This document shows positions 1 to 64,000 of a stretch of 64,000 bases of DNA, in pieces; position 1 is the first letter of the stretch, and each line of letters starts with the position of its first letter. The notes beneath the pieces were generated by a model that ran no database searches, had not been told where the DNA came from, and worked only from the letters and a program-made list of their open reading frames with translations. Source of the stretch: Solibacteraceae bacterium (GTDB taxonomy: Bacteria > Acidobacteriota > Terriglobia > Bryobacterales > Bryobacteraceae); NCBI GenBank assembly GCA_021324015.1, contig JAJPJX010000087.1:62001-126000 (forward strand), read 5' to 3'. The position numbers and the translations under genes were made by a program.

Positions 1-525
1 CAGCTCATCGTGCGCCGGGAACTAGCTTTCAATTTCGCCCGCCACGCGGAGGCGCTGGACTCCCTCTCGATCTTGCCGGAGTGGGCCCGCGAGACGCTCG
101 CTCATCATGCCCGAGACCGCCGCCAGCCGCTCTACACACCGGAGCAATTCGAGCGGGCGGAAACCCACGATCCGCTGTGGAACGCCACGCAGAAGGAACT
201 GCTGCTGCGCGGTGTGATTCACGGCTACTACCGCATGTATTGGGGCAAAAAGATCATCGAATGGTCGGCCAGCCACCAGCAGGCGTTGGACAGCATGATC
301 CGCCTGCACGACCGCTACGCGCTGGACGGACGCGACCCGAGCACGTATGCCAATATCCTGTGGTGCTTCGGATTGCACGACCGGCCGTGGGCGGAGCGGC
401 CGGTGTTCGGCACACTGCGTTATATGTCGCTCGACGGTATGCGGCGCAAGACCGACGTGGATGCCTATGTTCGTGAAATCGAATACCTGGAGCGGACGGG
501 GAAAGACCCGTTTCGGGTACAATAG
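1..525 (+). CDS. phr: Class II CPD photolyase, C-terminal part (5' end outside window)
   Basis: Light-driven DNA repair enzyme that splits cyclobutane pyrimidine dimers using FADH-. The reading frame is open from base 1 (QLIVRRELAFNF), so the N-terminal antenna-binding half lies upstream of the window. About 174 residues are visible, all from the helical FAD-binding domain. The blocks RRELAFNFARH, LRGVIHGYYRMYWGKKIIEW, STYANILWCFGLHDRPW and FGTLRYMSLDGMRRK are characteristic of class II (not class I) photolyases, including the run that contains the electron-transfer tryptophans. The stop (523-525) is followed 9 nt later by the epimerase gene on the same strand, so the two may be cotranscribed, although a TACAAT hexamer overlaps the stop codon. 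Confidence 0.9.
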   Translation, partial: QLIVRRELAFNFARHAEALDSLSILPEWARETLAHHARDRRQPLYTPEQFERAETHDPLWNATQKELLLRGVIHGYYRMYWGKKIIEWSASHQQALDSMIRLHDRYALDGRDPSTYANILWCFGLHDRPWAERPVFGTLRYMSLDGMRRKTDVDAYVREIEYLERTGKDPFRVQ

Positions 526-534
526 CGCAGCATC

Positions 535-1431
535 ATGAAGATCACGATCACCGGGGCTTCCGGCTTCATCGGGCGGCGATTGATGAAGACGCTCGTGGCG
601 GACGATCACGAGTTGCACGTGCTGAGCCGCCACGCTGGGACGAACCTGCCGGCCGGAGTGCAGCTTTCGGTGTGGGATTCCACCCGGGGTCAGCCTCCGG
701 AGGAGAGCCTGCGGGGCGCCGGGGCGATCATCCACCTGGCCGGTGAGAACGTGGCGCAACGCTGGACGGACGCAGCCAAGCAGAAGATCCGAAGCAGCCG
801 GATCGACGGTACGCGCTTTCTGGTGCAGGCTCTCTCGACGCTTTCCGAGCGTCCGCAAGCGCTGGTCTGCGCGTCGGCAATCGGGATCTACGGAGACCGC
901 GGGGAAGAGGTGCTGACGGAAGCCTCCGCGCCGGGTTCGGGTTTTCTGTCCGAGGTCTGCCAGGATTGGGAAAAGCAGGTGGACCTGGCCGAGGCGCTGG
1001 GCATCCGTGTGGTGAAACTCCGCATCGGCGTGGTGCTCGGGGCGAACGGCGGAGCGTTGGCCAAAATGCTGCCCGCGTTCCGCGCCGGGGTTGGCGGGCG
1101 CCTGGGCTCGGGAAAGCAGTGGATGTCCTGGATTCACCTGGAGGATCTGGCCGAACTGATCCGCTATGCCGCGCTGAATCCCCTCCGCGGCGCGGTGAAT
1201 GCCGTGGCTCCGAACCCGGTGACAAACGCGGATTTCACCCGCGCGCTGGCCTCCGCGGTGCACCGGCCGGCGCTGTTTCCGGTGCCGGGCTTCGCGGTCC
1301 GCGCGCTGTTCGGGGAAATGTCCCAGGTGATGCTTGCCAGCCAGCGGGTGCTGCCGCGGGCCGCGGAGGCCGCGGGGTTCGGATTTCGATACCCGCGCAT
1401 CGAGGAAGCCCTCCGGAGCGCCATCTCCTGA
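535..1431 (+). CDS. TIGR01777-type NAD(P)-dependent epimerase (YfcH/SulA-like)
   Basis: Extended short-chain dehydrogenase/reductase of 298 residues. The N-terminal Rossmann motif is ITGASGFIGRRL (residues 4-15). The family signatures HLAGENVAQRW (about 67-77) and ASAIGIYG (about 113-120) follow, and the C-terminus has the small DUF1731-like segment including PVPGFAVRALFGEMSQVML. Members of this family, from E. coli YfcH to plant homologues, have no firmly established substrate, so the substrate stays open. The ATG at 535 has no clear SD. A TACAAT hexamer at 518-523 lies 11 nt upstream, compatible with its own, nearly leaderless promoter inside the end of the photolyase gene. Confidence 0.88.
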   Translation: MKITITGASGFIGRRLMKTLVADDHELHVLSRHAGTNLPAGVQLSVWDSTRGQPPEESLRGAGAIIHLAGENVAQRWTDAAKQKIRSSRIDGTRFLVQALSTLSERPQALVCASAIGIYGDRGEEVLTEASAPGSGFLSEVCQDWEKQVDLAEALGIRVVKLRIGVVLGANGGALAKMLPAFRAGVGGRLGSGKQWMSWIHLEDLAELIRYAALNPLRGAVNAVAPNPVTNADFTRALASAVHRPALFPVPGFAVRALFGEMSQVMLASQRVLPRAAEAAGFGFRYPRIEEALRSAIS

Positions 1432-1482
1432 ACGCCGTTTCCTGACCCGCGCGGCGGAGCGTTTTTGATAAACTAAAAGGTT

Positions 1483-1692
1483 ATGGCAATTCCGAATGTG
1501 AAGCGGTTCCGGCCCTTCTGCCCGACCTGCAACGAGAGTTTCACGTTGATGGCTGTCCTGCCGAAGGACACCGATGTGGATGCCTATCTGGCCGATGCCG
1601 TGGCCCGCCACGACCACAAGGCCTTCCAGGAATCCAAGGTGCTGCACTTCAAGGTCCGCGTCGGCCAGCAGAAGCAGAAGAAGGCGAAGTAG
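1483..1692 (+). CDS. Small conserved-looking protein with one CxxC
   Basis: A 69-residue basic protein starting MAIPNVKRFRPFCPTCNESF, with a single Cys-x2-Cys pair (C13, C16) and a lysine-rich end (QQKQKKAK). One CxxC alone is half a zinc-ribbon; the other ligands could be histidines (H44, H46) or come from a dimer partner. I do not recognise a characterised family. Coding is supported by a good start, with TAAACT at 1469-1474 ending 8 nt before the ATG and an AAAGG between them, and by ordinary codon use for the region. It lies between the epimerase and a convergent HEAT-repeat gene that ends 8 bp away. Confidence 0.6.
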   Translation: MAIPNVKRFRPFCPTCNESFTLMAVLPKDTDVDAYLADAVARHDHKAFQESKVLHFKVRVGQQKQKKAK

Positions 1693-1699
1693 TTCTCTT

Positions 1700-2971
1700 T
1701 TACAGGCGGGCCTGCAAGATGCGCAGCGCCCGCAGCCCCGCTCTGGCTACATCCTCATCCGGGTCATTACTCAGCTTCTGGAGAGGAGCGACGCTCTCTT
1801 TGTCTCCGCTCCGCGCCATCACCTCCGCCAGGTTCATCTTTTCGTCCTTAGTGCCATTCAGCAGAGGCTTGTAAAGCTCCCCGCGCACGGTGGCGTTGCG
1901 CGCCAGTTCCACCAGAAACGGCAGCGCGATGCCATGATAGGCCGAGGAGTTCAGTTGGTTCACCAGGTATTGCAAGGGGCTCATTTCGGACAGTTCGGTG
2001 CGGCCCAGCATGACCAGGGCGAAGGCCAGGGACATGCGCGGTTGCGTCTTGCCCTCGTCCTGATAGGCTTTGTCGATCATCGGCAGGTCGGCGGAATTCC
2101 GCAGGCGGGCGTAGCCTTCGGCGGCCGCGGCGCGCATCTGGTCGTCTTTATCGCGCAGATACCGCGCGTAGAGTTCCCGGTTCTTCTCCTCCGGGAGCAT
2201 AGCGATGGCCGTGAGCGCTTTGCGGCGAACGTTCTTGTCCCCGGCCCGGTTGAGCACTTCGATCAGGTTTGGCAGCGCCTCGTGATTCTGTAGCAATCCC
2301 TCAGTTTCAATGGCCGCGATCTGGACCTTGGAGTCGAGGTCGCGCAGGAGGAAGGTGATTCGCGGCGCGGCGGACTTGTCGCGGATCTTCTGCAAGGCGA
2401 TCAGAGACTGATAGATGACGTCGGTGTCTTTGGAGTGCAGGGCGGCCACCAGGTCGTCCACGGCGCCCTGGCCGCGCAGCACACCGATCGCGCGGGCGGC
2501 GTTGGCGCGCACTTCCATGTCGCCGCCGCCGCGTGCGAGTTTTCCCAGGGCCGCGATGACGTCCGGGCGCACCTGGACAAAGGCCGGAATGATCTGGTCG
2601 TTGGTATCGGAGAACTTCCCCTTAATGCTCGAACCCACGCGCCGCAGCGAGGCGGTGAGGCCGGTGCGCACGTAATCCGGATAATAGAAGTTCACCAGCC
2701 CGTCTGTGGCACGGATCTGCACTTCCGGATCGTTGTCTGTGGTGGCCTGGATCAGCGGGTCCAGGCTGTATTGGGTGCCGATCTGAACGATCTGCTTGAC
2801 GGCTTCCAGGCGGATATCCAGATCCGGGTTCTTCAACAGCGCCTGGAGTTTGGGGATCGCCGTGGAGCCGGCTTTGGCGATCTCGCGGACGTCCTTGGGG
2901 CGAAGGGCTTCCTGAGCCGCCACAACCAGAACCAGGAAAACGCTGACAGTGGCCGCTCGCCGCGCACGCAT
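1700..2971 (-). CDS. Exported HEAT-repeat protein
   Basis: 423 residues with an N-terminal signal peptide (MRARRAATVSVFLVLVVAAQ). It is followed by tandem helical repeats of HEAT/PBS-lyase type: PKLQALLKNPDLDIRLEAV, IRATDGLVNF, VRANAARAIGVL, IAAIETEGLLQN, VRRKALTAIAMLP, DVARAGLRALRIL. Such proteins are binding scaffolds; no catalytic motif is present. The ATG at 2971 is preceded by TACAGT at 2983-2978, six nt upstream. The intervening AGGAG is only 1 nt from the ATG, too close to work as a normal SD, so a leaderless start is likely. It lies 50 bp downstream of mqnD on the same strand; cotranscription is possible but a functional link is not evident. Confidence 0.8.
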   Translation of the reverse strand: MRARRAATVSVFLVLVVAAQEALRPKDVREIAKAGSTAIPKLQALLKNPDLDIRLEAVKQIVQIGTQYSLDPLIQATTDNDPEVQIRATDGLVNFYYPDYVRTGLTASLRRVGSSIKGKFSDTNDQIIPAFVQVRPDVIAALGKLARGGGDMEVRANAARAIGVLRGQGAVDDLVAALHSKDTDVIYQSLIALQKIRDKSAAPRITFLLRDLDSKVQIAAIETEGLLQNHEALPNLIEVLNRAGDKNVRRKALTAIAMLPEEKNRELYARYLRDKDDQMRAAAAEGYARLRNSADLPMIDKAYQDEGKTQPRMSLAFALVMLGRTELSEMSPLQYLVNQLNSSAYHGIALPFLVELARNATVRGELYKPLLNGTKDEKMNLAEVMARSGDKESVAPLQKLSNDPDEDVARAGLRALRILQARL

Positions 2972-3021
2972 ACTCCTACTGTAGCGCAGGCCGGGCGCTG
3001 CAAGAGCTTGCTCACGCAGGT

Positions 3022-3885
3022 CTAGCGGACGAACTCCACCTGGACGCGGCGGGGGATGATGCCTGCCTCATGGCCGAGGTCCAGCAACTTCTGTACGGCA
3101 GCCGGTACGCGGTCACCCGCGTCCACGGTGTAGTGGTTGACGTACATGCCCACGAACTTCTCCGCCAGGCGCTGCTCCATATCGCGGGCGAACTGCATGG
3201 CATAGGTAAGCGCCTCGTCGTGGTTGTCGAGGGCATATTGGATGCTTTCGCGCATCAGGCGGCAGCACTCGCTTTGAATATCCGGGGGCAGCGAACGCAG
3301 CAGCACGTTGCCTCCCAGCGGGAGTGGCAGCCCGTGCGTGGTCTTCCACCACTTTCCCAAGTCGATGATGCGATGGAACCCTTCGCGGTCGTAGGTCAAT
3401 TGCGCTTCATGGATGATCAGTCCGGCATCCGCGGAGCGCTCGCGCACGGCGTCCAGGATCTTGTCGAATGGCGCGACCACCGGCTGGAAATCCGGCTGAA
3501 ACAGCTTCAGCGTGAGGTAGGCGGAGGTCATGGTACCGGGAATCGCGATCTTCCTGCCCTTGAGGTCGTCGGTTTCCATAGGCCGGTTGGAGACGACCAT
3601 GGGGCCATAGCCGTCGCCGATGCTGGATCCGCTGGCCATGAGCACATACTTGTCGGCCACGTAGGGATAGGCGTGATAAGAGATCGCCGAAAGATCATAA
3701 AGCCCATTCATAGCCTTGCGGTTCAGGGATTCGATGTCTTCCAGCACATGGCGGAAGGTCACCTTCGCAGAGCGGACCTTTTTGGTTGCGAGCCCGTAAA
3801 ACATGAACGCGTCATCAGAGTCCGGACTATGGGCGCTGACAATTTCCCGGGGAACAGTGGGTGGCATAGACAAAGGAAAGCTCAC
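3022..3885 (-). CDS. mqnD: 1,4-dihydroxy-6-naphthoate synthase MqnD
   Basis: Enzyme of the futalosine (alternative) menaquinone pathway, converting cyclic dehypoxanthinyl futalosine to 1,4-dihydroxy-6-naphthoate. It has a periplasmic-binding-protein-like two-lobe fold in the cytoplasm. The diagnostic N-terminal block is SPDSDDAFMFYGL (family form SPxxxDxFxFxxL). Further support comes from YDLSAISYHAYPYV, IAIPGTMTSAYLTLKL, AGLIIHEAQLTY and LGGNVLLRSL. The 287 residues are normal length for the family. The frame allows GTG at 3885 or ATG at 3867, and neither has a good SD. A TAAACT at 3895-3890 would place a transcript start near 3884. No other mqn gene is in the window. Confidence 0.85.
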   Translation of the reverse strand: MSFPLSMPPTVPREIVSAHSPDSDDAFMFYGLATKKVRSAKVTFRHVLEDIESLNRKAMNGLYDLSAISYHAYPYVADKYVLMASGSSIGDGYGPMVVSNRPMETDDLKGRKIAIPGTMTSAYLTLKLFQPDFQPVVAPFDKILDAVRERSADAGLIIHEAQLTYDREGFHRIIDLGKWWKTTHGLPLPLGGNVLLRSLPPDIQSECCRLMRESIQYALDNHDEALTYAMQFARDMEQRLAEKFVGMYVNHYTVDAGDRVPAAVQKLLDLGHEAGIIPRRVQVEFVR

Positions 3886-4256
3886 ACCAGTTTACACGGG
3901 AACGCAGCGGGGAAGGTAGGAAACCGGTCCGCCTACGGGGGAGGCGGTACCGAGAACAGGAGGGACGTCCGAGACACGAAAAGGCGGCGGACTCTGGACG
4001 AGGGACTGAAGAACTGAGTGACCGGCTCTCTGATCGGCGCACGAGCGCTGGCGTCCACCAATAAGACGCCTGATCCAGCCGTTCTGCGGTTCTTCTACTG
4101 CCTGTCCGTTAGACCCGAGTCCTGCCGCCCTCTTTTCTGGCCCGGTTCTATCGTCACCTCCTCCCGATTCGGTCAGCCGAACCGGATTGTTTTGCTTCAG
4201 GTGCGGAACCGTGTGGAACCCGATTCCACCTTCAGTCTGCTCCCGCAGGGCGCGCC
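3886..4256. other. 370-bp non-coding stretch with several hairpins
   Basis: No convincing gene. Several perfect short inverted repeats are visible: CCGCCT (3929-3934) with AGGCGG (3942-3947), extended by CGGT/ACCG; TTCGG/CCGAA around 4169-4183; and GTGGAA/TTCCAC around 4212-4228. A 123-codon antisense frame spans it but has low-complexity, non-family-like translation. It lies between the divergently transcribed mqnD and the 4399 gene. A structured small RNA is possible; RNase P, tmRNA and SRP signatures were looked for and not found. Confidence 0.3.
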
Positions 4257-4286
4257 TTGTCAATGGTCAAAAAGTACTCGCATAAT
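4257..4286 (+). promoter_or_regulatory. Probable sigma-70-type promoter
   Basis: TTGTCA (4257-4262), an 18-bp spacer and CATAAT (4281-4286), each close to the -35/-10 consensus, in a locally AT-richer patch. It points toward the conserved unknown gene that ends at 4749 and would start transcription near 4293, which argues against ATG 4285 as the start codon of that gene. Confidence 0.5.
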
Positions 4287-4398
4287 GGGTACTGTTACGA
4301 AACAACCTAGGGCCCTGAGAGGCCGTGGACCAAACCAAAACCCTGTGTTCCGACGATGGTTTTCACGTAAAGCCGTACCCCTGACCGGCGCTCCCGCG

Positions 4399-4749
4399 GT
4401 GCGCCGCCTGAAAACCTATTCGGCGCAAAGCGGCTACGTATATCAGTACTACTACGAGGGGCACAGGCCCTTCGAGCGAGCCCGCGACTCGGGTGTGGAA
4501 TACGTCTTCGATGTATCGGCAGACCGCAAGACGTCCATGCCCGTCTCCGTGTTCCTGGGAGCGGCGTGCTTGCAGGATTGGGAGGGTAACCACGCCCGCA
4601 CGCTCAACTCCACCGAGCGCTACGCGATCGCCAAGATGGCTTTGTTTCAGGCCTTCGACGAGCGCCCGCATCCGGACCAGATGAAGCTCGAAATTCACGT
4701 GCGCGGGGCCGATATCGACGGCATCCTGGCCGCTCTGGGGCTGGACTGA
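4399..4749 (+). CDS. Conserved protein of unknown function (SGYVYQYYYEGHRPF family)
   Basis: About 116 residues from GTG 4399. The frame is open further upstream (GTG 4345, ATG 4285) but the recognisable part begins VRRLKTYSAQSGYVYQYYYE. Other blocks are GVEYVFDVSADRKT, STERYAIAKMALFQAFDER and MKLEIHVRGADIDGILAALG. From memory this is a small cytosolic family widespread in Acidobacteriota without a function; nothing in the sequence indicates catalysis. There is no signal peptide or membrane segment. The start is uncertain because no SD is seen near any candidate; the promoter at 4257-4286 favours a start after 4293. Confidence 0.65.
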   Translation: MRRLKTYSAQSGYVYQYYYEGHRPFERARDSGVEYVFDVSADRKTSMPVSVFLGAACLQDWEGNHARTLNSTERYAIAKMALFQAFDERPHPDQMKLEIHVRGADIDGILAALGLD

Positions 4750-4804
4750 TCCGGTCTCCAGAGGCCCGCAACGGGACTACAATGGTGGTGGGCGTTGCGC
4801 TTCC

Positions 4805-5911
4805 ATGGCCACACTGGCCCAAGAATTGGCGGCTCGCACCCGCGAAGGGGAGCTTTACGAGCGGATCGAGGGGAACCGTATTCGCTGCTACGCCTGCGGC
4901 CACCACTGTCCCATCCCCTCCGGATTCGCGGGTGTCTGCAAGGTACGCTTTAACCGCGGCGGCAAGCTGTACGTGCCTTACGGTTACGTGCAGGGCGTGC
5001 AAGCCGATCCCATCGAGAAGAAACCCTTTTTCCACGTTCTGCCCGGCGCGCAGACGCTGAGCTTTGGCATGCTGGGCTGCGATCTGCACTGCGCCTACTG
5101 CCAGAACTGGGTCACTTCGCAGGCGCTGCGCGATTTCCGTTCGTCACTCGATTTCATCCCCGCCGAGCCGCGCCAGCTTGTGCGCCTGGCGCTCGAACAA
5201 CGCGTCCGCGTGGTGATCAGTACCTACAACGAGCCGCTAATCACCAGCGAGTGGGCCGTGGCGGTGTTCAAAGAAGCGCGCAACGCCGGCCTGCTGACCG
5301 GCTATGTCTCGAATGGGAACGCCACGCCACAGGTGCTCGAATATCTGCGGCCCTGGGTGGACCTGTACAAAGTGGACCTGAAGAGTTTCGACGACCGCCG
5401 GTATCACGAACTCGGCGGACGCCTGGCTCCCATCCTGGATTCGATCGCGCGGATTCATCGCATGGGGTTCTGGCTGGAGGTGGTCACCCTGGTGGTGCCG
5501 GGCTTCAACGACTCCCCGCAGGAACTGCAGGCCATCGCCCGCTTCCTGGCCGGCATTTCACTCGATATTCCGTGGCACGTCACGGCTTTTCACCAGGATT
5601 ATAAGATGCTGGCGGCGCCGCATACGCCCGCCCGGACGCTGAAGCGCGCCGCGGAGATCGGGCGGGATGCGGGGTTGCGCTTCGTGTATGCCGGCAACCT
5701 GCCAGGGGAACTCGCGGGCCTGGAAGACACCCGCTGCCCGGGCTGCGGTAGAGTGCTGGTCCAACGATATGGTTTCCGCGTGGGACGCAACCGGATCGCC
5801 GCGGACGGGCGTTGCCCGGACTGCGGCACGGTGATCCCCGGAGTCTGGCACGCGGAGATTCCGCATGCCAGCCGCGACGCGGAGCTCTGGGTGCATAATC
5901 GCTGTGGGTGA
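4805..5911 (+). CDS. amrS: AmmeMemoRadiSam system radical SAM enzyme
   Basis: Radical S-adenosylmethionine enzyme of 368 residues. The [4Fe-4S] cluster motif CDLHCAYC is C92-x3-C96-x2-C99. Before it there is an N-terminal cysteine cluster (C28, C31, C35, C45), and at the C-terminus a zinc-ribbon-like pair CPGC ... CPDC that reads like a rubredoxin knuckle. This arrangement and the MEMO-AMMECR1 gene immediately downstream define the AmmeMemoRadiSam trio (TIGR04337 type), whose substrate is unknown. The ATG at 4805 is preceded by TACAAT at 4777-4782. The stop codon (5909-5911) overlaps the GTG start of the next gene, so the two are translationally coupled. Confidence 0.9.
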   Translation: MATLAQELAARTREGELYERIEGNRIRCYACGHHCPIPSGFAGVCKVRFNRGGKLYVPYGYVQGVQADPIEKKPFFHVLPGAQTLSFGMLGCDLHCAYCQNWVTSQALRDFRSSLDFIPAEPRQLVRLALEQRVRVVISTYNEPLITSEWAVAVFKEARNAGLLTGYVSNGNATPQVLEYLRPWVDLYKVDLKSFDDRRYHELGGRLAPILDSIARIHRMGFWLEVVTLVVPGFNDSPQELQAIARFLAGISLDIPWHVTAFHQDYKMLAAPHTPARTLKRAAEIGRDAGLRFVYAGNLPGELAGLEDTRCPGCGRVLVQRYGFRVGRNRIAADGRCPDCGTVIPGVWHAEIPHASRDAELWVHNRCG

Positions 5912-7332
5912 GTATGCCCGGGGTCCACATTTCGCCATTCAGTGGGCAATGGTATCCGCAGCGGCCCGCTGAGCTGACGGCCCTGCTCGAGGAAGTCTTC
6001 GCCAATTCCGAGCGGCGCCTCGGGCCCTGGGTGCTCCCCCGCGCGGCCGGTTTCGTGGTTCCGCATGCCGGGCTGATGTACTCCGGCACGGTCGCCGCAG
6101 CGGCTTACCGTCATCTGCGGGAGCAGCCGCCCGCGCGCATCGTGGTGCTGGGCTTCTCGCACCGCATGGGACACGCCGGGATCGCCGTCCCGGACATCGG
6201 CAGCATCGAGACCCCGCTCGGAGAGGTGCCCGTGGACCGGGGTGTGGTGGAGAAGCTTTGTGCGTCACCGCCTTTTCACCTGGTGGCGGAGAGCCGCGTC
6301 TGCGACCACTCGGTGGAGATTCAGCTACCCCTGCTGCAGCATGCCGCAGCTAACGTGCCGGTGACGCCGCTGTACGTGGGGCACATCGACGATGCCGGGC
6401 GCCTGGACGCGGCCCGGACGCTGGCGGAACTGGCTGCCGGTGGAGCCGTGTTTCTGGTCAGCTCAGATTTCACGCATTACGGGCCGGAGTTCTACTACCG
6501 GCCGTTCCCGTGTGACGAATTCACGCCGGACCGCCTGCGCGTGCTGGATAGCGACGCCATGGAGAACACCGGCAGCCTGGACGCGGCGCTGTTTCTTGAA
6601 TTCCTGGACGAGACCGGAGCGACCTTGTGCGGGCGCGCCCCCATCGCCCTGTGGCTGGAGACGGTGCGCCTTCTGGCGGGCGAGGAGATCTTTCAGGAGG
6701 CCCTGGACTACCAGACGTCCGGCGACATCCTGGACGACTACCGCAACTCGGTCAGCTATGCGGCGCTAGGCTACTTTCCAGCCGGCGCCTTCGAGCTGGG
6801 CGCGGAGGATCGGGATCTGCTGCTCGCCAGCGCGCGGAATACCTTACAGCGGTTGTGCGAAACCTCGGAGCGCCAGCCGGTGCCGCCGCCGCGGATCACC
6901 CCCGGCCTCACGCGCAAGGCCGCGGTGTTCGTATCCCTGCACCAGGACGGCCGCCTACTGGGCTGCGTGGGCACGCCCGGAGAGCGCCTGCCTCTGGCAC
7001 AGGCCGTGCCGGAGATGACCCTAGCCGCGGCGCTGGACGACCCGCGTTTTCCTTCCGTGCTGGGAGTCGAGGGGGAGATCCGGGTGGAAATCTCGGTACT
7101 CTCGCCCATGCGGAAGCTGCGAGACGCCTCCGGTTTCTGCGTGAACCGGCACGGAGCCTACCTGCGCGTGGGGGAGCATTCGTCCCTCCTGCTGCCGCAA
7201 GTGGCTGCCGGCCGCGGATGGGCTGCGGAACAATTCCTGGAGGCGCTCTCCCGCAAGGCTGGCTTGGGACCCAAAGCTTGGCAGGCGCCCGAAGCGCGCC
7301 TGTCGGTGTTCCGCGCGCAGGTGTTCGCCTGA
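5908..7332 (+). CDS. AmmeMemoRadiSam fusion: MEMO1 domain + AMMECR1 domain
   Basis: 474-residue fusion of the two remaining parts of the AmmeMemoRadiSam set. Residues 1 to about 285 are the MEMO1/dioxygenase-like domain, with metal-site-type blocks FVVPHAGLMYSG (His53), CDHSVEIQLPLLQ, SSDFTHYGPEF and the conserved Cys in TLCGRAPIALW. Residues about 300-474 are AMMECR1, with GLTRKAAVFVSLHQDG, LLGCVGTP (the LRGCIG-type block) and IRVEISVLSPMRKL. Both domains look complete. Translation can start at GTG 5908, overlapping the upstream TGA, or at ATG 5914. The gene is convergent with the response regulator 8 bp away. Function is unknown; the coupling implies a shared reaction with the radical SAM enzyme. 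Confidence 0.9.
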   Translation: MSMPGVHISPFSGQWYPQRPAELTALLEEVFANSERRLGPWVLPRAAGFVVPHAGLMYSGTVAAAAYRHLREQPPARIVVLGFSHRMGHAGIAVPDIGSIETPLGEVPVDRGVVEKLCASPPFHLVAESRVCDHSVEIQLPLLQHAAANVPVTPLYVGHIDDAGRLDAARTLAELAAGGAVFLVSSDFTHYGPEFYYRPFPCDEFTPDRLRVLDSDAMENTGSLDAALFLEFLDETGATLCGRAPIALWLETVRLLAGEEIFQEALDYQTSGDILDDYRNSVSYAALGYFPAGAFELGAEDRDLLLASARNTLQRLCETSERQPVPPPRITPGLTRKAAVFVSLHQDGRLLGCVGTPGERLPLAQAVPEMTLAAALDDPRFPSVLGVEGEIRVEISVLSPMRKLRDASGFCVNRHGAYLRVGEHSSLLLPQVAAGRGWAAEQFLEALSRKAGLGPKAWQAPEARLSVFRAQVFA

Positions 7333-7339
7333 GGGGCGT

Positions 7340-8044
7340 TCATCCAGCGAACTTGTAGCCCAGGCCGCGCACCGTAAGGATAAACTCCGGGAAGCGCGGG
7401 TTGGCTTCGAGCTTCTGGCGCAGCCAGGCCATGTGCACATCCACGGTGCGTGTGGAAGGCATGGCCTCATAGCCCCACACATCGGCCAGAAGCCGCTCCC
7501 GGGAGAGAATCTCGCCGCGGTGTTCGATGAGGTAGCGCAGGAGCTGGTATTCGCGCGCGGTCAGCACCACGGGTTGCCCGGCGCGGGCTACGGCGGCGCC
7601 ACGGAAATCCACGTGCACCGCACCGAACTGATAAACAGATGTCGCTTTCGCCGCCGCCCGAGGCGCGCGGCGCCGCAAAGCCTCCAGCCGCGCCAGCAGC
7701 TCCATCATGTCGAAGGGCTTGGTGAGATAATCGTCCGCGCCGATCTGGAGGCCCACCACCTTGTCCACTACTTGGCTGCGCGCGGTCAGCATCAGCACCG
7801 GCACCTCGATGCCGGCGTACCGGAGCTTGCGGCAGACTTCGAAGCCGCTTTTTCGCGGCAGCATGACGTCCAAGATAATCAGGTCGAAAGGCTCGGCGCA
7901 GGCGCGCGCCAGTCCGTTCTCTCCATCCTGGGCGCTCTCGACGGTATAGCCTTCGTTGCGCAAGCGGTCGGTGAGGGTCATCACGAGCCCCTCCTCGTCC
8001 TCGATGAGCAGAATGCGTGTCTCAACGGGCGAATCGGTGTTCAT
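7340..8044 (-). CDS. OmpR/PhoB-family response regulator
   Basis: 234-residue DNA-binding response regulator. The receiver domain (about 8-122) has the acidic pocket ILLIEDEEG, phospho-acceptor Asp in LIILDVMLPRKSG, conserved Thr in MLTARSQ and Lys in LTKPFDMMELL. The C-terminal winged helix (about 140-232) has VLTAREYQLLRYLIEHRG, RTVDVHMAWLRQKLE and ILTVRGLGYKF. A longer frame continues upstream, but the ATG at 8044 overlaps the TGA of the sensor kinase (ATGA), giving tight translational coupling and fixing the start. It probably controls the divergent Spy-like gene. Confidence 0.92.
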   Translation of the reverse strand: MNTDSPVETRILLIEDEEGLVMTLTDRLRNEGYTVESAQDGENGLARACAEPFDLIILDVMLPRKSGFEVCRKLRYAGIEVPVLMLTARSQVVDKVVGLQIGADDYLTKPFDMMELLARLEALRRRAPRAAAKATSVYQFGAVHVDFRGAAVARAGQPVVLTAREYQLLRYLIEHRGEILSRERLLADVWGYEAMPSTRTVDVHMAWLRQKLEANPRFPEFILTVRGLGYKFAG

Positions 8045-9774
8045 GCCGGTCCGGCCGCTCCCCCCGTGGAAGCCGCAGGCAGATAGAGATCGAAGCGGGT
8101 GCCCTTGCCAGGCGTGCTCTCCACCTCCACGGTGCCCCCATGCGCCTCTACGATATGCTTCACCAAGCTGAGCCCCAGCCCGGCACCGCGAATCTGCGCC
8201 GCCACGCCGTTGCGGCCGCGGTAGAAAGGCTCGAAGATATGCGCCAGGTCCGCCCGCTCGATGCCCGGCCCGCGATCCTCCACGCTGACGCGGACCGCCG
8301 CGCCGCGATCGGGGCGGCCCGTCCGCACGGCCCGCACTCCCACCCAACGGTTGTCGCGGCCATACTTGATGGCGTTGCTCAACAGGTTGCGCAGACATTG
8401 AGTGAGGCGCGTTGCGTCGCCCAGCACCGGCGGCAGTGCAGGCTCGATGTGGATCTCCACTTCGCAGCCGCTCGCGGCGAGGTCGGGCCGGCAGTCGGCC
8501 ATGGCTTGCTCGATCAGGGTCCGCGCCTCGACGCGCTGAAACTCGAAGTGCATGCGCCCAGCCTGAATGCCGGCGAAGCCGAGCGTGTCTTCCACCATCT
8601 CCGCGAGGCGCCGGCCCTGATCGCGGACGACGGCCCCGTAGCGGCGCACCTGGCTTTCACCCGCCACCAGGCCGTCGGCCAGATTGTCGCCCGCCGAGCA
8701 GATCACCGCCAGGGGGGTGCGCAGTTCATGAGATACGCCGGCGACGAACTGCATCTGCTGCCTTGCCAGGTGCTGGGCGCGGCGCGTCGAGATGGCCAGC
8801 ATGACCATCCCGGCGCCCAGCAGCAGGAGAATGGCGAAGCTGACCGCGAGATTGCGCCGGCGGGTCTGGGCGACTACGGTTTCGAGCGAGCCCAGCCGGT
8901 GCCGCACGGCTAACTGCCAGCCGGAGGCTTCGCCCTCCCGCGGCGGAGGTGGAGCAAATCCGGGCGGCGGCGGTCCCGGCCCGGGCCGCGGGCCGCGCTC
9001 CGGACGTGTATCCAGCAGGTCGCGCAGGATGTCGGCTTGCCCCACAAAATCCGCGGGCAAGCCCGCGGCCGAGGCGTAGATCACCCGCCGGGGAGCGTGC
9101 CGGCCGACGATCTCCACCTGATACTCCAGCTCGCCGGTGCGCGCGAAATGCCTCTGAACCAGTTCCGGCGCCAAGCGGGTGCGGAGATAATCCAGGTCGA
9201 GCACGCCGATCAACAGCGTGGGCGGGACGGGCCTGGCGAAAGCCTGCGGCGGCGCCGGGCGAAGGGGACCGCGCGGCAGGATCACCGCAGGAATGTCCTC
9301 TTCCAGCAGCAGGCCCGGCGCGCCACGGCCGCGAGGCCGGCCGGCCAGCCGCTCCCGCAAGGCCGCGAACGCCGGCGGCCAGGCAGCCGGGTCCAGGCGG
9401 CCTGCCTGGGCATTCCAGCGCCTCAGTTCCTCCCCCTGCGCCAGATAAAATTCGCGAAAGATCCGCGTGTCCGGGGACTCACTGCCGGGCGCGTCGAAGC
9501 GCGCCGGAAATTCGTTCTCGTCCGGCGGTTCCTGGTCTTCCGGACTCTGCGCCGCACGGCGTTCCAAAGCGAACAGAGAGCGCGTTAGGGTGCGGCGGAA
9601 ATCCTCGTTAAAGCGCGCCGCCGAGAGGCTCAGATCAGCCTGCAAATGCTCCCGCTCGGCTTGGCTGACCTGCCCGATCCACCGGTACTGCAAGGCCGCC
9701 AGCACAGGCAGCAGGACTACCGCAGCGGCCATCGCCGCCAGCGGGATGCCCGCGCTGTGCCAGCCCGTGCGCAT
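8041..9774 (-). CDS. Membrane sensor histidine kinase
   Basis: 577-residue sensor. TM1 is near residues 9-28, followed by a long periplasmic domain (about 30-280) very rich in Pro/Gly/Arg ([16 protein letters not shown]), then TM2 ([19 protein letters not shown]). The HisKA box is [12 protein letters not shown], and the ATPase has N-box [13 protein letters not shown]1 VEDRGPGI, F-box IFEPFYRG and G2 GAGLGLSLV, all intact. No HAMP is obvious between TM2 and HisKA. ATG 9774 is preferred over the upstream TTG; GATAAT (9789-9784) ends 9 nt before it with no SD. It partners the overlapping response regulator and probably senses envelope state, judging by the divergent Spy-like neighbour. Confidence 0.9.
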
Positions 9775-9837
9775 ATACAACCGATTATCCGTCTGTTGGA
9801 TAGACGCGCGCCGCGGTCCGCGGCATGTAAAGTCCCG

Positions 9838-9862
9838 GCTAAAGTCTGTTAAGAGTGTTAAA
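9838..9862. promoter_or_regulatory. Three direct repeats, candidate response-regulator site
   Basis: GCTAAA (9838), TGTTAA (9847) and TGTTAA (9856) occur with a 9-bp step in the intergenic space between the sensor kinase and the Spy-like gene. Tandem half-sites of this kind are typical for OmpR-family regulators, although their usual step is 10-11 bp. It is the only AT-rich block in this intergenic region. Confidence 0.35.
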
Positions 9863-9962
9863 TCGATTTTGCGGAAGCTTTACCAACCCAGCGGCGGCGC
9901 ACCGCGTTTCTAGCAGTAGCGGCCAAGGTTTCGAGGCCGCACGTTTGATTAGGAGACTCCAC

Positions 9963-10526
9963 ATGACGACACGGCAACTGTTCCTGGCCGCCGCGTGCGT
10001 GAGCGCCGCCCTGGCGCAAAACGTCACCGCTCCCACGCCGCCCACCGACCAGGTCAAGACCTATCTTTCACTGACCGACGCGCAGATTCAGTCCCTGCAG
10101 AGCATCCGCCAGCAGGAATCGCAGGCGCTTTCTTCGCTGCGGCAGCAGATCATGCAGAAGCAGAACACTCTGGCGCAGCAGATGCAGAACGGCAGCACGG
10201 ACGCCACCACAATGGGCAACCTGCTGGTGGATATCGTCAATCTGCAAAAACAGCTCAGCCAGCAACAGAGCACCTACCACACCCAGGCGGTGGCGGTGCT
10301 CACCACCGATCAGCAGACCAAGCTGCAGGCTCTGCAGAGCGCCGCGAGCCTGGCGCCCGCTGTCCGCCAGGCGGAGGGACTGCTGCTGGTCACGCCGCCG
10401 AGCGGTGGGCCGGGGATGGGTCCCGGCTTCGGTCCGGGATTCGGCCCGGGCGGCGCCGGGCCGCAAGGCCGCTTCCAGGGCCGTCGGCACGCACCGATGG
10501 CGGCCGCCTTCACGGGAGGCTTCTAA
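9963..10526 (+). CDS. Spy/CpxP-like periplasmic protein
   Basis: 187 residues. A signal peptide (MTTRQLFLAAACVSAALAQ) is followed by a mainly helical, Gln-rich region: YLSLTDAQIQSLQSIRQQES, LRQQIMQKQNTLAQQM, LVDIVNLQKQLSQQQSTY and VAVLTTDQQTKLQALQSA. The pattern of an LT-x-Q helix early and a TxxQxxKLxxL helix late is that of the Spy/CpxP/LTXXQ chaperone-like family. The tail is Gly/Pro/Phe-rich (GPGMGPGFGPGFGPG), seen in related Acidobacteriota proteins. The start has a good SD (AGGAG at 9950-9954). It is divergent from an OmpR-type two-component system, as in Cpx-like envelope stress circuits, so regulation by that system is a reasonable inference. Confidence 0.8.
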   Translation: MTTRQLFLAAACVSAALAQNVTAPTPPTDQVKTYLSLTDAQIQSLQSIRQQESQALSSLRQQIMQKQNTLAQQMQNGSTDATTMGNLLVDIVNLQKQLSQQQSTYHTQAVAVLTTDQQTKLQALQSAASLAPAVRQAEGLLLVTPPSGGPGMGPGFGPGFGPGGAGPQGRFQGRRHAPMAAAFTGGF

Positions 10527-10533
10527 GGTTCCG

Positions 10534-10582
10534 CCGCGCCGGGCCGCCGCCCCACGCCGCGGGGCTGCTAGGCCCGGCGCGG
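10534..10582 (+). terminator. Very strong nested hairpin after the Spy-like gene
   Basis: A perfect 12-bp inverted repeat, CCGCGCCGGGCC (10534-10545) with GGCCCGGCGCGG (10571-10582). It encloses a second perfect stem GCCCC/GGGGC (10549-10553 with 10561-10565, 7-nt loop). It starts 8 nt after the stop codon. There is no T-tract, so it may be a non-canonical terminator or an mRNA 3'-end stabiliser. Confidence 0.55.
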
Positions 10583-10820
10583 GCAGGAGGCCGACGCGGC
10601 CGGCCATTTCGCCGCGATTCCGCGCCGGCACCCGCCTCGGCTGGGCCTTCCTCCGGCTCCCTTGACTCCCACTCTTTTTTTGATCCAATATGAAGAGCGT
10701 AGTAAGCTGGAGTGCCCGAGTCTCGGTGTCGCGTGTTTCCGCAAGCCCGCCGTTAGAATCCCCGCTCTTCAGCCCACCACTCGCAGTTCAGTAGTTCCCT
10801 GCGAGCAGAAGGAGATCGTC

Positions 10821-11168
10821 GTGAAAAAGCTCTACGTGGGGAATCTTCCCTATCAGGCGAGCGAAGCGGACCTGCAGGATTGGTTCACTCAGGCAGGTGT
10901 CGGCGTGGAGAGTGTGACTCTCATGCGGGACCGGTATTCGGGTGAAGCCCGCGGCTTCGGTTTTGTGGAAATCCCGGACTCCGATCTGGACCGCGCCATT
11001 CAGGCATGCAACGGCAAAGCCATGATGGGCCGCACCCTGGTGGTCAACGAGGCTCGTCCGATGCGCGAAGGCGGCGGCGGAGGCGGCCGCCGGGCTCCGG
11101 GTGGCGGCGGGGGCCGGGAACGCCGCTCGCAGGGGCCGGGTGGCGGCGGCGGCCGGCGAGACTGGTAG
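10821..11168 (+). CDS. RRM-domain RNA-binding protein with Gly/Arg-rich tail
   Basis: 115 residues from GTG 10821, which has a strong SD (AAGGAG at 10809-10814); the longer open frame upstream is not needed. A single RNA recognition motif occupies about residues 2-80: RNP2 is LYVGNL and RNP1 is RGFGFVEI, both with the aromatic residues that stack on RNA. The last 35 residues are almost only Gly, Arg and Pro (REGGGGGGRRAPGGGGG), like cyanobacterial Rbp proteins and RGG boxes. These proteins bind single-stranded RNA and are often cold-responsive. The 5' region (10700-10820) contains no second gene. Confidence 0.88.
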   Translation: MKKLYVGNLPYQASEADLQDWFTQAGVGVESVTLMRDRYSGEARGFGFVEIPDSDLDRAIQACNGKAMMGRTLVVNEARPMREGGGGGGRRAPGGGGGRERRSQGPGGGGGRRDW

Positions 11169-11180
11169 CACACCGGCGGG

Positions 11181-12080
11181 TTATTTCACCAGCAGCATTC
11201 CCAAGGCGATCGAGCGGATCTTCGTTTCCGGTGTTTCCGCGCGGGAGAGCAGAATCAGCGGCACACGCGGGCCCACCACGATGCCACCAGACTCTCCTTT
11301 CGCGAAGTAGAGAATCGCCCGGTACAGGATATTGGCTGCCTCGATATCCGGCGCCAGAAAGATATCCGTGTTTTCCACGATCGGGCTGAGGATGCCTTTG
11401 CGTTCCGCCGCGAACCGGCTCAAAGGCACGTCCAGCGCGATGGGGCCTTCCACGTAACAGTTGGAGAGCTGCCCGCGGCGGTTCATGGCGGCCAGCGCGG
11501 CGGCGTCCAGGGTAGCGGGCATCTCGGGATTCACGAACTCCAGCGCACAAAGCGCCGCCACGTTCGGTTTCTCGATGCCGATGGCACCGGCCACTTGCAT
11601 GCAGTTGCGGATCAGTTCCGCCTTCTGATCCAGCGAAGGCGCAATGTTGATGGCCGCGTCGGTCATCAGCATGAGCCGGTCGATGCCCGGCACCTGAAAG
11701 ACGATCACCTGGCTGAGCAGGCGGTTGGTGCGCAGTCCGGCTTCGCGGTCGAGCACCGCGCGGGCCAGCGTGGCGGTCGAGATCTTGCCCTTCATCAGCA
11801 GATCGGCGCGGCCCTCGCGCACCAGGGCGATGGCTTCCCGCGCGGCGCGCGAGTCGTCCGGCTCGTTGAAGATCTGGGCGTCCGGGATGGAGAAGCCGAT
11901 CTCGCGCGCCATGGCGCGGATCTTTTCGGCGTTGCCCACAAACAGACCCGAAGCCAGGCGCATCTCCTGCGCCTCCTTCAGGGCGGCGATCACGTCGGGG
12001 TCGTGGCCCGCGGCCACGGCAATGGTGGCGGGGCCGCGGACGCGCGCGGCCTCCACCACTTCGTCCAGAGTGCGAAGCAT
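11181..12080 (-). CDS. Phosphate butyryl/acetyltransferase-like enzyme
   Basis: 299 residues of the PTA/PTB family, which interconvert acyl-CoA and acyl-phosphate. Recognisable blocks are LMKGKISTATLARAVLD, the acyl-phosphate-binding stretch MTDAAINIAPSLDQKAELI, NCYVEGPIALDVPLS and IEAANILYRAILYF. The length is that of phosphate butyryltransferase rather than of the longer acetyltransferases. It begins 12 bp after the stop of the synthase-like gene upstream on the same strand, so both are likely one transcript. No butyrate or acetate kinase is visible nearby. Substrate chain length cannot be read from the sequence. Confidence 0.8.
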   Translation of the reverse strand: MLRTLDEVVEAARVRGPATIAVAAGHDPDVIAALKEAQEMRLASGLFVGNAEKIRAMAREIGFSIPDAQIFNEPDDSRAAREAIALVREGRADLLMKGKISTATLARAVLDREAGLRTNRLLSQVIVFQVPGIDRLMLMTDAAINIAPSLDQKAELIRNCMQVAGAIGIEKPNVAALCALEFVNPEMPATLDAAALAAMNRRGQLSNCYVEGPIALDVPLSRFAAERKGILSPIVENTDIFLAPDIEAANILYRAILYFAKGESGGIVVGPRVPLILLSRAETPETKIRSIALGMLLVK

Positions 12081-12092
12081 GGGAATCGAAGA

Positions 12093-13331
12093 TTACTTGA
12101 CAGCGGCGCCGGCCGGGGTCAGAACGGAATTCATGATGGTCTCGAATTCCGCGCCCGTGAGCAGGCGCTTGTGCTCGATGGAAAACTGCTTGACGCGGGC
12201 CAGGATGTCGTTGGCCTGCTCCGGGGTGGCCTGGATGCCGCGGCGTTCCAGGTGCTCTTCGATATTCGCCAGGCCGCTGCCCTTGCCCAGCGCGATGTCC
12301 ACTCCCGGCCGCCCCACCATCTCCGGCGCGAAGGGGATGTATTCGAGCGGCTCGACCTTCCGGCAGCGGCGATGGAACATGCTGACGATGCCGGATTCGA
12401 TGTAATACAGCGAATCGCCCACGATGGGCCGATTGGGCGGCACTTCGAAGCCGGCGAGCTGTTGCACCAGCTTGGAGAGCTCGTAGAGCTTCTCGGTGCG
12501 GATCCCCATATCCACGCCGTACATGGTGCGCAGCGCCATCACGGTGTCTTCCAGCGGGACGTTGCCGGCGCGCTCGCCGGTGGCGGAAATCGTGACGTGG
12601 GCCACCGAAGCACCGGCGGCCAGCGCGGCGACCGTGTTAGCCACGCCCAGGCCGAAATCCTCATGGCAGTGGATTTCGATGGGCACGTGGAACCGCTCCC
12701 GCAGCTTGCCGATCACAAAGGAAATCGCCTGCGGCGTGCATCCGCCGAAAGAGTCCGCCAGGGTCATGGCGTCCATGTGGCCTTCGGTGGCCACTTTCTC
12801 GATCAGGTCCATCAGGCGGTTCAACTCCGAGCGCGTACTGTCGATGGTGAAGAACACGGTGTACAGGCCGGCTTCCTTGGCCGCCAGGGTGGTCTCCACT
12901 GACGACTTCATGGCCCAGTCCATGTCCTTGCCGTAGGCATTCTTGATGATGTGGTCGCTCGAGGGGATCTCGGTGATGATGCCCTTGACGCCGCACTCCT
13001 TTGCCAGTTTCACGTCTGCGGGCATGCAGCGCGCGAACGAAAAGATCTCCGCGGGCAGGCCCAGCGCCACGATGTCTTTGATGGCCGCCTCATCCTCGGC
13101 GGAGACCGCGGGCATGCCGGCCTCGATGCGGTGCACTCCGGCCTCCGCCAGTTTCCTGGCGATGGCCACCTTCTCCTGCCTGCGGAATACGATTCCAGTC
13201 TGCTGCTCGCCGTCGCGCAGCGTCACGTCATGAATGCGAATTTTCTCGGGGAAATGCAACGATTCCCGAACTTCCGGGGCAAAATTCCACGGGCTGGTGA
13301 ACCATTGATCGGTCTTCCAGGGTTGGCTCAT
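12093..13331 (-). CDS. Homocitrate / isopropylmalate synthase-family enzyme
   Basis: Claisen-condensing HMGL-type TIM barrel of 412 residues. The metal and active-site block is IHDVTLRDGEQQTG, the substrate loop is HRIEAGMPAVS, the metal-binding HxH region is IEIHCHEDFGLGVANT, and a GERAGNVPLED block follows. The C-terminal communication region (about 285-390) has PIVGDSLYYIESG and LGKGSGLANIEEHL, but the LeuA leucine-binding domain is missing, arguing against feedback-regulated isopropylmalate synthase. The start ATG 13331 has SD AAGGAG 7 nt upstream. It pairs with the acyl-phosphate transferase gene downstream. The exact condensation partner (2-oxoglutarate, pyruvate, oxaloacetate or other) is not readable. 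Confidence 0.75.
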   Translation of the reverse strand: MSQPWKTDQWFTSPWNFAPEVRESLHFPEKIRIHDVTLRDGEQQTGIVFRRQEKVAIARKLAEAGVHRIEAGMPAVSAEDEAAIKDIVALGLPAEIFSFARCMPADVKLAKECGVKGIITEIPSSDHIIKNAYGKDMDWAMKSSVETTLAAKEAGLYTVFFTIDSTRSELNRLMDLIEKVATEGHMDAMTLADSFGGCTPQAISFVIGKLRERFHVPIEIHCHEDFGLGVANTVAALAAGASVAHVTISATGERAGNVPLEDTVMALRTMYGVDMGIRTEKLYELSKLVQQLAGFEVPPNRPIVGDSLYYIESGIVSMFHRRCRKVEPLEYIPFAPEMVGRPGVDIALGKGSGLANIEEHLERRGIQATPEQANDILARVKQFSIEHKRLLTGAEFETIMNSVLTPAGAAVK

Positions 13332-13390
13332 GTATTGACTCCTTGGGTTCGAAACCCGCACGAAATCATATGATAACAGCCCGTGGCTTT

Positions 13391-13710
13391 ACAAGTTCGG
13401 CCGCGTAGCCGATGGTGTCGTCACTGATCGGCCCGATCCGCCTGGCCAGAATTGCACGGCAGCACTCAGCTTCGATCTGCAACAGGCTGGAATCCGCACG
13501 GCGGCTCCCAGGAAGACGGCCTCAAACACATTCTGCCAGGGATGGGTGGGAAACTGACGACCTTCCGGCAGTACCTGTGCCCGTTGAGAGAAGTCGAACA
13601 CCTTGTCCAAGTAGGCCTCGAACCGGCGCCAGAGGCTCTTGCTTGCCGATGTATTTGCAGTACAGGAACAGCAGGAATATGGGAGGCCGAGGGCTTACCA
13701 CACCAGCCAT
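13391..13710 (-). pseudogene. Transposase-like N-terminal fragment, two frameshifts
   Basis: Three reading-frame pieces on the minus strand join into one protein-like stretch: FLLFLYCKYIG, then after a frameshift SLWRRFEAYLDKVFDFSQ and THPWQNVFEAVFLGAAVRIP, then after a second frameshift SLLQIEAECCRAILARRIGP and ISDDTIGYAAELVK. The helical, Arg-rich pattern with DTIGYA resembles the N-terminus of DDE transposases found in Acidobacteriota (recollection, not a search). The catalytic part is missing: the fragment ends abruptly at about 13391, 60 bp upstream of the synthase gene. It is non-functional in any case. Confidence 0.5.
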
Positions 13711-13712
13711 AA

Positions 13713-13746
13713 CCTTCGCCAAGGGCGGCTCCACACGCATCCAGCG
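13713..13746 (+). repeat. 34-bp direct repeat, copy 1
   Basis: This stretch matches 14128-14161 at 31 of 34 positions. It encodes the same FAKGGSTRIQR peptide that ends the kinase remnant, but without the stop codon, so it is a detached copy of the 3' end of that gene fused to the transposase-like remnant. Confidence 0.8.
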
Positions 13747-13781
13747 GTATCCTGCCCTCATTCCAAATCCCCACCCACCGG

Positions 13782-14165
13782 GCTAACCGCGCCGCCAAGT
13801 CCAAACTCGATCCCAGCGCGTCTTTCGCCATAATCGAACAGGTGGTGAAGAAGCATCCGCAGGTCAAGGTGGTGGCCACCACCCTGCGCGAAGTGCACTC
13901 GACCAACCGGCATAGCTGGGTCGCGGTCGCCTGGATCGACGGCCAGACCTACGTCTCGCCGACCGCCGAGTTGGACGTGCTCGACCAAGTGGGCGGCGGC
14001 GACGGCTTCTTCTACGGCCTGCTGACCGGCGAAGAGCCGGAGCAGGCGGTCAAGCTGGGCTGGGCCCACGGCGCGCTGCTCACCACCTTCCCCGGCGACA
14101 CCATGGCTACCGCAGACCAGGTGCGAGCCTTCGCCAAAGGCGGCTCCACGCGCATCCAACGTTAG
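13782..14165 (+). pseudogene. Truncated PfkB-family sugar kinase (2-keto-3-deoxygluconokinase-like)
   Basis: Only the C-terminal third is present: SKLDPSASFAIIEQVVKKHP, VVATTLREVHSTNRHSW, the catalytic PfkB signature region around DQVGGGDGFFYGLL (anion hole GGGDG with its Asp), LGWAHGALLTTFPGDT and the end FAKGGSTRIQR. In intact relatives the motif reads GDGFASGxxYGLL, so a few residues appear deleted at GDGFFYGLL. About 200 N-terminal residues, including the sugar-binding lid, are missing and no start signal is visible. It is a relic of a KdgK gene whose intact form may exist elsewhere; its tail is duplicated at 13713-13746. Confidence 0.75.
14128..14161 (+). repeat. 34-bp direct repeat, copy 2
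   Basis: Second copy of the 13713-13746 repeat, in its native place at the 3' end of the kinase remnant, ending one base into the TAG-containing terminus. The distance between copies is 415 bp. Confidence 0.8.
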
Positions 14166-14466
14166 CCCGCCCCTGGGCTGGCTGGGTTCACAGGGTCGCG
14201 AATACGCCAGTGTAGAGTTTCCGACAGAGCGCCCGGCTCACGATGTCCTCCGTCCAAAGCGCTGTAAGCAAGTAGCCGATTTTAGTCTGGTAAGTAGCGC
14301 TCCGACTCACCTTCGATTGTAGTCCCGGTTTTAGTCCCAGTTAGGTTCGCTGGAAGATCTCCGAGTATCAGGAGAATAGATGGTCTCCAGGCTCCACATA
14401 TCCCGTTTGCGGCGGCGCGAGGCCGAATGGTAGGCTCTTTACGACGGGGACTTGGAGGGCGTTGCT
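14166..14466. other. Intergenic region before the NHL-repeat gene
   Basis: About 300 bp without a gene. It is more AT-rich than its surroundings. A short repeat TAGTCCCGGTTT / TAGTCCCAGTTA lies around 14320-14345 and may be decayed coding sequence. Close to its right end GGAGG provides the SD for ATG 14467. Confidence 0.4.
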
Positions 14467-16350
14467 ATGTGCAATCGGCTATTTGTCTTGGGCTCACTTA
14501 TCGCCCTACTGCTGCCGCTTTCCGTAGCTGGGCAAGTGCCTGGCTATAACATCTCCACCGCAATCGGAACCGGCGCGTGCTGCTCCACCAGCGCGCCCGT
14601 GACAGGTAAGGGATCTTCGATCGTGATGCCCGCGGCGCCGTTCGGCATGGCGACCGATTCGGCTGGCAACCTCTTTATCGCCGCCGACGGACTGGTGCTG
14701 AAAATGGATACTTCCGGTAATGTTTCCACCGTTGCGGGCCCAGGTTCTGGCGGCGTGACGCTGGGGGACGCCGGTCCGGCGACGAAAGCCACGCTCTCCT
14801 TGGCCTCGGGGGTGGCCGTCGATTCGGCAGGCAACGTATACATCGCGGACTCGGGCCACAATCGCATCCGTAAAATTGGCACGGACGGCACGATCAACAC
14901 GTTTGCCGGCCCGGGCTCCACAAACGGAATTCTCGGCGACAATGGTCCGGCGTTGAGCGCCACTTTGGCATCGCCCGCGGACGTGGCGGTCGATCCGGCG
15001 GGCAACGTCTACATCGCCGACACGGGCAACAGCCGCGTGCGCCGCGTCGCGCCGGATGGGACGATCACGACCGTCGCCGGCAACGGAAAATCGTCCGACT
15101 CGACCGGCTTCACGGGCGATGGCGGACAGGCCACGGCCGCGGTGATCGGGGAGCCGGCTGGGGTCGCGGTGGACTCGGCCGGCAACCTTTTCATCGCCGA
15201 CCGGCTGCACTCCACGGTCCGCAAGGTGACGCCGGACGGGATCATCGGCACCGTCGCAGGAGGGCGGCCGCAAGTGTATTCAGGCGATGGCGGGCCCGGC
15301 AATCTCGCGGGCCTGTACTTCCCGGTAAAGCTGGCAACGGATCGCGCCGGCAACCTCTACATTGCCGATCAGCAGAACAACCGGATACGCCTGGTGACGC
15401 CGGATGGCCGCATCGTGACCGTCGCGGGCAACGGCAGCTCGAACTCGTCGGGCGATGGCGGCGCGGCGCTCAGCGCGGGTGTGGGTGGGCCGCAGGGTGT
15501 GGCGGTGGCGCCGGATGGCAACGTGTTCATCGGCGAACGCTCGCTTTCACCGTACAGCGCGAAGGTTCGGATGCTGACCGCCACGGGCCAGCAGGTGTTT
15601 CCAGGCCCGTCGATTGCCGCCTCGGGTGTGATCAGCGCCAGCGCGTTCGGCGGATTCAGCCAGATAGCGATCGGCGGATGGGTCGAGATCTACGGTTCGT
15701 ACCTGGCGTCGAACTCGCGGCTGTGGACGGGAAACGATTTCAACGGCGCGGCCGCACCCACGATGCTGGACAACACGTCGGTGACGATCGGCGGCCAGCC
15801 CGCGTACGTGGACTATATCAGCCCGGGGCAGGTGAACGTGCTGGCCCCGGGCGGCATCGGGACGGGTCCGCAGCAGGTGGTCGTGAAGACTCCGTACGGG
15901 ACCAGCGCGGCATTTACGGTCACGGTGAATCCGCAGGAGCCGGGCCTGCTGGTGCCGTCCGCATTTAAGGATAAAGGCATCGGGTACGTGGCGGCAACGT
16001 TTCCCGACGGCGCTTACGACCTTCCGCCGGGCGCCATCGCTGGAGTGAACTCGCGCCTCGCGCAGGGCGGTGACACGATCACGCTGTATGGCGTCGGCTT
16101 CGGCGCGGTCACGCCGGCGATTCCACCGGGACAAGTGGTCGGCCAGAATAATGCGCTGGTCCTGCCGCTACAGGTGAAGTTCGGGAACCAAGCGGCGAAC
16201 GTGAATTATGCGGGTCTCGCGCCCGGGCTGGTGGGGCTGTATCAGTTCAATGTGGTCGTTCCCAACGGCCCGTTCGGCGGATTGTCTCTGCTTTATATGA
16301 CCCTGGGCGGCGTGCCGCTTCAGCAGACTCCCAACATTGCGGTGAAGTAG
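14467..16350 (+). CDS. Secreted NHL-repeat beta-propeller with Solibacter-type C-terminal domain
   Basis: 627 residues. A signal peptide (MCNRLFVLGSLIALLLPLSV) leads to six NHL units of the form VAVDSAGNVYIADSGHNRIR, each followed by a G(T/R)IxTVAG strand, forming a probable six-bladed propeller over residues 50-370. Residues about 395-627 are the TIGR03437-like domain (VTIGGQPAYVDYISPGQVNV, TLYGVGFGAVTP, GLVGLYQFNVVVP), found on many exported proteins of Solibacter relatives and likely involved in surface attachment. ATG 14467 is chosen over an upstream TTG because of GGAGG 8 nt before it and the signal peptide. There is no enzymatic motif; NHL propellers usually bind ligands or proteins. 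Confidence 0.85.
   Translation: MCNRLFVLGSLIALLLPLSVAGQVPGYNISTAIGTGACCSTSAPVTGKGSSIVMPAAPFGMATDSAGNLFIAADGLVLKMDTSGNVSTVAGPGSGGVTLGDAGPATKATLSLASGVAVDSAGNVYIADSGHNRIRKIGTDGTINTFAGPGSTNGILGDNGPALSATLASPADVAVDPAGNVYIADTGNSRVRRVAPDGTITTVAGNGKSSDSTGFTGDGGQATAAVIGEPAGVAVDSAGNLFIADRLHSTVRKVTPDGIIGTVAGGRPQVYSGDGGPGNLAGLYFPVKLATDRAGNLYIADQQNNRIRLVTPDGRIVTVAGNGSSNSSGDGGAALSAGVGGPQGVAVAPDGNVFIGERSLSPYSAKVRMLTATGQQVFPGPSIAASGVISASAFGGFSQIAIGGWVEIYGSYLASNSRLWTGNDFNGAAAPTMLDNTSVTIGGQPAYVDYISPGQVNVLAPGGIGTGPQQVVVKTPYGTSAAFTVTVNPQEPGLLVPSAFKDKGIGYVAATFPDGAYDLPPGAIAGVNSRLAQGGDTITLYGVGFGAVTPAIPPGQVVGQNNALVLPLQVKFGNQAANVNYAGLAPGLVGLYQFNVVVPNGPFGGLSLLYMTLGGVPLQQTPNIAVK
14656..15520 (+). repeat. Six tandem NHL coding repeats
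   Basis: The conserved ggcaac core of each unit recurs with blade starts at 14656, 14821, 14992, 15172, 15340 and 15508, that is steps of 165, 171, 180, 168 and 168 bp. All steps are multiples of three, so this is a protein-level repeat, diverged at the DNA level. Confidence 0.85.
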
Positions 16351-16390
16351 CTACACAGAAAACGCTACGATCCAACTGCCGGAAAATCTC

Positions 16391-16432
16391 CGCCCGCCCG
16401 GCTAACCGCGCGGGCGCCCCGTAGTCTAATAG
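16391..16432. promoter_or_regulatory. Hairpin and promoter-like element before the ECF sigma gene
   Basis: CGCCCG (16391-16396) pairs with CGGGCG (16411-16416), a possible weak end signal for the NHL gene. Directly after it GTCTAATAGAC (16422-16432) is a small palindrome containing TCTAAT (16425-16430), which lies 10 nt before ATG 16441 and could be a -10 for a leaderless message. Confidence 0.35.
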
Positions 16433-16440
16433 ACAGCCGG

Positions 16441-17016
16441 ATGGAACTGACGGACGTCATGGCTGTCGAGCAGGCACAGGCCGGAGACCGGGAGGCCTTC
16501 CGTGTGCTCGTGGAGCGCCACAGCCGGCCCGCCTTCCGCCTGGCCTACCGTATGACCGGAAACCAGCAGGACGCCGAAGGCGTGGTGCAGGAAAGCTTCC
16601 TGCGGGCCTACCGGCAGTTGGGCCGCTTCGACCACCGCGCCAGCTTCGCCACCTGGTTCTACCGCATCACGGTGAATTGCGCGTTGGACGTGGTGCGGGC
16701 GCGGCAGCGGCGCGCCGCGCAGCCGTCCTCCCCGGACGGGAACCAGCCGGACGCGCTGGCGTCGCTGGCTTCCGCGGATCCGGGGCCGGACCGCATGGCC
16801 ATGAGCGGGCAGATCGGCGAGCGCGTGGCCGAGGCCATGCGCGAGCTGAGCCCCAACGAACGGCACGCCTTCGTGCTGCGGCACTTCGAAGGCGTGGCCA
16901 TCGAGGAGATCGGCCGTCTGCTGGGCGTGGCGCCCGGGGCGGCCAAACACAGCGTGTTCCGCGCGGTGCAGAAACTGCGGCACGCGCTGGAACCGCTGGT
17001 GGAGACGGCGCGATGA
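16441..17016 (+). CDS. ECF-type RNA polymerase sigma factor
   Basis: 191 residues. Region 2 spans about 20-88 (RLAYRMTGNQQDAEGVVQES, FLRAYRQLGRFDHRASFATW, FYRITVNCALDVVRARQ) and region 4 about 135-185 (LSPNERHAFVLRHFEGVAIE, EIGRLLGVAPGAAKHSVFRA). Region 3 is absent, as in ECF (group 4) sigma factors. The stop overlaps the ATG of the anti-sigma gene (ATGA), a standard coupled pair. No SD lies before ATG 16441. It probably directs this operon plus unknown targets. Confidence 0.92.
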   Translation: MELTDVMAVEQAQAGDREAFRVLVERHSRPAFRLAYRMTGNQQDAEGVVQESFLRAYRQLGRFDHRASFATWFYRITVNCALDVVRARQRRAAQPSSPDGNQPDALASLASADPGPDRMAMSGQIGERVAEAMRELSPNERHAFVLRHFEGVAIEEIGRLLGVAPGAAKHSVFRAVQKLRHALEPLVETAR

Positions 17017-17762
17017 ATCACCTGGCCGAAGAAGACCTGATCCTGTACTACTACGGCGAAGCGCCCGACGCGCGCGGGGTGGAGACGCACCTGGCGGGCT
17101 GCGAGGCCTGCCGCGCGGAATATGCGGCCCTCCAGCGGGTGCTCAACGTGGTGGAAAGTTTCCCGGTTCCGGAGCGCGCGGAGAACTACGGCCGGCAGGT
17201 CTGGGAGCGCCTGGGACTGGGATCGCGGCGATCCTGGATCCCCTGGCGCTGGCCGGCGCGGCGCTGGGCGGCCGCCGCGGGCGTAGCGGCGCTGATGCTG
17301 GGGGCTTTCTTGGCCGGGCGGTTCTCCCCCGGACCGCCGCGGTCCGGGCGCGCGGCCGCCAGTGCGCCGCAAGTTCGCGAGCGCGTCCTGCTGGTGGCCC
17401 TGGGAGACCACCTGGAGCGCTCCCAGATGGTACTGGTGGAACTGGCCAACGCCAACCCGCGGCGCGAACTGGATATTTCGGCGGAACAGCAGCGCGCCAG
17501 CGACCTGATCCGCGAGAACCGGCTCTACCGCCAGACGGCCGCGCGCACCGGCGATGCCGCCGTGGCCGGTGTGCTGGACGAGTTGGAGCGCATCCTGCTG
17601 GAGGTCGCCCGCGGACCCTCCGAGCTCACCCCCGCCGGCCTGGAACGTCTGCGGCAGCGCATCCGGGCCGACGGGATTCTGTTCAAGGTGCGGGTGATCG
17701 GCTCCACGGTGCAGAACCAGGAAGATCGGGCGGCCCAAAATCCGGCAGCCAGGAAGTTATAG
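17013..17762 (+). CDS. Membrane anti-sigma factor with zf-HC2 motif
   Basis: 249 residues. The N-terminal zinc-binding anti-sigma domain has LILYYYGE and the His-x3-Cys-x2-Cys signature HLAGCEAC. One transmembrane helix follows (AAAAGVAALMLGAFLAGRF, about residues 87-105). The periplasmic part is about 140 residues, helical and charged, with VLLVALGDHLERSQMVLVEL and VAGVLDELERILLEVARG, and could sense the exported HEAT proteins encoded downstream (inference). It is translated from the ATGA overlap with the sigma gene and ends 10 bp before the next gene. Confidence 0.85.
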   Translation: MNHLAEEDLILYYYGEAPDARGVETHLAGCEACRAEYAALQRVLNVVESFPVPERAENYGRQVWERLGLGSRRSWIPWRWPARRWAAAAGVAALMLGAFLAGRFSPGPPRSGRAAASAPQVRERVLLVALGDHLERSQMVLVELANANPRRELDISAEQQRASDLIRENRLYRQTAARTGDAAVAGVLDELERILLEVARGPSELTPAGLERLRQRIRADGILFKVRVIGSTVQNQEDRAAQNPAARKL

Positions 17763-17772
17763 GGGTAACCAT

Positions 17773-18981
17773 ATGAAACCGTTTCTGTTTTTGTTGGTGC
17801 TGGCTTGCGCGGGCCCCCCGGCCATGGAGGGCCAGGATCTGGGCTTCCTGGCGCAGCGCGGCGGCGGACCGGGCAACCAGCGTTATGAGCAGGGCCAGAA
17901 AGCCCTGGACGCGCGGCGCTGGGACGAAGCCCTGGCAGACTTCAGCGCGGTGGCCGCCGAGGGCGGCGCGCGGGCTGACGGCGCGCTCTACTGGAAGGCT
18001 TATGCGCTGAACAAGCTCGGCCGGCGCGAACAGGCGCTGGGCACGATCGACGAGTTGCGCAAGAACTACGCCTCCAGCAAATGGCTGGACGACGCCAAAG
18101 CCCTGGAACTCGAGGTGCGCCAAGCCGCCGGGCAGAAGGTGAACCCGGACGCCGAACCGGATGAAGATCTCAAGCTCATGGCGGTCAACAGCCTGCTGAA
18201 CAGCGACCCGGAGCGCGCCCTGCCGGTGCTCGAGCGCATCCTGAACAGCGCCGGCTCGCCCAGGCTGAAGGAGCGGGCCCTGTTCGTGCTGGCGCAAAGC
18301 AGCTCGCCCAAAGCGCGCGAGATCCTGACGCGCATCGCCCGCGGGAGCTCGAATCCGGACCTGCAGCTCAAAGCGGTGAACTATCTGGGCGTGATGGGCA
18401 ACGCGGAAAATCGCAAGCTGCTGGGCCTGATCTATACCTCGTCCACGGATGCGCGGGTCAAGCGGGCGGTGCTTCAGGCCTACCTGGTGGCGGGCGACCG
18501 GCAGGACCTGCTGGGCCTGGCCCGCAACGAAAAGGACCCCGCGCTGCGCAAGGATGCCATCCACGCGCTGGGCATCTCGGGAGGGCAGGCGGAACTGTGG
18601 CAGCTCTACCAGGCCGAGCCGTCTGTGGAGGTAAAAGAAAAGATCCTGCAATCCATGTTCGTGGGCGGCAACGCGGACAAGCTGGTGGAAGTCGCCCGCA
18701 CGGAGAAGGATCCCCGCTTGCGGCGGGCCGCGATCCACAGCCTCGGGATCATGGGACCGAAAACCGGCGCGGCGCTGCTGTCGCTCTTCGCCTCCGAAAC
18801 CGCCCCCGAGGTCCGCAGGTCGATTCTGAACGGCTTGTTCATGCAAGGCAACGCCAAGGCGCTGGTGGATCTGGCAAGGAAGGAGAGCGATCCGAAAAAG
18901 AAGCAGGAGATCGTGCAGAAGCTGTCGCTCATGGGCAACAACAAGGACGCTACGGATTACCTGATGGAGCTGCTGAAATGA
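17773..18981 (+). CDS. Exported TPR + HEAT-repeat protein
   Basis: 402 residues. The signal peptide is MKPFLFLLVLACAGPPAMEG. A short TPR-like segment (QRYEQGQKALDARRWDEALA, LYWKAYALNKLGRREQALG; about 35-105) is followed by nine or so HEAT units (LQLKAVNYLGVMGN, LRKDAIHALGISGG, LRRAAIHSLGIMG, VRRSILNGLFMQGN) to the end. The stop overlaps the ATG of a second HEAT gene (ATGA). Third gene of the sigma/anti-sigma operon; probably a periplasmic scaffold or the ligand of the anti-sigma factor. No catalytic residues are recognised. Confidence 0.82.
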   Translation: MKPFLFLLVLACAGPPAMEGQDLGFLAQRGGGPGNQRYEQGQKALDARRWDEALADFSAVAAEGGARADGALYWKAYALNKLGRREQALGTIDELRKNYASSKWLDDAKALELEVRQAAGQKVNPDAEPDEDLKLMAVNSLLNSDPERALPVLERILNSAGSPRLKERALFVLAQSSSPKAREILTRIARGSSNPDLQLKAVNYLGVMGNAENRKLLGLIYTSSTDARVKRAVLQAYLVAGDRQDLLGLARNEKDPALRKDAIHALGISGGQAELWQLYQAEPSVEVKEKILQSMFVGGNADKLVEVARTEKDPRLRRAAIHSLGIMGPKTGAALLSLFASETAPEVRRSILNGLFMQGNAKALVDLARKESDPKKKQEIVQKLSLMGNNKDATDYLMELLK

Positions 18982-19940
18982 GACTCATCGCGTGTCTGAC
19001 GACTTTCGCGCTGGCGGCCGCTTCCCTCTGCGGGCAGGCGCGGCAGGAGCGCTCCGCGGCGAGCGGGCTGGAGCCGGCATTCCGGAACCTGTTGCAGACC
19101 CAGCCGGCCTGGATCGGGTACACCGTCCCGGCGGTGGCCGGGCGGAATCAGACCTGTGACTGGGCGCAGGGCGTGCGCGCCCCCGGACCGGTGCGCCTGG
19201 AGCCGCCGGAGCAGGTGCAAATCCTATTCCGGGTGGCGCAGAAGCAGGTGGAGAAGATCCGCGCGTTTTCGGCGGATTGCGAGCTGGACACCGGCGGCCT
19301 GCCGCTTTATTGGCTGAAGGACGCGCGTCCGGCGGAAAGCGTGGCGCTGCTCTCTTCGTTCGCCGCCGGGGAGGAGCGGCTGAGCGGCGAAGCCGTGACG
19401 GCCATCGCGCAGCACGCCGATCCCTCCGCCGACCAGGCCCTGGACCGCTTCGCGGCGGCCAGCCAGCCGGAACGCCTGCGCGAGAAGGCGATCTTCTGGC
19501 TGGGCGCGTCGCGCGGACGGCACGGGTTCGAAGAAGTGCGGCGCATCGTGCACCAGGACGCCGGCGAACGGATCCGCGAGCGCGCCATCTTCGCGCTTTC
19601 GGTGAGCCGGGAACCGGAGTCCGTGCCGGAGTTGATCCGCCTGGCGCGGGAAGACCCCAGCGCCCGGGTGCGCGGCCAGGCGCTATTCTGGCTGGCCCAG
19701 AAGGCCGGTAAGCAAGCGCAGCAGGCGATCACGGACGCCATCGCCAACGATCCCGATACCGAGGTGAAGAAGCGCGCGGTTTTCGCGTTGCACCAGATGC
19801 CGCGGGACGAAGGCGTGCCGCTGCTGATCCAGGTGGCCAGAACCAACCGGAATCCGGCGGTGCGGAAGCAGGCCATGTTCTGGCTGGGACAATCGAACGA
19901 CCCGCGGGCGGTGTCCTTCTTCGAGGAGATTCTGAAGTAG
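18978..19940 (+). CDS. Exported HEAT-repeat protein, paired with the preceding gene
   Basis: 320 residues from ATG 18978; a longer open frame exists upstream but the ATGA overlap and the signal peptide (MRLIACLTTFALAAASLCGQ) fix the start. After a linker of about 100 residues with a Cys pair (QTCDWAQGV, SADCELDTGG; possible disulfide) come HEAT units IREKAIFWLG-like: LREKAIFWLGASRG, IRERAIFALSVSRE, VRGQALFWLAQKAG, VKKRAVFALHQM, VRKQAMFWLGQSND. The recurrent xxFWLG makes these repeats distinct from those of the preceding protein. It ends 1 bp from the convergent PAP2 gene. Confidence 0.82.
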   Translation: MRLIACLTTFALAAASLCGQARQERSAASGLEPAFRNLLQTQPAWIGYTVPAVAGRNQTCDWAQGVRAPGPVRLEPPEQVQILFRVAQKQVEKIRAFSADCELDTGGLPLYWLKDARPAESVALLSSFAAGEERLSGEAVTAIAQHADPSADQALDRFAAASQPERLREKAIFWLGASRGRHGFEEVRRIVHQDAGERIRERAIFALSVSREPESVPELIRLAREDPSARVRGQALFWLAQKAGKQAQQAITDAIANDPDTEVKKRAVFALHQMPRDEGVPLLIQVARTNRNPAVRKQAMFWLGQSNDPRAVSFFEEILK

Positions 19941-19941
19941 C

Positions 19942-20487
19942 CTACAGCAGCGCGGCGAGCAGGTGCGCGGAGGTGTAGCCCAGAGCCGTTCCGAGCACAG
20001 CACCCGCCAGCACGTCGCTCAGGAAATGCATGCCCAGCAGCACGCGGGAGACCGCGATGCTGGCGGCGCAGAACAACAGGCCCACGGTCAGCGAGGGATA
20101 GAACGCGCACAGCGCCACGGCCACCGAGAAGGCCGTGATGGTGTGGCCCGAGGGAAACGAGAACTGGTCCGGCGGCAGCAGCGTGGCCCAGCAATGCGGC
20201 TCGATGGCGCAGGGGCGCTTGCGGCCGATGCGTTTTTTTAAGTACAGAAACAGGACGATGCCGGCGCCAGCGGCCAGCGCGGCCGACCCCGCGGCCAGAA
20301 AGCGGTCGGGGCCGCCGAACAGCAGGATGACGAGGCCCATCGCGTACCACAGCCAGCCGTCGCCGCCGCGGGTGGCGCAGAGCATCCACACGCGCACCCA
20401 GCGGGGCGCGCGCCAGCGATTCAGCCGGCGCATCAGCTTGTGATCCCGCGTGGCGATGAAGCTCAGCATGGCTTGAGCCCGCGTCAT
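19942..20487 (-). CDS. PAP2-family membrane phosphatase
   Basis: 181 residues with about five membrane helices. The three phosphatase motifs are complete: KKRIGRKRP (KxxxxxxRP), PSGHT and SRVLLGMHFLSD (SRxxxxxHxxxD). Typical substrates are undecaprenyl-pyrophosphate, phosphatidic acid or phosphatidylglycerophosphate; which one cannot be read. Its ATG at 20487 overlaps the stop of the PHP gene (ATGA), so both are made from one message. Confidence 0.88.
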   Translation of the reverse strand: MTRAQAMLSFIATRDHKLMRRLNRWRAPRWVRVWMLCATRGGDGWLWYAMGLVILLFGGPDRFLAAGSAALAAGAGIVLFLYLKKRIGRKRPCAIEPHCWATLLPPDQFSFPSGHTITAFSVAVALCAFYPSLTVGLLFCAASIAVSRVLLGMHFLSDVLAGAVLGTALGYTSAHLLAALL

Positions 20488-21368
20488 GCGGCGGCCTCCG
20501 GCACCGGCGCTCGGCCGGCCGCGAGGCTGCCGCCCCTCCGCATCCGCGCGTGCTGAACCTTACCCATCCAGCGGCGCGCGAACCATGATTCCAGTATAAA
20601 GTTCGCCAGCGTGACCAGGGGGACAGCCAGCGCCAGGGGCGCCAGCGGCAGCGTGGCGGGATTCTCCCGCACCATGCTGCCGCCGATCAGCAGCACATCC
20701 CGCGTGAGTTTCCAGTAGTTGCCGCACTCGCCGTGGACGCGGCCCAGGCCGCGCCGCAAGCCGGCCAGGAATTCGTGCTTGTCGCGGGCGCCGGGCACCT
20801 CGGTCCAGGCGCGGCCCACGGAGGGCATGGCGTGGGCATCGCTGCCGCCCACCTGGCCTTTGCCCATCCAGCCGGCCAAGCCCGCGGCGCGCTCGTTGGC
20901 GGCCGCCAGCATCAGGCTGTTGCGCGTCTCGAAGGCCGGGAAGGCGGCTTCGAAACAATCGAAGTCTTCCAGGGCGCGGGCCCCGGTGAGGCTGGAAAAA
21001 ATGTGGTTGGCGGTGAAGAACAGGCGCTCGCCGCGCAGGTAGGCCGCCAGCGCGGGAAAGTCCTCGCGCCGGCGCTGAATTTCGACGTGCTGCCGGTCGT
21101 TGAGATCGTAGACACCAACGTGCATCTCGGTTCCGCTGGGCAGGCGGCAGGTGACTTCTTCGCTCAGAAAGAAGTCCGGCCGGCCGCGCAGCGCTTCCAC
21201 GGCGTCGATGGAATCGTGGTCTGTAATGGTGACCAGGTCCATGCCCAGCCGTTTCAGCCGCTCGTAGACCTCCTCCGGCGCGTTGTAGCTCTCGCGGCAG
21301 ACGGCCTTGAGCAGCGGCACCGTACACCGGCCGGAGTGCACCGTGTGCACGTGCAAGTCGCAGCGCAT
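20484..21368 (-). CDS. PHP-domain phosphoesterase with C-terminal membrane anchor
   Basis: 294 residues. PHP metal-site motifs: DLHVHTVHS (HxH), ITDHDSIDA, the His in FFTANHIFSS and GGSDAHAM at the end. About residues 235-265 form a hydrophobic segment (LALAVPLVTLANFILESWFA) that is unusual for PHP enzymes and suggests membrane attachment. Likely a phosphoesterase or nuclease of unknown target. TATAAG (21380-21375) stands 6 nt before ATG 21368 with no SD, so translation may be leaderless. Coupled to the PAP2 phosphatase, suggesting lipid-phosphate chemistry (inference). Confidence 0.8.
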   Translation of the reverse strand: MRCDLHVHTVHSGRCTVPLLKAVCRESYNAPEEVYERLKRLGMDLVTITDHDSIDAVEALRGRPDFFLSEEVTCRLPSGTEMHVGVYDLNDRQHVEIQRRREDFPALAAYLRGERLFFTANHIFSSLTGARALEDFDCFEAAFPAFETRNSLMLAAANERAAGLAGWMGKGQVGGSDAHAMPSVGRAWTEVPGARDKHEFLAGLRRGLGRVHGECGNYWKLTRDVLLIGGSMVRENPATLPLAPLALAVPLVTLANFILESWFARRWMGKVQHARMRRGGSLAAGRAPVPEAAA

Positions 21369-21451
21369 GCCCCACTTATAGCCCGTCCCCGGCTACGGAC
21401 CGGTTACACCGCGGCAAAACATTGGTGAAGAAACTTGATTTGCCGGGGCCG

Positions 21452-22624
21452 ATGTGCACCCGCGTGCCAAAATCGAAGGGAGTGCAGAAGCTGGACTTCA
21501 TTTTCTTCGATGCCGGCGGGGGGCATCGGGCGGCGGCCCATGCGCTGCGCGCGGTCATCGAGCGGCAAGGGCGTCCCTGGGAGGTGCGCCTGGTGAATCT
21601 CCAGGAACTGCTGGATTCGCTGGACGTCTTCCGCAAACTCACCGGCCTGCGGTTACAGGACCTTTACAATTTGATGTTGAAACGGGGCTGGACGCTGGGC
21701 TCGCCGCAGTTGGCCGGCGGCATGCACCTGGTGATCCGGATGTTTCACCCCGCGCAGGTGCGGCTGCTGCGGCGGTTCTGGGCGCAAAGCCGGCCGGACC
21801 TGGTGGTCTCGCTGGTGCCGAACTTCAACCGCGCGCTGGGAGAGAGCCTGCGGCGGGAACGGCCGGGGACGCCGCTGGTGACGGTGCTCACGGACCTGGC
21901 GGACTATCCGCCGCATTTCTGGATCGAGCGGCAGGAGCAGTTTCTGATATGCGGCACGGCGCGCGCCGTGGAGCAGGCGCGGCGGCTGGGCCACCCGGCG
22001 GAGCGCATTTTCCGCGCCTCCGGCATGATCCTGAATCCGCGGTTTTACGAGCCGCTGGAAGTGGACCGCGCCGCCGAGCGCCGCCGCCTGGGCCTGGCCC
22101 CGGAGCGGCCCACCGGCCTGGTGCTGTTCGGTGGTGAGGGCTCGGCGGTGATGCGCGAGATCGCCCGCCGGCTGGACACGCAGTTGATCCTGATCTGCGG
22201 GCACAACCGGAAGCTGGCCGAGGACCTGCGCGCCATGCGCCGCGGCGCGCCCACGCACGTGGAAGGCTTCACGAAAGAAGTCCCCTACTTCATGCGCCTG
22301 GCCGATTTCTTCATCGGCAAGCCGGGTCCGGGAAGCATCAGCGAGGCGCTGGCCATGAAACTGCCGGTGATCGTGGAGCGCAACGCCTGGACCCTGCCGC
22401 AGGAGCGCTACAACGCGGACTGGATCCGGGAACAGCAGGTCGGCCTGGTGTTGCGGAACTTCCGCGGCATCGCGCGCGCCGTAGAGGAGTTGCTGCGGCC
22501 GGAAAACTACGCCCGCTTCCGCGCCCACGCCGCGGCGCTCGAAAACCAAGCAGTCTTTGAAATTCCGGAGATTTTAGAGAAAATTTTGGAATCATGCGAA
22601 ATCTCCCCGTCCTCTGCCTGCTGA
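21452..22624 (+). CDS. GT28/MGDG-synthase-like glycosyltransferase
   Basis: 390 residues from ATG 21452 (GTG 21422 and GTG 21482 are also in frame). The N-terminal glycine-rich loop FFDAGGGHRAAAHALR and the C-terminal nucleotide-sugar region FTKEVPYFMRLADFFIGKPG with PGSISEALAMKLPVIVE are those of the MGDG synthase / diacylglycerol glucosyltransferase / MurG superfamily. No transmembrane segment is seen, so probable peripheral membrane action on lipid acceptors. It overlaps the esterase gene by 31 bp and is divergent from the PHP-PAP2 pair, together a possible envelope-lipid locus. Confidence 0.8.
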   Translation: MCTRVPKSKGVQKLDFIFFDAGGGHRAAAHALRAVIERQGRPWEVRLVNLQELLDSLDVFRKLTGLRLQDLYNLMLKRGWTLGSPQLAGGMHLVIRMFHPAQVRLLRRFWAQSRPDLVVSLVPNFNRALGESLRRERPGTPLVTVLTDLADYPPHFWIERQEQFLICGTARAVEQARRLGHPAERIFRASGMILNPRFYEPLEVDRAAERRRLGLAPERPTGLVLFGGEGSAVMREIARRLDTQLILICGHNRKLAEDLRAMRRGAPTHVEGFTKEVPYFMRLADFFIGKPGPGSISEALAMKLPVIVERNAWTLPQERYNADWIREQQVGLVLRNFRGIARAVEELLRPENYARFRAHAAALENQAVFEIPEILEKILESCEISPSSAC

Positions 22625-24555
22625 TGGCGGCGCCGCTGGCAGCCGCCGAGGATTCCTTCCTGCAGTGGATGAACCACATCGCGCAACAGCAACTGGACCG
22701 GCGCGAGGAGGCCGTGCGCGCCATCCACGGCCCGGACGAGGCGCGCCGCCGGCAGGCCGTAGTGCGGGAAAAAATCCTGAAGCTGATCGGCGGGCTGCCG
22801 GACTACCAGGGGCCGCTCAACGCCAAGGTCACCGGCGCCATCCGGAAGCCGCGGTACACCATCGAGAAGGTCATCTTCGAGAGCCTGCCGCAGTTCTACA
22901 TCACGGCCGACCTGTACCGGCCCAACCAGCCGGGGCGCTATCCGGGCGTGCTGTTCCCCATGGGCCACTGGGACCAGGGCAAGGCGGCGGCGCAGCGCAC
23001 GGCCGCGAACCTCGCCGAGAAGGGCTTTGTGGTGCTGGCTTACGACCCGGTGGGCCAGGGCGAACGCTTCCAGCAATACGACCGCCGGCTGAAGGCGTCG
23101 CTCGCGGGCGGCACCACGGACCAGCATTTCCAGGCCGGCGCGCAAGCCATCCTGGCTGGCGAGAATTTCGCGCGCTACCGTATCTGGGACGCCAAGCGCG
23201 CGCTGGATTACCTGGTGAGCCGGCCGGAGGTGGAGACCGAAAAGATCGGCTGCACGGGTTGTTCGGGTGGCGGCACGCTCACCGCCTACATTTCGGCCCT
23301 GGACGGGCGCATCAAAGTGGCCGCGCCGGCCTGCTACATCAATACCTGGCGAAAGTTATTCACCGGGCCGACGGGCGATTCCGAGCAGAGCTTCCCGGAC
23401 TTCCTCTCCTCCGGCCTGGACGTGATGGACTATATCGAACTGTTCGCGCCCAAACCCTACCTGATCTGCAACACGGTGGGAGATTTCTTCCCCATCGAAG
23501 GTGCGCGGTACGCCTACCAGGAATCGCTCGACTGGTACCGGCTGTTCGGAGCGGAGGATAAGATCCGCTGGGCGGTGGGGCCCGGCGGGCACGGCACGCC
23601 GCTCGAAATTCGGGAGGCGATTTACGAGTGGATGATCCGCTGGCTGAAGGACGGGAAGGGCAATTTCCGGGAAGAACCGGTGGACATGGCGCCGGATTTC
23701 GAGCTGCTGGCCACCGAAAGCGGGCACGTGGAAGGGCGCGAGATGTACCAGGTGATCCTGGAGAGTCTGCGCGCGCGCAGCAAGCCGGGCACACCGGTGG
23801 AGCTGCTGGCGGAACTACGGAAGCTCTCCGGCCGCGCCCACGAGCGCACGCTGGCCTTTCACGTGACGCACCAGGAATCCGGGCTGGATTTCCGCGTGCA
23901 GCAGCTCGAGATCGACGTAGAACCGGGCCTGGCGCTGGCGGCCAGGCTCTACCTGCCCTACGGGCGGAAGCCCCGGCCGGGGGTGCTGCTGGTGGAGATG
24001 GGCGCGGAAGCGGCCGGGAGCCTGGCGCGGGAGGGCGCGGTGGTGCTGGACCTCGAGCCGCGCGGCATGCCCGAGCCTCCCAACCCGCGCTATAACGGCA
24101 ACTGGCTGCAAAACACGCGCGCCTGGCTGATCGGCAGGAACCTGCCGGGGATGCGCGCGCTGGATATCCTGTACGGCCTGGACGTGCTCCAGACGCAGCA
24201 GGACGTGGACCGCTCGGGCCTGCGGGCGGCGGCGCGCGGGGTGGCGGGAATTTGGCTGCTGATGGCCGCGGCCCAGGACGCGCGCCTGCAAAAGATCTGG
24301 CTGGACCACACGCCCTACAGCTTGCGCGCGGCCCTGGAAGCGCCGCTCACGCGCAACCTGCACGACGCGGTGATGCCCGGCTTCGCGCTGCACTGGGACC
24401 TGGAGGACATGGTGAAGGCCATGGCTCCGCGCCGGGTGATCTGGTCGGATCCGGCGGACTGGCTGGGCCACGTCATGCCCGGCGTGGCCGGCGCGGCCTA
24501 CCGCGTGATGGACGAAGGGGACGCGCGATTTCTCGGGGAATTAGCCGCGAATTAG
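22594..24555 (+). CDS. Exported esterase with two alpha/beta-hydrolase domains, second one degenerate
   Basis: 653 residues, signal peptide MRNLPVLCLLMAAPLAAAE. The first domain (about 60-350) resembles acetylxylan/cephalosporin-type esterases: strand-turn FVVLAYDPVGQGERFQ, nucleophile elbow GCSGG with Ser224, Asp297 in NTVGDFFP and His333 in GPGGHGTP, a complete triad. The second half (about 425-640) repeats the order (GVLLVEMGAEAAG, AVVLDLEPRGMP, then ALDILYGLDVLQ, HTPYSLRAALEAP, RRVIWSDPADWLGH) but its elbow reads ARGVAG, without Ser. It overlaps the glycosyltransferase gene by 31 bp. Substrate unknown, probably acylated polysaccharide. Confidence 0.78.
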   Translation: MRNLPVLCLLMAAPLAAAEDSFLQWMNHIAQQQLDRREEAVRAIHGPDEARRRQAVVREKILKLIGGLPDYQGPLNAKVTGAIRKPRYTIEKVIFESLPQFYITADLYRPNQPGRYPGVLFPMGHWDQGKAAAQRTAANLAEKGFVVLAYDPVGQGERFQQYDRRLKASLAGGTTDQHFQAGAQAILAGENFARYRIWDAKRALDYLVSRPEVETEKIGCTGCSGGGTLTAYISALDGRIKVAAPACYINTWRKLFTGPTGDSEQSFPDFLSSGLDVMDYIELFAPKPYLICNTVGDFFPIEGARYAYQESLDWYRLFGAEDKIRWAVGPGGHGTPLEIREAIYEWMIRWLKDGKGNFREEPVDMAPDFELLATESGHVEGREMYQVILESLRARSKPGTPVELLAELRKLSGRAHERTLAFHVTHQESGLDFRVQQLEIDVEPGLALAARLYLPYGRKPRPGVLLVEMGAEAAGSLAREGAVVLDLEPRGMPEPPNPRYNGNWLQNTRAWLIGRNLPGMRALDILYGLDVLQTQQDVDRSGLRAAARGVAGIWLLMAAAQDARLQKIWLDHTPYSLRAALEAPLTRNLHDAVMPGFALHWDLEDMVKAMAPRRVIWSDPADWLGHVMPGVAGAAYRVMDEGDARFLGELAAN

Positions 24556-24689
24556 GCCCTTCCGTCAGGGCGTCCAAACTCCTCCGGCTCCTACATGATT
24601 CCGACGCCGCCAGGCGGCCTCCACTAGATTGCCTTCTGAGAGGTTTCGAGAATCAAGCACGGTTAGCAGCATAAGTGGATGAATCTTCC

Positions 24690-24714
24690 AGTCGATAATC
24701 GACTCGAGTATACT
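24690..24714. promoter_or_regulatory. Nested palindromes overlapping the PadR -10 element
   Basis: AGTCGAT-A-ATCGACT (24690-24704) is a perfect 7-bp inverted repeat; ACTCGAGT (24702-24709) and AGTATACT (24707-24714) are overlapping 8-bp palindromes. TATACT (24709-24714) is a plausible -10 only 7 nt from ATG 24722. This fits an autoregulatory PadR operator that occludes polymerase. Confidence 0.6.
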
Positions 24715-24721
24715 GAAAAAA

Positions 24722-25072
24722 ATGCCAAGACGCGAGTCGCCGCTGCAAAGCGAAATGCTCCAGGGAACGCTGGACATGCTGGTCCTCCGGACGCTGGTTC
24801 TGGGCCCGGCCCACGGACACACCATCGCTCATGCCATCGAACGAGGGTCGGAGGACGTCCTGCAGATCGAACATGGTTCTCTCTATCCCGCCTTGCATCG
24901 ATTGGAGGATCGCGGCTGGATTGCCTCGTTCTGGGGCACCTCGGAAAATAACCGCAAAGCGAAGTACTACCGTCTGACACCCGCCGGGCGAAAACAGTTA
25001 TCTGTTCAGACGACGCGGTGGGAACAAGTGGTGCGCGCCATCGGCCGCATTCTGAAACCGGCCACGGAGTGA
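24722..25072 (+). CDS. PadR-family transcriptional regulator
   Basis: 116 residues. The winged helix covers about 10-85: [55 protein letters not shown], and the wing [14 protein letters not shown]. No large C-terminal domain, as in the short PadR-s2 type. It stands 3 bp before an ADOP permease gene, the usual pairing in Acidobacteriota, and probably represses itself and the permease. No SD precedes the ATG; the -10 lies 7 nt upstream. Confidence 0.9.
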
Positions 25073-25075
25073 CCG

Positions 25076-27793
25076 ATGAGCTTGAGGCGCTTCTTGCGGC
25101 GTGCGCAATGGGATCGGGAACGATCCGAAGAGATGGAGTTCTACCTTCGGATCGAGACTGACGAAAACGTCGGCCGAGGCCTGCCGTATGACGAAGCGCG
25201 CGCGAAGGCGCTGAGGAAGCTTGGTAACCGGACTCTGATTCGAGAGGAGATTTACCGGATGAACACGATCACGCTCCTGGACGCGCTGGCGGGCGACATG
25301 CGATACGGTCTGCGCATCCTGGCGCGCAGTCCGATGTTTACCGCCGCCGCACTGCTGACGCTGGCCATTGGGATCGGCGCCAATGCCGCGGTGTTCAGCG
25401 TGGTAAACAGCGTGCTGCTGCGGCCTCTGCGCTATCCCAAGGCCGAGCAACTAGTCGTCCTTCATCAAGATGCGCCGGGCGCGGCGGGACTGGCGAATGC
25501 CGCCGACGGACTGGCTCTCTCGCCATCGATGTATTTCACCTACGCCGAGCAGAACCGAACATTTCAGGCGCTCGGCGTTTGGATTCCGGGAACCGCGAAT
25601 GTTACGGGCCTGGCCGAGCCGGAGCAGGTTCGCACCGTTTCTGTGAGTGACGGAGTGCTGCAGGCGCTCGGGGTTCCACCGGCTGCCGGCCGTTGGCTCC
25701 TGCCGGCTGACCAGATTCCGCAAGCTTCGGAACCTAACAGTTTCTCGGGGCGTTCCTCCACGGTCATGCTCGGCTATGGGTACTGGCGGCGTCATTTTGG
25801 AGGAGACCGATCGGTCATCGGGCGGAATCTCACCGTGAATTCCCGGCCACGCCAAATCGTGGGTGTCATGCCCCGAGGCTTCCGGATAGTCAAGATAGAA
25901 CCCGATTTGATCCTGCCGCTGGCATTTGATCGAGGCCGGGTGATCCTCGCGGGCTTCGGATTCCATGGCATCGGGAGGCTCAAACCCGGCGTCACGATTG
26001 CGCAAGCGAATGCGGACCTGGCGCGGCTGTTACCGGTTTGGATGGACACCTGGTCAAATGGACCTAATTTGAACGGCCGATGGTACGAGAACTGGAGGAT
26101 CCGGCCCACGATTCGCCCGTTGAAGCAGCAGGTAGTCGGGAACGCCGGCAGCGTCTTGTGGATCGTGATGGGGACCATCGCGCTGGTGATGCTCATGGCC
26201 TATGCCAACGTTACGAATCTGCTGTTGGTCCGCGCGGAGGCGCGCCAACGCGAACTGGCTCTTCGAGCCGCGTTGGGTGCAGGGCTGGCACGCATTGTCC
26301 GCAGCCTGCTGGTCGAAAGCGTGATGCTCGGCCTGATGGGCGGCGCACTCGGTGTGGTGGTCGCGTATGCCGGCCTGCGCTTGCTCGTGGCGATTGGCCC
26401 GGCCAATCTGCCGCGCTTGAACGAAATCTCCGTGGATCTACGCACCTTCGGGTTTACGCTGATGCTTTCGGTGTTGTCGGGGCTGTTTCTTGGACTGGCC
26501 CCGGCCTTCCGGTACGCCGGCCCGCGAATTTCGGCAGCGCTGCGGAGCGCGGGCAGAACAGCGAGTGTCAGCCGCGAGCGGCATCGCGCCCGCAACGTTC
26601 TGGTGGTTGCGCAAGTGGCTATCGCGCTGGTGCTGCTAGTGAGCGCAGGGCTGATGATCCGCACGGCGCGGGTCTTGCGCACTGTGGAGCCGGGGTTCAC
26701 CGGCGCGGAGCATCTTCAAACCGTGCGCATCTCGATTCCGTCTTCGCTCATTCCGGAGCCCCAGCTTGTGATCAGGACCCAACACGACCTGGCCGACAAG
26801 CTGAAGTCGATACCCGGGGTGACGTCTGTTGGATTTGCGAGCGAGGCGCCTATGGAAGCGGAGCCGCCGAACTGGGACAATATCTTTCCGGAGGGCAAGA
26901 CCTACCCAGGCGACGTTGCGCCCCTGCGGCGGTTCGAGAATGTTTCTCCCGGGTTCCTGCACACGATGGGCGCCCGGCTGACTGCCGGCCGTGAATTCAT
27001 CTGGACTGACATCTACGGGCTCAGGCCGATGGTGATGGTTTCCGAGAACCTGGCGCGCGAGTTCTGGGGCGCTCCCTCCGCCGCGGTCGGGAAACGGCTC
27101 CGTCAAGCGTCGATCACGCCTTGGCAGGAAGTGATCGGCGTAGTTCAGGATGTGCGGCAAAATGGGATTCAGGAAAAAGCGCCCGAGATCGTCTACTGGC
27201 CGGTCCTGATGCGGAACCAATTCGCCCCGAACGGCCCTCCCATCGCCGCCCGCGCAGTCACTTTCGTGATCCGAAGCGAGCGCGCGGGTACGGGAGGCTT
27301 TCTGAACCAGGTGAGACAGGCAGTGTGGTCGCGGAATGCCAGTCTGCCGCTAGCCTCTGTCCGCACCATGCGGGAGATCTATGATGAATCGCTGGCGACC
27401 ACTTCCTTCACACTTGTGATGCTGGGAATCGCGGGCGGCATGGCGATGATGCTCGGTTTGATCGGCATCTACGGGGTGATTTCGTACGTTGTATCGCAAC
27501 GGACACGCGAAATCGGGATCCGGGTAGCGCTGGGGGCGGAGCCGGGCGCTTTGCGGTGGCTATTCGTGCGGTATGGGCTGGCGCTCGCCGGCGCCGGCAC
27601 CGCGACCGGATTGGCCGCCGCAGCCGGGTTGACGCGGCTGATGAAGTCCGTGCTGTTTGGAATCAGCCCGGTCGATCCGCTCACCTACATGACCGTGCCC
27701 GTCGTTCTGATTGCGGCTACGGTATTGGCCAGTTATCTGCCTGCGCGCCGGGCGGCGGCAGTAGATCCGGTCGAGACGCTACGGGCGGAGTAG
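25076..27793 (+). CDS. ADOP-type ABC permease (MacB/FtsX-like, duplicated)
   Basis: 905 residues. The N-terminal cytoplasmic segment of about 65 residues (MSLRRFLRRAQWDRERSEEM) is the hallmark of PadR-linked ADOP permeases. Then comes a MacB-type unit: TM1 (MFTAAALLTLAIGIGANAAV), periplasmic MacB_PCD domain (about 110-350) and three helices of the FtsX domain (about 360-490), followed by a second unit with the same layout (about 510-905), ending AARRAAAVDPVETLRAE. There is no ATPase in this gene or next to it. Function in the family is unproven; export or mechanotransmission is inferred from MacB. Confidence 0.9.
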   Translation: MSLRRFLRRAQWDRERSEEMEFYLRIETDENVGRGLPYDEARAKALRKLGNRTLIREEIYRMNTITLLDALAGDMRYGLRILARSPMFTAAALLTLAIGIGANAAVFSVVNSVLLRPLRYPKAEQLVVLHQDAPGAAGLANAADGLALSPSMYFTYAEQNRTFQALGVWIPGTANVTGLAEPEQVRTVSVSDGVLQALGVPPAAGRWLLPADQIPQASEPNSFSGRSSTVMLGYGYWRRHFGGDRSVIGRNLTVNSRPRQIVGVMPRGFRIVKIEPDLILPLAFDRGRVILAGFGFHGIGRLKPGVTIAQANADLARLLPVWMDTWSNGPNLNGRWYENWRIRPTIRPLKQQVVGNAGSVLWIVMGTIALVMLMAYANVTNLLLVRAEARQRELALRAALGAGLARIVRSLLVESVMLGLMGGALGVVVAYAGLRLLVAIGPANLPRLNEISVDLRTFGFTLMLSVLSGLFLGLAPAFRYAGPRISAALRSAGRTASVSRERHRARNVLVVAQVAIALVLLVSAGLMIRTARVLRTVEPGFTGAEHLQTVRISIPSSLIPEPQLVIRTQHDLADKLKSIPGVTSVGFASEAPMEAEPPNWDNIFPEGKTYPGDVAPLRRFENVSPGFLHTMGARLTAGREFIWTDIYGLRPMVMVSENLAREFWGAPSAAVGKRLRQASITPWQEVIGVVQDVRQNGIQEKAPEIVYWPVLMRNQFAPNGPPIAARAVTFVIRSERAGTGGFLNQVRQAVWSRNASLPLASVRTMREIYDESLATTSFTLVMLGIAGGMAMMLGLIGIYGVISYVVSQRTREIGIRVALGAEPGALRWLFVRYGLALAGAGTATGLAAAAGLTRLMKSVLFGISPVDPLTYMTVPVVLIAATVLASYLPARRAAAVDPVETLRAE

Positions 27794-27809
27794 ACCTAGG
27801 TTTCGCGGT

Positions 27810-27838
27810 TTGTCACTGACAACGCGGCGCCTTAGATT
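27810..27838 (+). promoter_or_regulatory. Promoter-like element for the SMP-30 gene
   Basis: TTGTCA (27810-27815), 17-bp spacer and TAGATT (27833-27838). The expected start near 27845 falls between the two in-frame ATGs (27841 and 27853), favouring 27853. Confidence 0.5.
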
Positions 27839-27852
27839 GTATGATTCTCGGC

Positions 27853-28851
27853 ATGCAACGCAATGTGGGCATTCTATTTTTGATGGGAGTGGCGCTGGCT
27901 TCGGCGCAGAGCGAAGGCCACGTGAGCAAGGCCGCGCCGGAGTTGGACCAGGTCATTTGGGAGGACGCCAAGATCGAAAAGCTCGGCGGCGGCTTTGGCT
28001 TCGTGGAAGGCCCGGTGTGGATCCACGCGGGCTGGATCTACTCGGCCTGTCTGCTGTTCAGCGATATCCCCAATAACGTCATCCGGAAGTGGACGCCGGG
28101 CGGCAAGTTCACGGTCTTCCGAGAGCACAGCGGCTTCAGCGGAAGCGGCGCCCCCGCCGGGGCGCTCATCGGCTCCAACGGCCTGACTCTGGACAAGCGG
28201 GGGCACCTGGTCATCTGCGAGCACGGCAACCGCCGCGTGGAACGGCTGAATATGAGGACCGGCAAGGCGGTGGTGCTGGCCGACAAGTACGAAGGCAAGC
28301 GGCTCAACAGTCCCAATGACGCCGTGGTCAAATCCGACGGCTCCATTTACTTCACGGATCCTCCCTACGGCCTGCCGAAAGAAGATGCCGACCCGCAGAA
28401 AGAACTGAGTTTCAATGGCGTCTACCGCCTGGCGCACGGCAAACTGCAACTCTTATACAAGGACCTCAGCCGCCCCAACGGCATCGCCTTCAGCCCGGAC
28501 GAAAAGTATCTCTACGTGGGCAACTCGGATGCCGCCCGGAAGATCTGGATGCGGTTCGACGTGCGTCCGGACGGCAGCATCGCCAACGGCAAGCTGTTCT
28601 ACGACGTGACGAAGGAAGCCGCGGACGGGCTGCCGGACGGCATGAAGGTGGACACGAAGGGCAACCTCTACTGCACCGGTCCGGGCGGCGTGTGGATCTT
28701 CTCGCCCGAGGGGAAACACCTGGGGACCATCCAACTGCCGGAGATTCCGGCCAATTGCGCTTTCGGCGACCGCGATCAGCAAACGCTGTACATCACGGCA
28801 CGCACAGGCTTGTATCGGGTGCGCCTGAATGTGGCGGGAGTCCGCCCGTAA
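27853..28851 (+). CDS. Exported SMP-30/gluconolactonase-family protein
   Basis: 332 residues, signal peptide MQRNVGILFLMGVALASAQ. Six-bladed propeller hydrolase with metal-site residues: Glu in GFVEGPVWI, Asn in LNSPNDAVV, and Asn/Asp in RPNGIAFSPDEKYLYV; DGMKVDTKGNLYCTGPGG follows. Family members hydrolyse aldonolactones or organophosphates; a sugar-acid lactonase fits the neighbouring glycosidase and uronate genes. ATG 27853 is preferred over 27841 because of the promoter position and the better signal peptide. No SD is visible. Confidence 0.85.
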   Translation: MQRNVGILFLMGVALASAQSEGHVSKAAPELDQVIWEDAKIEKLGGGFGFVEGPVWIHAGWIYSACLLFSDIPNNVIRKWTPGGKFTVFREHSGFSGSGAPAGALIGSNGLTLDKRGHLVICEHGNRRVERLNMRTGKAVVLADKYEGKRLNSPNDAVVKSDGSIYFTDPPYGLPKEDADPQKELSFNGVYRLAHGKLQLLYKDLSRPNGIAFSPDEKYLYVGNSDAARKIWMRFDVRPDGSIANGKLFYDVTKEAADGLPDGMKVDTKGNLYCTGPGGVWIFSPEGKHLGTIQLPEIPANCAFGDRDQQTLYITARTGLYRVRLNVAGVRP

Positions 28852-28949
28852 GAGGGGCGGGCCGCCTGGACACCCCGGATCTGCACGCGGGGCCTTACAT
28901 GCCGCAACGGTGGATGGCGCGTTGCAGTGGCGCTATGATTGCAGCTCGG

Positions 28950-31900
28950 ATGGTGTTTTTCCTCGTATTCGCCGCCGCGCTCTTCGGCGGCCCGCGAATG
29001 GACCTGGCGCCGTTCGGCCGGCCTTGCTGTTCGACCGATGAGTACCAACTTCAAACGACATTTGATTACCGGCATCCACGCGGGCTGATCCGCGCCGCCG
29101 GCGGCCGGGGCATTTACGGGTTGCAATGGGCCGAGGAGCGCGACCTGTTTGAGATCGTGGTGCGTTTCACGAAGGCTTACGAGGCCCGCAGCGTGGGGGT
29201 GCAGTATTGGTTTCGCAACTGGCCCTACCCGCCGCCCCACATGCCGGCCATCGAGGATCCCGTGGACGACCCATGGCAGGGGCAGTGGCTGGTTGCGAGG
29301 ACCGAGCAGGCGTGCGAAACGCGCACCTGCCACTTTACTTTCCTCCCGCTCGCGGCCGAGGAAAACCCGCGCGCGGGCAACCTTCCCGGCGTGCGGTACC
29401 GGCGGGCGATTAAGTTTCGACTGGTGTTCCCGGCGGGCAACCTGCCTGTCATCGAGTCGGTACAGGTCTTCAGCCAATCCGAGGTGAAACGCGCGTCTGT
29501 GAAGGTGCTCTTCGACGTGGATCGCAAGCCTCCCGAAGGTTCGGCCGCGAAGCCCGAATTCCGCGCTTACAACGGCCGCATCCGCGAGGTGAAGCCCATC
29601 GCCGGCGGAACTATCCTCACGGTGGACGCCGCCGACCCGCGTCCGGCCGGCTCCAACGACGTCACGGTGGTGACGGTCACCCGGGGGCGGGACACGTTTT
29701 CGTTCGTGCCCGCCGACGCCGGGAGGGCGCCGCTGTACATTCCGGATTACCATGCCTGCATTACGCGGGCCGGCGATGAAAAGCCGTTTTCGCGCGAGAT
29801 CGTCCAACCGGGGGCGCTTATCCGGGAGCGCCTGGCGCGCGAGCCGGAGCAGACCTACGAGCGCGCCCGCCGCGAGATTCCCGCGCTGGACCCCGTCGAG
29901 CGTCAGGGCGACCGGCTCTACCTGCCGCTTGCCGCGGATGCCAGTTGGCAGAAGTTCGCCTTCGAGTGGGGCGGTAACGTCATGATCAGCAAGCGCGGCA
30001 CCAAGGCCTATGGCGCCGAACTGGCGCGCCTGACCTGGCCCGGCGACCGCATCCGCTGGATGATCGGGACCGGCGACCCCGCCACGTTCCGCCCGAAATC
30101 CGAGGATTCCACGCTCTCGGTGATGGAAGACTACCTGCCCGTAGGTACGGCGCGCTGGGCGGCCGGCGACATCGAGTACGAACAAGAGGCCTTCGCCACA
30201 CTGTTGCAGGGGCCGCTCTCCCCCGAAGACGGCGCGCGCAGCGAGGAGACCCCCGCGGTGCTGATGATGCGCATCCGCGCCCGCAACCGCGGCGGCTCGC
30301 CGGAATTGGCGCACCTTTGGGTTCGCATGAGTCCAGACGAGCCCCTGGCGTTCGATGGCACGTTGCTCACAGCGGACGCAGGCCGCGCCACACGCGCGTG
30401 CGTGCGCCCGTTTGCCGGAGCCCAAACGGCGATTGACCACGGCGACCTGCACCAAAGTATCACCCTGGCTCCGGGCCAGGACGCCACTACGCTTGTGGCT
30501 ATCCCCTTTATCCCGGGGCTCAGCGCATCCGAGCGCGCGCGGCTCTCGGAACTGGATTACGATTCCGAGCGCGCCCGGGTGGTCGGATACTGGCGCGGCG
30601 TAACGGCGCCAGGCATCCCCTGGCACGTTCCCGAGCAACGCTTCAATACGTTTGCGAAGGCGGTTCTCTGCCACATCCGCATCTCCGCTACCAAGGACCC
30701 CAACAGCGGGCTGTACATGGTTCCCGCCGCCAGCTACAACTACAAGGTCTTCGCCAACGAGGCGGTGTTCCAGTCTCAGTTGCTGGACGTGGCTGGTTAC
30801 CACGATCTCTCGCGCAGGTACCTGGATACCTGGCCCAAGGTGCAGGGATCCAAGCCCTTCCTCGGCTCCTTCACCGGGCAGCAGGGCGTGTATCACGGCG
30901 CGAAAACCGGACCGGACTACGACTATACGGCCAGCAACTACAACCTCGACCACGGCACCGTGCTTTGGTCGCTGGCGGAGCACTACTGGATCACACGCGA
31001 TCGCGACTGGCTGAAAGGCATCACCCCCAGCCTGAAGAAGGCCGCGGATTGGATCGTCGGGCAACGGCAGCTCACCAAGGTGCTCGAGGGCGGCGCACCC
31101 TGCCCGGAGTACGGCCTGTTACCCGCCGGCCACCTGGAGGATAACGCCGATTGGGGCCACTGGTTTTCCGTGAACGCCTACGCCAGCCTGGGTCTGACCG
31201 AGATGGCCAAGGCGCTGGCGGAAGCCGGCGACCCGGACGCGGGGCGGTACCGGAAAGAGGCCGCCTTGTACCGCGCCGACTTGCGCCGGGCGGTGGACCG
31301 CGCGGCCGCCGCGTCCCCGGTGATCCGCCTGCGCAACAATACGTGGGTCCCCTACGTGCCCACCCGCGTGCACCAGCGCATCCGGCTGTTCGGGCCTCTA
31401 CGGGCCGGATATTATTCGCGATACCGGGAGAAGGCGCTTCCCACGTATCGCCTCTCGGCGACGCGCGAACTCCTGTATGGTCCCCTGATCCTGGTGGACA
31501 CCGGTATTTATGATGCCCGCGAGCGCCTGGCCCGCTGGGTCATCGACGATTGGGAAGACAACGCGACCATGTCGGAACCACTGGGGCTGCACGTGCACGG
31601 CTGGGTGGATGAAAACCTGTGGTTCAGCCGCGGCGGCATGGTTTTCCAGGCCAACCTGCAAAATCCAATTCGCGCGTACTTGAGGCGCGGTGAAGCGCGC
31701 GCCGCCATTCGCGATCTGTATAACAACTTCGTCGCGTGCTACTACCCCGCGGTGAACGTGTTCACCGAGGAATATCGGCAATGGCGTTCGCCCAGCGGGC
31801 CGTTCTACAAGATCCCCGACGAAGCGAAGTTCGTCCACCGCCTGCGCGACATGCTGATCACCGAGTACGAGGGCGACCTGATCTTCGCGGCCGCCACGCC

Positions 31901-32192
31901 GGAACGCTGGCTGGCGCCCGGGCAGGAAATCTCGGTCCGGGATGCGCCCACAGAGTATGGTCCGGCCAGCTATCTGCTGCGGGGCGGTTCCGGGGAAGTG
32001 CGCGGGACGATAGAGCTGCCGCAGCGGAGTCCGTATCGCAATGCCTGGCTGGTCATCCGCGTGCCGGAGAGCCGGAAGATCCGTTCCGTCACGATCAACG
32101 GCAAACCCTGGACCGGGGTAGATGCGGAGGGCCACCGCATCCGCCTGCCGAAGATCCAGGGACGGATGGAAATTGTAGTCAAGACCCTGTAG
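28950..32192 (+). CDS. Large exported six-hairpin glycosidase-like protein
   Basis: 1080 residues from ATG 28950 (signal peptide MVFFLVFAAALFGG); TATGAT at 28934-28939 ends 10 nt before it. Residues about 20-400 are beta-rich and resemble a discoidin/jelly-roll plus super-sandwich region. About 560-930 form an (alpha/alpha)6 barrel: FNTFAKAVLCHIRISATKDP, YMVPAASYNYKVFANEAVFQ, YNLDHGTVLWSLAEHYWITR, LPAGHLEDNADWGHWFSVNA, MSEPLGLHVHGWVDENLWFS. The C-terminal 120 residues are a beta-sandwich. It looks like GH families of the GH63/GH78/GH95 type, but I cannot assign a family. Catalytic acids are probably in HLEDNADWGHW and VDENLW. Confidence 0.75.
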   Translation: MVFFLVFAAALFGGPRMDLAPFGRPCCSTDEYQLQTTFDYRHPRGLIRAAGGRGIYGLQWAEERDLFEIVVRFTKAYEARSVGVQYWFRNWPYPPPHMPAIEDPVDDPWQGQWLVARTEQACETRTCHFTFLPLAAEENPRAGNLPGVRYRRAIKFRLVFPAGNLPVIESVQVFSQSEVKRASVKVLFDVDRKPPEGSAAKPEFRAYNGRIREVKPIAGGTILTVDAADPRPAGSNDVTVVTVTRGRDTFSFVPADAGRAPLYIPDYHACITRAGDEKPFSREIVQPGALIRERLAREPEQTYERARREIPALDPVERQGDRLYLPLAADASWQKFAFEWGGNVMISKRGTKAYGAELARLTWPGDRIRWMIGTGDPATFRPKSEDSTLSVMEDYLPVGTARWAAGDIEYEQEAFATLLQGPLSPEDGARSEETPAVLMMRIRARNRGGSPELAHLWVRMSPDEPLAFDGTLLTADAGRATRACVRPFAGAQTAIDHGDLHQSITLAPGQDATTLVAIPFIPGLSASERARLSELDYDSERARVVGYWRGVTAPGIPWHVPEQRFNTFAKAVLCHIRISATKDPNSGLYMVPAASYNYKVFANEAVFQSQLLDVAGYHDLSRRYLDTWPKVQGSKPFLGSFTGQQGVYHGAKTGPDYDYTASNYNLDHGTVLWSLAEHYWITRDRDWLKGITPSLKKAADWIVGQRQLTKVLEGGAPCPEYGLLPAGHLEDNADWGHWFSVNAYASLGLTEMAKALAEAGDPDAGRYRKEAALYRADLRRAVDRAAAASPVIRLRNNTWVPYVPTRVHQRIRLFGPLRAGYYSRYREKALPTYRLSATRELLYGPLILVDTGIYDARERLARWVIDDWEDNATMSEPLGLHVHGWVDENLWFSRGGMVFQANLQNPIRAYLRRGEARAAIRDLYNNFVACYYPAVNVFTEEYRQWRSPSGPFYKIPDEAKFVHRLRDMLITEYEGDLIFAAATPERWLAPGQEISVRDAPTEYGPASYLLRGGSGEVRGTIELPQRSPYRNAWLVIRVPESRKIRSVTINGKPWTGVDAEGHRIRLPKIQGRMEIVVKTL

Positions 32193-32204
32193 CGCGGAGG
32201 TCAT

Positions 32205-32489
32205 CATGAGAACTCGCGCCGTCCGATTCTGCCTGGCCGCTTTCCTGGCCGCCGCCGGAGGTCACCCTGGGGGGAGGCGACCCAGCTGATTGCCCGACGG
32301 CGGCACGAGGTGCGCGCGGTGGAGGAACGGGCCAGGCCACAGGCGAATTTCGAGGCGCTGGTAACGCACGAGCGTGCTGTCCCTCCGGCGCTGGATGGGA
32401 GAACGGCAGCCGGCAAGTCTCGCCGGAGCCCGGCTCCGCCTTCGCCGCGGCCGTTGTCCCTGTTCGGGAGGCAGGCTTCCTCTGAGTGA
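32205..32489 (+). pseudogene. Small frameshifted exported ORF
   Basis: GGAGG (32197-32201) and ATG 32205 start MRTRAVRFCLAAFLAAAGG, a plausible signal peptide, but the frame stops at 32286-32288. In the neighbouring frame an open stretch continues as WGEATQLIARRRHEVRAVEE, ERARPQANFEALVTHERAVP up to the TGA at 32487-32489. A one-base shift near 32260 would join them into about 94 residues. Either a decayed small exported gene or a sequencing indel. Confidence 0.4.
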
Positions 32490-32527
32490 CCGTCGCGGCG
32501 TGTATAATCGCGGGAGCAGGTGCACTA

Positions 32528-33625
32528 ATGGAACCCAACAATCTTCTCGCAACCACGCGCCGTGGCTTCGTGCGCGCCGGGCTCGGCGCGGCAGGCGTGG
32601 CGGCCTCCGCCGCCGGCGCGGCCAGGCGGCCGCTCGAGCCGCTATCGCCGGGCATCAAAATCACCCTCCAGCTTCCCACGAACTTTACCGACGAGGACCT
32701 CAAGTTCGCCAAACAGATCGGAGTGCGCTATGTCACCGTGGGAACCACCGGCGGCACCTACGAGATGTTCGCGGACTTCAAGCGGCGCATCGAAAGCGCC
32801 GGCTTGAGTGTGACCAACATCGGCAACACCAAGGTACACAACATGCCGGAGGTCACCCTCAACCTCCCCGGGCGGGACCAGAAAATCGAGGAATACAAGC
32901 AGTACCTGCGCAACCTGGGCAAAGCCGGAATTCACTACACCACCTACGCCCACATGGCGAACGGCATCTGGAGTTCCCCGCCGGAGACCGCCCGCGGCGG
33001 CGCTCCCGCGCGCGCCTTCCACGAGGCCACCGCCAAGGGATATTGGGTGGGCCAGGTCTTCGAGCCGCCGCTGACTCATGGACGGCGCTTCTCCAAGGAG
33101 GAAATCTGGGAGAACTACACCTATTTCATCAAGCAGGTGGTTCCGGTGGCCGAGGAGGAGGGTGTTCGCATCGGCATCCACCCGGACGACCCGCCGGTTC
33201 CCGAACTCGGCGGAGTGCCGCGTTGCATTTTCGGCAACTTTGATGGATACGTGCGCGCGCTCGAAATCGCCAACAGCCCCAATGTGGGCGTCTGCCTGTG
33301 CTGCGGCACCTGGATGGAAGGCGGCAAGTACATGGGCAAGGACGTCTATTCCGCGGCGCGGGAATTCGCCAAGATGGGCAAGCTGTGGAAGATCCACTTC
33401 CGTAACGTGAGCGCTCCCATTCCGGACTTCGTGGAGGAGTTCGTGGATGACGGCTACACCAATATGCGGAAGCTCATGCGCACGCTGGTGGACGTGGACT
33501 TCCGAGGTATTCTCATCGCCGACCACGTTCCCGGCATGGTGGGCGGCCGCACCGGCTGGGCCTACAGCATCGGATATATCCGCGCGCTGCACGATATGGC
33601 CCGCGACGAGCAGCGGCGGGCGTAA
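32528..33625 (+). CDS. Tat-targeted mannonate-dehydratase-like (UxuA) / TIM-barrel protein
   Basis: 365 residues. The N-terminus TTRRGFVRAGLGAAGVAASA is a twin-arginine signal, surprising for an enzyme normally cytosolic. The barrel carries the UxuA-type block IGIHPDDPPVPELGGVPRCI, plus IHFRNVSAPIPDFVEEFVDD, NPNVGVC-like NSPNVGVCLCCGTWMEGG and YSIGYIRALHDMA, typical for D-mannonate dehydratase and related xylose-isomerase-like barrels. TATAAT (32503-32508) lies 19 nt before the ATG. Downstream is an amidohydrolase on the same strand. Expected activity is D-mannonate to 2-keto-3-deoxygluconate, or a related sugar acid reaction in the periplasm. Confidence 0.75.
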   Translation: MEPNNLLATTRRGFVRAGLGAAGVAASAAGAARRPLEPLSPGIKITLQLPTNFTDEDLKFAKQIGVRYVTVGTTGGTYEMFADFKRRIESAGLSVTNIGNTKVHNMPEVTLNLPGRDQKIEEYKQYLRNLGKAGIHYTTYAHMANGIWSSPPETARGGAPARAFHEATAKGYWVGQVFEPPLTHGRRFSKEEIWENYTYFIKQVVPVAEEEGVRIGIHPDDPPVPELGGVPRCIFGNFDGYVRALEIANSPNVGVCLCCGTWMEGGKYMGKDVYSAAREFAKMGKLWKIHFRNVSAPIPDFVEEFVDDGYTNMRKLMRTLVDVDFRGILIADHVPGMVGGRTGWAYSIGYIRALHDMARDEQRRA

Positions 33626-33651
33626 GTGCACGGGTGATATACTCCCCGCTC

Positions 33652-34587
33652 GTGGAGCATGGAATGACTCGCCGGGTGTGGCTGAGCGGAGCCGTGGGCA
33701 GCCTGGCCGCGGGGGCCGCGGCTGGTCCCCCGAGCCTGCTCATCGACACGCACATTCATCTGTTCGCTGACGACCAGAAGCGCTTTCCCTATCACCCGAA
33801 CGCTACCTATCGGCCTCCGGCGCAGCCGCTCGAACCGTACCTACGGTTCGTGCGGTCGAGCGGCATCCGCCACGTCGTGATCGTGCATCCGGAGCCCTAC
33901 CAGGACGATCACCGGTACCTGGAATATTGCTTTGCGCACGAGCCCTCGGCGGGATTCTTCAAGGGCACATGCTTGTTCGATCCGATCGCTCCGGAAACCC
34001 CCGCGCGGATGGAGGCATTGACGGAAAAGCACCCGGGGCGCATCGTGGCGCTGCGCATTCACGAGATGCATCCGCCCGGGACGCCGCCCAGCACGTCCGG
34101 CGCCATCAAGGACCGCGACCTGCGGGCGCCGGCCATGAAAACCACCTGGCGGAAGGCGCAGTCGCTGGGCCTGGCGATCCAAATGCATTTTCTGCCCTAC
34201 TACGCGCCGCAGATCGGTGAGCTGGCGGCGCAGTTTCCGGAGGTGCCCGTGATTCTGGACCACCTGGGGCGTGCCGGACAAGGCAGCGCCGCCGATCAGA
34301 AGCGGCTGTTCGAACTGGCCAGGCTGCCGCGCGTATACATGAAATATTCGGCGGTGAACTACTCCTCGCGGGAGCCGTATCCGTATCCCGACGCCAAGCC
34401 GCTGGTACGCCGCGCTTTCGACGCCTTCGGGCCGGACCGCATCGTCTGGGGCGGGCTGGGCCACACGATGGAGGAGTTCGAAAAGCAGGTGCACCTGTTC
34501 GAAATCATGTGGGATTTTGCTGCGGAGTCCGACAAAGCCAAGATCCGCGGCCGCAACGCCACGCGTCTGTATGGTTTCCCGGCGTGA
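33652..34587 (+). CDS. Amidohydrolase-2-family protein lacking the usual WGSD Asp
   Basis: 311 residues from GTG 33652 (or ATG 33664). TATACT (33638-33643) ends 8 nt before the GTG. The N-terminus MTRRVWLSGAVGSLAAGAAA looks like a Tat/Sec signal. TIM-barrel motifs are IDTHIHLF (metal HxH), IQMHFLPYY, VILDHLGRAGQG and YMKYSAVNY. The usual final WGSDxP, which supplies the catalytic Asp, is replaced by VWGGLGHTMEEF. The family includes lactonases and decarboxylases. It follows the mannonate-dehydratase-like gene by 26 bp. Confidence 0.75.
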   Translation: MEHGMTRRVWLSGAVGSLAAGAAAGPPSLLIDTHIHLFADDQKRFPYHPNATYRPPAQPLEPYLRFVRSSGIRHVVIVHPEPYQDDHRYLEYCFAHEPSAGFFKGTCLFDPIAPETPARMEALTEKHPGRIVALRIHEMHPPGTPPSTSGAIKDRDLRAPAMKTTWRKAQSLGLAIQMHFLPYYAPQIGELAAQFPEVPVILDHLGRAGQGSAADQKRLFELARLPRVYMKYSAVNYSSREPYPYPDAKPLVRRAFDAFGPDRIVWGGLGHTMEEFEKQVHLFEIMWDFAAESDKAKIRGRNATRLYGFPA

Positions 34588-34688
34588 AGGGCGGCGGGCG
34601 ATACTAACCAAAGACAGAGTAAGGGGGAACGACCTGCGAGCCGTAGAATAAGGGCAGAGGCAGTGCGCGCATTGCCGGAGAAGCGGGC

Positions 34689-34898
34689 GTGGAACAGATT
34701 CAACGACAAGTCGCGGAGATGGCCATCCGGCTTTTGGCGCGCTCAGCGGACGGCCTCCGAAACGATCCGGATGCGCTGGCCGAAATCGAGCGGCTGGCAC
34801 AACAGGTGCTGAAAGAAGTGGCAGGGATGCGCGCCACCACGGCGCGCCTGCCCGGTGAAACGCGAGGCGCGTGGAAGATTCTGCCGTCTCTGCGGTGA
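34689..34898 (+). CDS. Possible small alpha-helical protein
   Basis: 69 residues from GTG 34689: MEQIQRQVAEMAIRLLARSA, then helical DALAEIERLAQQVLKEVAG and a basic end. The start lacks a good SD (GGAG is 12 nt upstream). It is convergent with the TPR gene, 21 bp away. The heptad-like Leu/Ile/Val pattern is protein-like, but there is no recognised family, so it may be non-coding. The 100 bp before it (34588-34688) holds no other gene. Confidence 0.4.
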   Translation: MEQIQRQVAEMAIRLLARSADGLRNDPDALAEIERLAQQVLKEVAGMRATTARLPGETRGAWKILPSLR

Positions 34899-34919
34899 AC
34901 TTCCTGACTGACTCGGCCT

Positions 34920-36524
34920 CTAAAGGTCTTTGATCCGCAAGGGCACGTCGGCGGCCTTCCAGGCCGTCTTGAACTCTTGCTCCACCCAGGCGGCCCCGTC
35001 GGTCCTCCCCTGAGCCTTGAGACTCTCCAGCAGCCCGAACAGCATGCGCCCGTTCCTGGGGCTCCGCCGCAACCCGTCGCGAAACGCGCTCTCCGCTGCC
35101 TGCGCATCGCCTGACAAGAGCAGCGCCGCGCCCAGCGACTCCCGCACCGGGTAGTACCACGCGGGCGGCTCATCATACGTCAAGCCGTCCTGAATCTGCA
35201 CGGCCCGCCGCCACTTCGCCACCGCGCCGGCCGGGGTCGCTTCCACCCGCGCCTCCAGGACCGCCGAAGCCAGGTTCATGACGTCGCCCAGTTTGTTGTT
35301 GCCCCACGGTGTGTTCCCGTCGAGCGCCTTGCGGTGTTTCTCGAACTCGGCCTGCTCGGCCCGCGCCTCGCTCCGCTTGTCCTTAGCGGCGAGAGCCAGT
35401 GCCCGGGAATAGCGCCACATCGCCTGCGTCAGCGGATTTTGTGAGGCCGGCCGCGGTGCTGCCATCAGGGCGTTCCACTCGCCGATGCGCAGTTGCATCA
35501 TGGTCACGAATACGCCGAAGACGTCCCCCATCTCCGGCATGACCCGCGCCATCGGCTTGACGGCCTCTTCGAATTGGGCGATGGCTTTGCGGGTCTCCGC
35601 CGCGCCGCCCTGCATCGCGCGTGCGTACAGGACGAATTGGAGGTTGTGCAGGTAGTACGGGTAGTAGGCGCCGATCACCCCCGTCCTGGCGAAATAATCG
35701 CGATCCACCGCCGCTGCGCGCTCGTTCACATCCACGGCCGTCTGATATTCGCCCAATACCAGCCAGATATGCCCCGGCATGTGAACCAGGTGGCCCGCCG
35801 CGGGTACGATCCCCATGAGCCTTTGCGCGCTGGGCACGGCCCGCTCCGGCGTCGGCGAGGATTCCACCGCGTGGATGTAGAAGTGGTTGGCTCCGGGATG
35901 GTTCGGGTACCGCCGGAGGACGCCTTCCAGAACGCGCTCGGCTTCCTCTTCCCCCTGCGCGGGCTTGCCGTCGCTGCTGTACCATCTCCAGCGGACCGGC
36001 AGCATCAGAGACTCGGCGTACCACGTCTGCGCGTCCGGGTCGTCGGGATAGCGTGCCGCCAGAGCGCGCATGGCGGCCGTATACTTCGCGGGGTCGGAGT
36101 AATCCGGGCACCGCGCCGCGGCCGCCTCCAGCCACGCGCGATCCGCCGGTGTGATGCCGCCGGCCCTGAGTCCAGCCATGGCCGCCTCGCAGGACTCCTT
36201 CAGGTGGACGTCCGGATCCATGTCCATGTTCAGGTAGGGTCCCAGGGCCGTCGAAATCCCCCAGTGCGCCATTGCCGCGTGCGGGTCGATCTCCAATGCC
36301 TTGCGGAACGAGCGAAGAGCTTCGTAACGGTTGAAGCCGTAGAGCAGCGCCAGGCCCTGGTCGAAGAATTTCTGCGCCTGGGGATTGCTGGTGGCAATCG
36401 GATGCGTCCAGATCCCCAGGCCGGGGTATAGGGCCACGGGCTTTTCCTGGGGCACACCCGCCGGGTGGGGGTGCTGCGCCAGGCCCAGGGCACAACAAAA
36501 CAACAACGCAGTGATCCTCCGCAT
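34920..36524 (-). CDS. Exported tetratricopeptide-repeat protein
   Basis: 534 residues with signal peptide MRRITALLFCCALGLAQ and SD GGAGG. TPR-like helices include QKFFDQGLALLYGFNRYEAL, RSFRKALEIDPHAAMAHWGI, EEEAERVLEGVLRRYPNHPG, WLVLGEYQTAVDVNERAAAV and AESAFRDGLRRSPRNGRMLF. The motif PNHPGANHFYIHAVESSPTP is shared, from memory, by a family of exported TPR proteins in Acidobacteriota and others; its role is unknown. Histidines in this motif and in GHLVHMPGHIWLV could bind a metal. Confidence 0.8.
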   Translation of the reverse strand: MRRITALLFCCALGLAQHPHPAGVPQEKPVALYPGLGIWTHPIATSNPQAQKFFDQGLALLYGFNRYEALRSFRKALEIDPHAAMAHWGISTALGPYLNMDMDPDVHLKESCEAAMAGLRAGGITPADRAWLEAAAARCPDYSDPAKYTAAMRALAARYPDDPDAQTWYAESLMLPVRWRWYSSDGKPAQGEEEAERVLEGVLRRYPNHPGANHFYIHAVESSPTPERAVPSAQRLMGIVPAAGHLVHMPGHIWLVLGEYQTAVDVNERAAAVDRDYFARTGVIGAYYPYYLHNLQFVLYARAMQGGAAETRKAIAQFEEAVKPMARVMPEMGDVFGVFVTMMQLRIGEWNALMAAPRPASQNPLTQAMWRYSRALALAAKDKRSEARAEQAEFEKHRKALDGNTPWGNNKLGDVMNLASAVLEARVEATPAGAVAKWRRAVQIQDGLTYDEPPAWYYPVRESLGAALLLSGDAQAAESAFRDGLRRSPRNGRMLFGLLESLKAQGRTDGAAWVEQEFKTAWKAADVPLRIKDL

Positions 36525-36552
36525 GGGTCTTTCCTCCGGGTCAGTCTACCAG

Positions 36553-37872
36553 CTAGTAGCCGAAGCCGGGACGCGGCATGGGCACGTCCAACCGCAATTC
36601 CTTGGGGAATCGCTCACGCATCACTCCCAGCGCCGGCCAGGCGTAGCGCCGGCTCAGGTCCACGGTGGCGATCGCGGCGGTGCCCTGTTCGGTGGCCAGG
36701 GCCTGCACTTCGCCTTTCGGGTCCACGATGAAGGAGGGATTGCTGTAACAGGACTGCGCCACGAAGACACGATTCTCGATGGCCCGTGCTTTGACCAGCG
36801 GTTCGGTGGCGCCCCAGATGGGCAGCAGGATGATCTCGGCTCCTTCGAGCGCCAGGGCGCGCGCGGGATCGGCGAATTCGGAGTCCCAGCAAATCATCAG
36901 GCCGACCTTGCCGAAGTCGGTTTCGAACACCGGGTAATGGTCGCCGGGAGTCAGGCCGGCTTCGATTTCGGTGTACGGCAGATGCACCTTGCGATATTTG
37001 CCGATCAACTCCCCGGAGCGGCCGAGCAACACGGCGGTGTTGTAGACGGCCGTCCCCTCGCGCTCGTAGAGGCCGGCCACCACGTAGGCTTTTCTGCCGC
37101 GGGCCAGTTCGGCGAGACGTGCGGTGGTGGGGCCGGGCACCGGCTCGGCGACATCCACGTATGACTTCCCGGTGCCCGCCACGGTGATGCCTTCGGGCAG
37201 CAGAATCACGTCGGCCGGGACCGTGACGGCGCGCTGGACGGCCGCGACGAAGCGGTCCACGCTTTCGGCCGCGGAATGGGTGCCTTGCGGCATGAACTTG
37301 ATGCTGGCGATGGTCACGCGCCGCGGAGCGGGAGCGGGGATGGGCTCGAGCGAGATGTCATCCCACCAAAGCGTGCCGGAAGGGGCGTTGGCCAGGAAAA
37401 GCTGAATGCGCACGGCGGCCGCGCCTTCGGGCGCCGGAGCATCGAGCGATAGACGCATCCAGTCCCCGGCGGGGCTTACCGCGTACGGGAAATCCGGATG
37501 CCCGATGCGTTTCGCGGCCGCATCGGTCCAGACCAGCCGCGCCAGCACCTGGCCCGATTCGTAGCGGATGCCTTCCGCGCGATAGTAGGCCACAAAGCGG
37601 TACCACTGGCCCGGCGCAATGCCGGCCACCGGATGCTCCCAGCCGCCAAACACGGCGGGGTTGCTGTTGCCGGAAATGGCCAGGGAACCGGGGCGCGTCC
37701 GATAGTGGAGAGGATCCACGAAGGTGCGCGGGGCGATCTCCGGACGCGGCGCCCAGATGGTCCATCCCGCCGGCAGGCCGTTTGTCTCCGCCCGGAAGCC
37801 GGAAAACGCGACCCGCGATAGTCCCGCCCAACCCGGCGCCGCTATCAACACGCAAGCCAGAATCCAGCGCAT
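36553..37872 (-). CDS. Exported nitrilase-superfamily hydrolase with N-terminal jelly-roll-like domain
   Basis: 439 residues from ATG 37872 (GTG 37881 in frame, 11 nt after a GATAAG). Signal peptide MRWILACVLIAAPGWAG. Residues about 20-175 look like a carbohydrate-binding beta-sandwich (GQWYRFVAYYRAEGIRYESG, AAVRIQLFLANAPSGTLWWD). Residues about 180-439 are a carbon-nitrogen hydrolase with the complete triad: Glu in VILLPEGIT, Lys in GKYRKVHLPY and Cys in LMICWDSEFADPARAL. Nitrilase enzymes are normally cytosolic; the export signal and binding domain suggest an amide or acyl substrate on extracellular polymer. Divergent from the heparinase-like gene. Confidence 0.8.
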   Translation of the reverse strand: MRWILACVLIAAPGWAGLSRVAFSGFRAETNGLPAGWTIWAPRPEIAPRTFVDPLHYRTRPGSLAISGNSNPAVFGGWEHPVAGIAPGQWYRFVAYYRAEGIRYESGQVLARLVWTDAAAKRIGHPDFPYAVSPAGDWMRLSLDAPAPEGAAAVRIQLFLANAPSGTLWWDDISLEPIPAPAPRRVTIASIKFMPQGTHSAAESVDRFVAAVQRAVTVPADVILLPEGITVAGTGKSYVDVAEPVPGPTTARLAELARGRKAYVVAGLYEREGTAVYNTAVLLGRSGELIGKYRKVHLPYTEIEAGLTPGDHYPVFETDFGKVGLMICWDSEFADPARALALEGAEIILLPIWGATEPLVKARAIENRVFVAQSCYSNPSFIVDPKGEVQALATEQGTAAIATVDLSRRYAWPALGVMRERFPKELRLDVPMPRPGFGY

Positions 37873-37937
37873 GGAGGTCACCAGCCGATCATCTTATCCC
37901 AAGCGCGGGCTATGGCAGAATCGGGGGGATGCCCGGA

Positions 37938-40772
37938 ATGCGAAGACGCACCCGTTTGCTCCCGCTGATCCTGCTGGCGATGGCAGGCCGCGCCGAAAAG
38001 CAGCATAGCTCGTTCTATCCGCTGCGCCTGATCGAAACCGCCCGGGCCAACGCGGCGAAATATGCGTGGGCAGCCGAAATCCAGCAACGCCTGGTGCGCG
38101 AGGCGCAGCCCTGGCTGCCGTTTTCGGACGAACAGTTGTGGGACCTGATGTTCGGGCCGCGCATCACGCGCTCGCACATGGTGTGGTCAGCGGGCTACTG
38201 CCCGGCGTGCCGGCGCCCCATGCCCATGTACGACTGGAAGATCGACGCGTTTGCGCTGCCCTGGAAGGTGCGCTGCCCGCACTGCAACCAGACCTTTCCG
38301 AAGAACGATTTTTACCGGTTTTACCGCAGCGGTCTGGACGAGCACGGCGTCTTCGATCCCAAGCTCGCGGACCGCTCGCTGCTCTACAACGAGGAGCACC
38401 CCGACCCGGCCGACCCGCTGCACCGGTTCGGCGTGGACGATGGGGAAGGATACGTCGAAGGGGAGCACCGTTGGCGCTTCATCGGCGCCTACCTGCAATA
38501 CGGCCAGTTCCGCCAACTGGTGCTGGGCGGCATCACCAAACTGGCAGCGGCCTACACCGCGACCGGCGATCCGCGGTACGCGCACAAGGCGGCGGTGATG
38601 CTGGACCGGGTGGCGGACGTGTGGCCGGATTTCGACTTCGCCACACAGGGGTTGGTGTATGAACTGCCGCGCTATGGCGGCGGCGCTTCCGGCTACGTTT
38701 CCTATGCCATCGACTCGGCCTACGAGGTGCGCAAACTGGTGCTGGCGTACGACGAGATCTTCGATGCGATCCGGGACGACGGCGCGCTAGCGGCGTTCCT
38801 GAGCCGCCAGGCGGAGCGCTACCGGCTGGCCAACCGGAAGCGGTCCTTCGCCCAAATCGAGGCCAACGTCGAGGAGCGCATTCTGCGGGACGTGCTGCGG
38901 AACCCGCGGAAAATCCGCACGAATTTTCCGGGCGTGGAAGGCACGCTGGCCATGGTCCGCACGGTGCTGGACTGGCCGCGCAATCGCGCCGAGGTGATGG
39001 CGGCCATGGATGAGATCGTGGAGGCGAGCACAGCGGTAGACGGGCTCAGCGGAGAAAAGGGTCTCGCCGGGTACGCCACCATCGCGCCGCGCTACCTGGC
39101 GGACTTCCTGGGGCACTACGCGCGCTTCGACGCAAGCCTGCTGGAGACCTTGGTCGAGCGGCACCCGAAGCTGCGCGAGACTTATCACTTTCACGTGGAC
39201 ACGTGGTGCGCCGGGCGGCAGTACTATCCCCCGGTGGGCGACGATAGCGCCTTTGCACGGAAGAACACGCACTATCCCGCGCTGCGCCTGGAGGGAGAAG
39301 CCGGAGAGATGGACACGGACCCGCCGGTGTCCGCGTACACTTACCTGTGGCGCCTGTATCAGGCCACGCGCGATCCGGTCTACCTACAACTTGCCTACCT
39401 GGGCAACCATAGCCGCACGGACGGTCTGCCGCACGACATCTTCGCCGGAGATGCCGAAGCCATGCAGAAGGCGGTGGCGGAGACGGTGGCGCGCGAAGGG
39501 GCCTTTCCCAAGGTGGGCAGCGTGAACAAGCAGGAGTGGCGGCTTGCCATCCTACGCCCGGAGCCCAACCCGGACGCGGGCGCCGTATGGCTGGAATACG
39601 ATTCCGTGCCGAACGCGAAGCTCAAGAGCCATTACCACTTCAACGCCATGAACCTGGGGTTGTACGCCAAGGGCCTGGACCTGCTGCCGGAGTTCGGCTA
39701 TCCGGCGGTGCAGTTTGGAAGCTGGCACACCCCGCAGGCGCTGTGGCACAAGCAGACCGCGGCGCACAATACGGTGGTGGTGGATGGCGAGAACCAGGGC
39801 GGCGGCGACGGAAAGACCACTCTGTGGGCCGACGGCAAGCAATTCCGCGCCCTGCGCGCGTCTTCGCCGGCGCAGTACCAGGGCCGGCAGTACGAGCGCA
39901 GCGTGGCCATGGTCAGCACGTCGGACGCGGACTTCTATGGGATCGATGTGTTCCGCGTGGTGGGCGGAACGGATCATGCGAAGTTCACCCACAGTTCGTT
40001 CGGTACGCTGGCGCCCCGGGGCCTGACGCTCGAAGCCGCCCCGGAGTTCGGACACGGCACATTGATGCGGCACTTTCAGGTGGACCGCCATCCCGAGCCG
40101 GGCTGGAGCGTGGACTGGAAAGTGGAGGACCGCTATCACTACCTGCCCGCGGGCGCGGATGTGCACCTGCGGTATACGGACCTGACGGAGGGGGCGCAGG
40201 CATACACGGCGGAGAGCTGGACGGTGAAGGATGCGTCGTCGGCCGAGGAGTATTGGATTCCGACGGTGATCACCCGCCGGCAGGCGCAGCAGGGTCCGCT
40301 GGCCTCGACCTTCGTGGGCGTCTTCGATCCATACGAAGGCGCGCCGCAAATCGGGGCAATCCGGCGGTTGCCGCTCGAAACCCCGGCGGGCGCGCCGTAT
40401 CCGGAGGCAAACGTGGCGATCGAGATCCGGCTCGCGCGCGGCGGGACGGATGTGTTCCTCGCGGCGGACGCCGAGAATCCCCTGGCGCTGGAGCCCTCAC
40501 TCGCCGGCATTGGAGTGCTGGTGCAGAAGGAGACGCGCGTGCGGCTGGAGGGTCAGATGGCCCTGGTCCGCCGGGACGGTGCAGGCCAGGTTCGGAGCGT
40601 GGCGCTGGCGAAGGCGCGTGCGCTCGAGGCGGGGGAACTGCGCGTGGAATTGCGCCAACCGGCGGACTTTCTGGAACTGGCCGTCGAGCAGGGGCGGGTG
40701 CGGGTGCTGGCCGGCGATGCGGGACGGATCCGGTCCATCCGTCTGCGGGGCAAACCGGCAGCCAGGAAGTGA
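37938..40772 (+). CDS. Heparinase II/III-family polysaccharide lyase-like protein
   Basis: 944 residues from ATG 37938, chosen because GGGGGG at 37923-37928 is at correct SD distance and a signal peptide follows (MRRRTRLLPLILLAMAG). Near residue 85-120 a four-Cys zinc knuckle appears: CPACRRPMPMYDW ... VRCPHCNQTFPKNDF. The (alpha/alpha) toroid occupies about 140-520 and the heparinase II/III C-terminal beta-sandwich 530-830, with NAMNLGLYAKGLDLLPEFGY, AAHNTVVVDGENQGGGDGKT and the preceding HYHFNAMN-type His/Tyr region. Likely substrate: uronic-acid-containing polysaccharide. It converges with the membrane operon at 40782. Confidence 0.85.
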   Translation: MRRRTRLLPLILLAMAGRAEKQHSSFYPLRLIETARANAAKYAWAAEIQQRLVREAQPWLPFSDEQLWDLMFGPRITRSHMVWSAGYCPACRRPMPMYDWKIDAFALPWKVRCPHCNQTFPKNDFYRFYRSGLDEHGVFDPKLADRSLLYNEEHPDPADPLHRFGVDDGEGYVEGEHRWRFIGAYLQYGQFRQLVLGGITKLAAAYTATGDPRYAHKAAVMLDRVADVWPDFDFATQGLVYELPRYGGGASGYVSYAIDSAYEVRKLVLAYDEIFDAIRDDGALAAFLSRQAERYRLANRKRSFAQIEANVEERILRDVLRNPRKIRTNFPGVEGTLAMVRTVLDWPRNRAEVMAAMDEIVEASTAVDGLSGEKGLAGYATIAPRYLADFLGHYARFDASLLETLVERHPKLRETYHFHVDTWCAGRQYYPPVGDDSAFARKNTHYPALRLEGEAGEMDTDPPVSAYTYLWRLYQATRDPVYLQLAYLGNHSRTDGLPHDIFAGDAEAMQKAVAETVAREGAFPKVGSVNKQEWRLAILRPEPNPDAGAVWLEYDSVPNAKLKSHYHFNAMNLGLYAKGLDLLPEFGYPAVQFGSWHTPQALWHKQTAAHNTVVVDGENQGGGDGKTTLWADGKQFRALRASSPAQYQGRQYERSVAMVSTSDADFYGIDVFRVVGGTDHAKFTHSSFGTLAPRGLTLEAAPEFGHGTLMRHFQVDRHPEPGWSVDWKVEDRYHYLPAGADVHLRYTDLTEGAQAYTAESWTVKDASSAEEYWIPTVITRRQAQQGPLASTFVGVFDPYEGAPQIGAIRRLPLETPAGAPYPEANVAIEIRLARGGTDVFLAADAENPLALEPSLAGIGVLVQKETRVRLEGQMALVRRDGAGQVRSVALAKARALEAGELRVELRQPADFLELAVEQGRVRVLAGDAGRIRSIRLRGKPAARK

Positions 40773-40781
40773 CGGCCCAGA

Positions 40782-41813
40782 TCAGGGCTGCATGGGCAGC
40801 TTGCCCGTGGCGCGCAAGTTCTCAAGCAGGGGCTTGAGATCGTATCCGCAGACCGTGCAGCGTTCCGTGGAAACCGGGATCATACGCGTGCAATTGGGAC
40901 AGACCACGCGCAGGTATTGCAGGTACGACCAGGCGGCATCCCAGGTCTGCTTTTCCTGCGGGCGCAGGTTGGTAATCTCCCAGATGCCGGCGCGGTACAG
41001 ATCGAAAATGGCTTTGAAGAGCTCGCCGTTTTCGCGGTGGAAAGGCAGCGAGAAGCGATAGAAGCCATAGCCGGCGAGCCACCAGCCCAGCGCGGCCAAG
41101 GCCGCCCATCCGGGCCCGCCGGCAGGCGGCGTGAACCGCCACAGGCCCGCCACCGCCGCAGCGGACTCAGCCAGCCAGAGCACGCCGCCCGCGAGGCAGA
41201 TGGCGGAGAGCAGCAGGAAGCCGTCCGCCACGGACCACTGGCTGTCAATGGCCTCTTTCTTTTCCTTCTCCATTTGCAGCCAGATACGCGGCCAGTAGAA
41301 AACCGAGTCCATGCCGTAGCGATTGTCGGGGTATTGCTCGTAGCCCGCCAGGATGTTGCCGAGCAGCGTGGGGCGGTACACATAGGGTTCACCCTGCTCG
41401 TTAATGGGGTAGAGCCGGAGCTGATACCAGGCTTCGTCGTAGCGGGCGGTGTCGCCCGCGCGGCGCGCGGTCTCCGCCTTTTGGCGAAACCTCCGCAGGC
41501 GGGCCTCCTGCAAGCGCTCGCCCCACCGCAGCAGGCGATCCGGCCAGAATATCCGCCCCTCGTAGATCTTGTAGATCTCGCTGGTCAGGGTGGAGATCAG
41601 GGCGCCGATCACGAACACGCAGACAGCGAAAGCCGCGAAGCGCTGCCAAATCTGCTCGGCGTTCGCGGGCAAACGGCCCAGCAGCCAGGCGACGGTGGGG
41701 TAGAGCACGGCGCTCGCCAGCGCGCCGGGCAGAACCACGCGCATGAAGATGGGGAAACGGACCAGCAGTCCCTTCTCGACGGCTCCTTTAGCGGCCTCAA
41801 ACGGGAGTTCCAT
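40782..41813 (-). CDS. Four-helix membrane protein with C-terminal zinc ribbon (unknown function)
   Basis: 343 residues. Helices at about 25-48, 62-85, 200-225 and 232-258. Between the pairs lies a charged cytoplasmic loop with helix RLQEARLRRFRQKAETARRA and the block YRPTLLGNILAGYEQYPDNR followed by YGMDSVFYWPRIW. This LGN-x-L-x4-E-x-YP-x2-RYG-x-D-x3-WPR pattern is, from memory, shared by uncharacterised membrane proteins of actinobacteria and cyanobacteria. The tail has CPNC ... CTVCG, a zinc ribbon. Last gene of a three-gene run (gaps 7 and 15 bp). Confidence 0.75.
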   Translation of the reverse strand: MELPFEAAKGAVEKGLLVRFPIFMRVVLPGALASAVLYPTVAWLLGRLPANAEQIWQRFAAFAVCVFVIGALISTLTSEIYKIYEGRIFWPDRLLRWGERLQEARLRRFRQKAETARRAGDTARYDEAWYQLRLYPINEQGEPYVYRPTLLGNILAGYEQYPDNRYGMDSVFYWPRIWLQMEKEKKEAIDSQWSVADGFLLLSAICLAGGVLWLAESAAAVAGLWRFTPPAGGPGWAALAALGWWLAGYGFYRFSLPFHRENGELFKAIFDLYRAGIWEITNLRPQEKQTWDAAWSYLQYLRVVCPNCTRMIPVSTERCTVCGYDLKPLLENLRATGKLPMQP

Positions 41814-41828
41814 GCGCTCTCGGGCCGC

Positions 41829-42212
41829 TTAGGGAATTCGGGGACCTTTGCCGGGACCGTGCGGTCCCACGGACAGAAAGTTGCCCAGGAAATCGTCCAG
41901 GCCGCGCAGAGCCGACTGGCCTCCGCCTCCCGGAACATCGATATAGTAATACGAGCCGCCGCGTCGCAGGGTCCCGACCGAGTCGATCCACTGCGCCCAC
42001 AGACGGTCATAAATGTGCCGGTCCTCGAGGGACACCGCAGGCGACAAGCCAAACTGCGAGTACAGCATTTGGATTCGCTGGACCACGTTTAGCCACTCGC
42101 GGATCTTTTCGAGATCGGCGGCTGACGCTCCTCCCGGTTGCTGCTGCATATAGACGAGCAGATCCTGGAGTGTGCGTGCGACATTGAAGGTCAGATCTTT
42201 CCAGTCCGGCAT
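41829..42212 (-). CDS. Small soluble protein of unknown function in a membrane operon
   Basis: 127 residues, no signal peptide. Helical N-terminal half (LTFNVARTLQDLLVYMQQQP, DLEKIREWLNVVQRIQMLYS) and a Gly-rich C-terminal half (RRGGSYYYIDVPGGGGQSAL). I do not recognise the family. Its close spacing (7 bp from the upstream gene, 15 bp from the downstream one) makes it an operon member, perhaps a soluble subunit for the two membrane proteins. Confidence 0.7.
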   Translation of the reverse strand: MPDWKDLTFNVARTLQDLLVYMQQQPGGASAADLEKIREWLNVVQRIQMLYSQFGLSPAVSLEDRHIYDRLWAQWIDSVGTLRRGGSYYYIDVPGGGGQSALRGLDDFLGNFLSVGPHGPGKGPRIP

Positions 42213-42219
42213 GGTTGCC

Positions 42220-43566
42220 TCAGGTGACGTTGAAGTTGAAAGGCGCCGATGCGTGCCCGCCGGGATTGGTGACTACGGCCTGGCATGCCCCGGCGTTGGC
42301 CAGGATGGCACTCACGACCACCCTGGTCGAGCCAACCGACGTGACGGTCACATTGGCCGGCGCAGCCGCGCCGGCCAACTGCACCGTCAGGCCATTCATG
42401 AAGCCGTCTCCGACGAGCGCCAGGTTTTGGGCAGCCGCATTGTGAATCGGGGCTGCGGGATCGACGGCCAGGATGCTGGGCGGCCCGAACACCGTGAAGC
42501 GGAGCGCATCCGAAGGGGCCCCTCCGGGATTCGTCACAAAAGCCTGCCACTCGCCGGGTTGGTCGAGGACGGCATTGGTCTGAACCAGAGTCTTGGAGAC
42601 GGAGGTGATGCTGCCTCCGGTCAGCACATGCCGGGTCCCGTGCGGATCGGTCAAGGCGACCGACAGGCCGCGCTCGAATCCCGAACCGGTGAGGTTCACC
42701 TGCTGCGCGGCTGCGGCCACCGCCGGCGCCGCCGGCACGATTCCGGTGATAGCGGCTCCCCCGGCCGCCTGCTCGGCGCCGCCGCCCTCCGGGGCCGTCG
42801 GATTCGACGGGCTGAAGACTTCGCGCAACTGGTTGGCCAGGTAGGGGGCAAACAGGCAGGCGGAACCGAACAGGAAGTTGCGGACCTGCGAAAGATCGGT
42901 CACGGTTCCGTAAAGGAAAAGCTGCCAGATGACAGCGTAGCCCACCCCGAGCACGGTGGTCAGAATACCCAGCAGCCCAAGAAGGGCGATGAGGCGGCTG
43001 GCGCTGGCCACCATGACCACGTCTTTCTTGTTGTTGATCACGGCGGGCTGCTGGCTGGATTCTTCGGAGACCACATCGCCGGGAGACCATCCCTGGAAGG
43101 TGGCGATCACCAGGCCGACTGCTACAGCGATCAGGAGCGCCACGACCAATTTGGTGATGACACCGGCGGCGTTCTGGTAGGCCGCGACCGCCGGGGAATC
43201 CGGCGGAACGGCGGGGGAAGCGGCTACTTTGAGCGTGGCGGCGGCGGACGGTGCTCCGCCGGGGTTCTGGACGGTGATCTTCCAGTCACCCACCGCGCCG
43301 AAGGAAGCGGTCACCTCCAGTTGCGTGGCGCTCAGCCGTTTAATCGCTGCCGCGGGCAGGGGCGTGGACTTTCCGGAGGGATCGGTGAGGTTCGCGGTGG
43401 CGCCCTCCTGAAAATCGGCGCCGGTGAGCAACAGCTTCTGGTTGGGCCCCAGCGGCACGACTTGCGACGCCGCACTGGCGACGCTGGGCGTGGGAGCGTC
43501 CGGTTTCGCGGCCGGCGTCCATGCGGCCAAACACAAGCCGACCACGAGAGCTGCAGCGTTTCTCAT
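42220..43566 (-). CDS. Membrane protein with three IPT/TIG-like domains
   Basis: 448 residues with SD GGAG and signal peptide MRNAAALVVGLCLAAW. One TIG-like Ig domain is at about 25-112 (NQKLLLTGADFQEGATANLT). TM1 is at about 134-156, then a short loop, TM2 at about 190-215 and a third hydrophobic stretch VRNFLFGSACLFAPYLANQL. Two more TIG-like domains make up residues about 270-448 (LTGSGFERGLSVALTDPHG and LVGDGFMNGLTVQLAGAA), each ending in TNPGG. Having TIG domains on both sides of a membrane block is unusual. First gene of the operon with 41829 and 40782. Confidence 0.72.
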   Translation of the reverse strand: MRNAAALVVGLCLAAWTPAAKPDAPTPSVASAASQVVPLGPNQKLLLTGADFQEGATANLTDPSGKSTPLPAAAIKRLSATQLEVTASFGAVGDWKITVQNPGGAPSAAATLKVAASPAVPPDSPAVAAYQNAAGVITKLVVALLIAVAVGLVIATFQGWSPGDVVSEESSQQPAVINNKKDVVMVASASRLIALLGLLGILTTVLGVGYAVIWQLFLYGTVTDLSQVRNFLFGSACLFAPYLANQLREVFSPSNPTAPEGGGAEQAAGGAAITGIVPAAPAVAAAAQQVNLTGSGFERGLSVALTDPHGTRHVLTGGSITSVSKTLVQTNAVLDQPGEWQAFVTNPGGAPSDALRFTVFGPPSILAVDPAAPIHNAAAQNLALVGDGFMNGLTVQLAGAAAPANVTVTSVGSTRVVVSAILANAGACQAVVTNPGGHASAPFNFNVT

Positions 43567-43653
43567 TCGCCGTCTCCTTCCGGTTTGGGGATCTCCGATT
43601 TTACACCGGCCGTCTGATAGTGCGGACGCCGGCCGTGGCGTTGCAGGGGGCGC

Positions 43654-44517
43654 TCAGTTGGGTTTGCGTTCCACCGGCTGAATGGGACCGGTCAGGCGCA
43701 TGATGCCCCAGGTGGAATCGTCGTCGCCGGTGCCGTAGATCAGGAGATGCCCCCCGTAGTCGCCGCCGTCCGGATCGGTGTGGACGATCTCCAAGCCATA
43801 CTCGTCGCCGGGCTTGGGCGGGCGCCAGGCGGGATCGCTCTTACCCAGGGTCGGGGCCATCTCGACGCGCGCTTCCAGGATGAAGTCGCCCGGGCCGCGC
43901 TGCCACGGGTTCATGCGGAGGGCATAGTCTACCGCCTGGGGCGGGATGGGCTCTTCGATGTACGAGTTAGCGGCATTGCCGTGACGCCACCAGGCGCCGT
44001 AGGACGGCTTACGCGCGTCGGCCACGAAGCAGAAAGCGTTGTCGCCTTGCCCGAACTGTTCGGGACGGTTGTCGCGCGGCGCTTCGAGGAACCAGCAGAT
44101 GGCGTCTTTGTAGTACCAGCGCTTGGGCTCGTGGTGCGGATCGGAGACGTCATTCACGTTGTCGTGGACTTCCGCGCCGAAGTACAGGTAACGGTGGTCC
44201 CAGGCGAGATAGTAGCGCGCGGCGAGATCTTCTTCCGGCGGCGGTTCGTTGCCGTGGTCGGTGAGGCGGTTGCGCGCGGGGTCGTACCAGGGGGCCTGGC
44301 GCACGCGCAGAATGTCCCACAGGCCGTCGGTGAAGGCATGGTATTTCCAGTCATCCAGATCGCCGTCGATGCGCGGAGCTTTCTCAAGAAGCGGCACGCG
44401 AATGGGGAAGCAGTCCTTGTTCCAGCGCGCGGGATCGCGCGGCTCGATGCGCTCCTGGGAGGGGAGAAGCCAGACGCCGGCCAGCAGGAGCGGGGAGAAG
44501 AGACGAAGTGGCCGCAT
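43654..44517 (-). CDS. Exported CBM9/DOMON-like carbohydrate-binding protein
   Basis: 287 residues with SD GGAGG and a signal peptide (MRPLRLFSPLLLAGVWLLPS). The CBM9-like sandwich begins APRIDGDLDDWKYHAFTDGL, the typical entry of this family, and continues with YYLAWDHRYLYFGAEVHDNV, YYKDAICWFLEAP and GDFILEARVEMAPTLGK. The family binds sugars or heme via aromatic residues. No catalytic domain is attached. Its stop is 19 bp from the PIG-L gene on the same strand, suggesting joint action on an amino- or acetylated sugar. Confidence 0.8.
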   Translation of the reverse strand: MRPLRLFSPLLLAGVWLLPSQERIEPRDPARWNKDCFPIRVPLLEKAPRIDGDLDDWKYHAFTDGLWDILRVRQAPWYDPARNRLTDHGNEPPPEEDLAARYYLAWDHRYLYFGAEVHDNVNDVSDPHHEPKRWYYKDAICWFLEAPRDNRPEQFGQGDNAFCFVADARKPSYGAWWRHGNAANSYIEEPIPPQAVDYALRMNPWQRGPGDFILEARVEMAPTLGKSDPAWRPPKPGDEYGLEIVHTDPDGGDYGGHLLIYGTGDDDSTWGIMRLTGPIQPVERKPN

Positions 44518-44536
44518 GCGATCCTCCCGGCGAGAC

Positions 44537-45331
44537 CTATTTTCGGACGGCCCGCTGGAGGACCTCCTCCGGCAGGCCGTGCCGCGGGCCCACGTGGTTG
44601 AACTCTTCTCCGTAGCGGAAGCCGTGCTTTTTTCCGATGGCCTCCGCCAGCGCGGTAAGATACTCGCGCGAGGGCGTCTCCGGCGAGGCGCGCAGGGCGT
44701 CCAGCGCTTCCAGTTTGCGCGAGAAGGTGGCGGTGATGTCCACGGATCGGAAGACGGCTCCGCCCTCGCCGCCTTCGCCAGGGCGATATGCCCGGGCCAC
44801 GGCGTAGTAGTAGACCTCCGGGGCCCCGTAGGGCGCCAGTCCTTCGCGCGCCAGTTCCGGCCCGAACGTGCCGCCGCCGCTGTAGCCCCAAGCCTCCTCG
44901 GCCATCTTGCCGGCGTAGTAGTGGTCGCGGTCCGGATCGTAGTGGATGTAGGGATCGGGAAGCACGATGATCCGCGGCTTGAAGTAGCGGATCAGCCCGA
45001 ACATCTCTTCGCGTAGTTCGGTGCTGGAGATATAGCCGAGTTCGCCGCTTTTGTGCCCCAGGAAAAGCACTTCGCGCGCGCCCAGCCGGCGCGCGGCCTC
45101 GTGGGCCCCGTCGGCATTGGCTTTCTGGGTCTCCGCAGGCCCCAGACCGTGCGAGTATTTCTCGTCGTTGGTCACCTGCACCACGGTGACCTCGGCCCCC
45201 TCGCCGATCCAACGGGCCAGCGTGCCGCCCGCCCCTGAGAGGTAGTCGCCCGCATGCGCCGTGACCACCAGCACCTGGTCGGCGGCCCATGCCGGCACGG
45301 TCAGAAGCACAGCGGCGAGAATCAGGACCAT
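44537..45331 (-). CDS. Exported PIG-L/LmbE-family deacetylase
   Basis: 264 residues from ATG 45331 (an in-frame GTG/ATG lies up to 45352). Signal peptide MVLILAAVLLTVPAWA. Metal site: first motif TAHAGDYLSGAGG (AHxGD variant of AHPDD; His26, Asp29 in this numbering) and third ligand region YDPDRDHYYAG. VLFLGHKSGELGY and FKPRIIVLPDPYIHYD are typical. Expected reaction: zinc-dependent N-deacetylation of a GlcNAc-like substrate. TATGAT (45346-45341) lies 9 nt before the ATG, back-to-back with the divergent PIG-L gene, with which it shares sequence. Confidence 0.85.
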   Translation of the reverse strand: MVLILAAVLLTVPAWAADQVLVVTAHAGDYLSGAGGTLARWIGEGAEVTVVQVTNDEKYSHGLGPAETQKANADGAHEAARRLGAREVLFLGHKSGELGYISSTELREEMFGLIRYFKPRIIVLPDPYIHYDPDRDHYYAGKMAEEAWGYSGGGTFGPELAREGLAPYGAPEVYYYAVARAYRPGEGGEGGAVFRSVDITATFSRKLEALDALRASPETPSREYLTALAEAIGKKHGFRYGEEFNHVGPRHGLPEEVLQRAVRK

Positions 45332-45340
45332 CGTGATAGC

Positions 45341-45350
45341 ATCATATACC
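45341..45350. promoter_or_regulatory. Shared AT block serving two divergent genes
   Basis: On the minus strand TATGAT (45346-45341) precedes ATG 45331 by 9 nt; on the plus strand CATATA (45343-45348) precedes ATG 45355 by 6 nt. Only 23 bp separate the two start codons. The -10 elements overlap by four bases, so the two genes cannot be initiated at the same time. Confidence 0.45.
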
Positions 45351-45354
45351 ACCG

Positions 45355-47001
45355 ATGCGAACCGCTCTCGTGGTGCTGGCTGTTGTGTGCCCGTTGTGGG
45401 CGCGCCTGCCGTTGGGGAAGGTGCCGCCGGGCAAGACGTTCCTGGTCGTGCTGCCGCACCACGACGATCACACCTGGGACTACGGTTTCGGGGGGCTGAT
45501 CGCCAAGTTCACCGACGCGGGGTACGCCGGCTACTACGTGCGCATGACCAACGACGAGAAGGATGGCGCGCTGGGCTGGGCCGGCAACAACGAGATCAAC
45601 TACAAGGAATGCCTGGAGGCGGTGCGCTTCCTGGGAATGAAGGACGTGATCAGCCTGAACTGGCGGAACGACCACAGCGATTCAGTCCCGGCCAACGAGA
45701 TCCGCGCGCAGTTGATCCTGCTGATCCGCAAATACCGCCCCCAAGCCGTGATGGCGTACGATCCGTGGGGCCATTACGACCGCAATCCCGATCACCGCAA
45801 AAGCGCGCGGGCCGTGGCGGACGCGATTTGGGCCGCGGGCGATCCGGACATCCTGCCGGAGCAGGCCGAACTGGGCCTCAAGCCCTGGCGCGTGCCCTAC
45901 CAATACTATTCGCAGCGCAGCGATTACGGCTACGGATACACCCCCAATATCGCCTTCGAGCTGAACGAAAGCCAGATGGCGCGCAAGGCCAAAGCGTACT
46001 GGATGAACCGCAACGTGCGCTTGCAGCCGTCGCTCGGCCGGGGCATCCGCGCGGAACTGGCGCGGGAGAACCTGACCATCCCGGAACTGGAAGGCCTGAG
46101 CGATCTCGAAGCCACCCAAAAGCTCCAGGAGTGGCGCATGTACTGGATCTCGGAAAAGCGCGGCCGGGAGAACGGGGTGAAGTACGCCGAGGTCTTCGAT
46201 TTCGTAGACGAATTCGATGATCTGCCGGCCGTGCGCGACCATCTGGCGCGCCGGACCTCGCCGCCAGAGGTTCCGGCGGGTGCGGCGCTGCCGCAGGGGA
46301 GCGCGCTGGTGGTCACCACGTATGCCGAGGACTACCTGCTCTCGGCGGGAGGCACGCTGGCCCGCATGATTCAGGGCGGCGCGCCGGTCTATGTGCTAAC
46401 CGTCATTGCAGACGGCCACTCCGTGGAAAGCGACGCGGCGGGGCACGCGCTGGGCGTGAAGCAGGTCATCTCGCTGGGGTATCGGAAAGGCGAGCTGCCG
46501 GCGGTTTCGCCGACCGAACTGCGCGACCGCATCCTGTTCCAGATCCGGCGCCTGAAGCCGCGCGTATTGTTCATCCCGAATCCTTACACGCATCACGAGG
46601 GCCGGCTGGATCGCCTGTACGCGGGCAGCGCGGCCGAAGAGGCGCGCCTGGCCGCGGGACTGGCCAATTTCGAACCGCCGTTCGCACTGGCCGGCCTCGC
46701 GCCCTATGCAGCCCGGGAGCTGTATTACTATTCGCTGCCCCTCGACCCGGAAACGCTGCGGCCGGAAGCCGACGCGCCCTTTGTGCCGCAGCCGGCGGCG
46801 TTCGATATCCGCGCTATGATGCCCCGCAAGCTTGCTGCCGTGCTGGCGCTCAAGACCGCCAATGCGGCCGTCGCGCGCGACGTGGAGCAGCGTCTCGCGC
46901 GCACCGGAAGGAAGCTGGACGACGCCTCGGGCGAGGCGGTGGCCAGGATCCGGGTGAGCGGCCTGGGGACCACGGAGAGCTTCCTGCGCGCCGCCCGCTG
47001 A
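45355..47001 (+). CDS. Tandem PIG-L protein: active first domain, degenerate second
   Basis: 548 residues with signal peptide MRTALVVLAVVCPLWA. Domain 1 (about 28-290) has PHHDDHTWDYGFGG (H36, D37, D38) and NPDHRKSARAV (H147), consistent with a working deacetylase. Domain 2 (about 315-480) matches the neighbouring PIG-L protein in order and spacing (LLSAGGTLARM, YRKGELPAVSPTEL, LYAGSAAEEAR, GLAPYAARELYYYS), but its metal residues are gone: TTYAED for TAHAGD and GRLDR for DRDHY. It is divergent from that neighbour, so domain 2 probably arose by copying it. Confidence 0.82.
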   Translation: MRTALVVLAVVCPLWARLPLGKVPPGKTFLVVLPHHDDHTWDYGFGGLIAKFTDAGYAGYYVRMTNDEKDGALGWAGNNEINYKECLEAVRFLGMKDVISLNWRNDHSDSVPANEIRAQLILLIRKYRPQAVMAYDPWGHYDRNPDHRKSARAVADAIWAAGDPDILPEQAELGLKPWRVPYQYYSQRSDYGYGYTPNIAFELNESQMARKAKAYWMNRNVRLQPSLGRGIRAELARENLTIPELEGLSDLEATQKLQEWRMYWISEKRGRENGVKYAEVFDFVDEFDDLPAVRDHLARRTSPPEVPAGAALPQGSALVVTTYAEDYLLSAGGTLARMIQGGAPVYVLTVIADGHSVESDAAGHALGVKQVISLGYRKGELPAVSPTELRDRILFQIRRLKPRVLFIPNPYTHHEGRLDRLYAGSAAEEARLAAGLANFEPPFALAGLAPYAARELYYYSLPLDPETLRPEADAPFVPQPAAFDIRAMMPRKLAAVLALKTANAAVARDVEQRLARTGRKLDDASGEAVARIRVSGLGTTESFLRAAR

Positions 47002-47109
47002 CGGCTATGCGCTGAATACATCACGGTAATTCCGAATGGCAGTACTCAGCAACCCAGCCGCGGCCGAAAGGGAGCGGCCGAACTCGCGAAAGTGCGCCTG
47101 GCCTGGCGT

Positions 47110-49431
47110 TTAGGGCAGGCCGAAAGCCACCACGTTGGAGCCGGCGCTCAGCGCGACATATTGCCTGCCTTCCACGCTGTACGTGATGGGCGAGGCCGAG
47201 ATGCGCTGGCCGTTGTTAAAGTGCCAGAGTGCTTTGCCAGTGCGGGCGTCGAGCGCGGTCAGCACGCCCTGGTCATCGCCGGCGAAAATCAGGCCGCCCG
47301 CCGTCGATAGCAGGCCCGCGCCATAGCTCCGCGAACCGATCTGCGGGTAGTCCCACTGGAGCTTCCCGGTGGTCAGATCCAGGGCGCGCACGTGCATTTC
47401 CCAGGGCTCCTCGGGGCTTTCGATGTAGCCGGTCGCCATGAAGGGATGGCCGCCCGGCTGGAAGCTGTCCGCCGACTTGGTGTTGATGCCGCAGCCCTCC
47501 ATGGCTACCACGTAGAACCAGTTGGTCTCCGGATTGTATGCCGGGGACATCCAATTGGTGGCGCCCGCGGTGGCCGGGCACACCTTGGTGCCCTGCAGGC
47601 TGGGCTCCACGCCGGGCACGCGCATGGGACGCCCGTCCTCGGCCAAGCCGGAGGCCCAGTTGATCCGCTGAACGAACGGCGTGCCGTGCAGGAACCGGCC
47701 GCTGGTGCGGTCCAGCACGTAATAAAAACCGTTGCGGTTGGCCTGCACCAGCAGTTTGCGCGGCCGGCCCTGGTAGGGCGCATCCACCAGGATAGGGATC
47801 TCCACGGAGTCCCAATCGTAGACGTCGTGGGGTGTGAACTGGAAATACCACTGCAATCTTCCGGAGTCCGCGTCGAGCGCCACCATGCATTCTGTGTACA
47901 GGTTGTCGCCCATGCGGGAATCGCCGTTGAAATCCGGCGCGGGGTTGCCGATCCCCCAGTAAATCAGGTTGAGCTGCGGGTCGTAACTGCCCGTGAGCCA
48001 GGTGTCGCCGCCGCCGGTTTTCCAGGAGTCGCCTGGCCACGTCTGGCTGCCCGGCTCGCCGGGGCGCGGGACGGCCCACCAGCGCCACAGGCGCTTGCCG
48101 GTTTGGGCGTCATAGGCGTCCAGCCATCCGTTCAGGCCGTGGTCGCCCGGCGCGATGCCCACGATGATCCTGTCTTTCAGCGCCAGCGGCGCCACCGGGC
48201 ACCAGTAGCCGTCCTTGGGGTCGGCCATCTGAACGTCCCAGAGCAGGTTGCCGGTCAGCGCGTCGAGGGCCACCAGGTGCGCGTCCGGAGTGCCAAAGTA
48301 CACCCGGCTGCCGTAGACCGCCACCCCGCGATTCGGGCCGCGGTGCAGCGCGGGCTGGCGGTGATGCTCCCAGATGAGGCGTCCGGTGCGGGCGTCCAGG
48401 GCGTAGACTTCGTTAGGCTGGGAAACGTACATCACACCGTCCACCACCACGGGCACGCTCTCCAGGCGCTGTGCTCCGGGCACATGAAAGATCCACCGGG
48501 GCGCCAGCGCATGCACGTTGCGAATGTCGATCTGCTTCAGCAGGCTGTGCCGCTGGGAATTGTAGGAGCCGTTGTAACTGATCCAGTTGGCCGGGGTGGG
48601 GCGCAGCAGATCCGGGAAAGACAGGCCGGCCGGGCGGGCCACGGTGGAGGACAGAGTGGGGCCGGAGTCCCGGGTCAGGCGGGCCAGGAAAGCCAGCAGA
48701 TCCTGGATCTCCCCGGCGCTCAAAGAATCGGCGGCTACCGGCATCAGGGGGCGCGGCTCGTAGGCCAGTTCGCGCAGTTCGCCGCGGGCAAACAGGTGCA
48801 GCTTGCCGGCCGTGTCCACAAACTGCACGGAAAAATTGTTCTCGTTGCGCACGATGCCGCGCAGCGTGCGGCCCTGCGCGGTGACCACGTGCGCGGCGCG
48901 ATACCCGCGGGCGTGATTGGGCCGGGGCTTGGTGAGCACGTCGCGCAGGAAGTTCAGGCTGCGCTCGCGGGCGATGTTGGAAAGGTCCGGCCCCAGGAAG
49001 CCGCCGCTGCCGCGCACCGTGTGACATTCGAGGCACCGGCCCTTGCCGCGGAAAATCTCCCCGCCGCGCACCCGGTCACCCTCGACCGGAGAGTCGATGG
49101 CCGTCGCCCGCAGGCTGCGAATGTAAGCCACCACGCTCCAGACGTCGTTCTCCGGCATGCTGAAGGGCGGCATCAGGGTGCCCGGGATGCCGTTGCGAAT
49201 GGCGTCGAACAGGTCGCGGTCGCTCGAACGCAGATAGCGGCGCGCGGCAGCCAGGGCCGGCGCCCGGTCGCCCACGGTGCCGTTCAGCCCGTGACACATA
49301 GTGCACGCGCGGTTGTAAATTTCGTGGCCTTTTTCGATCACGCTGGGATCGTTTCCCAGCGGATTACCCGCACGCTGAGCCCAGGCGCAGCACGCGCCGA
49401 GCCAGAGAATCAACCATCGACGGCGAAACAT
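47110..49431 (-). CDS. PQQ-dependent alcohol dehydrogenase with two cytochrome c domains
   Basis: 773 residues, periplasmic (MFRRRWLILWLGACCAWAQ). Two heme c sites: CTMCH (C43, C46, H47) and CLECH (C133, C136, H137); the second domain, with GGFLGPDLSNIA and GRTLRGIVRNENNFSVQFVD, resembles the Pirellula-type heme-binding domain. Residues about 270-773 are the eight-bladed quinoprotein propeller with GGGDTWLTGSYDPQLNLIYW and FTPHDVYDWDSVEIP. The active-site Asp539 is followed two residues later by Asp541, the pattern linked to lanthanide-using PQQ dehydrogenases. GATAAA lies 11 nt before ATG 49431. Confidence 0.85.
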   Translation of the reverse strand: MFRRRWLILWLGACCAWAQRAGNPLGNDPSVIEKGHEIYNRACTMCHGLNGTVGDRAPALAAARRYLRSSDRDLFDAIRNGIPGTLMPPFSMPENDVWSVVAYIRSLRATAIDSPVEGDRVRGGEIFRGKGRCLECHTVRGSGGFLGPDLSNIARERSLNFLRDVLTKPRPNHARGYRAAHVVTAQGRTLRGIVRNENNFSVQFVDTAGKLHLFARGELRELAYEPRPLMPVAADSLSAGEIQDLLAFLARLTRDSGPTLSSTVARPAGLSFPDLLRPTPANWISYNGSYNSQRHSLLKQIDIRNVHALAPRWIFHVPGAQRLESVPVVVDGVMYVSQPNEVYALDARTGRLIWEHHRQPALHRGPNRGVAVYGSRVYFGTPDAHLVALDALTGNLLWDVQMADPKDGYWCPVAPLALKDRIIVGIAPGDHGLNGWLDAYDAQTGKRLWRWWAVPRPGEPGSQTWPGDSWKTGGGDTWLTGSYDPQLNLIYWGIGNPAPDFNGDSRMGDNLYTECMVALDADSGRLQWYFQFTPHDVYDWDSVEIPILVDAPYQGRPRKLLVQANRNGFYYVLDRTSGRFLHGTPFVQRINWASGLAEDGRPMRVPGVEPSLQGTKVCPATAGATNWMSPAYNPETNWFYVVAMEGCGINTKSADSFQPGGHPFMATGYIESPEEPWEMHVRALDLTTGKLQWDYPQIGSRSYGAGLLSTAGGLIFAGDDQGVLTALDARTGKALWHFNNGQRISASPITYSVEGRQYVALSAGSNVVAFGLP

Positions 49432-49493
49432 GCGCCTATCTGTTTATCAGAAGCTGGCGGCGAGCGGCAATCGCCCCCGAGGCCAGGCGGGCG

Positions 49494-50273
49494 CTACTTG
49501 CGGTAGATGGCGTCGCCCACGCGGCGCATCCAGGCCAATTCTTCGGCGGGCATGGGCCCCTGGCGCAGGGCGGCCAGCGCGCCGCGCATCTGTTCGGCGC
49601 TGGCGGGCCCCGAAAGGCACACGTGCACTGCCGGATGCGACAGCACGAAGCGGTAGCAGTCCGTGGCGGTGGGGACCTTCTCGCCCTTCGGAACGCGGCG
49701 CGGGTCCAGCAACTGGCGCCAATTGGTGGCCGTGAAAGAGACGATGCCGGGCGGCCGCCCCGCCGGCAGCTTCGGAAACACGTCGCGCTCGGCTCTGCGG
49801 TGCACGGCGTTGTAGCGCACGTGAAAGATGTCGAAATCGCCGTTGCCGGCCAGTTGCGGGGCGAGCGGCCGGTAGTGCGTGGAAACCGCCAGGAATCGCG
49901 CCAGGCCGCGTTCCCGCAGGCGCCGGCAGGCGTCCAGGATGCGCGGCGGGACGGGGTGGTTCCACATGCCCAGCAGCAGCACGTCGGTATGGTCCAGGCG
50001 CAACGCTCGCAAGGCGCGCTCCAGGCTCCAGCCCACCAGCGAGGCCAGCCGCGAATACGATTGGATCACCAGCACCATGCGATCCCTCCGTGCGGCCAGG
50101 TTCCGGATGGCGCGCCCGAACTCCGCATTGCGGCGGCTGCCCCAGTAGAGGTAATTCACACCCTCCTCGAAAGCCTGTTCCACCGCCGCCGCGGGCACTC
50201 CATAGGTGGCCGCAAGACCGAGCCGGCCGACTTCCAGACCGGTGCGCCCCAGCACCGCGCGTTCGAAACTCAT
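49494..50273 (-). CDS. Aldo/keto-reductase-fold protein without the usual catalytic tetrad
   Basis: 259 residues. The AKR beginning RAVLGRTGLEVGRLGL and later HTDVLLLGMWNHP, RLRERGLARFLAVSTHYRPL and CLSGPASAEQMRGALAAL fit the fold. In place of the usual GVxxxDTAxxYG the sequence has GVNYLYWGSRRN (residues 38-49), the Lys strand reads VLVIQSYSR and the His position is N/P, so Asp, Tyr and Lys of the tetrad are missing. YWGSRR recurs, from memory, in a subfamily annotated as AKR. TAGAAT (50287-50282) lies 8 nt before ATG 50273. Confidence 0.75.
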   Translation of the reverse strand: MSFERAVLGRTGLEVGRLGLAATYGVPAAAVEQAFEEGVNYLYWGSRRNAEFGRAIRNLAARRDRMVLVIQSYSRLASLVGWSLERALRALRLDHTDVLLLGMWNHPVPPRILDACRRLRERGLARFLAVSTHYRPLAPQLAGNGDFDIFHVRYNAVHRRAERDVFPKLPAGRPPGIVSFTATNWRQLLDPRRVPKGEKVPTATDCYRFVLSHPAVHVCLSGPASAEQMRGALAALRQGPMPAEELAWMRRVGDAIYRK

Positions 50274-50376
50274 TCAGACCAATTCTAGCCGCGAATGCGC
50301 CTCCGCGCGGCAAATTTCCACACGCAACTTCCTTCTTCCCGGCGGGTTTACACGGTATTACGATAAGCGGAAACGC

Positions 50377-53300
50377 GTGCGCCTCATTCCCAGATCCCTA
50401 TCCGTGCCGCTGTGTGCGGCAGCCTGCCTCTGGGGAACGATGCTGTGGCCTGCCCAGGCACAGGTGACCGTCACGGTGACCCCGCCGTTCTTCACCCTGG
50501 CGCACGGCCAGAGCCAGGTCTTCAGCGCCTCGGTGGCCGGAGTCACCAACCCGGTGGTGAACTGGACCTCCAGCCCGGGCGGGATCGGGTCACTCTCGGC
50601 GTCTAGCGGCCTCTCGGCGACCTACACCGCGCCGGCTTCGGTGTTCAGCGGGCAGAGCAATACCGTGGTCATCACAGCCTCCGTATCCTCGGGCGGCGTT
50701 GCGTATGCCGGAACGGCCACGGTCACGCTGATCCCTACCGTGACTGTCTCGCTGAGTCCCGCCACGGTTACCGTTGCCGCGGGACAAACCCAACAGTTCA
50801 CGGCCACGGTTTCGGGAACTGTAAATCAAGGTCTCAGCTACGTACTGAAACCGCCGGTGGGTACCATCACCAGCGCAGGTCTCTACACCGCTCCGGCCAC
50901 AGTTTCGAGCAACCAGACCGTCACCTTGACCGCCACCAGCTCAGCGGATCCCACGCAGTCGGCATCGGCCACGATCACGGTGACTCCGGGGGCTTCGACC
51001 TACTTCGGCGTAGGCGCGGGCGCGCCGAACCAGACCATCACAGACCAATTCATCCAGGCGTTCAACCGTAACAACTTCAGCACCCTGGTAACCCTGCCGC
51101 CGCAGGGCAACGTGACCACCTTCGGATCCACCGGGCTAATCCAACTTTTCAACGCGGCGGGCGGCGGCACCGCGGCGTTGATCAAACCAAACCTTTCCGT
51201 GGGGCCTTCCAATCCGAACGTCTACCAGGTGCTGCCGTCGATGTACAGCTACTACAGCAGCATTGGTGTGGGCACGGCAGGTTTCCCGACCATGGATACC
51301 GCACCCTGCCCCTCCCTGACCCCTGCCACGGCGTGCTCGTACCAGTTCTTTAGCGCCAACTACGCCCTGTTTGTGAACCCCTCTGGATCGAACATCTACA
51401 TCCGGGATCCATACTACACGCAGTGGCAAAACCTGGGCGGGCTCACCGGGCTGGGCCCTCCGGTGAACGGGGAACACTCCGTCACCGGCGCTTCCGGCGT
51501 CACCGCCACCGCCGAAACCTTTGTCAGCGGCGCCATGTACAGCATCACCTCGGGCACGCTGAACGGATCGCTATTCACGGTTTCCGAGCCGATCTACGAT
51601 GTCTACGTGGCGAACGGCGGCGATGCCGGGCCGCTGGGATTGCCCACGGGGAATCTGGTGGTGCTGCCGGGCGGGATCCATAGCCAGTCATTCCAGGGCG
51701 CGAACATCCAATACGCCGGCGGAGGCACGCCCACGATCCAGTTGCCGGTGAACTCGGTCTCCGTAACCACGCCCAGCGGAGCCACCACGTTCCGCCTGAA
51801 GCAGGGCGACACGCTGCAAGTAAGCGCCACCGCGATCGATGCCAACGGCGTCACCATGGTGGGCCAACCCATCGTATGGGCCAGCTCCAACGGCCAGGTC
51901 GTGAGCGTGCAAGCCTCCGGAGCCACGGCTACCCTCAAAGCCGTGGGGGGAGGTACGGCTACGGTGACAGCTTCGAGCGGCGGCGTGCTGGGCACGCCGT
52001 TGACCATCATCGTCACGGCGCCGTGCTGCCAGGTCGGCGAGGGCGCCCCGACGACGGCCATCCAGCAGGCGTTTCAGGATGCCGTCGCGCGGAATCACCT
52101 GAACGTGTTGCTGCCTGCGGCCAATCCCGTGACGCGGGCGGGCAACGGCTATGTGCAGATGTTGCAGCCCGCCGACGCCACCTCGACCGCGCAATACCTG
52201 CTGGCCAAGCCGGACCAATCGCCCTCGGCTTACCTGGTCACTGGCGCGATTCTGGCGGCTTATATGCAACTGGGCGGCCCCTCCGGGAGCCTGGGCCTTC
52301 CCATCATGGACGCCACGCCGGGCGGGCGCCAACTGTTTACGAATAATGCCGCGCTGGCCGGCAGCCCGGTGCGCCAGGTGAGTGGCGTGATCCTGGCCAA
52401 GTGGGCCGCCCTGGGATACGAGACGGGCGCCGCCGGTTCCCCGGTGGGAGACGCCGCGGGGTTCGTCACGTTTCTGGCGAACTCCGGGAGCGCGCAGGCC
52501 TTTCAGAATGGCGCCATTTTCGGGGCGTCCACGGGGCCCCGCGCGGGCCAGGCGTTTTTCGTGAGCGGCCTGATACTGGCGCGCTACAATGCCCTGGGCG
52601 GAGCGGGCGGCGCCTACGGCATGCCGGTCACCGATGAATTCACCGCGGCCGGCGGGCGGCGTCAACAGAATTTCGAGGGTGGTTATCTGGATTATGCGCC
52701 CGGAGACGCGGCCGCCCAGGATCATCCCGCGCCGCGGCAGCCCGCCGTGGCGGCGGCGCCGGCTGCGGTGACCGCCGGAGGCCGTGTGCACGTGGCCATC
52801 AGCGGCTTCGCCAATGGCGCCACGCTTCGGATCTCGCTTACCGGTCGGCCGGATTTCGTCGTGAGCACCACGAACGGCGCCTACAGTTGGGATATCTCCA
52901 CGCCGCTCAGCGCTGCGCCTGGTACGGTGCAGATTCACGCCGCCGATGGCAGCGGATCCACGGCCGACGGTTCCTACAGCATCCGCAGCTTTGCCGCGAA
53001 CCAGGTGCAGATCGTCAAACTGGCGGGAGACGCGCAGACCGGATTGCCGGGAGCATTGCTGGCGCAGCCCTTGCGCGTGGCCGTGCGCGACCAGTCGGGC
53101 AACCCGGTGGCCGGCGTGACGGTGCAATTTCAGGCATCGCCCGGCGCAAGCGTAGCCCCCGCATCGGCGCTCACGGATGCCAATGGCCAGGCGCAGACAG
53201 GCTTGCGGCTTCCCTCCGCCGCAGGTATCGCGCTGGCCACTGCCGCCGCGCCCGGCGTGGCGCAGGCGCCGGTGACCTTCACTGCGCAAGTGGCCTCTTC

Positions 53301-54861
53301 TTCCCTGGTGAACTTTCCCCGGCTGATGGCCACTGCGAACACGCTGCTGGGCGCGGGTCCCGCCACCATCGCCCAGAAAGGCGCGCTCGTGGCAGCCGCC
53401 GCCTCCATCCTCGCCTATCACCAAAACCGCGGCGAGATGCCCACTCCGAACGGACCCGCCGATCCCTCCTCCCTGAACCAGTTCCTGAAGGGCTTCTGCA
53501 CGGCGGACGTGAACGGCGCCGAGTTCTGCGACGGCTTCCTGACCAGCCCGGGTTCGAACGAACAGGTGGTGAACCTGTGGCGGGTGGGAGAATTCGTGGG
53601 CGGAGCCGCGGATGTTTCCAGCGAGACTCCGGACGCGGCCGTGGTGCGCGACCTGCTGGCCCAGGGATCGCCGGTATTGCTGGTGCTGTCTTTGAGCGCG
53701 GACGGCGCGCCCGCCGGCGGCCATTACGTAGTGGCGATCGGCGTAGCCGCGGACGGCGGCATTCTGATTCATGACCCAAACCCCAACTTCGGGCGCTCCT
53801 CTCTGGCGGACTATCAGGCGGGCTTCGCGGCCGGCGGACATACCTGGCAGGGGCAGCTTACCGCGGCGCTCCGCCTGGTGCCGCGCCTGCCCAGCCCCAC
53901 CGGCTTTCTGCTGACCGCGGTTTCCCAGCCGGCTGCGCTGATGCGCGCCCTAACCTTGGATGCGCGCTCCGCGGCGGGCGCCTGCGGGCCGGGGCTGGAT
54001 CTGCCGGATGTGGCGGTCTTCGGCGCGGCGCCTTCCGCGGCGCCGAACCTTTCCCGATTCCTGGCTTGTGACGGCAGTCAGGCGGGGTACCAGATTTCCG
54101 CAGGCAGCACGCAACCGTATCACGTGACCTTGACGGATCTGGCTAGCCACGGCTCCCAGTTCGATCTCTCCGGCAATGCTCCGGGCGTGTGGCAGGCCAC
54201 CCGGCCAACCCTCCAACTGGTGCTGGCGCCGCAGACGGCAGCTTTTTCCGCTGCGGGGGTGGTGAATGCCGCGACCTTCAATCCTGGACTGGCGCCGGGC
54301 GGCTTGGCGGCAGTCTTCGGGACAGGCCTGGCCGGGTCGGGCGGAAACACCACCGTAAGTTTCAGCGGGACGCCGGGACAGGTGCTGGTGGCGACTCCCT
54401 TTCAGGTGAATGTGCAAGTGCCGCCTGGCCTCGCACCAGGAAGTTACACGCTGCAGGTGAGTTCGCCGTTCGGAAACGCGCAACAGCCTGTGGAAATCGC
54501 GGCATCAGCCCCAGGGATTTTCGTACTCAACAGCACTGGGCAGGGCGCCGTGGTGAACCAGGATGGAACCTTGAATTCGCCGGCGAATCCGGGCGCGCGC
54601 GGCCAGGTGCTCGTGATTTACGGGACCGGGTTGGGGGCTGTCTCCGTGCAAGGGAAGTACTCGGTGGTGGCGCAGCCTGTAACGGCCCTGCTCAACGGTC
54701 AGGAACTGCCGGTTGCCTTCGCGGGCCTCACCCCTGGTTTCGTGGGCCTGTACCAGGTGAACCTTCCGGTGCCGGCGAGCCTGCCTCCGGGATTGAGTCT
54801 GCCCTTGCTCGTGCGGCAAGCTGGGGTGTCCAGCAATACAGTACCGGTATCGATATATTAA
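50377..54861 (+). CDS. Giant exported surface protein: Ig-like repeats, LGFP-like repeats, C39-like domain, Solibacter C-terminal domain
   Basis: About 1494 residues from GTG 50377 (signal peptide with WPAQAQ cleavage); GATAAG (50362-50367) is 9 nt upstream. In order: two BIG2-like Ig domains (about 30-205), LGFP-like repeats (LGLPTGNLVVLPGGIHSQSF; about 205-440), one BIG2 domain (445-545), more LGFP-like repeats (550-790), a Big_1-like domain (VAVRDQSGNPVAGVTVQF), a C39_2-like domain (about 985-1170; QKGALVAAAASILAYH, GGHYVVAIG, ILIHDPNPN) in which Cys is Ala, and at 1285-1494 the TIGR03437-like domain. Probably an adhesin or cell-wall-bound protein. Confidence 0.8.
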   Translation: MRLIPRSLSVPLCAAACLWGTMLWPAQAQVTVTVTPPFFTLAHGQSQVFSASVAGVTNPVVNWTSSPGGIGSLSASSGLSATYTAPASVFSGQSNTVVITASVSSGGVAYAGTATVTLIPTVTVSLSPATVTVAAGQTQQFTATVSGTVNQGLSYVLKPPVGTITSAGLYTAPATVSSNQTVTLTATSSADPTQSASATITVTPGASTYFGVGAGAPNQTITDQFIQAFNRNNFSTLVTLPPQGNVTTFGSTGLIQLFNAAGGGTAALIKPNLSVGPSNPNVYQVLPSMYSYYSSIGVGTAGFPTMDTAPCPSLTPATACSYQFFSANYALFVNPSGSNIYIRDPYYTQWQNLGGLTGLGPPVNGEHSVTGASGVTATAETFVSGAMYSITSGTLNGSLFTVSEPIYDVYVANGGDAGPLGLPTGNLVVLPGGIHSQSFQGANIQYAGGGTPTIQLPVNSVSVTTPSGATTFRLKQGDTLQVSATAIDANGVTMVGQPIVWASSNGQVVSVQASGATATLKAVGGGTATVTASSGGVLGTPLTIIVTAPCCQVGEGAPTTAIQQAFQDAVARNHLNVLLPAANPVTRAGNGYVQMLQPADATSTAQYLLAKPDQSPSAYLVTGAILAAYMQLGGPSGSLGLPIMDATPGGRQLFTNNAALAGSPVRQVSGVILAKWAALGYETGAAGSPVGDAAGFVTFLANSGSAQAFQNGAIFGASTGPRAGQAFFVSGLILARYNALGGAGGAYGMPVTDEFTAAGGRRQQNFEGGYLDYAPGDAAAQDHPAPRQPAVAAAPAAVTAGGRVHVAISGFANGATLRISLTGRPDFVVSTTNGAYSWDISTPLSAAPGTVQIHAADGSGSTADGSYSIRSFAANQVQIVKLAGDAQTGLPGALLAQPLRVAVRDQSGNPVAGVTVQFQASPGASVAPASALTDANGQAQTGLRLPSAAGIALATAAAPGVAQAPVTFTAQVASSSLVNFPRLMATANTLLGAGPATIAQKGALVAAAASILAYHQNRGEMPTPNGPADPSSLNQFLKGFCTADVNGAEFCDGFLTSPGSNEQVVNLWRVGEFVGGAADVSSETPDAAVVRDLLAQGSPVLLVLSLSADGAPAGGHYVVAIGVAADGGILIHDPNPNFGRSSLADYQAGFAAGGHTWQGQLTAALRLVPRLPSPTGFLLTAVSQPAALMRALTLDARSAAGACGPGLDLPDVAVFGAAPSAAPNLSRFLACDGSQAGYQISAGSTQPYHVTLTDLASHGSQFDLSGNAPGVWQATRPTLQLVLAPQTAAFSAAGVVNAATFNPGLAPGGLAAVFGTGLAGSGGNTTVSFSGTPGQVLVATPFQVNVQVPPGLAPGSYTLQVSSPFGNAQQPVEIAASAPGIFVLNSTGQGAVVNQDGTLNSPANPGARGQVLVIYGTGLGAVSVQGKYSVVAQPVTALLNGQELPVAFAGLTPGFVGLYQVNLPVPASLPPGLSLPLLVRQAGVSSNTVPVSIY

Positions 54862-55300
54862 AAAAGCTTTAAAACGAGACCGCGAGGTATGAAACCATTG
54901 ACTCCGGGGAGCGCGCCGTGCTGTAATTTTCGCGTGATGGGTCTGGCGTGGTTTTTCGACCACTTGGGCGGCCCTTCGCATTGAGGCGAAAGAATTTCGC
55001 TTGACACCGAGGTTACGGATAGGGTATCAATATCTTTACCGCGTCTGTCGGTGTATGCAATATTGTGTTTCCATCCCGCGAGCACAGAAGAAGTAGAGAA
55101 CAAGAACAAGGCATGTGCAATCGCAGGCTGTAGTTTGCAGTACCCGGTGGCCCACTTGAGGGCACTGGCAAAAATCTTTACCTCTCCGCCCGACACGGAG
55201 AAGTTCCCTAGGTTGTGAGACGGTTTTGAGACTTGCTTTGAGGCTCAGGTTGCAAGAGAACTTCGACCGATTCAATTACGCAATTCACAAGGAGAAGGAA
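54862..55300 (+). promoter_or_regulatory. Long untranslated leader region with promoter
   Basis: 440 bp without a gene, clearly AT-richer than the surroundings. TTGACA (55001-55006), 18-bp spacer and TATCAA (55025-55030) form a promoter pointing right, giving a leader of about 260 nt before ATG 55301. In the leader, CTCCG/CGGAG around 55182-55201 forms a hairpin. No known riboswitch signature was recognised. An alternative is a small RNA. Confidence 0.45.
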
Positions 55301-57160
55301 ATGGCAGATTTTCGCAGATGGATTCCTGCGCTCGCCGTGTTGGTCCTGCTGATCGGGCTGACATCGACGGCGAGCGCGCAAATCGCGCTCACGTGCAATG
55401 CCACGGTAGTGCCGCCCGCGCTCCGCGCCGAAGGGCTGACGGAGTTGGTGGGCGACATCGTGCTGTCTTGCACGGGCGGAACTCCGCAGCCTGCTGGCGT
55501 CTTACCGACGGCAAATATCTCGGTGTTTTTGAACGCCCCGGTAACCAGCCGCCTATCCGGCAGCGGCGTGACCAACGGCGCGGAAACGCTGTTGATCATC
55601 GACGATCCGGCCACGGCGCAGCAGAATGGGTGCGTGGGCGCTCTGGGTGGCAGCACCTGCTTGCAGAACGGCAACGGCGTCGGCAACGAGTTCAAGACCG
55701 GCGCGGCGGCCAACGTGTATCAGGGCGGCGTCTCTGGGAGCACCGTGACGTTCAACGGTGTCCCCATCGACCCGCCGGGCACGACGGGCGTGCGCACCTT
55801 CCGCATCACCAACGTTCGCGTGAACGCGACCGCGGTGGCTCCGGGCGGTTCCGGAACGCCGGGTCAGGTGGTGGCTTTGGTGTCCGCGACTCCCGCCACG
55901 ATCGGCGCCAGCGGCCAGACCGGTACGCTCGCCATCAACAATTCGCAGGTGACGGTGGGCTTCGTGCAGACCAGCATGAGCTTCTCGCTGGTGCAGGGCA
56001 ACAACGGCAGCGGCCCGAGCATCCCGGTAGCCATCCGGCAGTGCTCCAGCTTCGCGTCATCGAAGACCACTGCTTCGGCGATCTTGCAGTATAAGGAGCT
56101 CTTCCCGACGGCCTTCAAGACCCGCACCACGGCTCCCGATCCCTCCCCGATCGGTACGGCCGTCAGCGCGGCTCCGGCGCCGGCTGCTCAGTCCGTGCCC
56201 GGGTTTATCTACAACACGGAAACGGGCTTCTACAATCCGGCTCTGGCGGCCCCGTACAACGCCGCTGGTCTGGCTGACAACGGCACGCGTCTGAAGGCGG
56301 TGTTCAACAACATCCCGGCGGGCGTGAACATCTGGGTCAGCACGCTGAACATCGGCAACGGCACGATCAGCAACAACGCCTCCATGACGGGCAGCGAGTA
56401 CGGCGCGTTCTTCGCGGTTCCGGCCACGGATACCTCGGACTACGGCGACTCTTACTATGGCCCGCTGGGCGCCGGCGGGGTTTCTCCGGTGGTGCAACTC
56501 CCGGTGGTGAACGGCACGGCGACGGCGGTCTGGGAGACCTTTGCTTCCAGCGCCACGGCGACCGATACATTCAACTTCGGCGTGTGGTTCACGACCACGG
56601 CCAATGTGTCCGGAAACTCTCCGGCGCCTGGCACGGGTACGGTGAACGGCAGCTACGGCACCATCTACACCTCGGCGACCGGCGGGGCGGCTTCCAGCAC
56701 CCTGCAGATCCCGCGGTTTGTGGATACCTCTTCGGCCAAGAACATCCTGGCCGTGAATGTGTGCCGCACCAGCATCCTGTTCCCGTTCGTGACCAACCAG
56801 GCCGGCTTCGACACCGGTTTGGCGATCTCGAATACCACGACGGATCCGTTTGGCACGGCTGCTCAGGCCGGCGCTTGCACCCTGAACTTCTACGGTGCGA
56901 ACGCCCCGGCTCCGATCACCAGCAGCTCGGTTGCTTCCGGAACCACAGCCACCTGGCTGGCCTCGTCCGCGGCCCCGAACTTCCAGGGCTACGTGATCGC
57001 GGTCTGCAACTTCCAACTCGGCCACGGCTTCGCGTTTGTCAGCGATGTCGGCGCCCGCAACCTGGCCATGGGCTACCTGGGTCTGGTTCTGCCTGATCCT
57101 CCGCGGCAGGGTAGTGGCGTGTCGCTCACTGCCGGCAGCGGCGAGACTCTGGCCCAGTAA
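55301..57160 (+). CDS. Abundant-type exported protein of unknown function
   Basis: 619 residues with a very good SD (AAGGAG, 55289-55294) and signal peptide MADFRRWIPALAVLVLLIGL ending ASAQ. The rest is rich in Ala, Gly, Thr and Ser with few charges and many beta-strands. The C-terminal part has NILAVNVCRTSILFPFVTNQ, AGFDTGLAISNTTTDPFGTA and GFAFVSDVGARNLAMGYLGL, blocks shared from memory with exported proteins in Solibacter relatives. Two Cys pairs (C in TCNATV, QCSSF; VCRTS, ACTLN) may form disulfides. Strong SD, promoter and terminator suggest high expression. Confidence 0.75.
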   Translation: MADFRRWIPALAVLVLLIGLTSTASAQIALTCNATVVPPALRAEGLTELVGDIVLSCTGGTPQPAGVLPTANISVFLNAPVTSRLSGSGVTNGAETLLIIDDPATAQQNGCVGALGGSTCLQNGNGVGNEFKTGAAANVYQGGVSGSTVTFNGVPIDPPGTTGVRTFRITNVRVNATAVAPGGSGTPGQVVALVSATPATIGASGQTGTLAINNSQVTVGFVQTSMSFSLVQGNNGSGPSIPVAIRQCSSFASSKTTASAILQYKELFPTAFKTRTTAPDPSPIGTAVSAAPAPAAQSVPGFIYNTETGFYNPALAAPYNAAGLADNGTRLKAVFNNIPAGVNIWVSTLNIGNGTISNNASMTGSEYGAFFAVPATDTSDYGDSYYGPLGAGGVSPVVQLPVVNGTATAVWETFASSATATDTFNFGVWFTTTANVSGNSPAPGTGTVNGSYGTIYTSATGGAASSTLQIPRFVDTSSAKNILAVNVCRTSILFPFVTNQAGFDTGLAISNTTTDPFGTAAQAGACTLNFYGANAPAPITSSSVASGTTATWLASSAAPNFQGYVIAVCNFQLGHGFAFVSDVGARNLAMGYLGLVLPDPPRQGSGVSLTAGSGETLAQ

Positions 57161-57183
57161 ACCAAGCCAATCAGTAACCTTCG

Positions 57184-57213
57184 GAGGGGAGCTTAGGCTC
57201 CCCTCTTTTTTTT
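57184..57213 (+). terminator. Rho-independent terminator
   Basis: Perfect 9-bp stem GAGGGGAGC (57184-57192) with GGCTCCCCTC-type partner GCTCCCCTC (57197-57205), TTAG loop, followed by eight T (57206-57213). It lies 24 bp after the stop at 57160. Confidence 0.95.
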
Positions 57214-57337
57214 GCCGGGTAGTATGTTTTCACGCGGAGTGCGATCGAATCGAGCGTGAGAACTTTGTGTTTCGTGGTAAACTACTTTTCTCTCCGCGTC
57301 CACCCCGATCATTTGGTTTCACCTGACAGGAGCGTGC

Positions 57338-59458
57338 ATGCTTAAATTGAGATCTGCATTCTTGGTAGCTGCGGCCGGTCTTTTCTGCCTGCTCTTTCTC
57401 GCGGGCGCCGCCCCGGCACAAACCCTCTACCCCGTCTCCGGGAACGGACAACTTATCTGTCCGCTTTGCCCCAACGGCGTGGGCGTGTTTGCGCCGCTGG
57501 TCGTGATGGTGAAAGATGCCAATGGCAATCCTTTGGCTAACCAAACCGTGACCTGGACGTTGACCGCCGGACAGGGTCTTCTCAACAATTCCACCACTGT
57601 TACCGATTCCACCGGGACTACTTCGAATGTTGTCGTGGTTAATTCTCCTCTGGTGGTGGGGAGCTTCGGCGTCAGCTATACACAGGCCACCGTGCTAGCC
57701 TCCATCGGCGCCTCCTCGGTGACTTTTACCGAGACGCAGGCGGCCACCGGACCGGGCGGCGTCCAACTCGTCTTCGCCCAGTTGATTTCTCCCAGCATCG
57801 GAACGACCTACACGGGAGGTGTGGGCACGCAGGCGACCCCCGTTGTTCAGGTCCTGGTTAACAGTTTGAATGGCGGCGGTGGCGTCCCAGGCGTGGAGCT
57901 GCGCATCAACGCTCCTGATCCCACGCAGGGTGCTAGCGTGGCGTGCCCGTCCGTCGCGGGCCTGGCGCCGAACACGGCGATCACCGATTCGACCGGCACG
58001 GCCACCTGCAACCTGATTTTTACGGGGAGGCCCGGTTCCGGCCAGTTCAGCATCACGGTGGGTAACAACTATGTGTTCCCGCCCGGAGGCGGCTTTAACT
58101 TCACCGTCACGGCGGGTCCGGCAAGCACCATCCGGATCATTTCCGGCAACAACCAGTCCGGCAATCCAGGATCGCCGCTGCCCGGCGTGCTGACTGCCGA
58201 AGTAGACGACCTGGCCGGCAATCCGCTTCCCGGCGTGGGGGTCACCTGGGGTGTGGCGTCGGGTAGCGCCACGCTTTCCAACACGCAGACCACTACGGAC
58301 GCGAGCGGCAGGGCGAGCACGAACGTGACGCTGGGCACCGGCGGCGGCCCGGTGCTTGTGAAGATCCAGGTGGCCAGCAATACCGCGATTTCGGCCACCT
58401 TCACGGCCACCGTCAACATCGTGATTACGGGTTTGTCCAAGCTTTCGGGCGATACCCAGTCGGCGACGGTCAACACGGCGTTCGCCCAGCCGCTGGTGGT
58501 TCAGGTGATGAACCAGGCCCAGCCCGTGGCGGGTGCCGCCGTGACGTTCGCCGTGACCAGCGGCAGCGCTACGGTAGCCACTTCCAGCACCACCACAAAT
58601 GCGCAGGGCCAGGCATCCACCACCGTGCAGGCCGGCGCTAACGCGGGGCCGGTGGTAGTCACCGCTACGGCGGGCAGCTACAGCCAGATCTTCAACCTGA
58701 CCGTGATTCCGCCCGGACCCAGCATCACGAGCAACAGCTTCTACAACGCCGCGGGCTTCCAGCAGGGTTGGATCTCCCCGTGCAGCCTGGCCACCATCGT
58801 GGCGCCGGGACTGGCTCCCGGGATTCAGGGCGCCGTAGTGCCCTACCTGTTCGGTCCGCTGCCCTACGTGGTGGCGAACGTCTCCGTGCAGTTCGGCAAC
58901 TCCTACGCGCCGATCTACAGCGTGGTGAACAGCTATACCCCAGGCAACGACGCCGTGACCGTGGAAGTGCCCTGCGAGCTGACGCCGGGGACAATTCCCG
59001 TCACTGTGCGCGTAGGCGGCGGCTCGGCCAACGTCAGCCTGCCTATCCTTACCGTCAGCCCCGGCGTCTTCCAGACGGTGATGTCGGACAACCAGAAGCG
59101 CGCCGTGCTCCTGCGTCCGGACGGCAGCTACGTGGAGTTGGAGAATCCCGCGCGGCGGGGTGAGATCATCCGCGCTTTTGTCACCGGCCTCGGCCCGGTC
59201 ACGCCGCCTATAGCCACTAACTCGTCGGCCATTCCCGGCACGGATTCGAATGTCTCCAGCACCATCGTCGTCGGCGTGAACAACTCCGGAGTACGCGTGG
59301 TCGGCGCCAAGTACGCCGAGAACCTCATCGGCGTCTACGAGGTGGACTTCCAGATCCCCAGCGACGCCCAGACGGGCAACAACATCCCGTTTGCGGTGGC
59401 CGTGCAGCAGGGCAATAACCTGGTGTTCGGCAATCCCTCCATGATCCCGATCCAGTAG
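57338..59458 (+). CDS. Exported Big_1-repeat protein with Solibacter-type C-terminal domain
   Basis: 706 residues, SD CAGGAG and signal peptide MLKLRSAFLVAAAGLFCLLF. Four Ig-like Big_1 (invasin/intimin type) domains: VMVKDANGNPLANQTVTWTL, VLVNSLNGGGGVPGVELRIN, AEVDDLAGNPLPGVGVTWGV and VQVMNQAQPVAGAAVTFAV, each followed by a T-D-x-x-G-x-A/T turn. Residues about 470-706 are the TIGR03437-like domain (NSFYNAAGFQQGWISPCSLA, VELENPARRGEIIRAFVTGL, GLGPVTPP, IGVYEVDFQIP). Likely a surface-exposed adhesin or matrix protein. Confidence 0.82.
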   Translation: MLKLRSAFLVAAAGLFCLLFLAGAAPAQTLYPVSGNGQLICPLCPNGVGVFAPLVVMVKDANGNPLANQTVTWTLTAGQGLLNNSTTVTDSTGTTSNVVVVNSPLVVGSFGVSYTQATVLASIGASSVTFTETQAATGPGGVQLVFAQLISPSIGTTYTGGVGTQATPVVQVLVNSLNGGGGVPGVELRINAPDPTQGASVACPSVAGLAPNTAITDSTGTATCNLIFTGRPGSGQFSITVGNNYVFPPGGGFNFTVTAGPASTIRIISGNNQSGNPGSPLPGVLTAEVDDLAGNPLPGVGVTWGVASGSATLSNTQTTTDASGRASTNVTLGTGGGPVLVKIQVASNTAISATFTATVNIVITGLSKLSGDTQSATVNTAFAQPLVVQVMNQAQPVAGAAVTFAVTSGSATVATSSTTTNAQGQASTTVQAGANAGPVVVTATAGSYSQIFNLTVIPPGPSITSNSFYNAAGFQQGWISPCSLATIVAPGLAPGIQGAVVPYLFGPLPYVVANVSVQFGNSYAPIYSVVNSYTPGNDAVTVEVPCELTPGTIPVTVRVGGGSANVSLPILTVSPGVFQTVMSDNQKRAVLLRPDGSYVELENPARRGEIIRAFVTGLGPVTPPIATNSSAIPGTDSNVSSTIVVGVNNSGVRVVGAKYAENLIGVYEVDFQIPSDAQTGNNIPFAVAVQQGNNLVFGNPSMIPIQ

Positions 59459-59517
59459 GTCACCGGAGGACGGTAACAACCAGTTCGAGATTATATTCCG
59501 CGATTTTTCAACCAGTT

Positions 59518-59550
59518 GCGGGTCCGGCCCCACTGCTGCGCCGGACCCGC
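59518..59550 (+). promoter_or_regulatory. Perfect 10-bp hairpin in the leader of the 59585 gene
   Basis: GCGGGTCCGG (59518-59527) and CCGGACCCGC (59541-59550) with a 13-nt loop, 34 nt before ATG 59585 and without T-tract. It may end the preceding transcript or control the next gene; the SD (GGAG, 59571-59574) is outside the stem. Confidence 0.5.
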
Positions 59551-59584
59551 GCGGGTAGCCTGAAGGCGAAGGAGATGCAACGCA

Positions 59585-60085
59585 ATGCCTGCTTTGCCGC
59601 TACCGCAGTACGGAATCGAAAACCTGTACCTGTTTCCGTGCTACGGGACGCCCGACGCCTATCAGCGCGCCACCGGGAAACCCGCGCCCGACTGGAATCC
59701 TAACCGCGCACCCAAGTTCTGGGAGGATCCCCATGCCAAGGACAACCCCAAGCGCACCGTGGTCTACGACCAGGCGCTGGTGCTGGATGACAAGGGTTAT
59801 CCGGCCGTGGGGCCCGATGGACAACCGGTCCTGGACCTTCTGGTGCTGAACAAAGACGAGGCCGCCACGGTGAACATTCCTCCGGACCTGGGTAATATCC
59901 CTGGCGCGAACGTGCCCATGGTCCCGCCGCCGCTGCGGGCCCTGGAACCCAACGAACAACTGTTCTTCCCCTTCGGCGGGGTGGTGGCCGTGAAGAACCT
60001 GGACCTGTACCCGTCCATCGAGCGCACCTTCACTCCGGCGGACCGCGCCGTGCTGAACGCCATCGCGAAGAAGTTGGGCGCCTGA
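59585..60085 (+). CDS. Hypothetical soluble protein
   Basis: 166 residues with SD AAGGAG 7-12 nt before the ATG. No signal peptide or membrane segment. Pro- and Asp-rich with aromatic start (QYGIENLYLFPCYGTPDAYQ), DPHAKDNPKRTVVYDQALVL and NEQLFFPFGGVVAVKNLDLY. I recognise no family. Its tail (PADRAVLNAIAKKLGA) is helical. It ends 3 bp from the convergent 60089 gene. Confidence 0.65.
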   Translation: MPALPLPQYGIENLYLFPCYGTPDAYQRATGKPAPDWNPNRAPKFWEDPHAKDNPKRTVVYDQALVLDDKGYPAVGPDGQPVLDLLVLNKDEAATVNIPPDLGNIPGANVPMVPPPLRALEPNEQLFFPFGGVVAVKNLDLYPSIERTFTPADRAVLNAIAKKLGA

Positions 60086-60088
60086 ACG

Positions 60089-60889
60089 TCAGGAAGGGGA
60101 GCAGATCACCCGGATGGGAATCACCTGATTGGTCTGCTCCACGCGCAACTCGATGGTTACGGGATGCGCGGGTATGGCTTTGCCCGGCACGAACCGCAGG
60201 TTCAGGGAGCCCTTCGCGCCGGACTTCAACTGCGGCGGATCGAGCTTCAACTCCACAGACTCCAGAGCCGGGCCACCCAACGAAAGCGATACCGTTCCTG
60301 GCATGTGATTGACGATGGTCACCTGGTCCGAGGAGCCCGCCGTGGCCCTCAGGTGCACCTCAGTTTTATCCACTTGCACTTGGCCCATGAGCGCGTTCAG
60401 GTCCGGCTTCTTCGCCAGGTCGGCCAGAGCCGCACTGTTCCCCGCTCCCGCGATGCTGCTCTTCATCCGGCCGAAGGGCGTTTGGTTTAAATCGTCAGGG
60501 TCTACGTACCAATACCACTGCCCATCCACCACCTTCCAACGGCTCGGAGTCGGCACCTTGAGCGGCTTGCCGGCAAAGCCGGGGATAGCCACGTACATCT
60601 CGCACAGCACGGTGACCTTCGCTTTCGTGAAGTCCTCAGCATAGTCGATGCGGCTGATCTCGAAGCTCAGATATTTGGGCTTGTTGGCCGCGTAGAAGAA
60701 ATCCTTGGACTCCTCGGCCACGAGTTTTTCCGCCTGCCGGTACTTGCCGTCCACGTGTGCCTGGTAAAACTCCGTGATGCGGGCGCGCAGGGCCTGATCC
60801 ACATCCGGCGGAGCCCTGTGGAACAGATCGTTGGATTCCTGGGCGAAGCAGACACAAACCAGCAGGGCCGCTGGCCACACTCGGAACAT
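60089..60889 (-). CDS. Exported protein, NTF2-like plus Ig-like, unknown function
   Basis: 266 residues, signal peptide MFRVWPAALLVCVCFAQ. Residues about 30-135 resemble an NTF2-like cone (LRARITEFYQAHVDGKYRQA, FDYAxDFTKAKV-like YAEDFTKAKVTVLCEMYV, WKVVDGQWYWYVDPDD). Residues 170-266 are a beta-sandwich of the DUF11/ASPM-like kind (LRATAGSSDQVTIVNHMPG, KSGAKGSLNLRFVP). No catalytic residue is assigned. TACAAT (60902-60897) lies 7 nt before ATG 60889. Confidence 0.7.
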   Translation of the reverse strand: MFRVWPAALLVCVCFAQESNDLFHRAPPDVDQALRARITEFYQAHVDGKYRQAEKLVAEESKDFFYAANKPKYLSFEISRIDYAEDFTKAKVTVLCEMYVAIPGFAGKPLKVPTPSRWKVVDGQWYWYVDPDDLNQTPFGRMKSSIAGAGNSAALADLAKKPDLNALMGQVQVDKTEVHLRATAGSSDQVTIVNHMPGTVSLSLGGPALESVELKLDPPQLKSGAKGSLNLRFVPGKAIPAHPVTIELRVEQTNQVIPIRVICSPS

Positions 60890-60903
60890 CTTTCCTATTG
60901 TAA

Positions 60904-61323
60904 CTACTCGCGGCGGCCGGCGGTCTTACGAGAGCTGTTGGCCGGCGATTTGGGGTAGGTGATCACCGGGATCAGGCTGTTGCGCTCCTCCGCCTGGGGG
61001 GCCTGGCTGCGGGCGGCCAGTTCGCGATTCAGGGTGGCCACGAACTCCTCAATCTGCACCTGCATCTCGGCCATTTTGGCGCGCATGTTCAGAATGATCT
61101 CGACGCCCGCCAGGTTGACGCCCAGATCCCGCGTCAGGTGCAGGATGACCTCCAGCCGCTCCAGGTCGTCATCCGTATACAGCCGTGTGTTGCCCTCGCT
61201 GCGGGAGGGCTGCAGCAGACCCTCGCGTTCGTACAGGCGGAGGGTCTGCGGATGGATCTCGTAGCGCTCCGCCACGGCGGAGATCATGTAGGCGGCTTTG
61301 GACTTGGTCTTGGCCATGGTCAC
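60904..61323 (-). CDS. hspR: MerR-family heat-shock repressor HspR
   Basis: 139 residues (GTG 61323, or ATG 61317). The MerR helix-turn-helix [20 protein letters not shown] with [18 protein letters not shown], then a coiled-coil-like stretch [20 protein letters not shown] and Lys/Arg tail. It is the third gene after dnaK and dnaJ; the start overlaps the dnaJ stop. In actinobacteria HspR represses the dnaK operon, using DnaK as corepressor; an operator (HAIR) would be upstream of dnaK, beyond the window. Confidence 0.9.
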
Positions 61324-62483
61324 ACCTGTGCCCAGAGATCCCCGCGGGGATCCTCGGGGTGCAGCCGGGAGAGTTCCCGCAGGATCTCCCGCGTGCGCTC
61401 GTCGTGCGCGGCGGGCGCCTGCACGGCCACCTCCACGATCTGGTCGCCGCGCTGGCCGGTGCGAGAGTTGAACACGCCGCGCTCGCGCAGGCGGAACTTC
61501 TGTCCGTTCTGGGTTCCCTGCGGAATCTTGAGCAGCGTCCGGCCATCGATCGTGGGCACTTCGATCTTGGCGCCGAGAGCGGCTTCCCAGACCGAAATGG
61601 GGACGCGGATTTCGATGTTGTCCCCCTCGCGTTGGAAAAAGGGGTGCGGTTGGACGCGCGTGGTGATGTACAGGTCGCCCGCGGGCCCTCCCAGCGCGCC
61701 GGCGTTACCCTTGCCGGGCACTCGCAGCCGGGAACCGGTGCGCGCCCCCGGGGGAATGCGTACCTCGACCGTGTCCGTGCGGGCCACGCGGCCATCGCCC
61801 CCACAGGTGGGACAGGCGTTCTTCAGTTTTCCGGACCCATGGCAGCGCGGGCAGGTGAGGTTGAAGCGCATGGCGCCGGCCATCTGCGTCACGTGGCCCG
61901 AACCGCCGCACTGTGGGCAGGAGATCGTGGCGCCGCCGGCGGAACCGGAGCCGTTGCAGGTGGCGCACACGTCGTACCGGGTGATGTTCAGGCGGGCCTG
62001 AGTGCCCCGGATGGCCTGCCAGAAATCGATGTCCAGGGCGTATTCGAGGTCGCTGCCTTTCTCGGGCGCCGCCTGTGGCTCTTGGCCGCCGCGGGAGAAA
62101 AACTGCGAGAAGATATCCCCGAATCCCCCCGAACCGCCTCCCTGGCTGGTGCGCGCGCCTCTCCCCCCTCCCGAGAAGAAGTCCGAGAAATCGAAGCCGC
62201 CGAAATCCATGCCGGGCTGCGGCCCACCCGCTCCCCCGGGACCTCCGGGCGGGATGTTGTCCGAGTAGAAGCCGTATTGGTCGTAGACCTGCCGCTTCTT
62301 GGAATCGCTCAGAACGTCGTAGGCCTCCTGGACGTTCTTGAAGCGCTCCTCGGCCGCCTTGTCTCCTGGGTTGAGATCCGGATGATACTTCCGCGCGAGC
62401 TTGCGGTACGCTTTCCGGATCTCGTCCGCGGAGGCGCCCCGGGGGACTTTCAGCGTGTCGTAGTAATCGTGCTTGGGGGCCAT
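61320..62483 (-). CDS. dnaJ: Chaperone DnaJ
   Basis: 387 residues. J domain (about 5-70) with HPD in [12 protein letters not shown]; Gly/Phe-rich linker ([20 protein letters not shown]); central zinc domain with four CxxCxGxG-type repeats ([32 protein letters not shown]); C-terminal substrate-binding beta domain and dimer end. All parts intact. Stop overlaps hspR start; dnaK ends 43 bp upstream. Cochaperone stimulating DnaK ATPase and delivering unfolded clients. Confidence 0.95.
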
Positions 62484-62526
62484 AAGGAGCGGTGCCCAGA
62501 GGTGCCTCCCCTGGGCATCTTAAGCC

Positions 62527-64000
<1,474 letters not shown>

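Follow-up and report, generated by a model that had tools for sequence, protein, structure and literature searches.

A three-gene membrane locus of Bryobacteraceae and its link to a widespread protein family recurrently encoded beside CHAT peptidases

What is the function of three closely spaced genes that encode TIG-like repeats, a four-transmembrane (TM) protein and a zinc ribbon, and no recognizable enzyme? The genes lie on the reverse strand of a 64,000-nucleotide stretch of DNA from a Solibacteraceae bacterium (referred to here as the window). Gene A (42220–43566, 448 amino acids [aa]) encodes a signal-like N-terminal segment, a TIG-like repeat, a membrane module and two further TIG-like repeats; gene B (41829–42212, 127 aa) encodes a small, soluble and fast-evolving protein without a known family; and gene C (40782–41813, 343 aa) encodes a four-TM protein of the widespread GN-E-YG-WPR family. 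All three are real open reading frames (ORFs), separated by 7 bp (A–B) and 15 bp (B–C). The preliminary description of the locus, as a TIG-bearing membrane protein, a small soluble protein and a four-helix protein with a conserved block and a CxxC...CxxC pair, agrees in these respects with the ORF list, the NCBIfam model NF058597 and a structural model of C. It had also stated that no recognized enzyme domain is present, and domain searches of A, B and C indeed found none, including no caspase or cNMP cyclase domain. Enzyme, defense and phage family matches were likewise absent for the three proteins in Pfam, NCBIfam, PADLOC and PHROGs. A phage origin of the trio was rejected: C had no match in phages, A, B and C had none in PHROGs, and the motif pattern of C gave 0 matches in 2.9 million viral contigs.

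On the upstream side, a CBM9 gene on the same strand ends 87 bp before A, and neither a promoter-like nor a terminator-like site was found between the two; downstream of the trio, a heparinase-like gene converges on it. Farther upstream, at 47110–49431 and 44537–47001, are a gene that combines cytochrome c with a PQQ-type quinoprotein and a pair of genes for PIG-L-like deacetylases; by eye these look ordinary. By a locally built profile, the window contains no CHAT gene, nor does the contig; the genome has five CHAT genes, all on other contigs.

The protein encoded by gene A matches NF058597 (“choice-of-anchor Z repeating domain”) in three stretches, with an E value of 3.4e-16 and 59.1 bits against a cut-off of 30. 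The first TIG-like repeat (residues 26–115; 43222–43491, reverse strand) is the point at which the alignment to the A protein of a second genome, G519, begins. It is followed by the membrane module (residues 138–252; 42811–43155, reverse strand), which has the signature GW-x-x-GD-x2-SEES ... SASRLIALLG ... LFAPYLANQ and looks like a reusable membrane anchor, and then by repeats 2 and 3 (residues 270–448; 42223–42759, reverse strand), in which the best stretch of the NF058597 match is 363–447. Two hydrophobic segments of A are clear. TIG-like repeats are common in surface proteins, and those of A suggest an outward-looking sensor, with a putative topology for the C-terminal repeats. Elsewhere in the bacterial family the A-type membrane module also occurs unaccompanied by B or C (L169:7709–8140, L203:8022–8636, L204:7971–8606 and L205:7266–8612); there it stands nearly alone, behind a collagen-like Gly-Pro-Thr stretch, or behind another outer domain near a subtilisin-like gene.

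The protein encoded by gene B lacks hydrophobic segments, cysteine and a zinc ribbon, and matches no family in Pfam or NCBIfam. Between the window and G519 it diverges much faster than its neighbors, except for a GPHGPG-x-G tail (SVGPHGPGKGPRIP; 41832–41879, reverse strand), which is conserved in the B protein of G519 and has a counterpart in another, third small protein encoded by that operon. Homology of B to the small zinc-ribbon proteins found beside relatives of C was considered but not adopted, as no similarity was found (best E value 0.23); at their N-terminal ends those proteins differ greatly from one another.

Gene C carries the conserved block PTLLGNILAGYEQYPDNRYGMDSVFYWPR (residues 148–176; 41286–41372, reverse strand), of the form PT-x2-GN-x5-E-x6-Y-x7-WPR. 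The corresponding DNA pattern occurs once in the window and in none of 100 shuffles. At the C-terminal end a zinc ribbon, CPNC-x10-CTVC (residues 303–326; 40836–40907, reverse strand), is fused to the protein and matches UPF0547 with an E value of 1.9e-5, under the gathering score; the fused ribbon is retained in the C protein of G519 (CPNCGTENAVSKQKCDSCG). Structure prediction, which the preliminary description had proposed, gave an alignment-based model of C with four long helices (residues 21–46, 52–85, 183–221 and 233–281; pLDDT 86.8, pTM 0.81), whereas a single-sequence model was poor (pLDDT 55) and was left unused. The block lies in the segment that joins helices 2 and 3, the ribbon comes last in the chain, and the stretch 86–147 is strongly basic. 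Because the number of helices is even and this stretch is positively charged, the block and the ribbon are both predicted to face the cytosol. No known fold was found for C at E ≤ 0.001 in the PDB or among viral models, a match-free outcome that is no proof of a new fold; the best VIA match had a Z score of 5.6 at an rmsd of 8.6.

To what family does C belong? Relatives were collected from the genome collection with a DNA pattern based on the motif PT-x-[L-type]-GN-x5-E-x6-[YF]-x7-WPR. The pattern matched at least 116 loci, and a C-like protein was encoded around the motif in all 116 listed. Among the matches listed are Actinomycetota, Chloroflexota, Cyanobacteriota, Pseudomonadota, Thermodesulfobacteriota and Acidobacteriota, so that the recurrence of the block in unrelated phyla, as stated in the preliminary description, is correct and extends to at least six. 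Peptide patterns for close relatives of C found none in the same collection; the motif pattern alone reached the family. Compared with a family profile built without it, the C protein of the window scored an E value of 2.6e-38; its homology to the widespread family is secure, and C is a divergent member. In 87 aligned members P148, T149, G152, N153, E159, W174, P175 and R176 are invariant, at positions fixed by the collecting pattern; E85-G86, P136, D271 and R274, which the pattern does not fix, are invariant or nearly so. Family members gave no convincing match across the core in Pfam, NCBIfam or PADLOC, and a literature search, which included the accessible parts of PMC7159879 and PMC8195603, found no published description; in the collections searched the family is undescribed. 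In the tree, C of the window sits on a long branch whose placement has no support, which leaves its descent from a CHAT-linked member unsupported. Among the matches listed, a C-terminal ribbon was not seen in the other C-like proteins encoded around the motif.

Plasmid carriage is seen among the relatives of C. Two very similar relatives on two Streptomyces plasmids (L036:7443–8906 and L037:7386–8906) have dissimilar upstream genes, one encoding a 165-residue protein and the other a TerD-family protein; these proteins have a short tail in common, as though the N-terminal portion had been exchanged. Five actinobacterial relatives (L048, L054, L077, L112 and L115) have long C-terminal extensions that appear SAF-like by eye, the one in L054 without a Pfam match, whereas acidobacterial relatives have a separate SAF-domain gene adjoining C.

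The loci of these relatives span at most 8 kb and are off-center, and the matches number at least 116, so the neighborhood fractions given here are lower bounds. CHAT genes were scored with the local profile, seeded from three annotated or Pfam-confirmed proteins; gene calling was simple and weakest in high-GC loci. Among the matches listed, a CHAT gene lies within 2.5 kb upstream on the same strand in 28 of the 70 loci that have 2.5 kb of upstream sequence (30 of 70 on either strand), compared with 4 of 62 loci downstream (Fisher p about 1e-6, a guide only, as the sequences are related). The CHAT-linked cases fall in several phyla on the tree, and for 6 of 8 annotated relatives, on plasmids of Streptomyces, Rhodococcus and Nostoc, the deposited annotation has a CHAT or caspase gene close to the C relative. 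Together with CHAT, the most frequent neighbor of C relatives is a gene, placed between the two, for a small protein whose tail resembles a zinc ribbon. By a looser count, which is in line with tails judged by eye, 38 of the 43 same-strand genes of 90–210 residues directly before C encode such a tail, compared with 51 of 260 size-matched control neighbors; a strict regular expression that demands two metal-binding pairs gives 17 of 43 and 8 of 260. One locus in the window's own bacterial family (L007) has the CHAT gene, the ribbon protein and the C relative together. In another (L206), a TPR gene and a ribbon protein precede a C relative that is incompletely covered by the ORF calls. Many relatives have no CHAT gene nearby. 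Some acidobacterial ones are paired instead with SAF-domain membrane proteins, and in this clade no CHAT gene was present in the locus stretches covered; in Chloroflexota the partners are beta-propeller-like membrane proteins (by eye), and one relative has a NACHT-like gene, again by eye, next to it. As to whether TIG proteins accompany the family, across phyla it is CHAT/caspase and zinc-ribbon, SAF-domain or beta-propeller-like proteins, and not TIG proteins, that adjoin C relatives.

How widely, then, is the trio itself conserved? Among 237 genomes of the bacterial family, a complete A-B-C set was found in 2, one of which is that of the window, and no second copy was found in 60 close relatives; any C relative at all was found in 8 of the 237. 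The second genome, G519, belongs to another genus. Its proteins are 47% (A, over 429 aa), 24% (B) and 59% (C) identical to those of the window, and its locus (L202) keeps the same order and strand. The flanks differ: in G519 a lipoprotein-like gene and then a gene for a 171-residue protein precede A. As the trio is kept in the same order despite these different flanks, A-B-C is real and conserved, but rare, and the conservation points to A-B-C as the unit. Co-conservation of the three genes thus extends to a second genus and is narrow. The idea of a “widespread but undescribed membrane complex” stands for the C family, which is widespread and has no Pfam, NCBIfam or PADLOC model, but not for the A-B-C set.

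The five-gene G519 operon that contains the trio is flanked by two direct copies of a neighboring gene (L202:7236–7940 and 12897–13602), which are 89.5% identical over 706 bp. The copies suggest that insertion or duplication took place here, as though the operon had entered the site with duplication of its target gene. The 171-residue protein of this operon (L202:11295–11810) has one hydrophobic segment and a tail, VGPxGxGxGxP, in common with B; it is possibly a second small partner or cargo.

On the reading favored here, though tentatively, A-B-C would be a TIG-sensor, protease-free variant of a membrane module that is otherwise used with CHAT/caspase peptidases, and would probably act in signaling or cell death triggered by stress or conflict, as an effector or transducer complex at the membrane. 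In its favor are the secure homology of C, the gene order kept in G519, and the CHAT and ribbon-protein neighbors of the relatives. Against it stand the lack of CHAT on the contig of the window, the dissimilarity of B to the relatives' small protein and its lack of a ribbon, the unsupported long branch of C, and the many relatives with no CHAT nearby. A-B-C would form an inner-membrane complex with C as its core. A, with its TIG-like domains outside, would sense an event at the surface or envelope, and the signal would pass through the membrane module and the cytosolic adaptor B to alter the state of C. C might in turn act on the membrane, as a gated pore or by disrupting it, or might pass the signal to a partner whose gene lies elsewhere; the output, by guilt by association, would be a stress, conflict or cell-death response. 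The fusion in the window also bears on the relatives. A ribbon is fused to C in two genera, and if the ribbons are equivalent, this suggests that the ribbon of the relatives' small protein docks on the C-family protein.

Ranked next, and a serious possibility, is that C-family proteins are not effectors but membrane anchors or receptors that hold a signaling complex at the inner membrane (with CHAT in the relatives), which would make A-B-C a housekeeping-type complex for envelope stress or surface sensing. The block, if cytosolic as predicted, could serve as a docking domain, and the diversity of partners (CHAT, caspase, SAF-domain, beta-propeller-like and NACHT-like genes), the SAF-paired acidobacterial clade and the TIG-like repeats on A all fit such a role; the patchy presence in the bacterial family, the carriage on plasmids and the repeat-flanked G519 locus are better suited to an accessory or conflict gene.

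The effector reading can also be taken further. A large undescribed class of CHAT/caspase-dependent cell-death or immune systems, spread over several phyla, would then have the GN-E-YG-WPR family as its membrane-acting effector. In the branch of the window, a TIG-bearing surface sensor would have taken the place of the protease and would act directly on the ribbon-fused effector; this extended form is considered unlikely.

Less probable still is a surface adhesion or polysaccharide-handling assembly, in which the trio would work with the CBM9, PIG-L-like and heparinase-like neighbors and C would be an anchor or channel. The CBM9 gene close upstream on the same strand, the converging heparinase-like gene and the frequency of TIG-like repeats on surface proteins would agree with it, but G519 keeps the trio behind the 171-aa protein and the lipoprotein-like gene, and elsewhere carbohydrate genes do not, as a rule, stand next to relatives of C. 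That C is a distant stator-like ion channel of the MotA/ExbB/TolQ type, with A as a partner extending into the periplasm, is very improbable: the four-TM layout with long helices reaching the cytosol resembles such channels, and the top Foldseek rows repeatedly include chains of MotA, PomA, ExbB and TolQ, but these rows all have E values above 0.5 and TM-scores of 0.15–0.31, and A has no ExbD/MotB-type Pfam match.

With its presence in at least six phyla and its repeated position beside CHAT/caspase genes, the C family is a candidate membrane target, or effector, of the caspase-like proteases of bacteria, few of whose targets are known. To this the window contributes a zinc ribbon naturally fused to the membrane protein, from which a testable contact is predicted, as well as a variant that lacks the protease and has a possible sensor of its own.

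Several known systems can be compared with the trio. Assignment of C to MotA/ExbB/TolQ (PF01618), prompted by the weak Foldseek rows, was rejected, as profile comparison with the relatives' MotA_ExbB proteins was negative (hhalign probability 0.1%) and there was no Pfam match; the VIA Z score was about 4. In Craspase, which belongs with CRISPR type III-E, a TPR-CHAT peptidase is the enzyme of a defense system (PMC9729208), and the likeness to the CHAT-linked relatives lies in the peptidase; Craspase is, however, an RNA-guided complex and not a membrane one, and no CRISPR component was noticed in the loci examined. Bacterial gasdermins are activated by proteases, and peptidases of the CHAT/caspase class serve in bacterial immunity (PMC9079055). 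Here a peptidase gene stands beside a membrane-acting protein, which provides an analogy to the CHAT-linked relatives, but C is an integral four-TM protein. Gasdermin is not among the PDB rows listed for the model of C, which is no proof against such a fold. The membrane-associated two-gene EACC1 system (System 4 of Kaur et al., 2020; PMC7159879), as described in the accessible part of that paper, combines a caspase-superfamily peptidase with a membrane component, as do the relatives of C. EACC1 has one TM segment, which is strongly conserved and bears a patch of small residues, whereas C has four TMs and another conserved block, and the window has no caspase. Closest are the unnamed operons of CHAT peptidase, zinc-ribbon protein and four-TM protein, for example on a Rhodococcus opacus plasmid (NZ_CP130954.1) and in Streptomyces goshikiensis (NZ_CP140775.1). 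They share with the window a homologous four-TM protein with the same block, a linked zinc ribbon and a small gene just upstream. The window differs in that it lacks CHAT, has the ribbon as part of C, encodes a B protein that shows no sequence similarity to the relatives' small protein, and has a TIG membrane protein in addition. Without a CHAT gene the trio is not a member of this operon type, but it may work like its membrane end.
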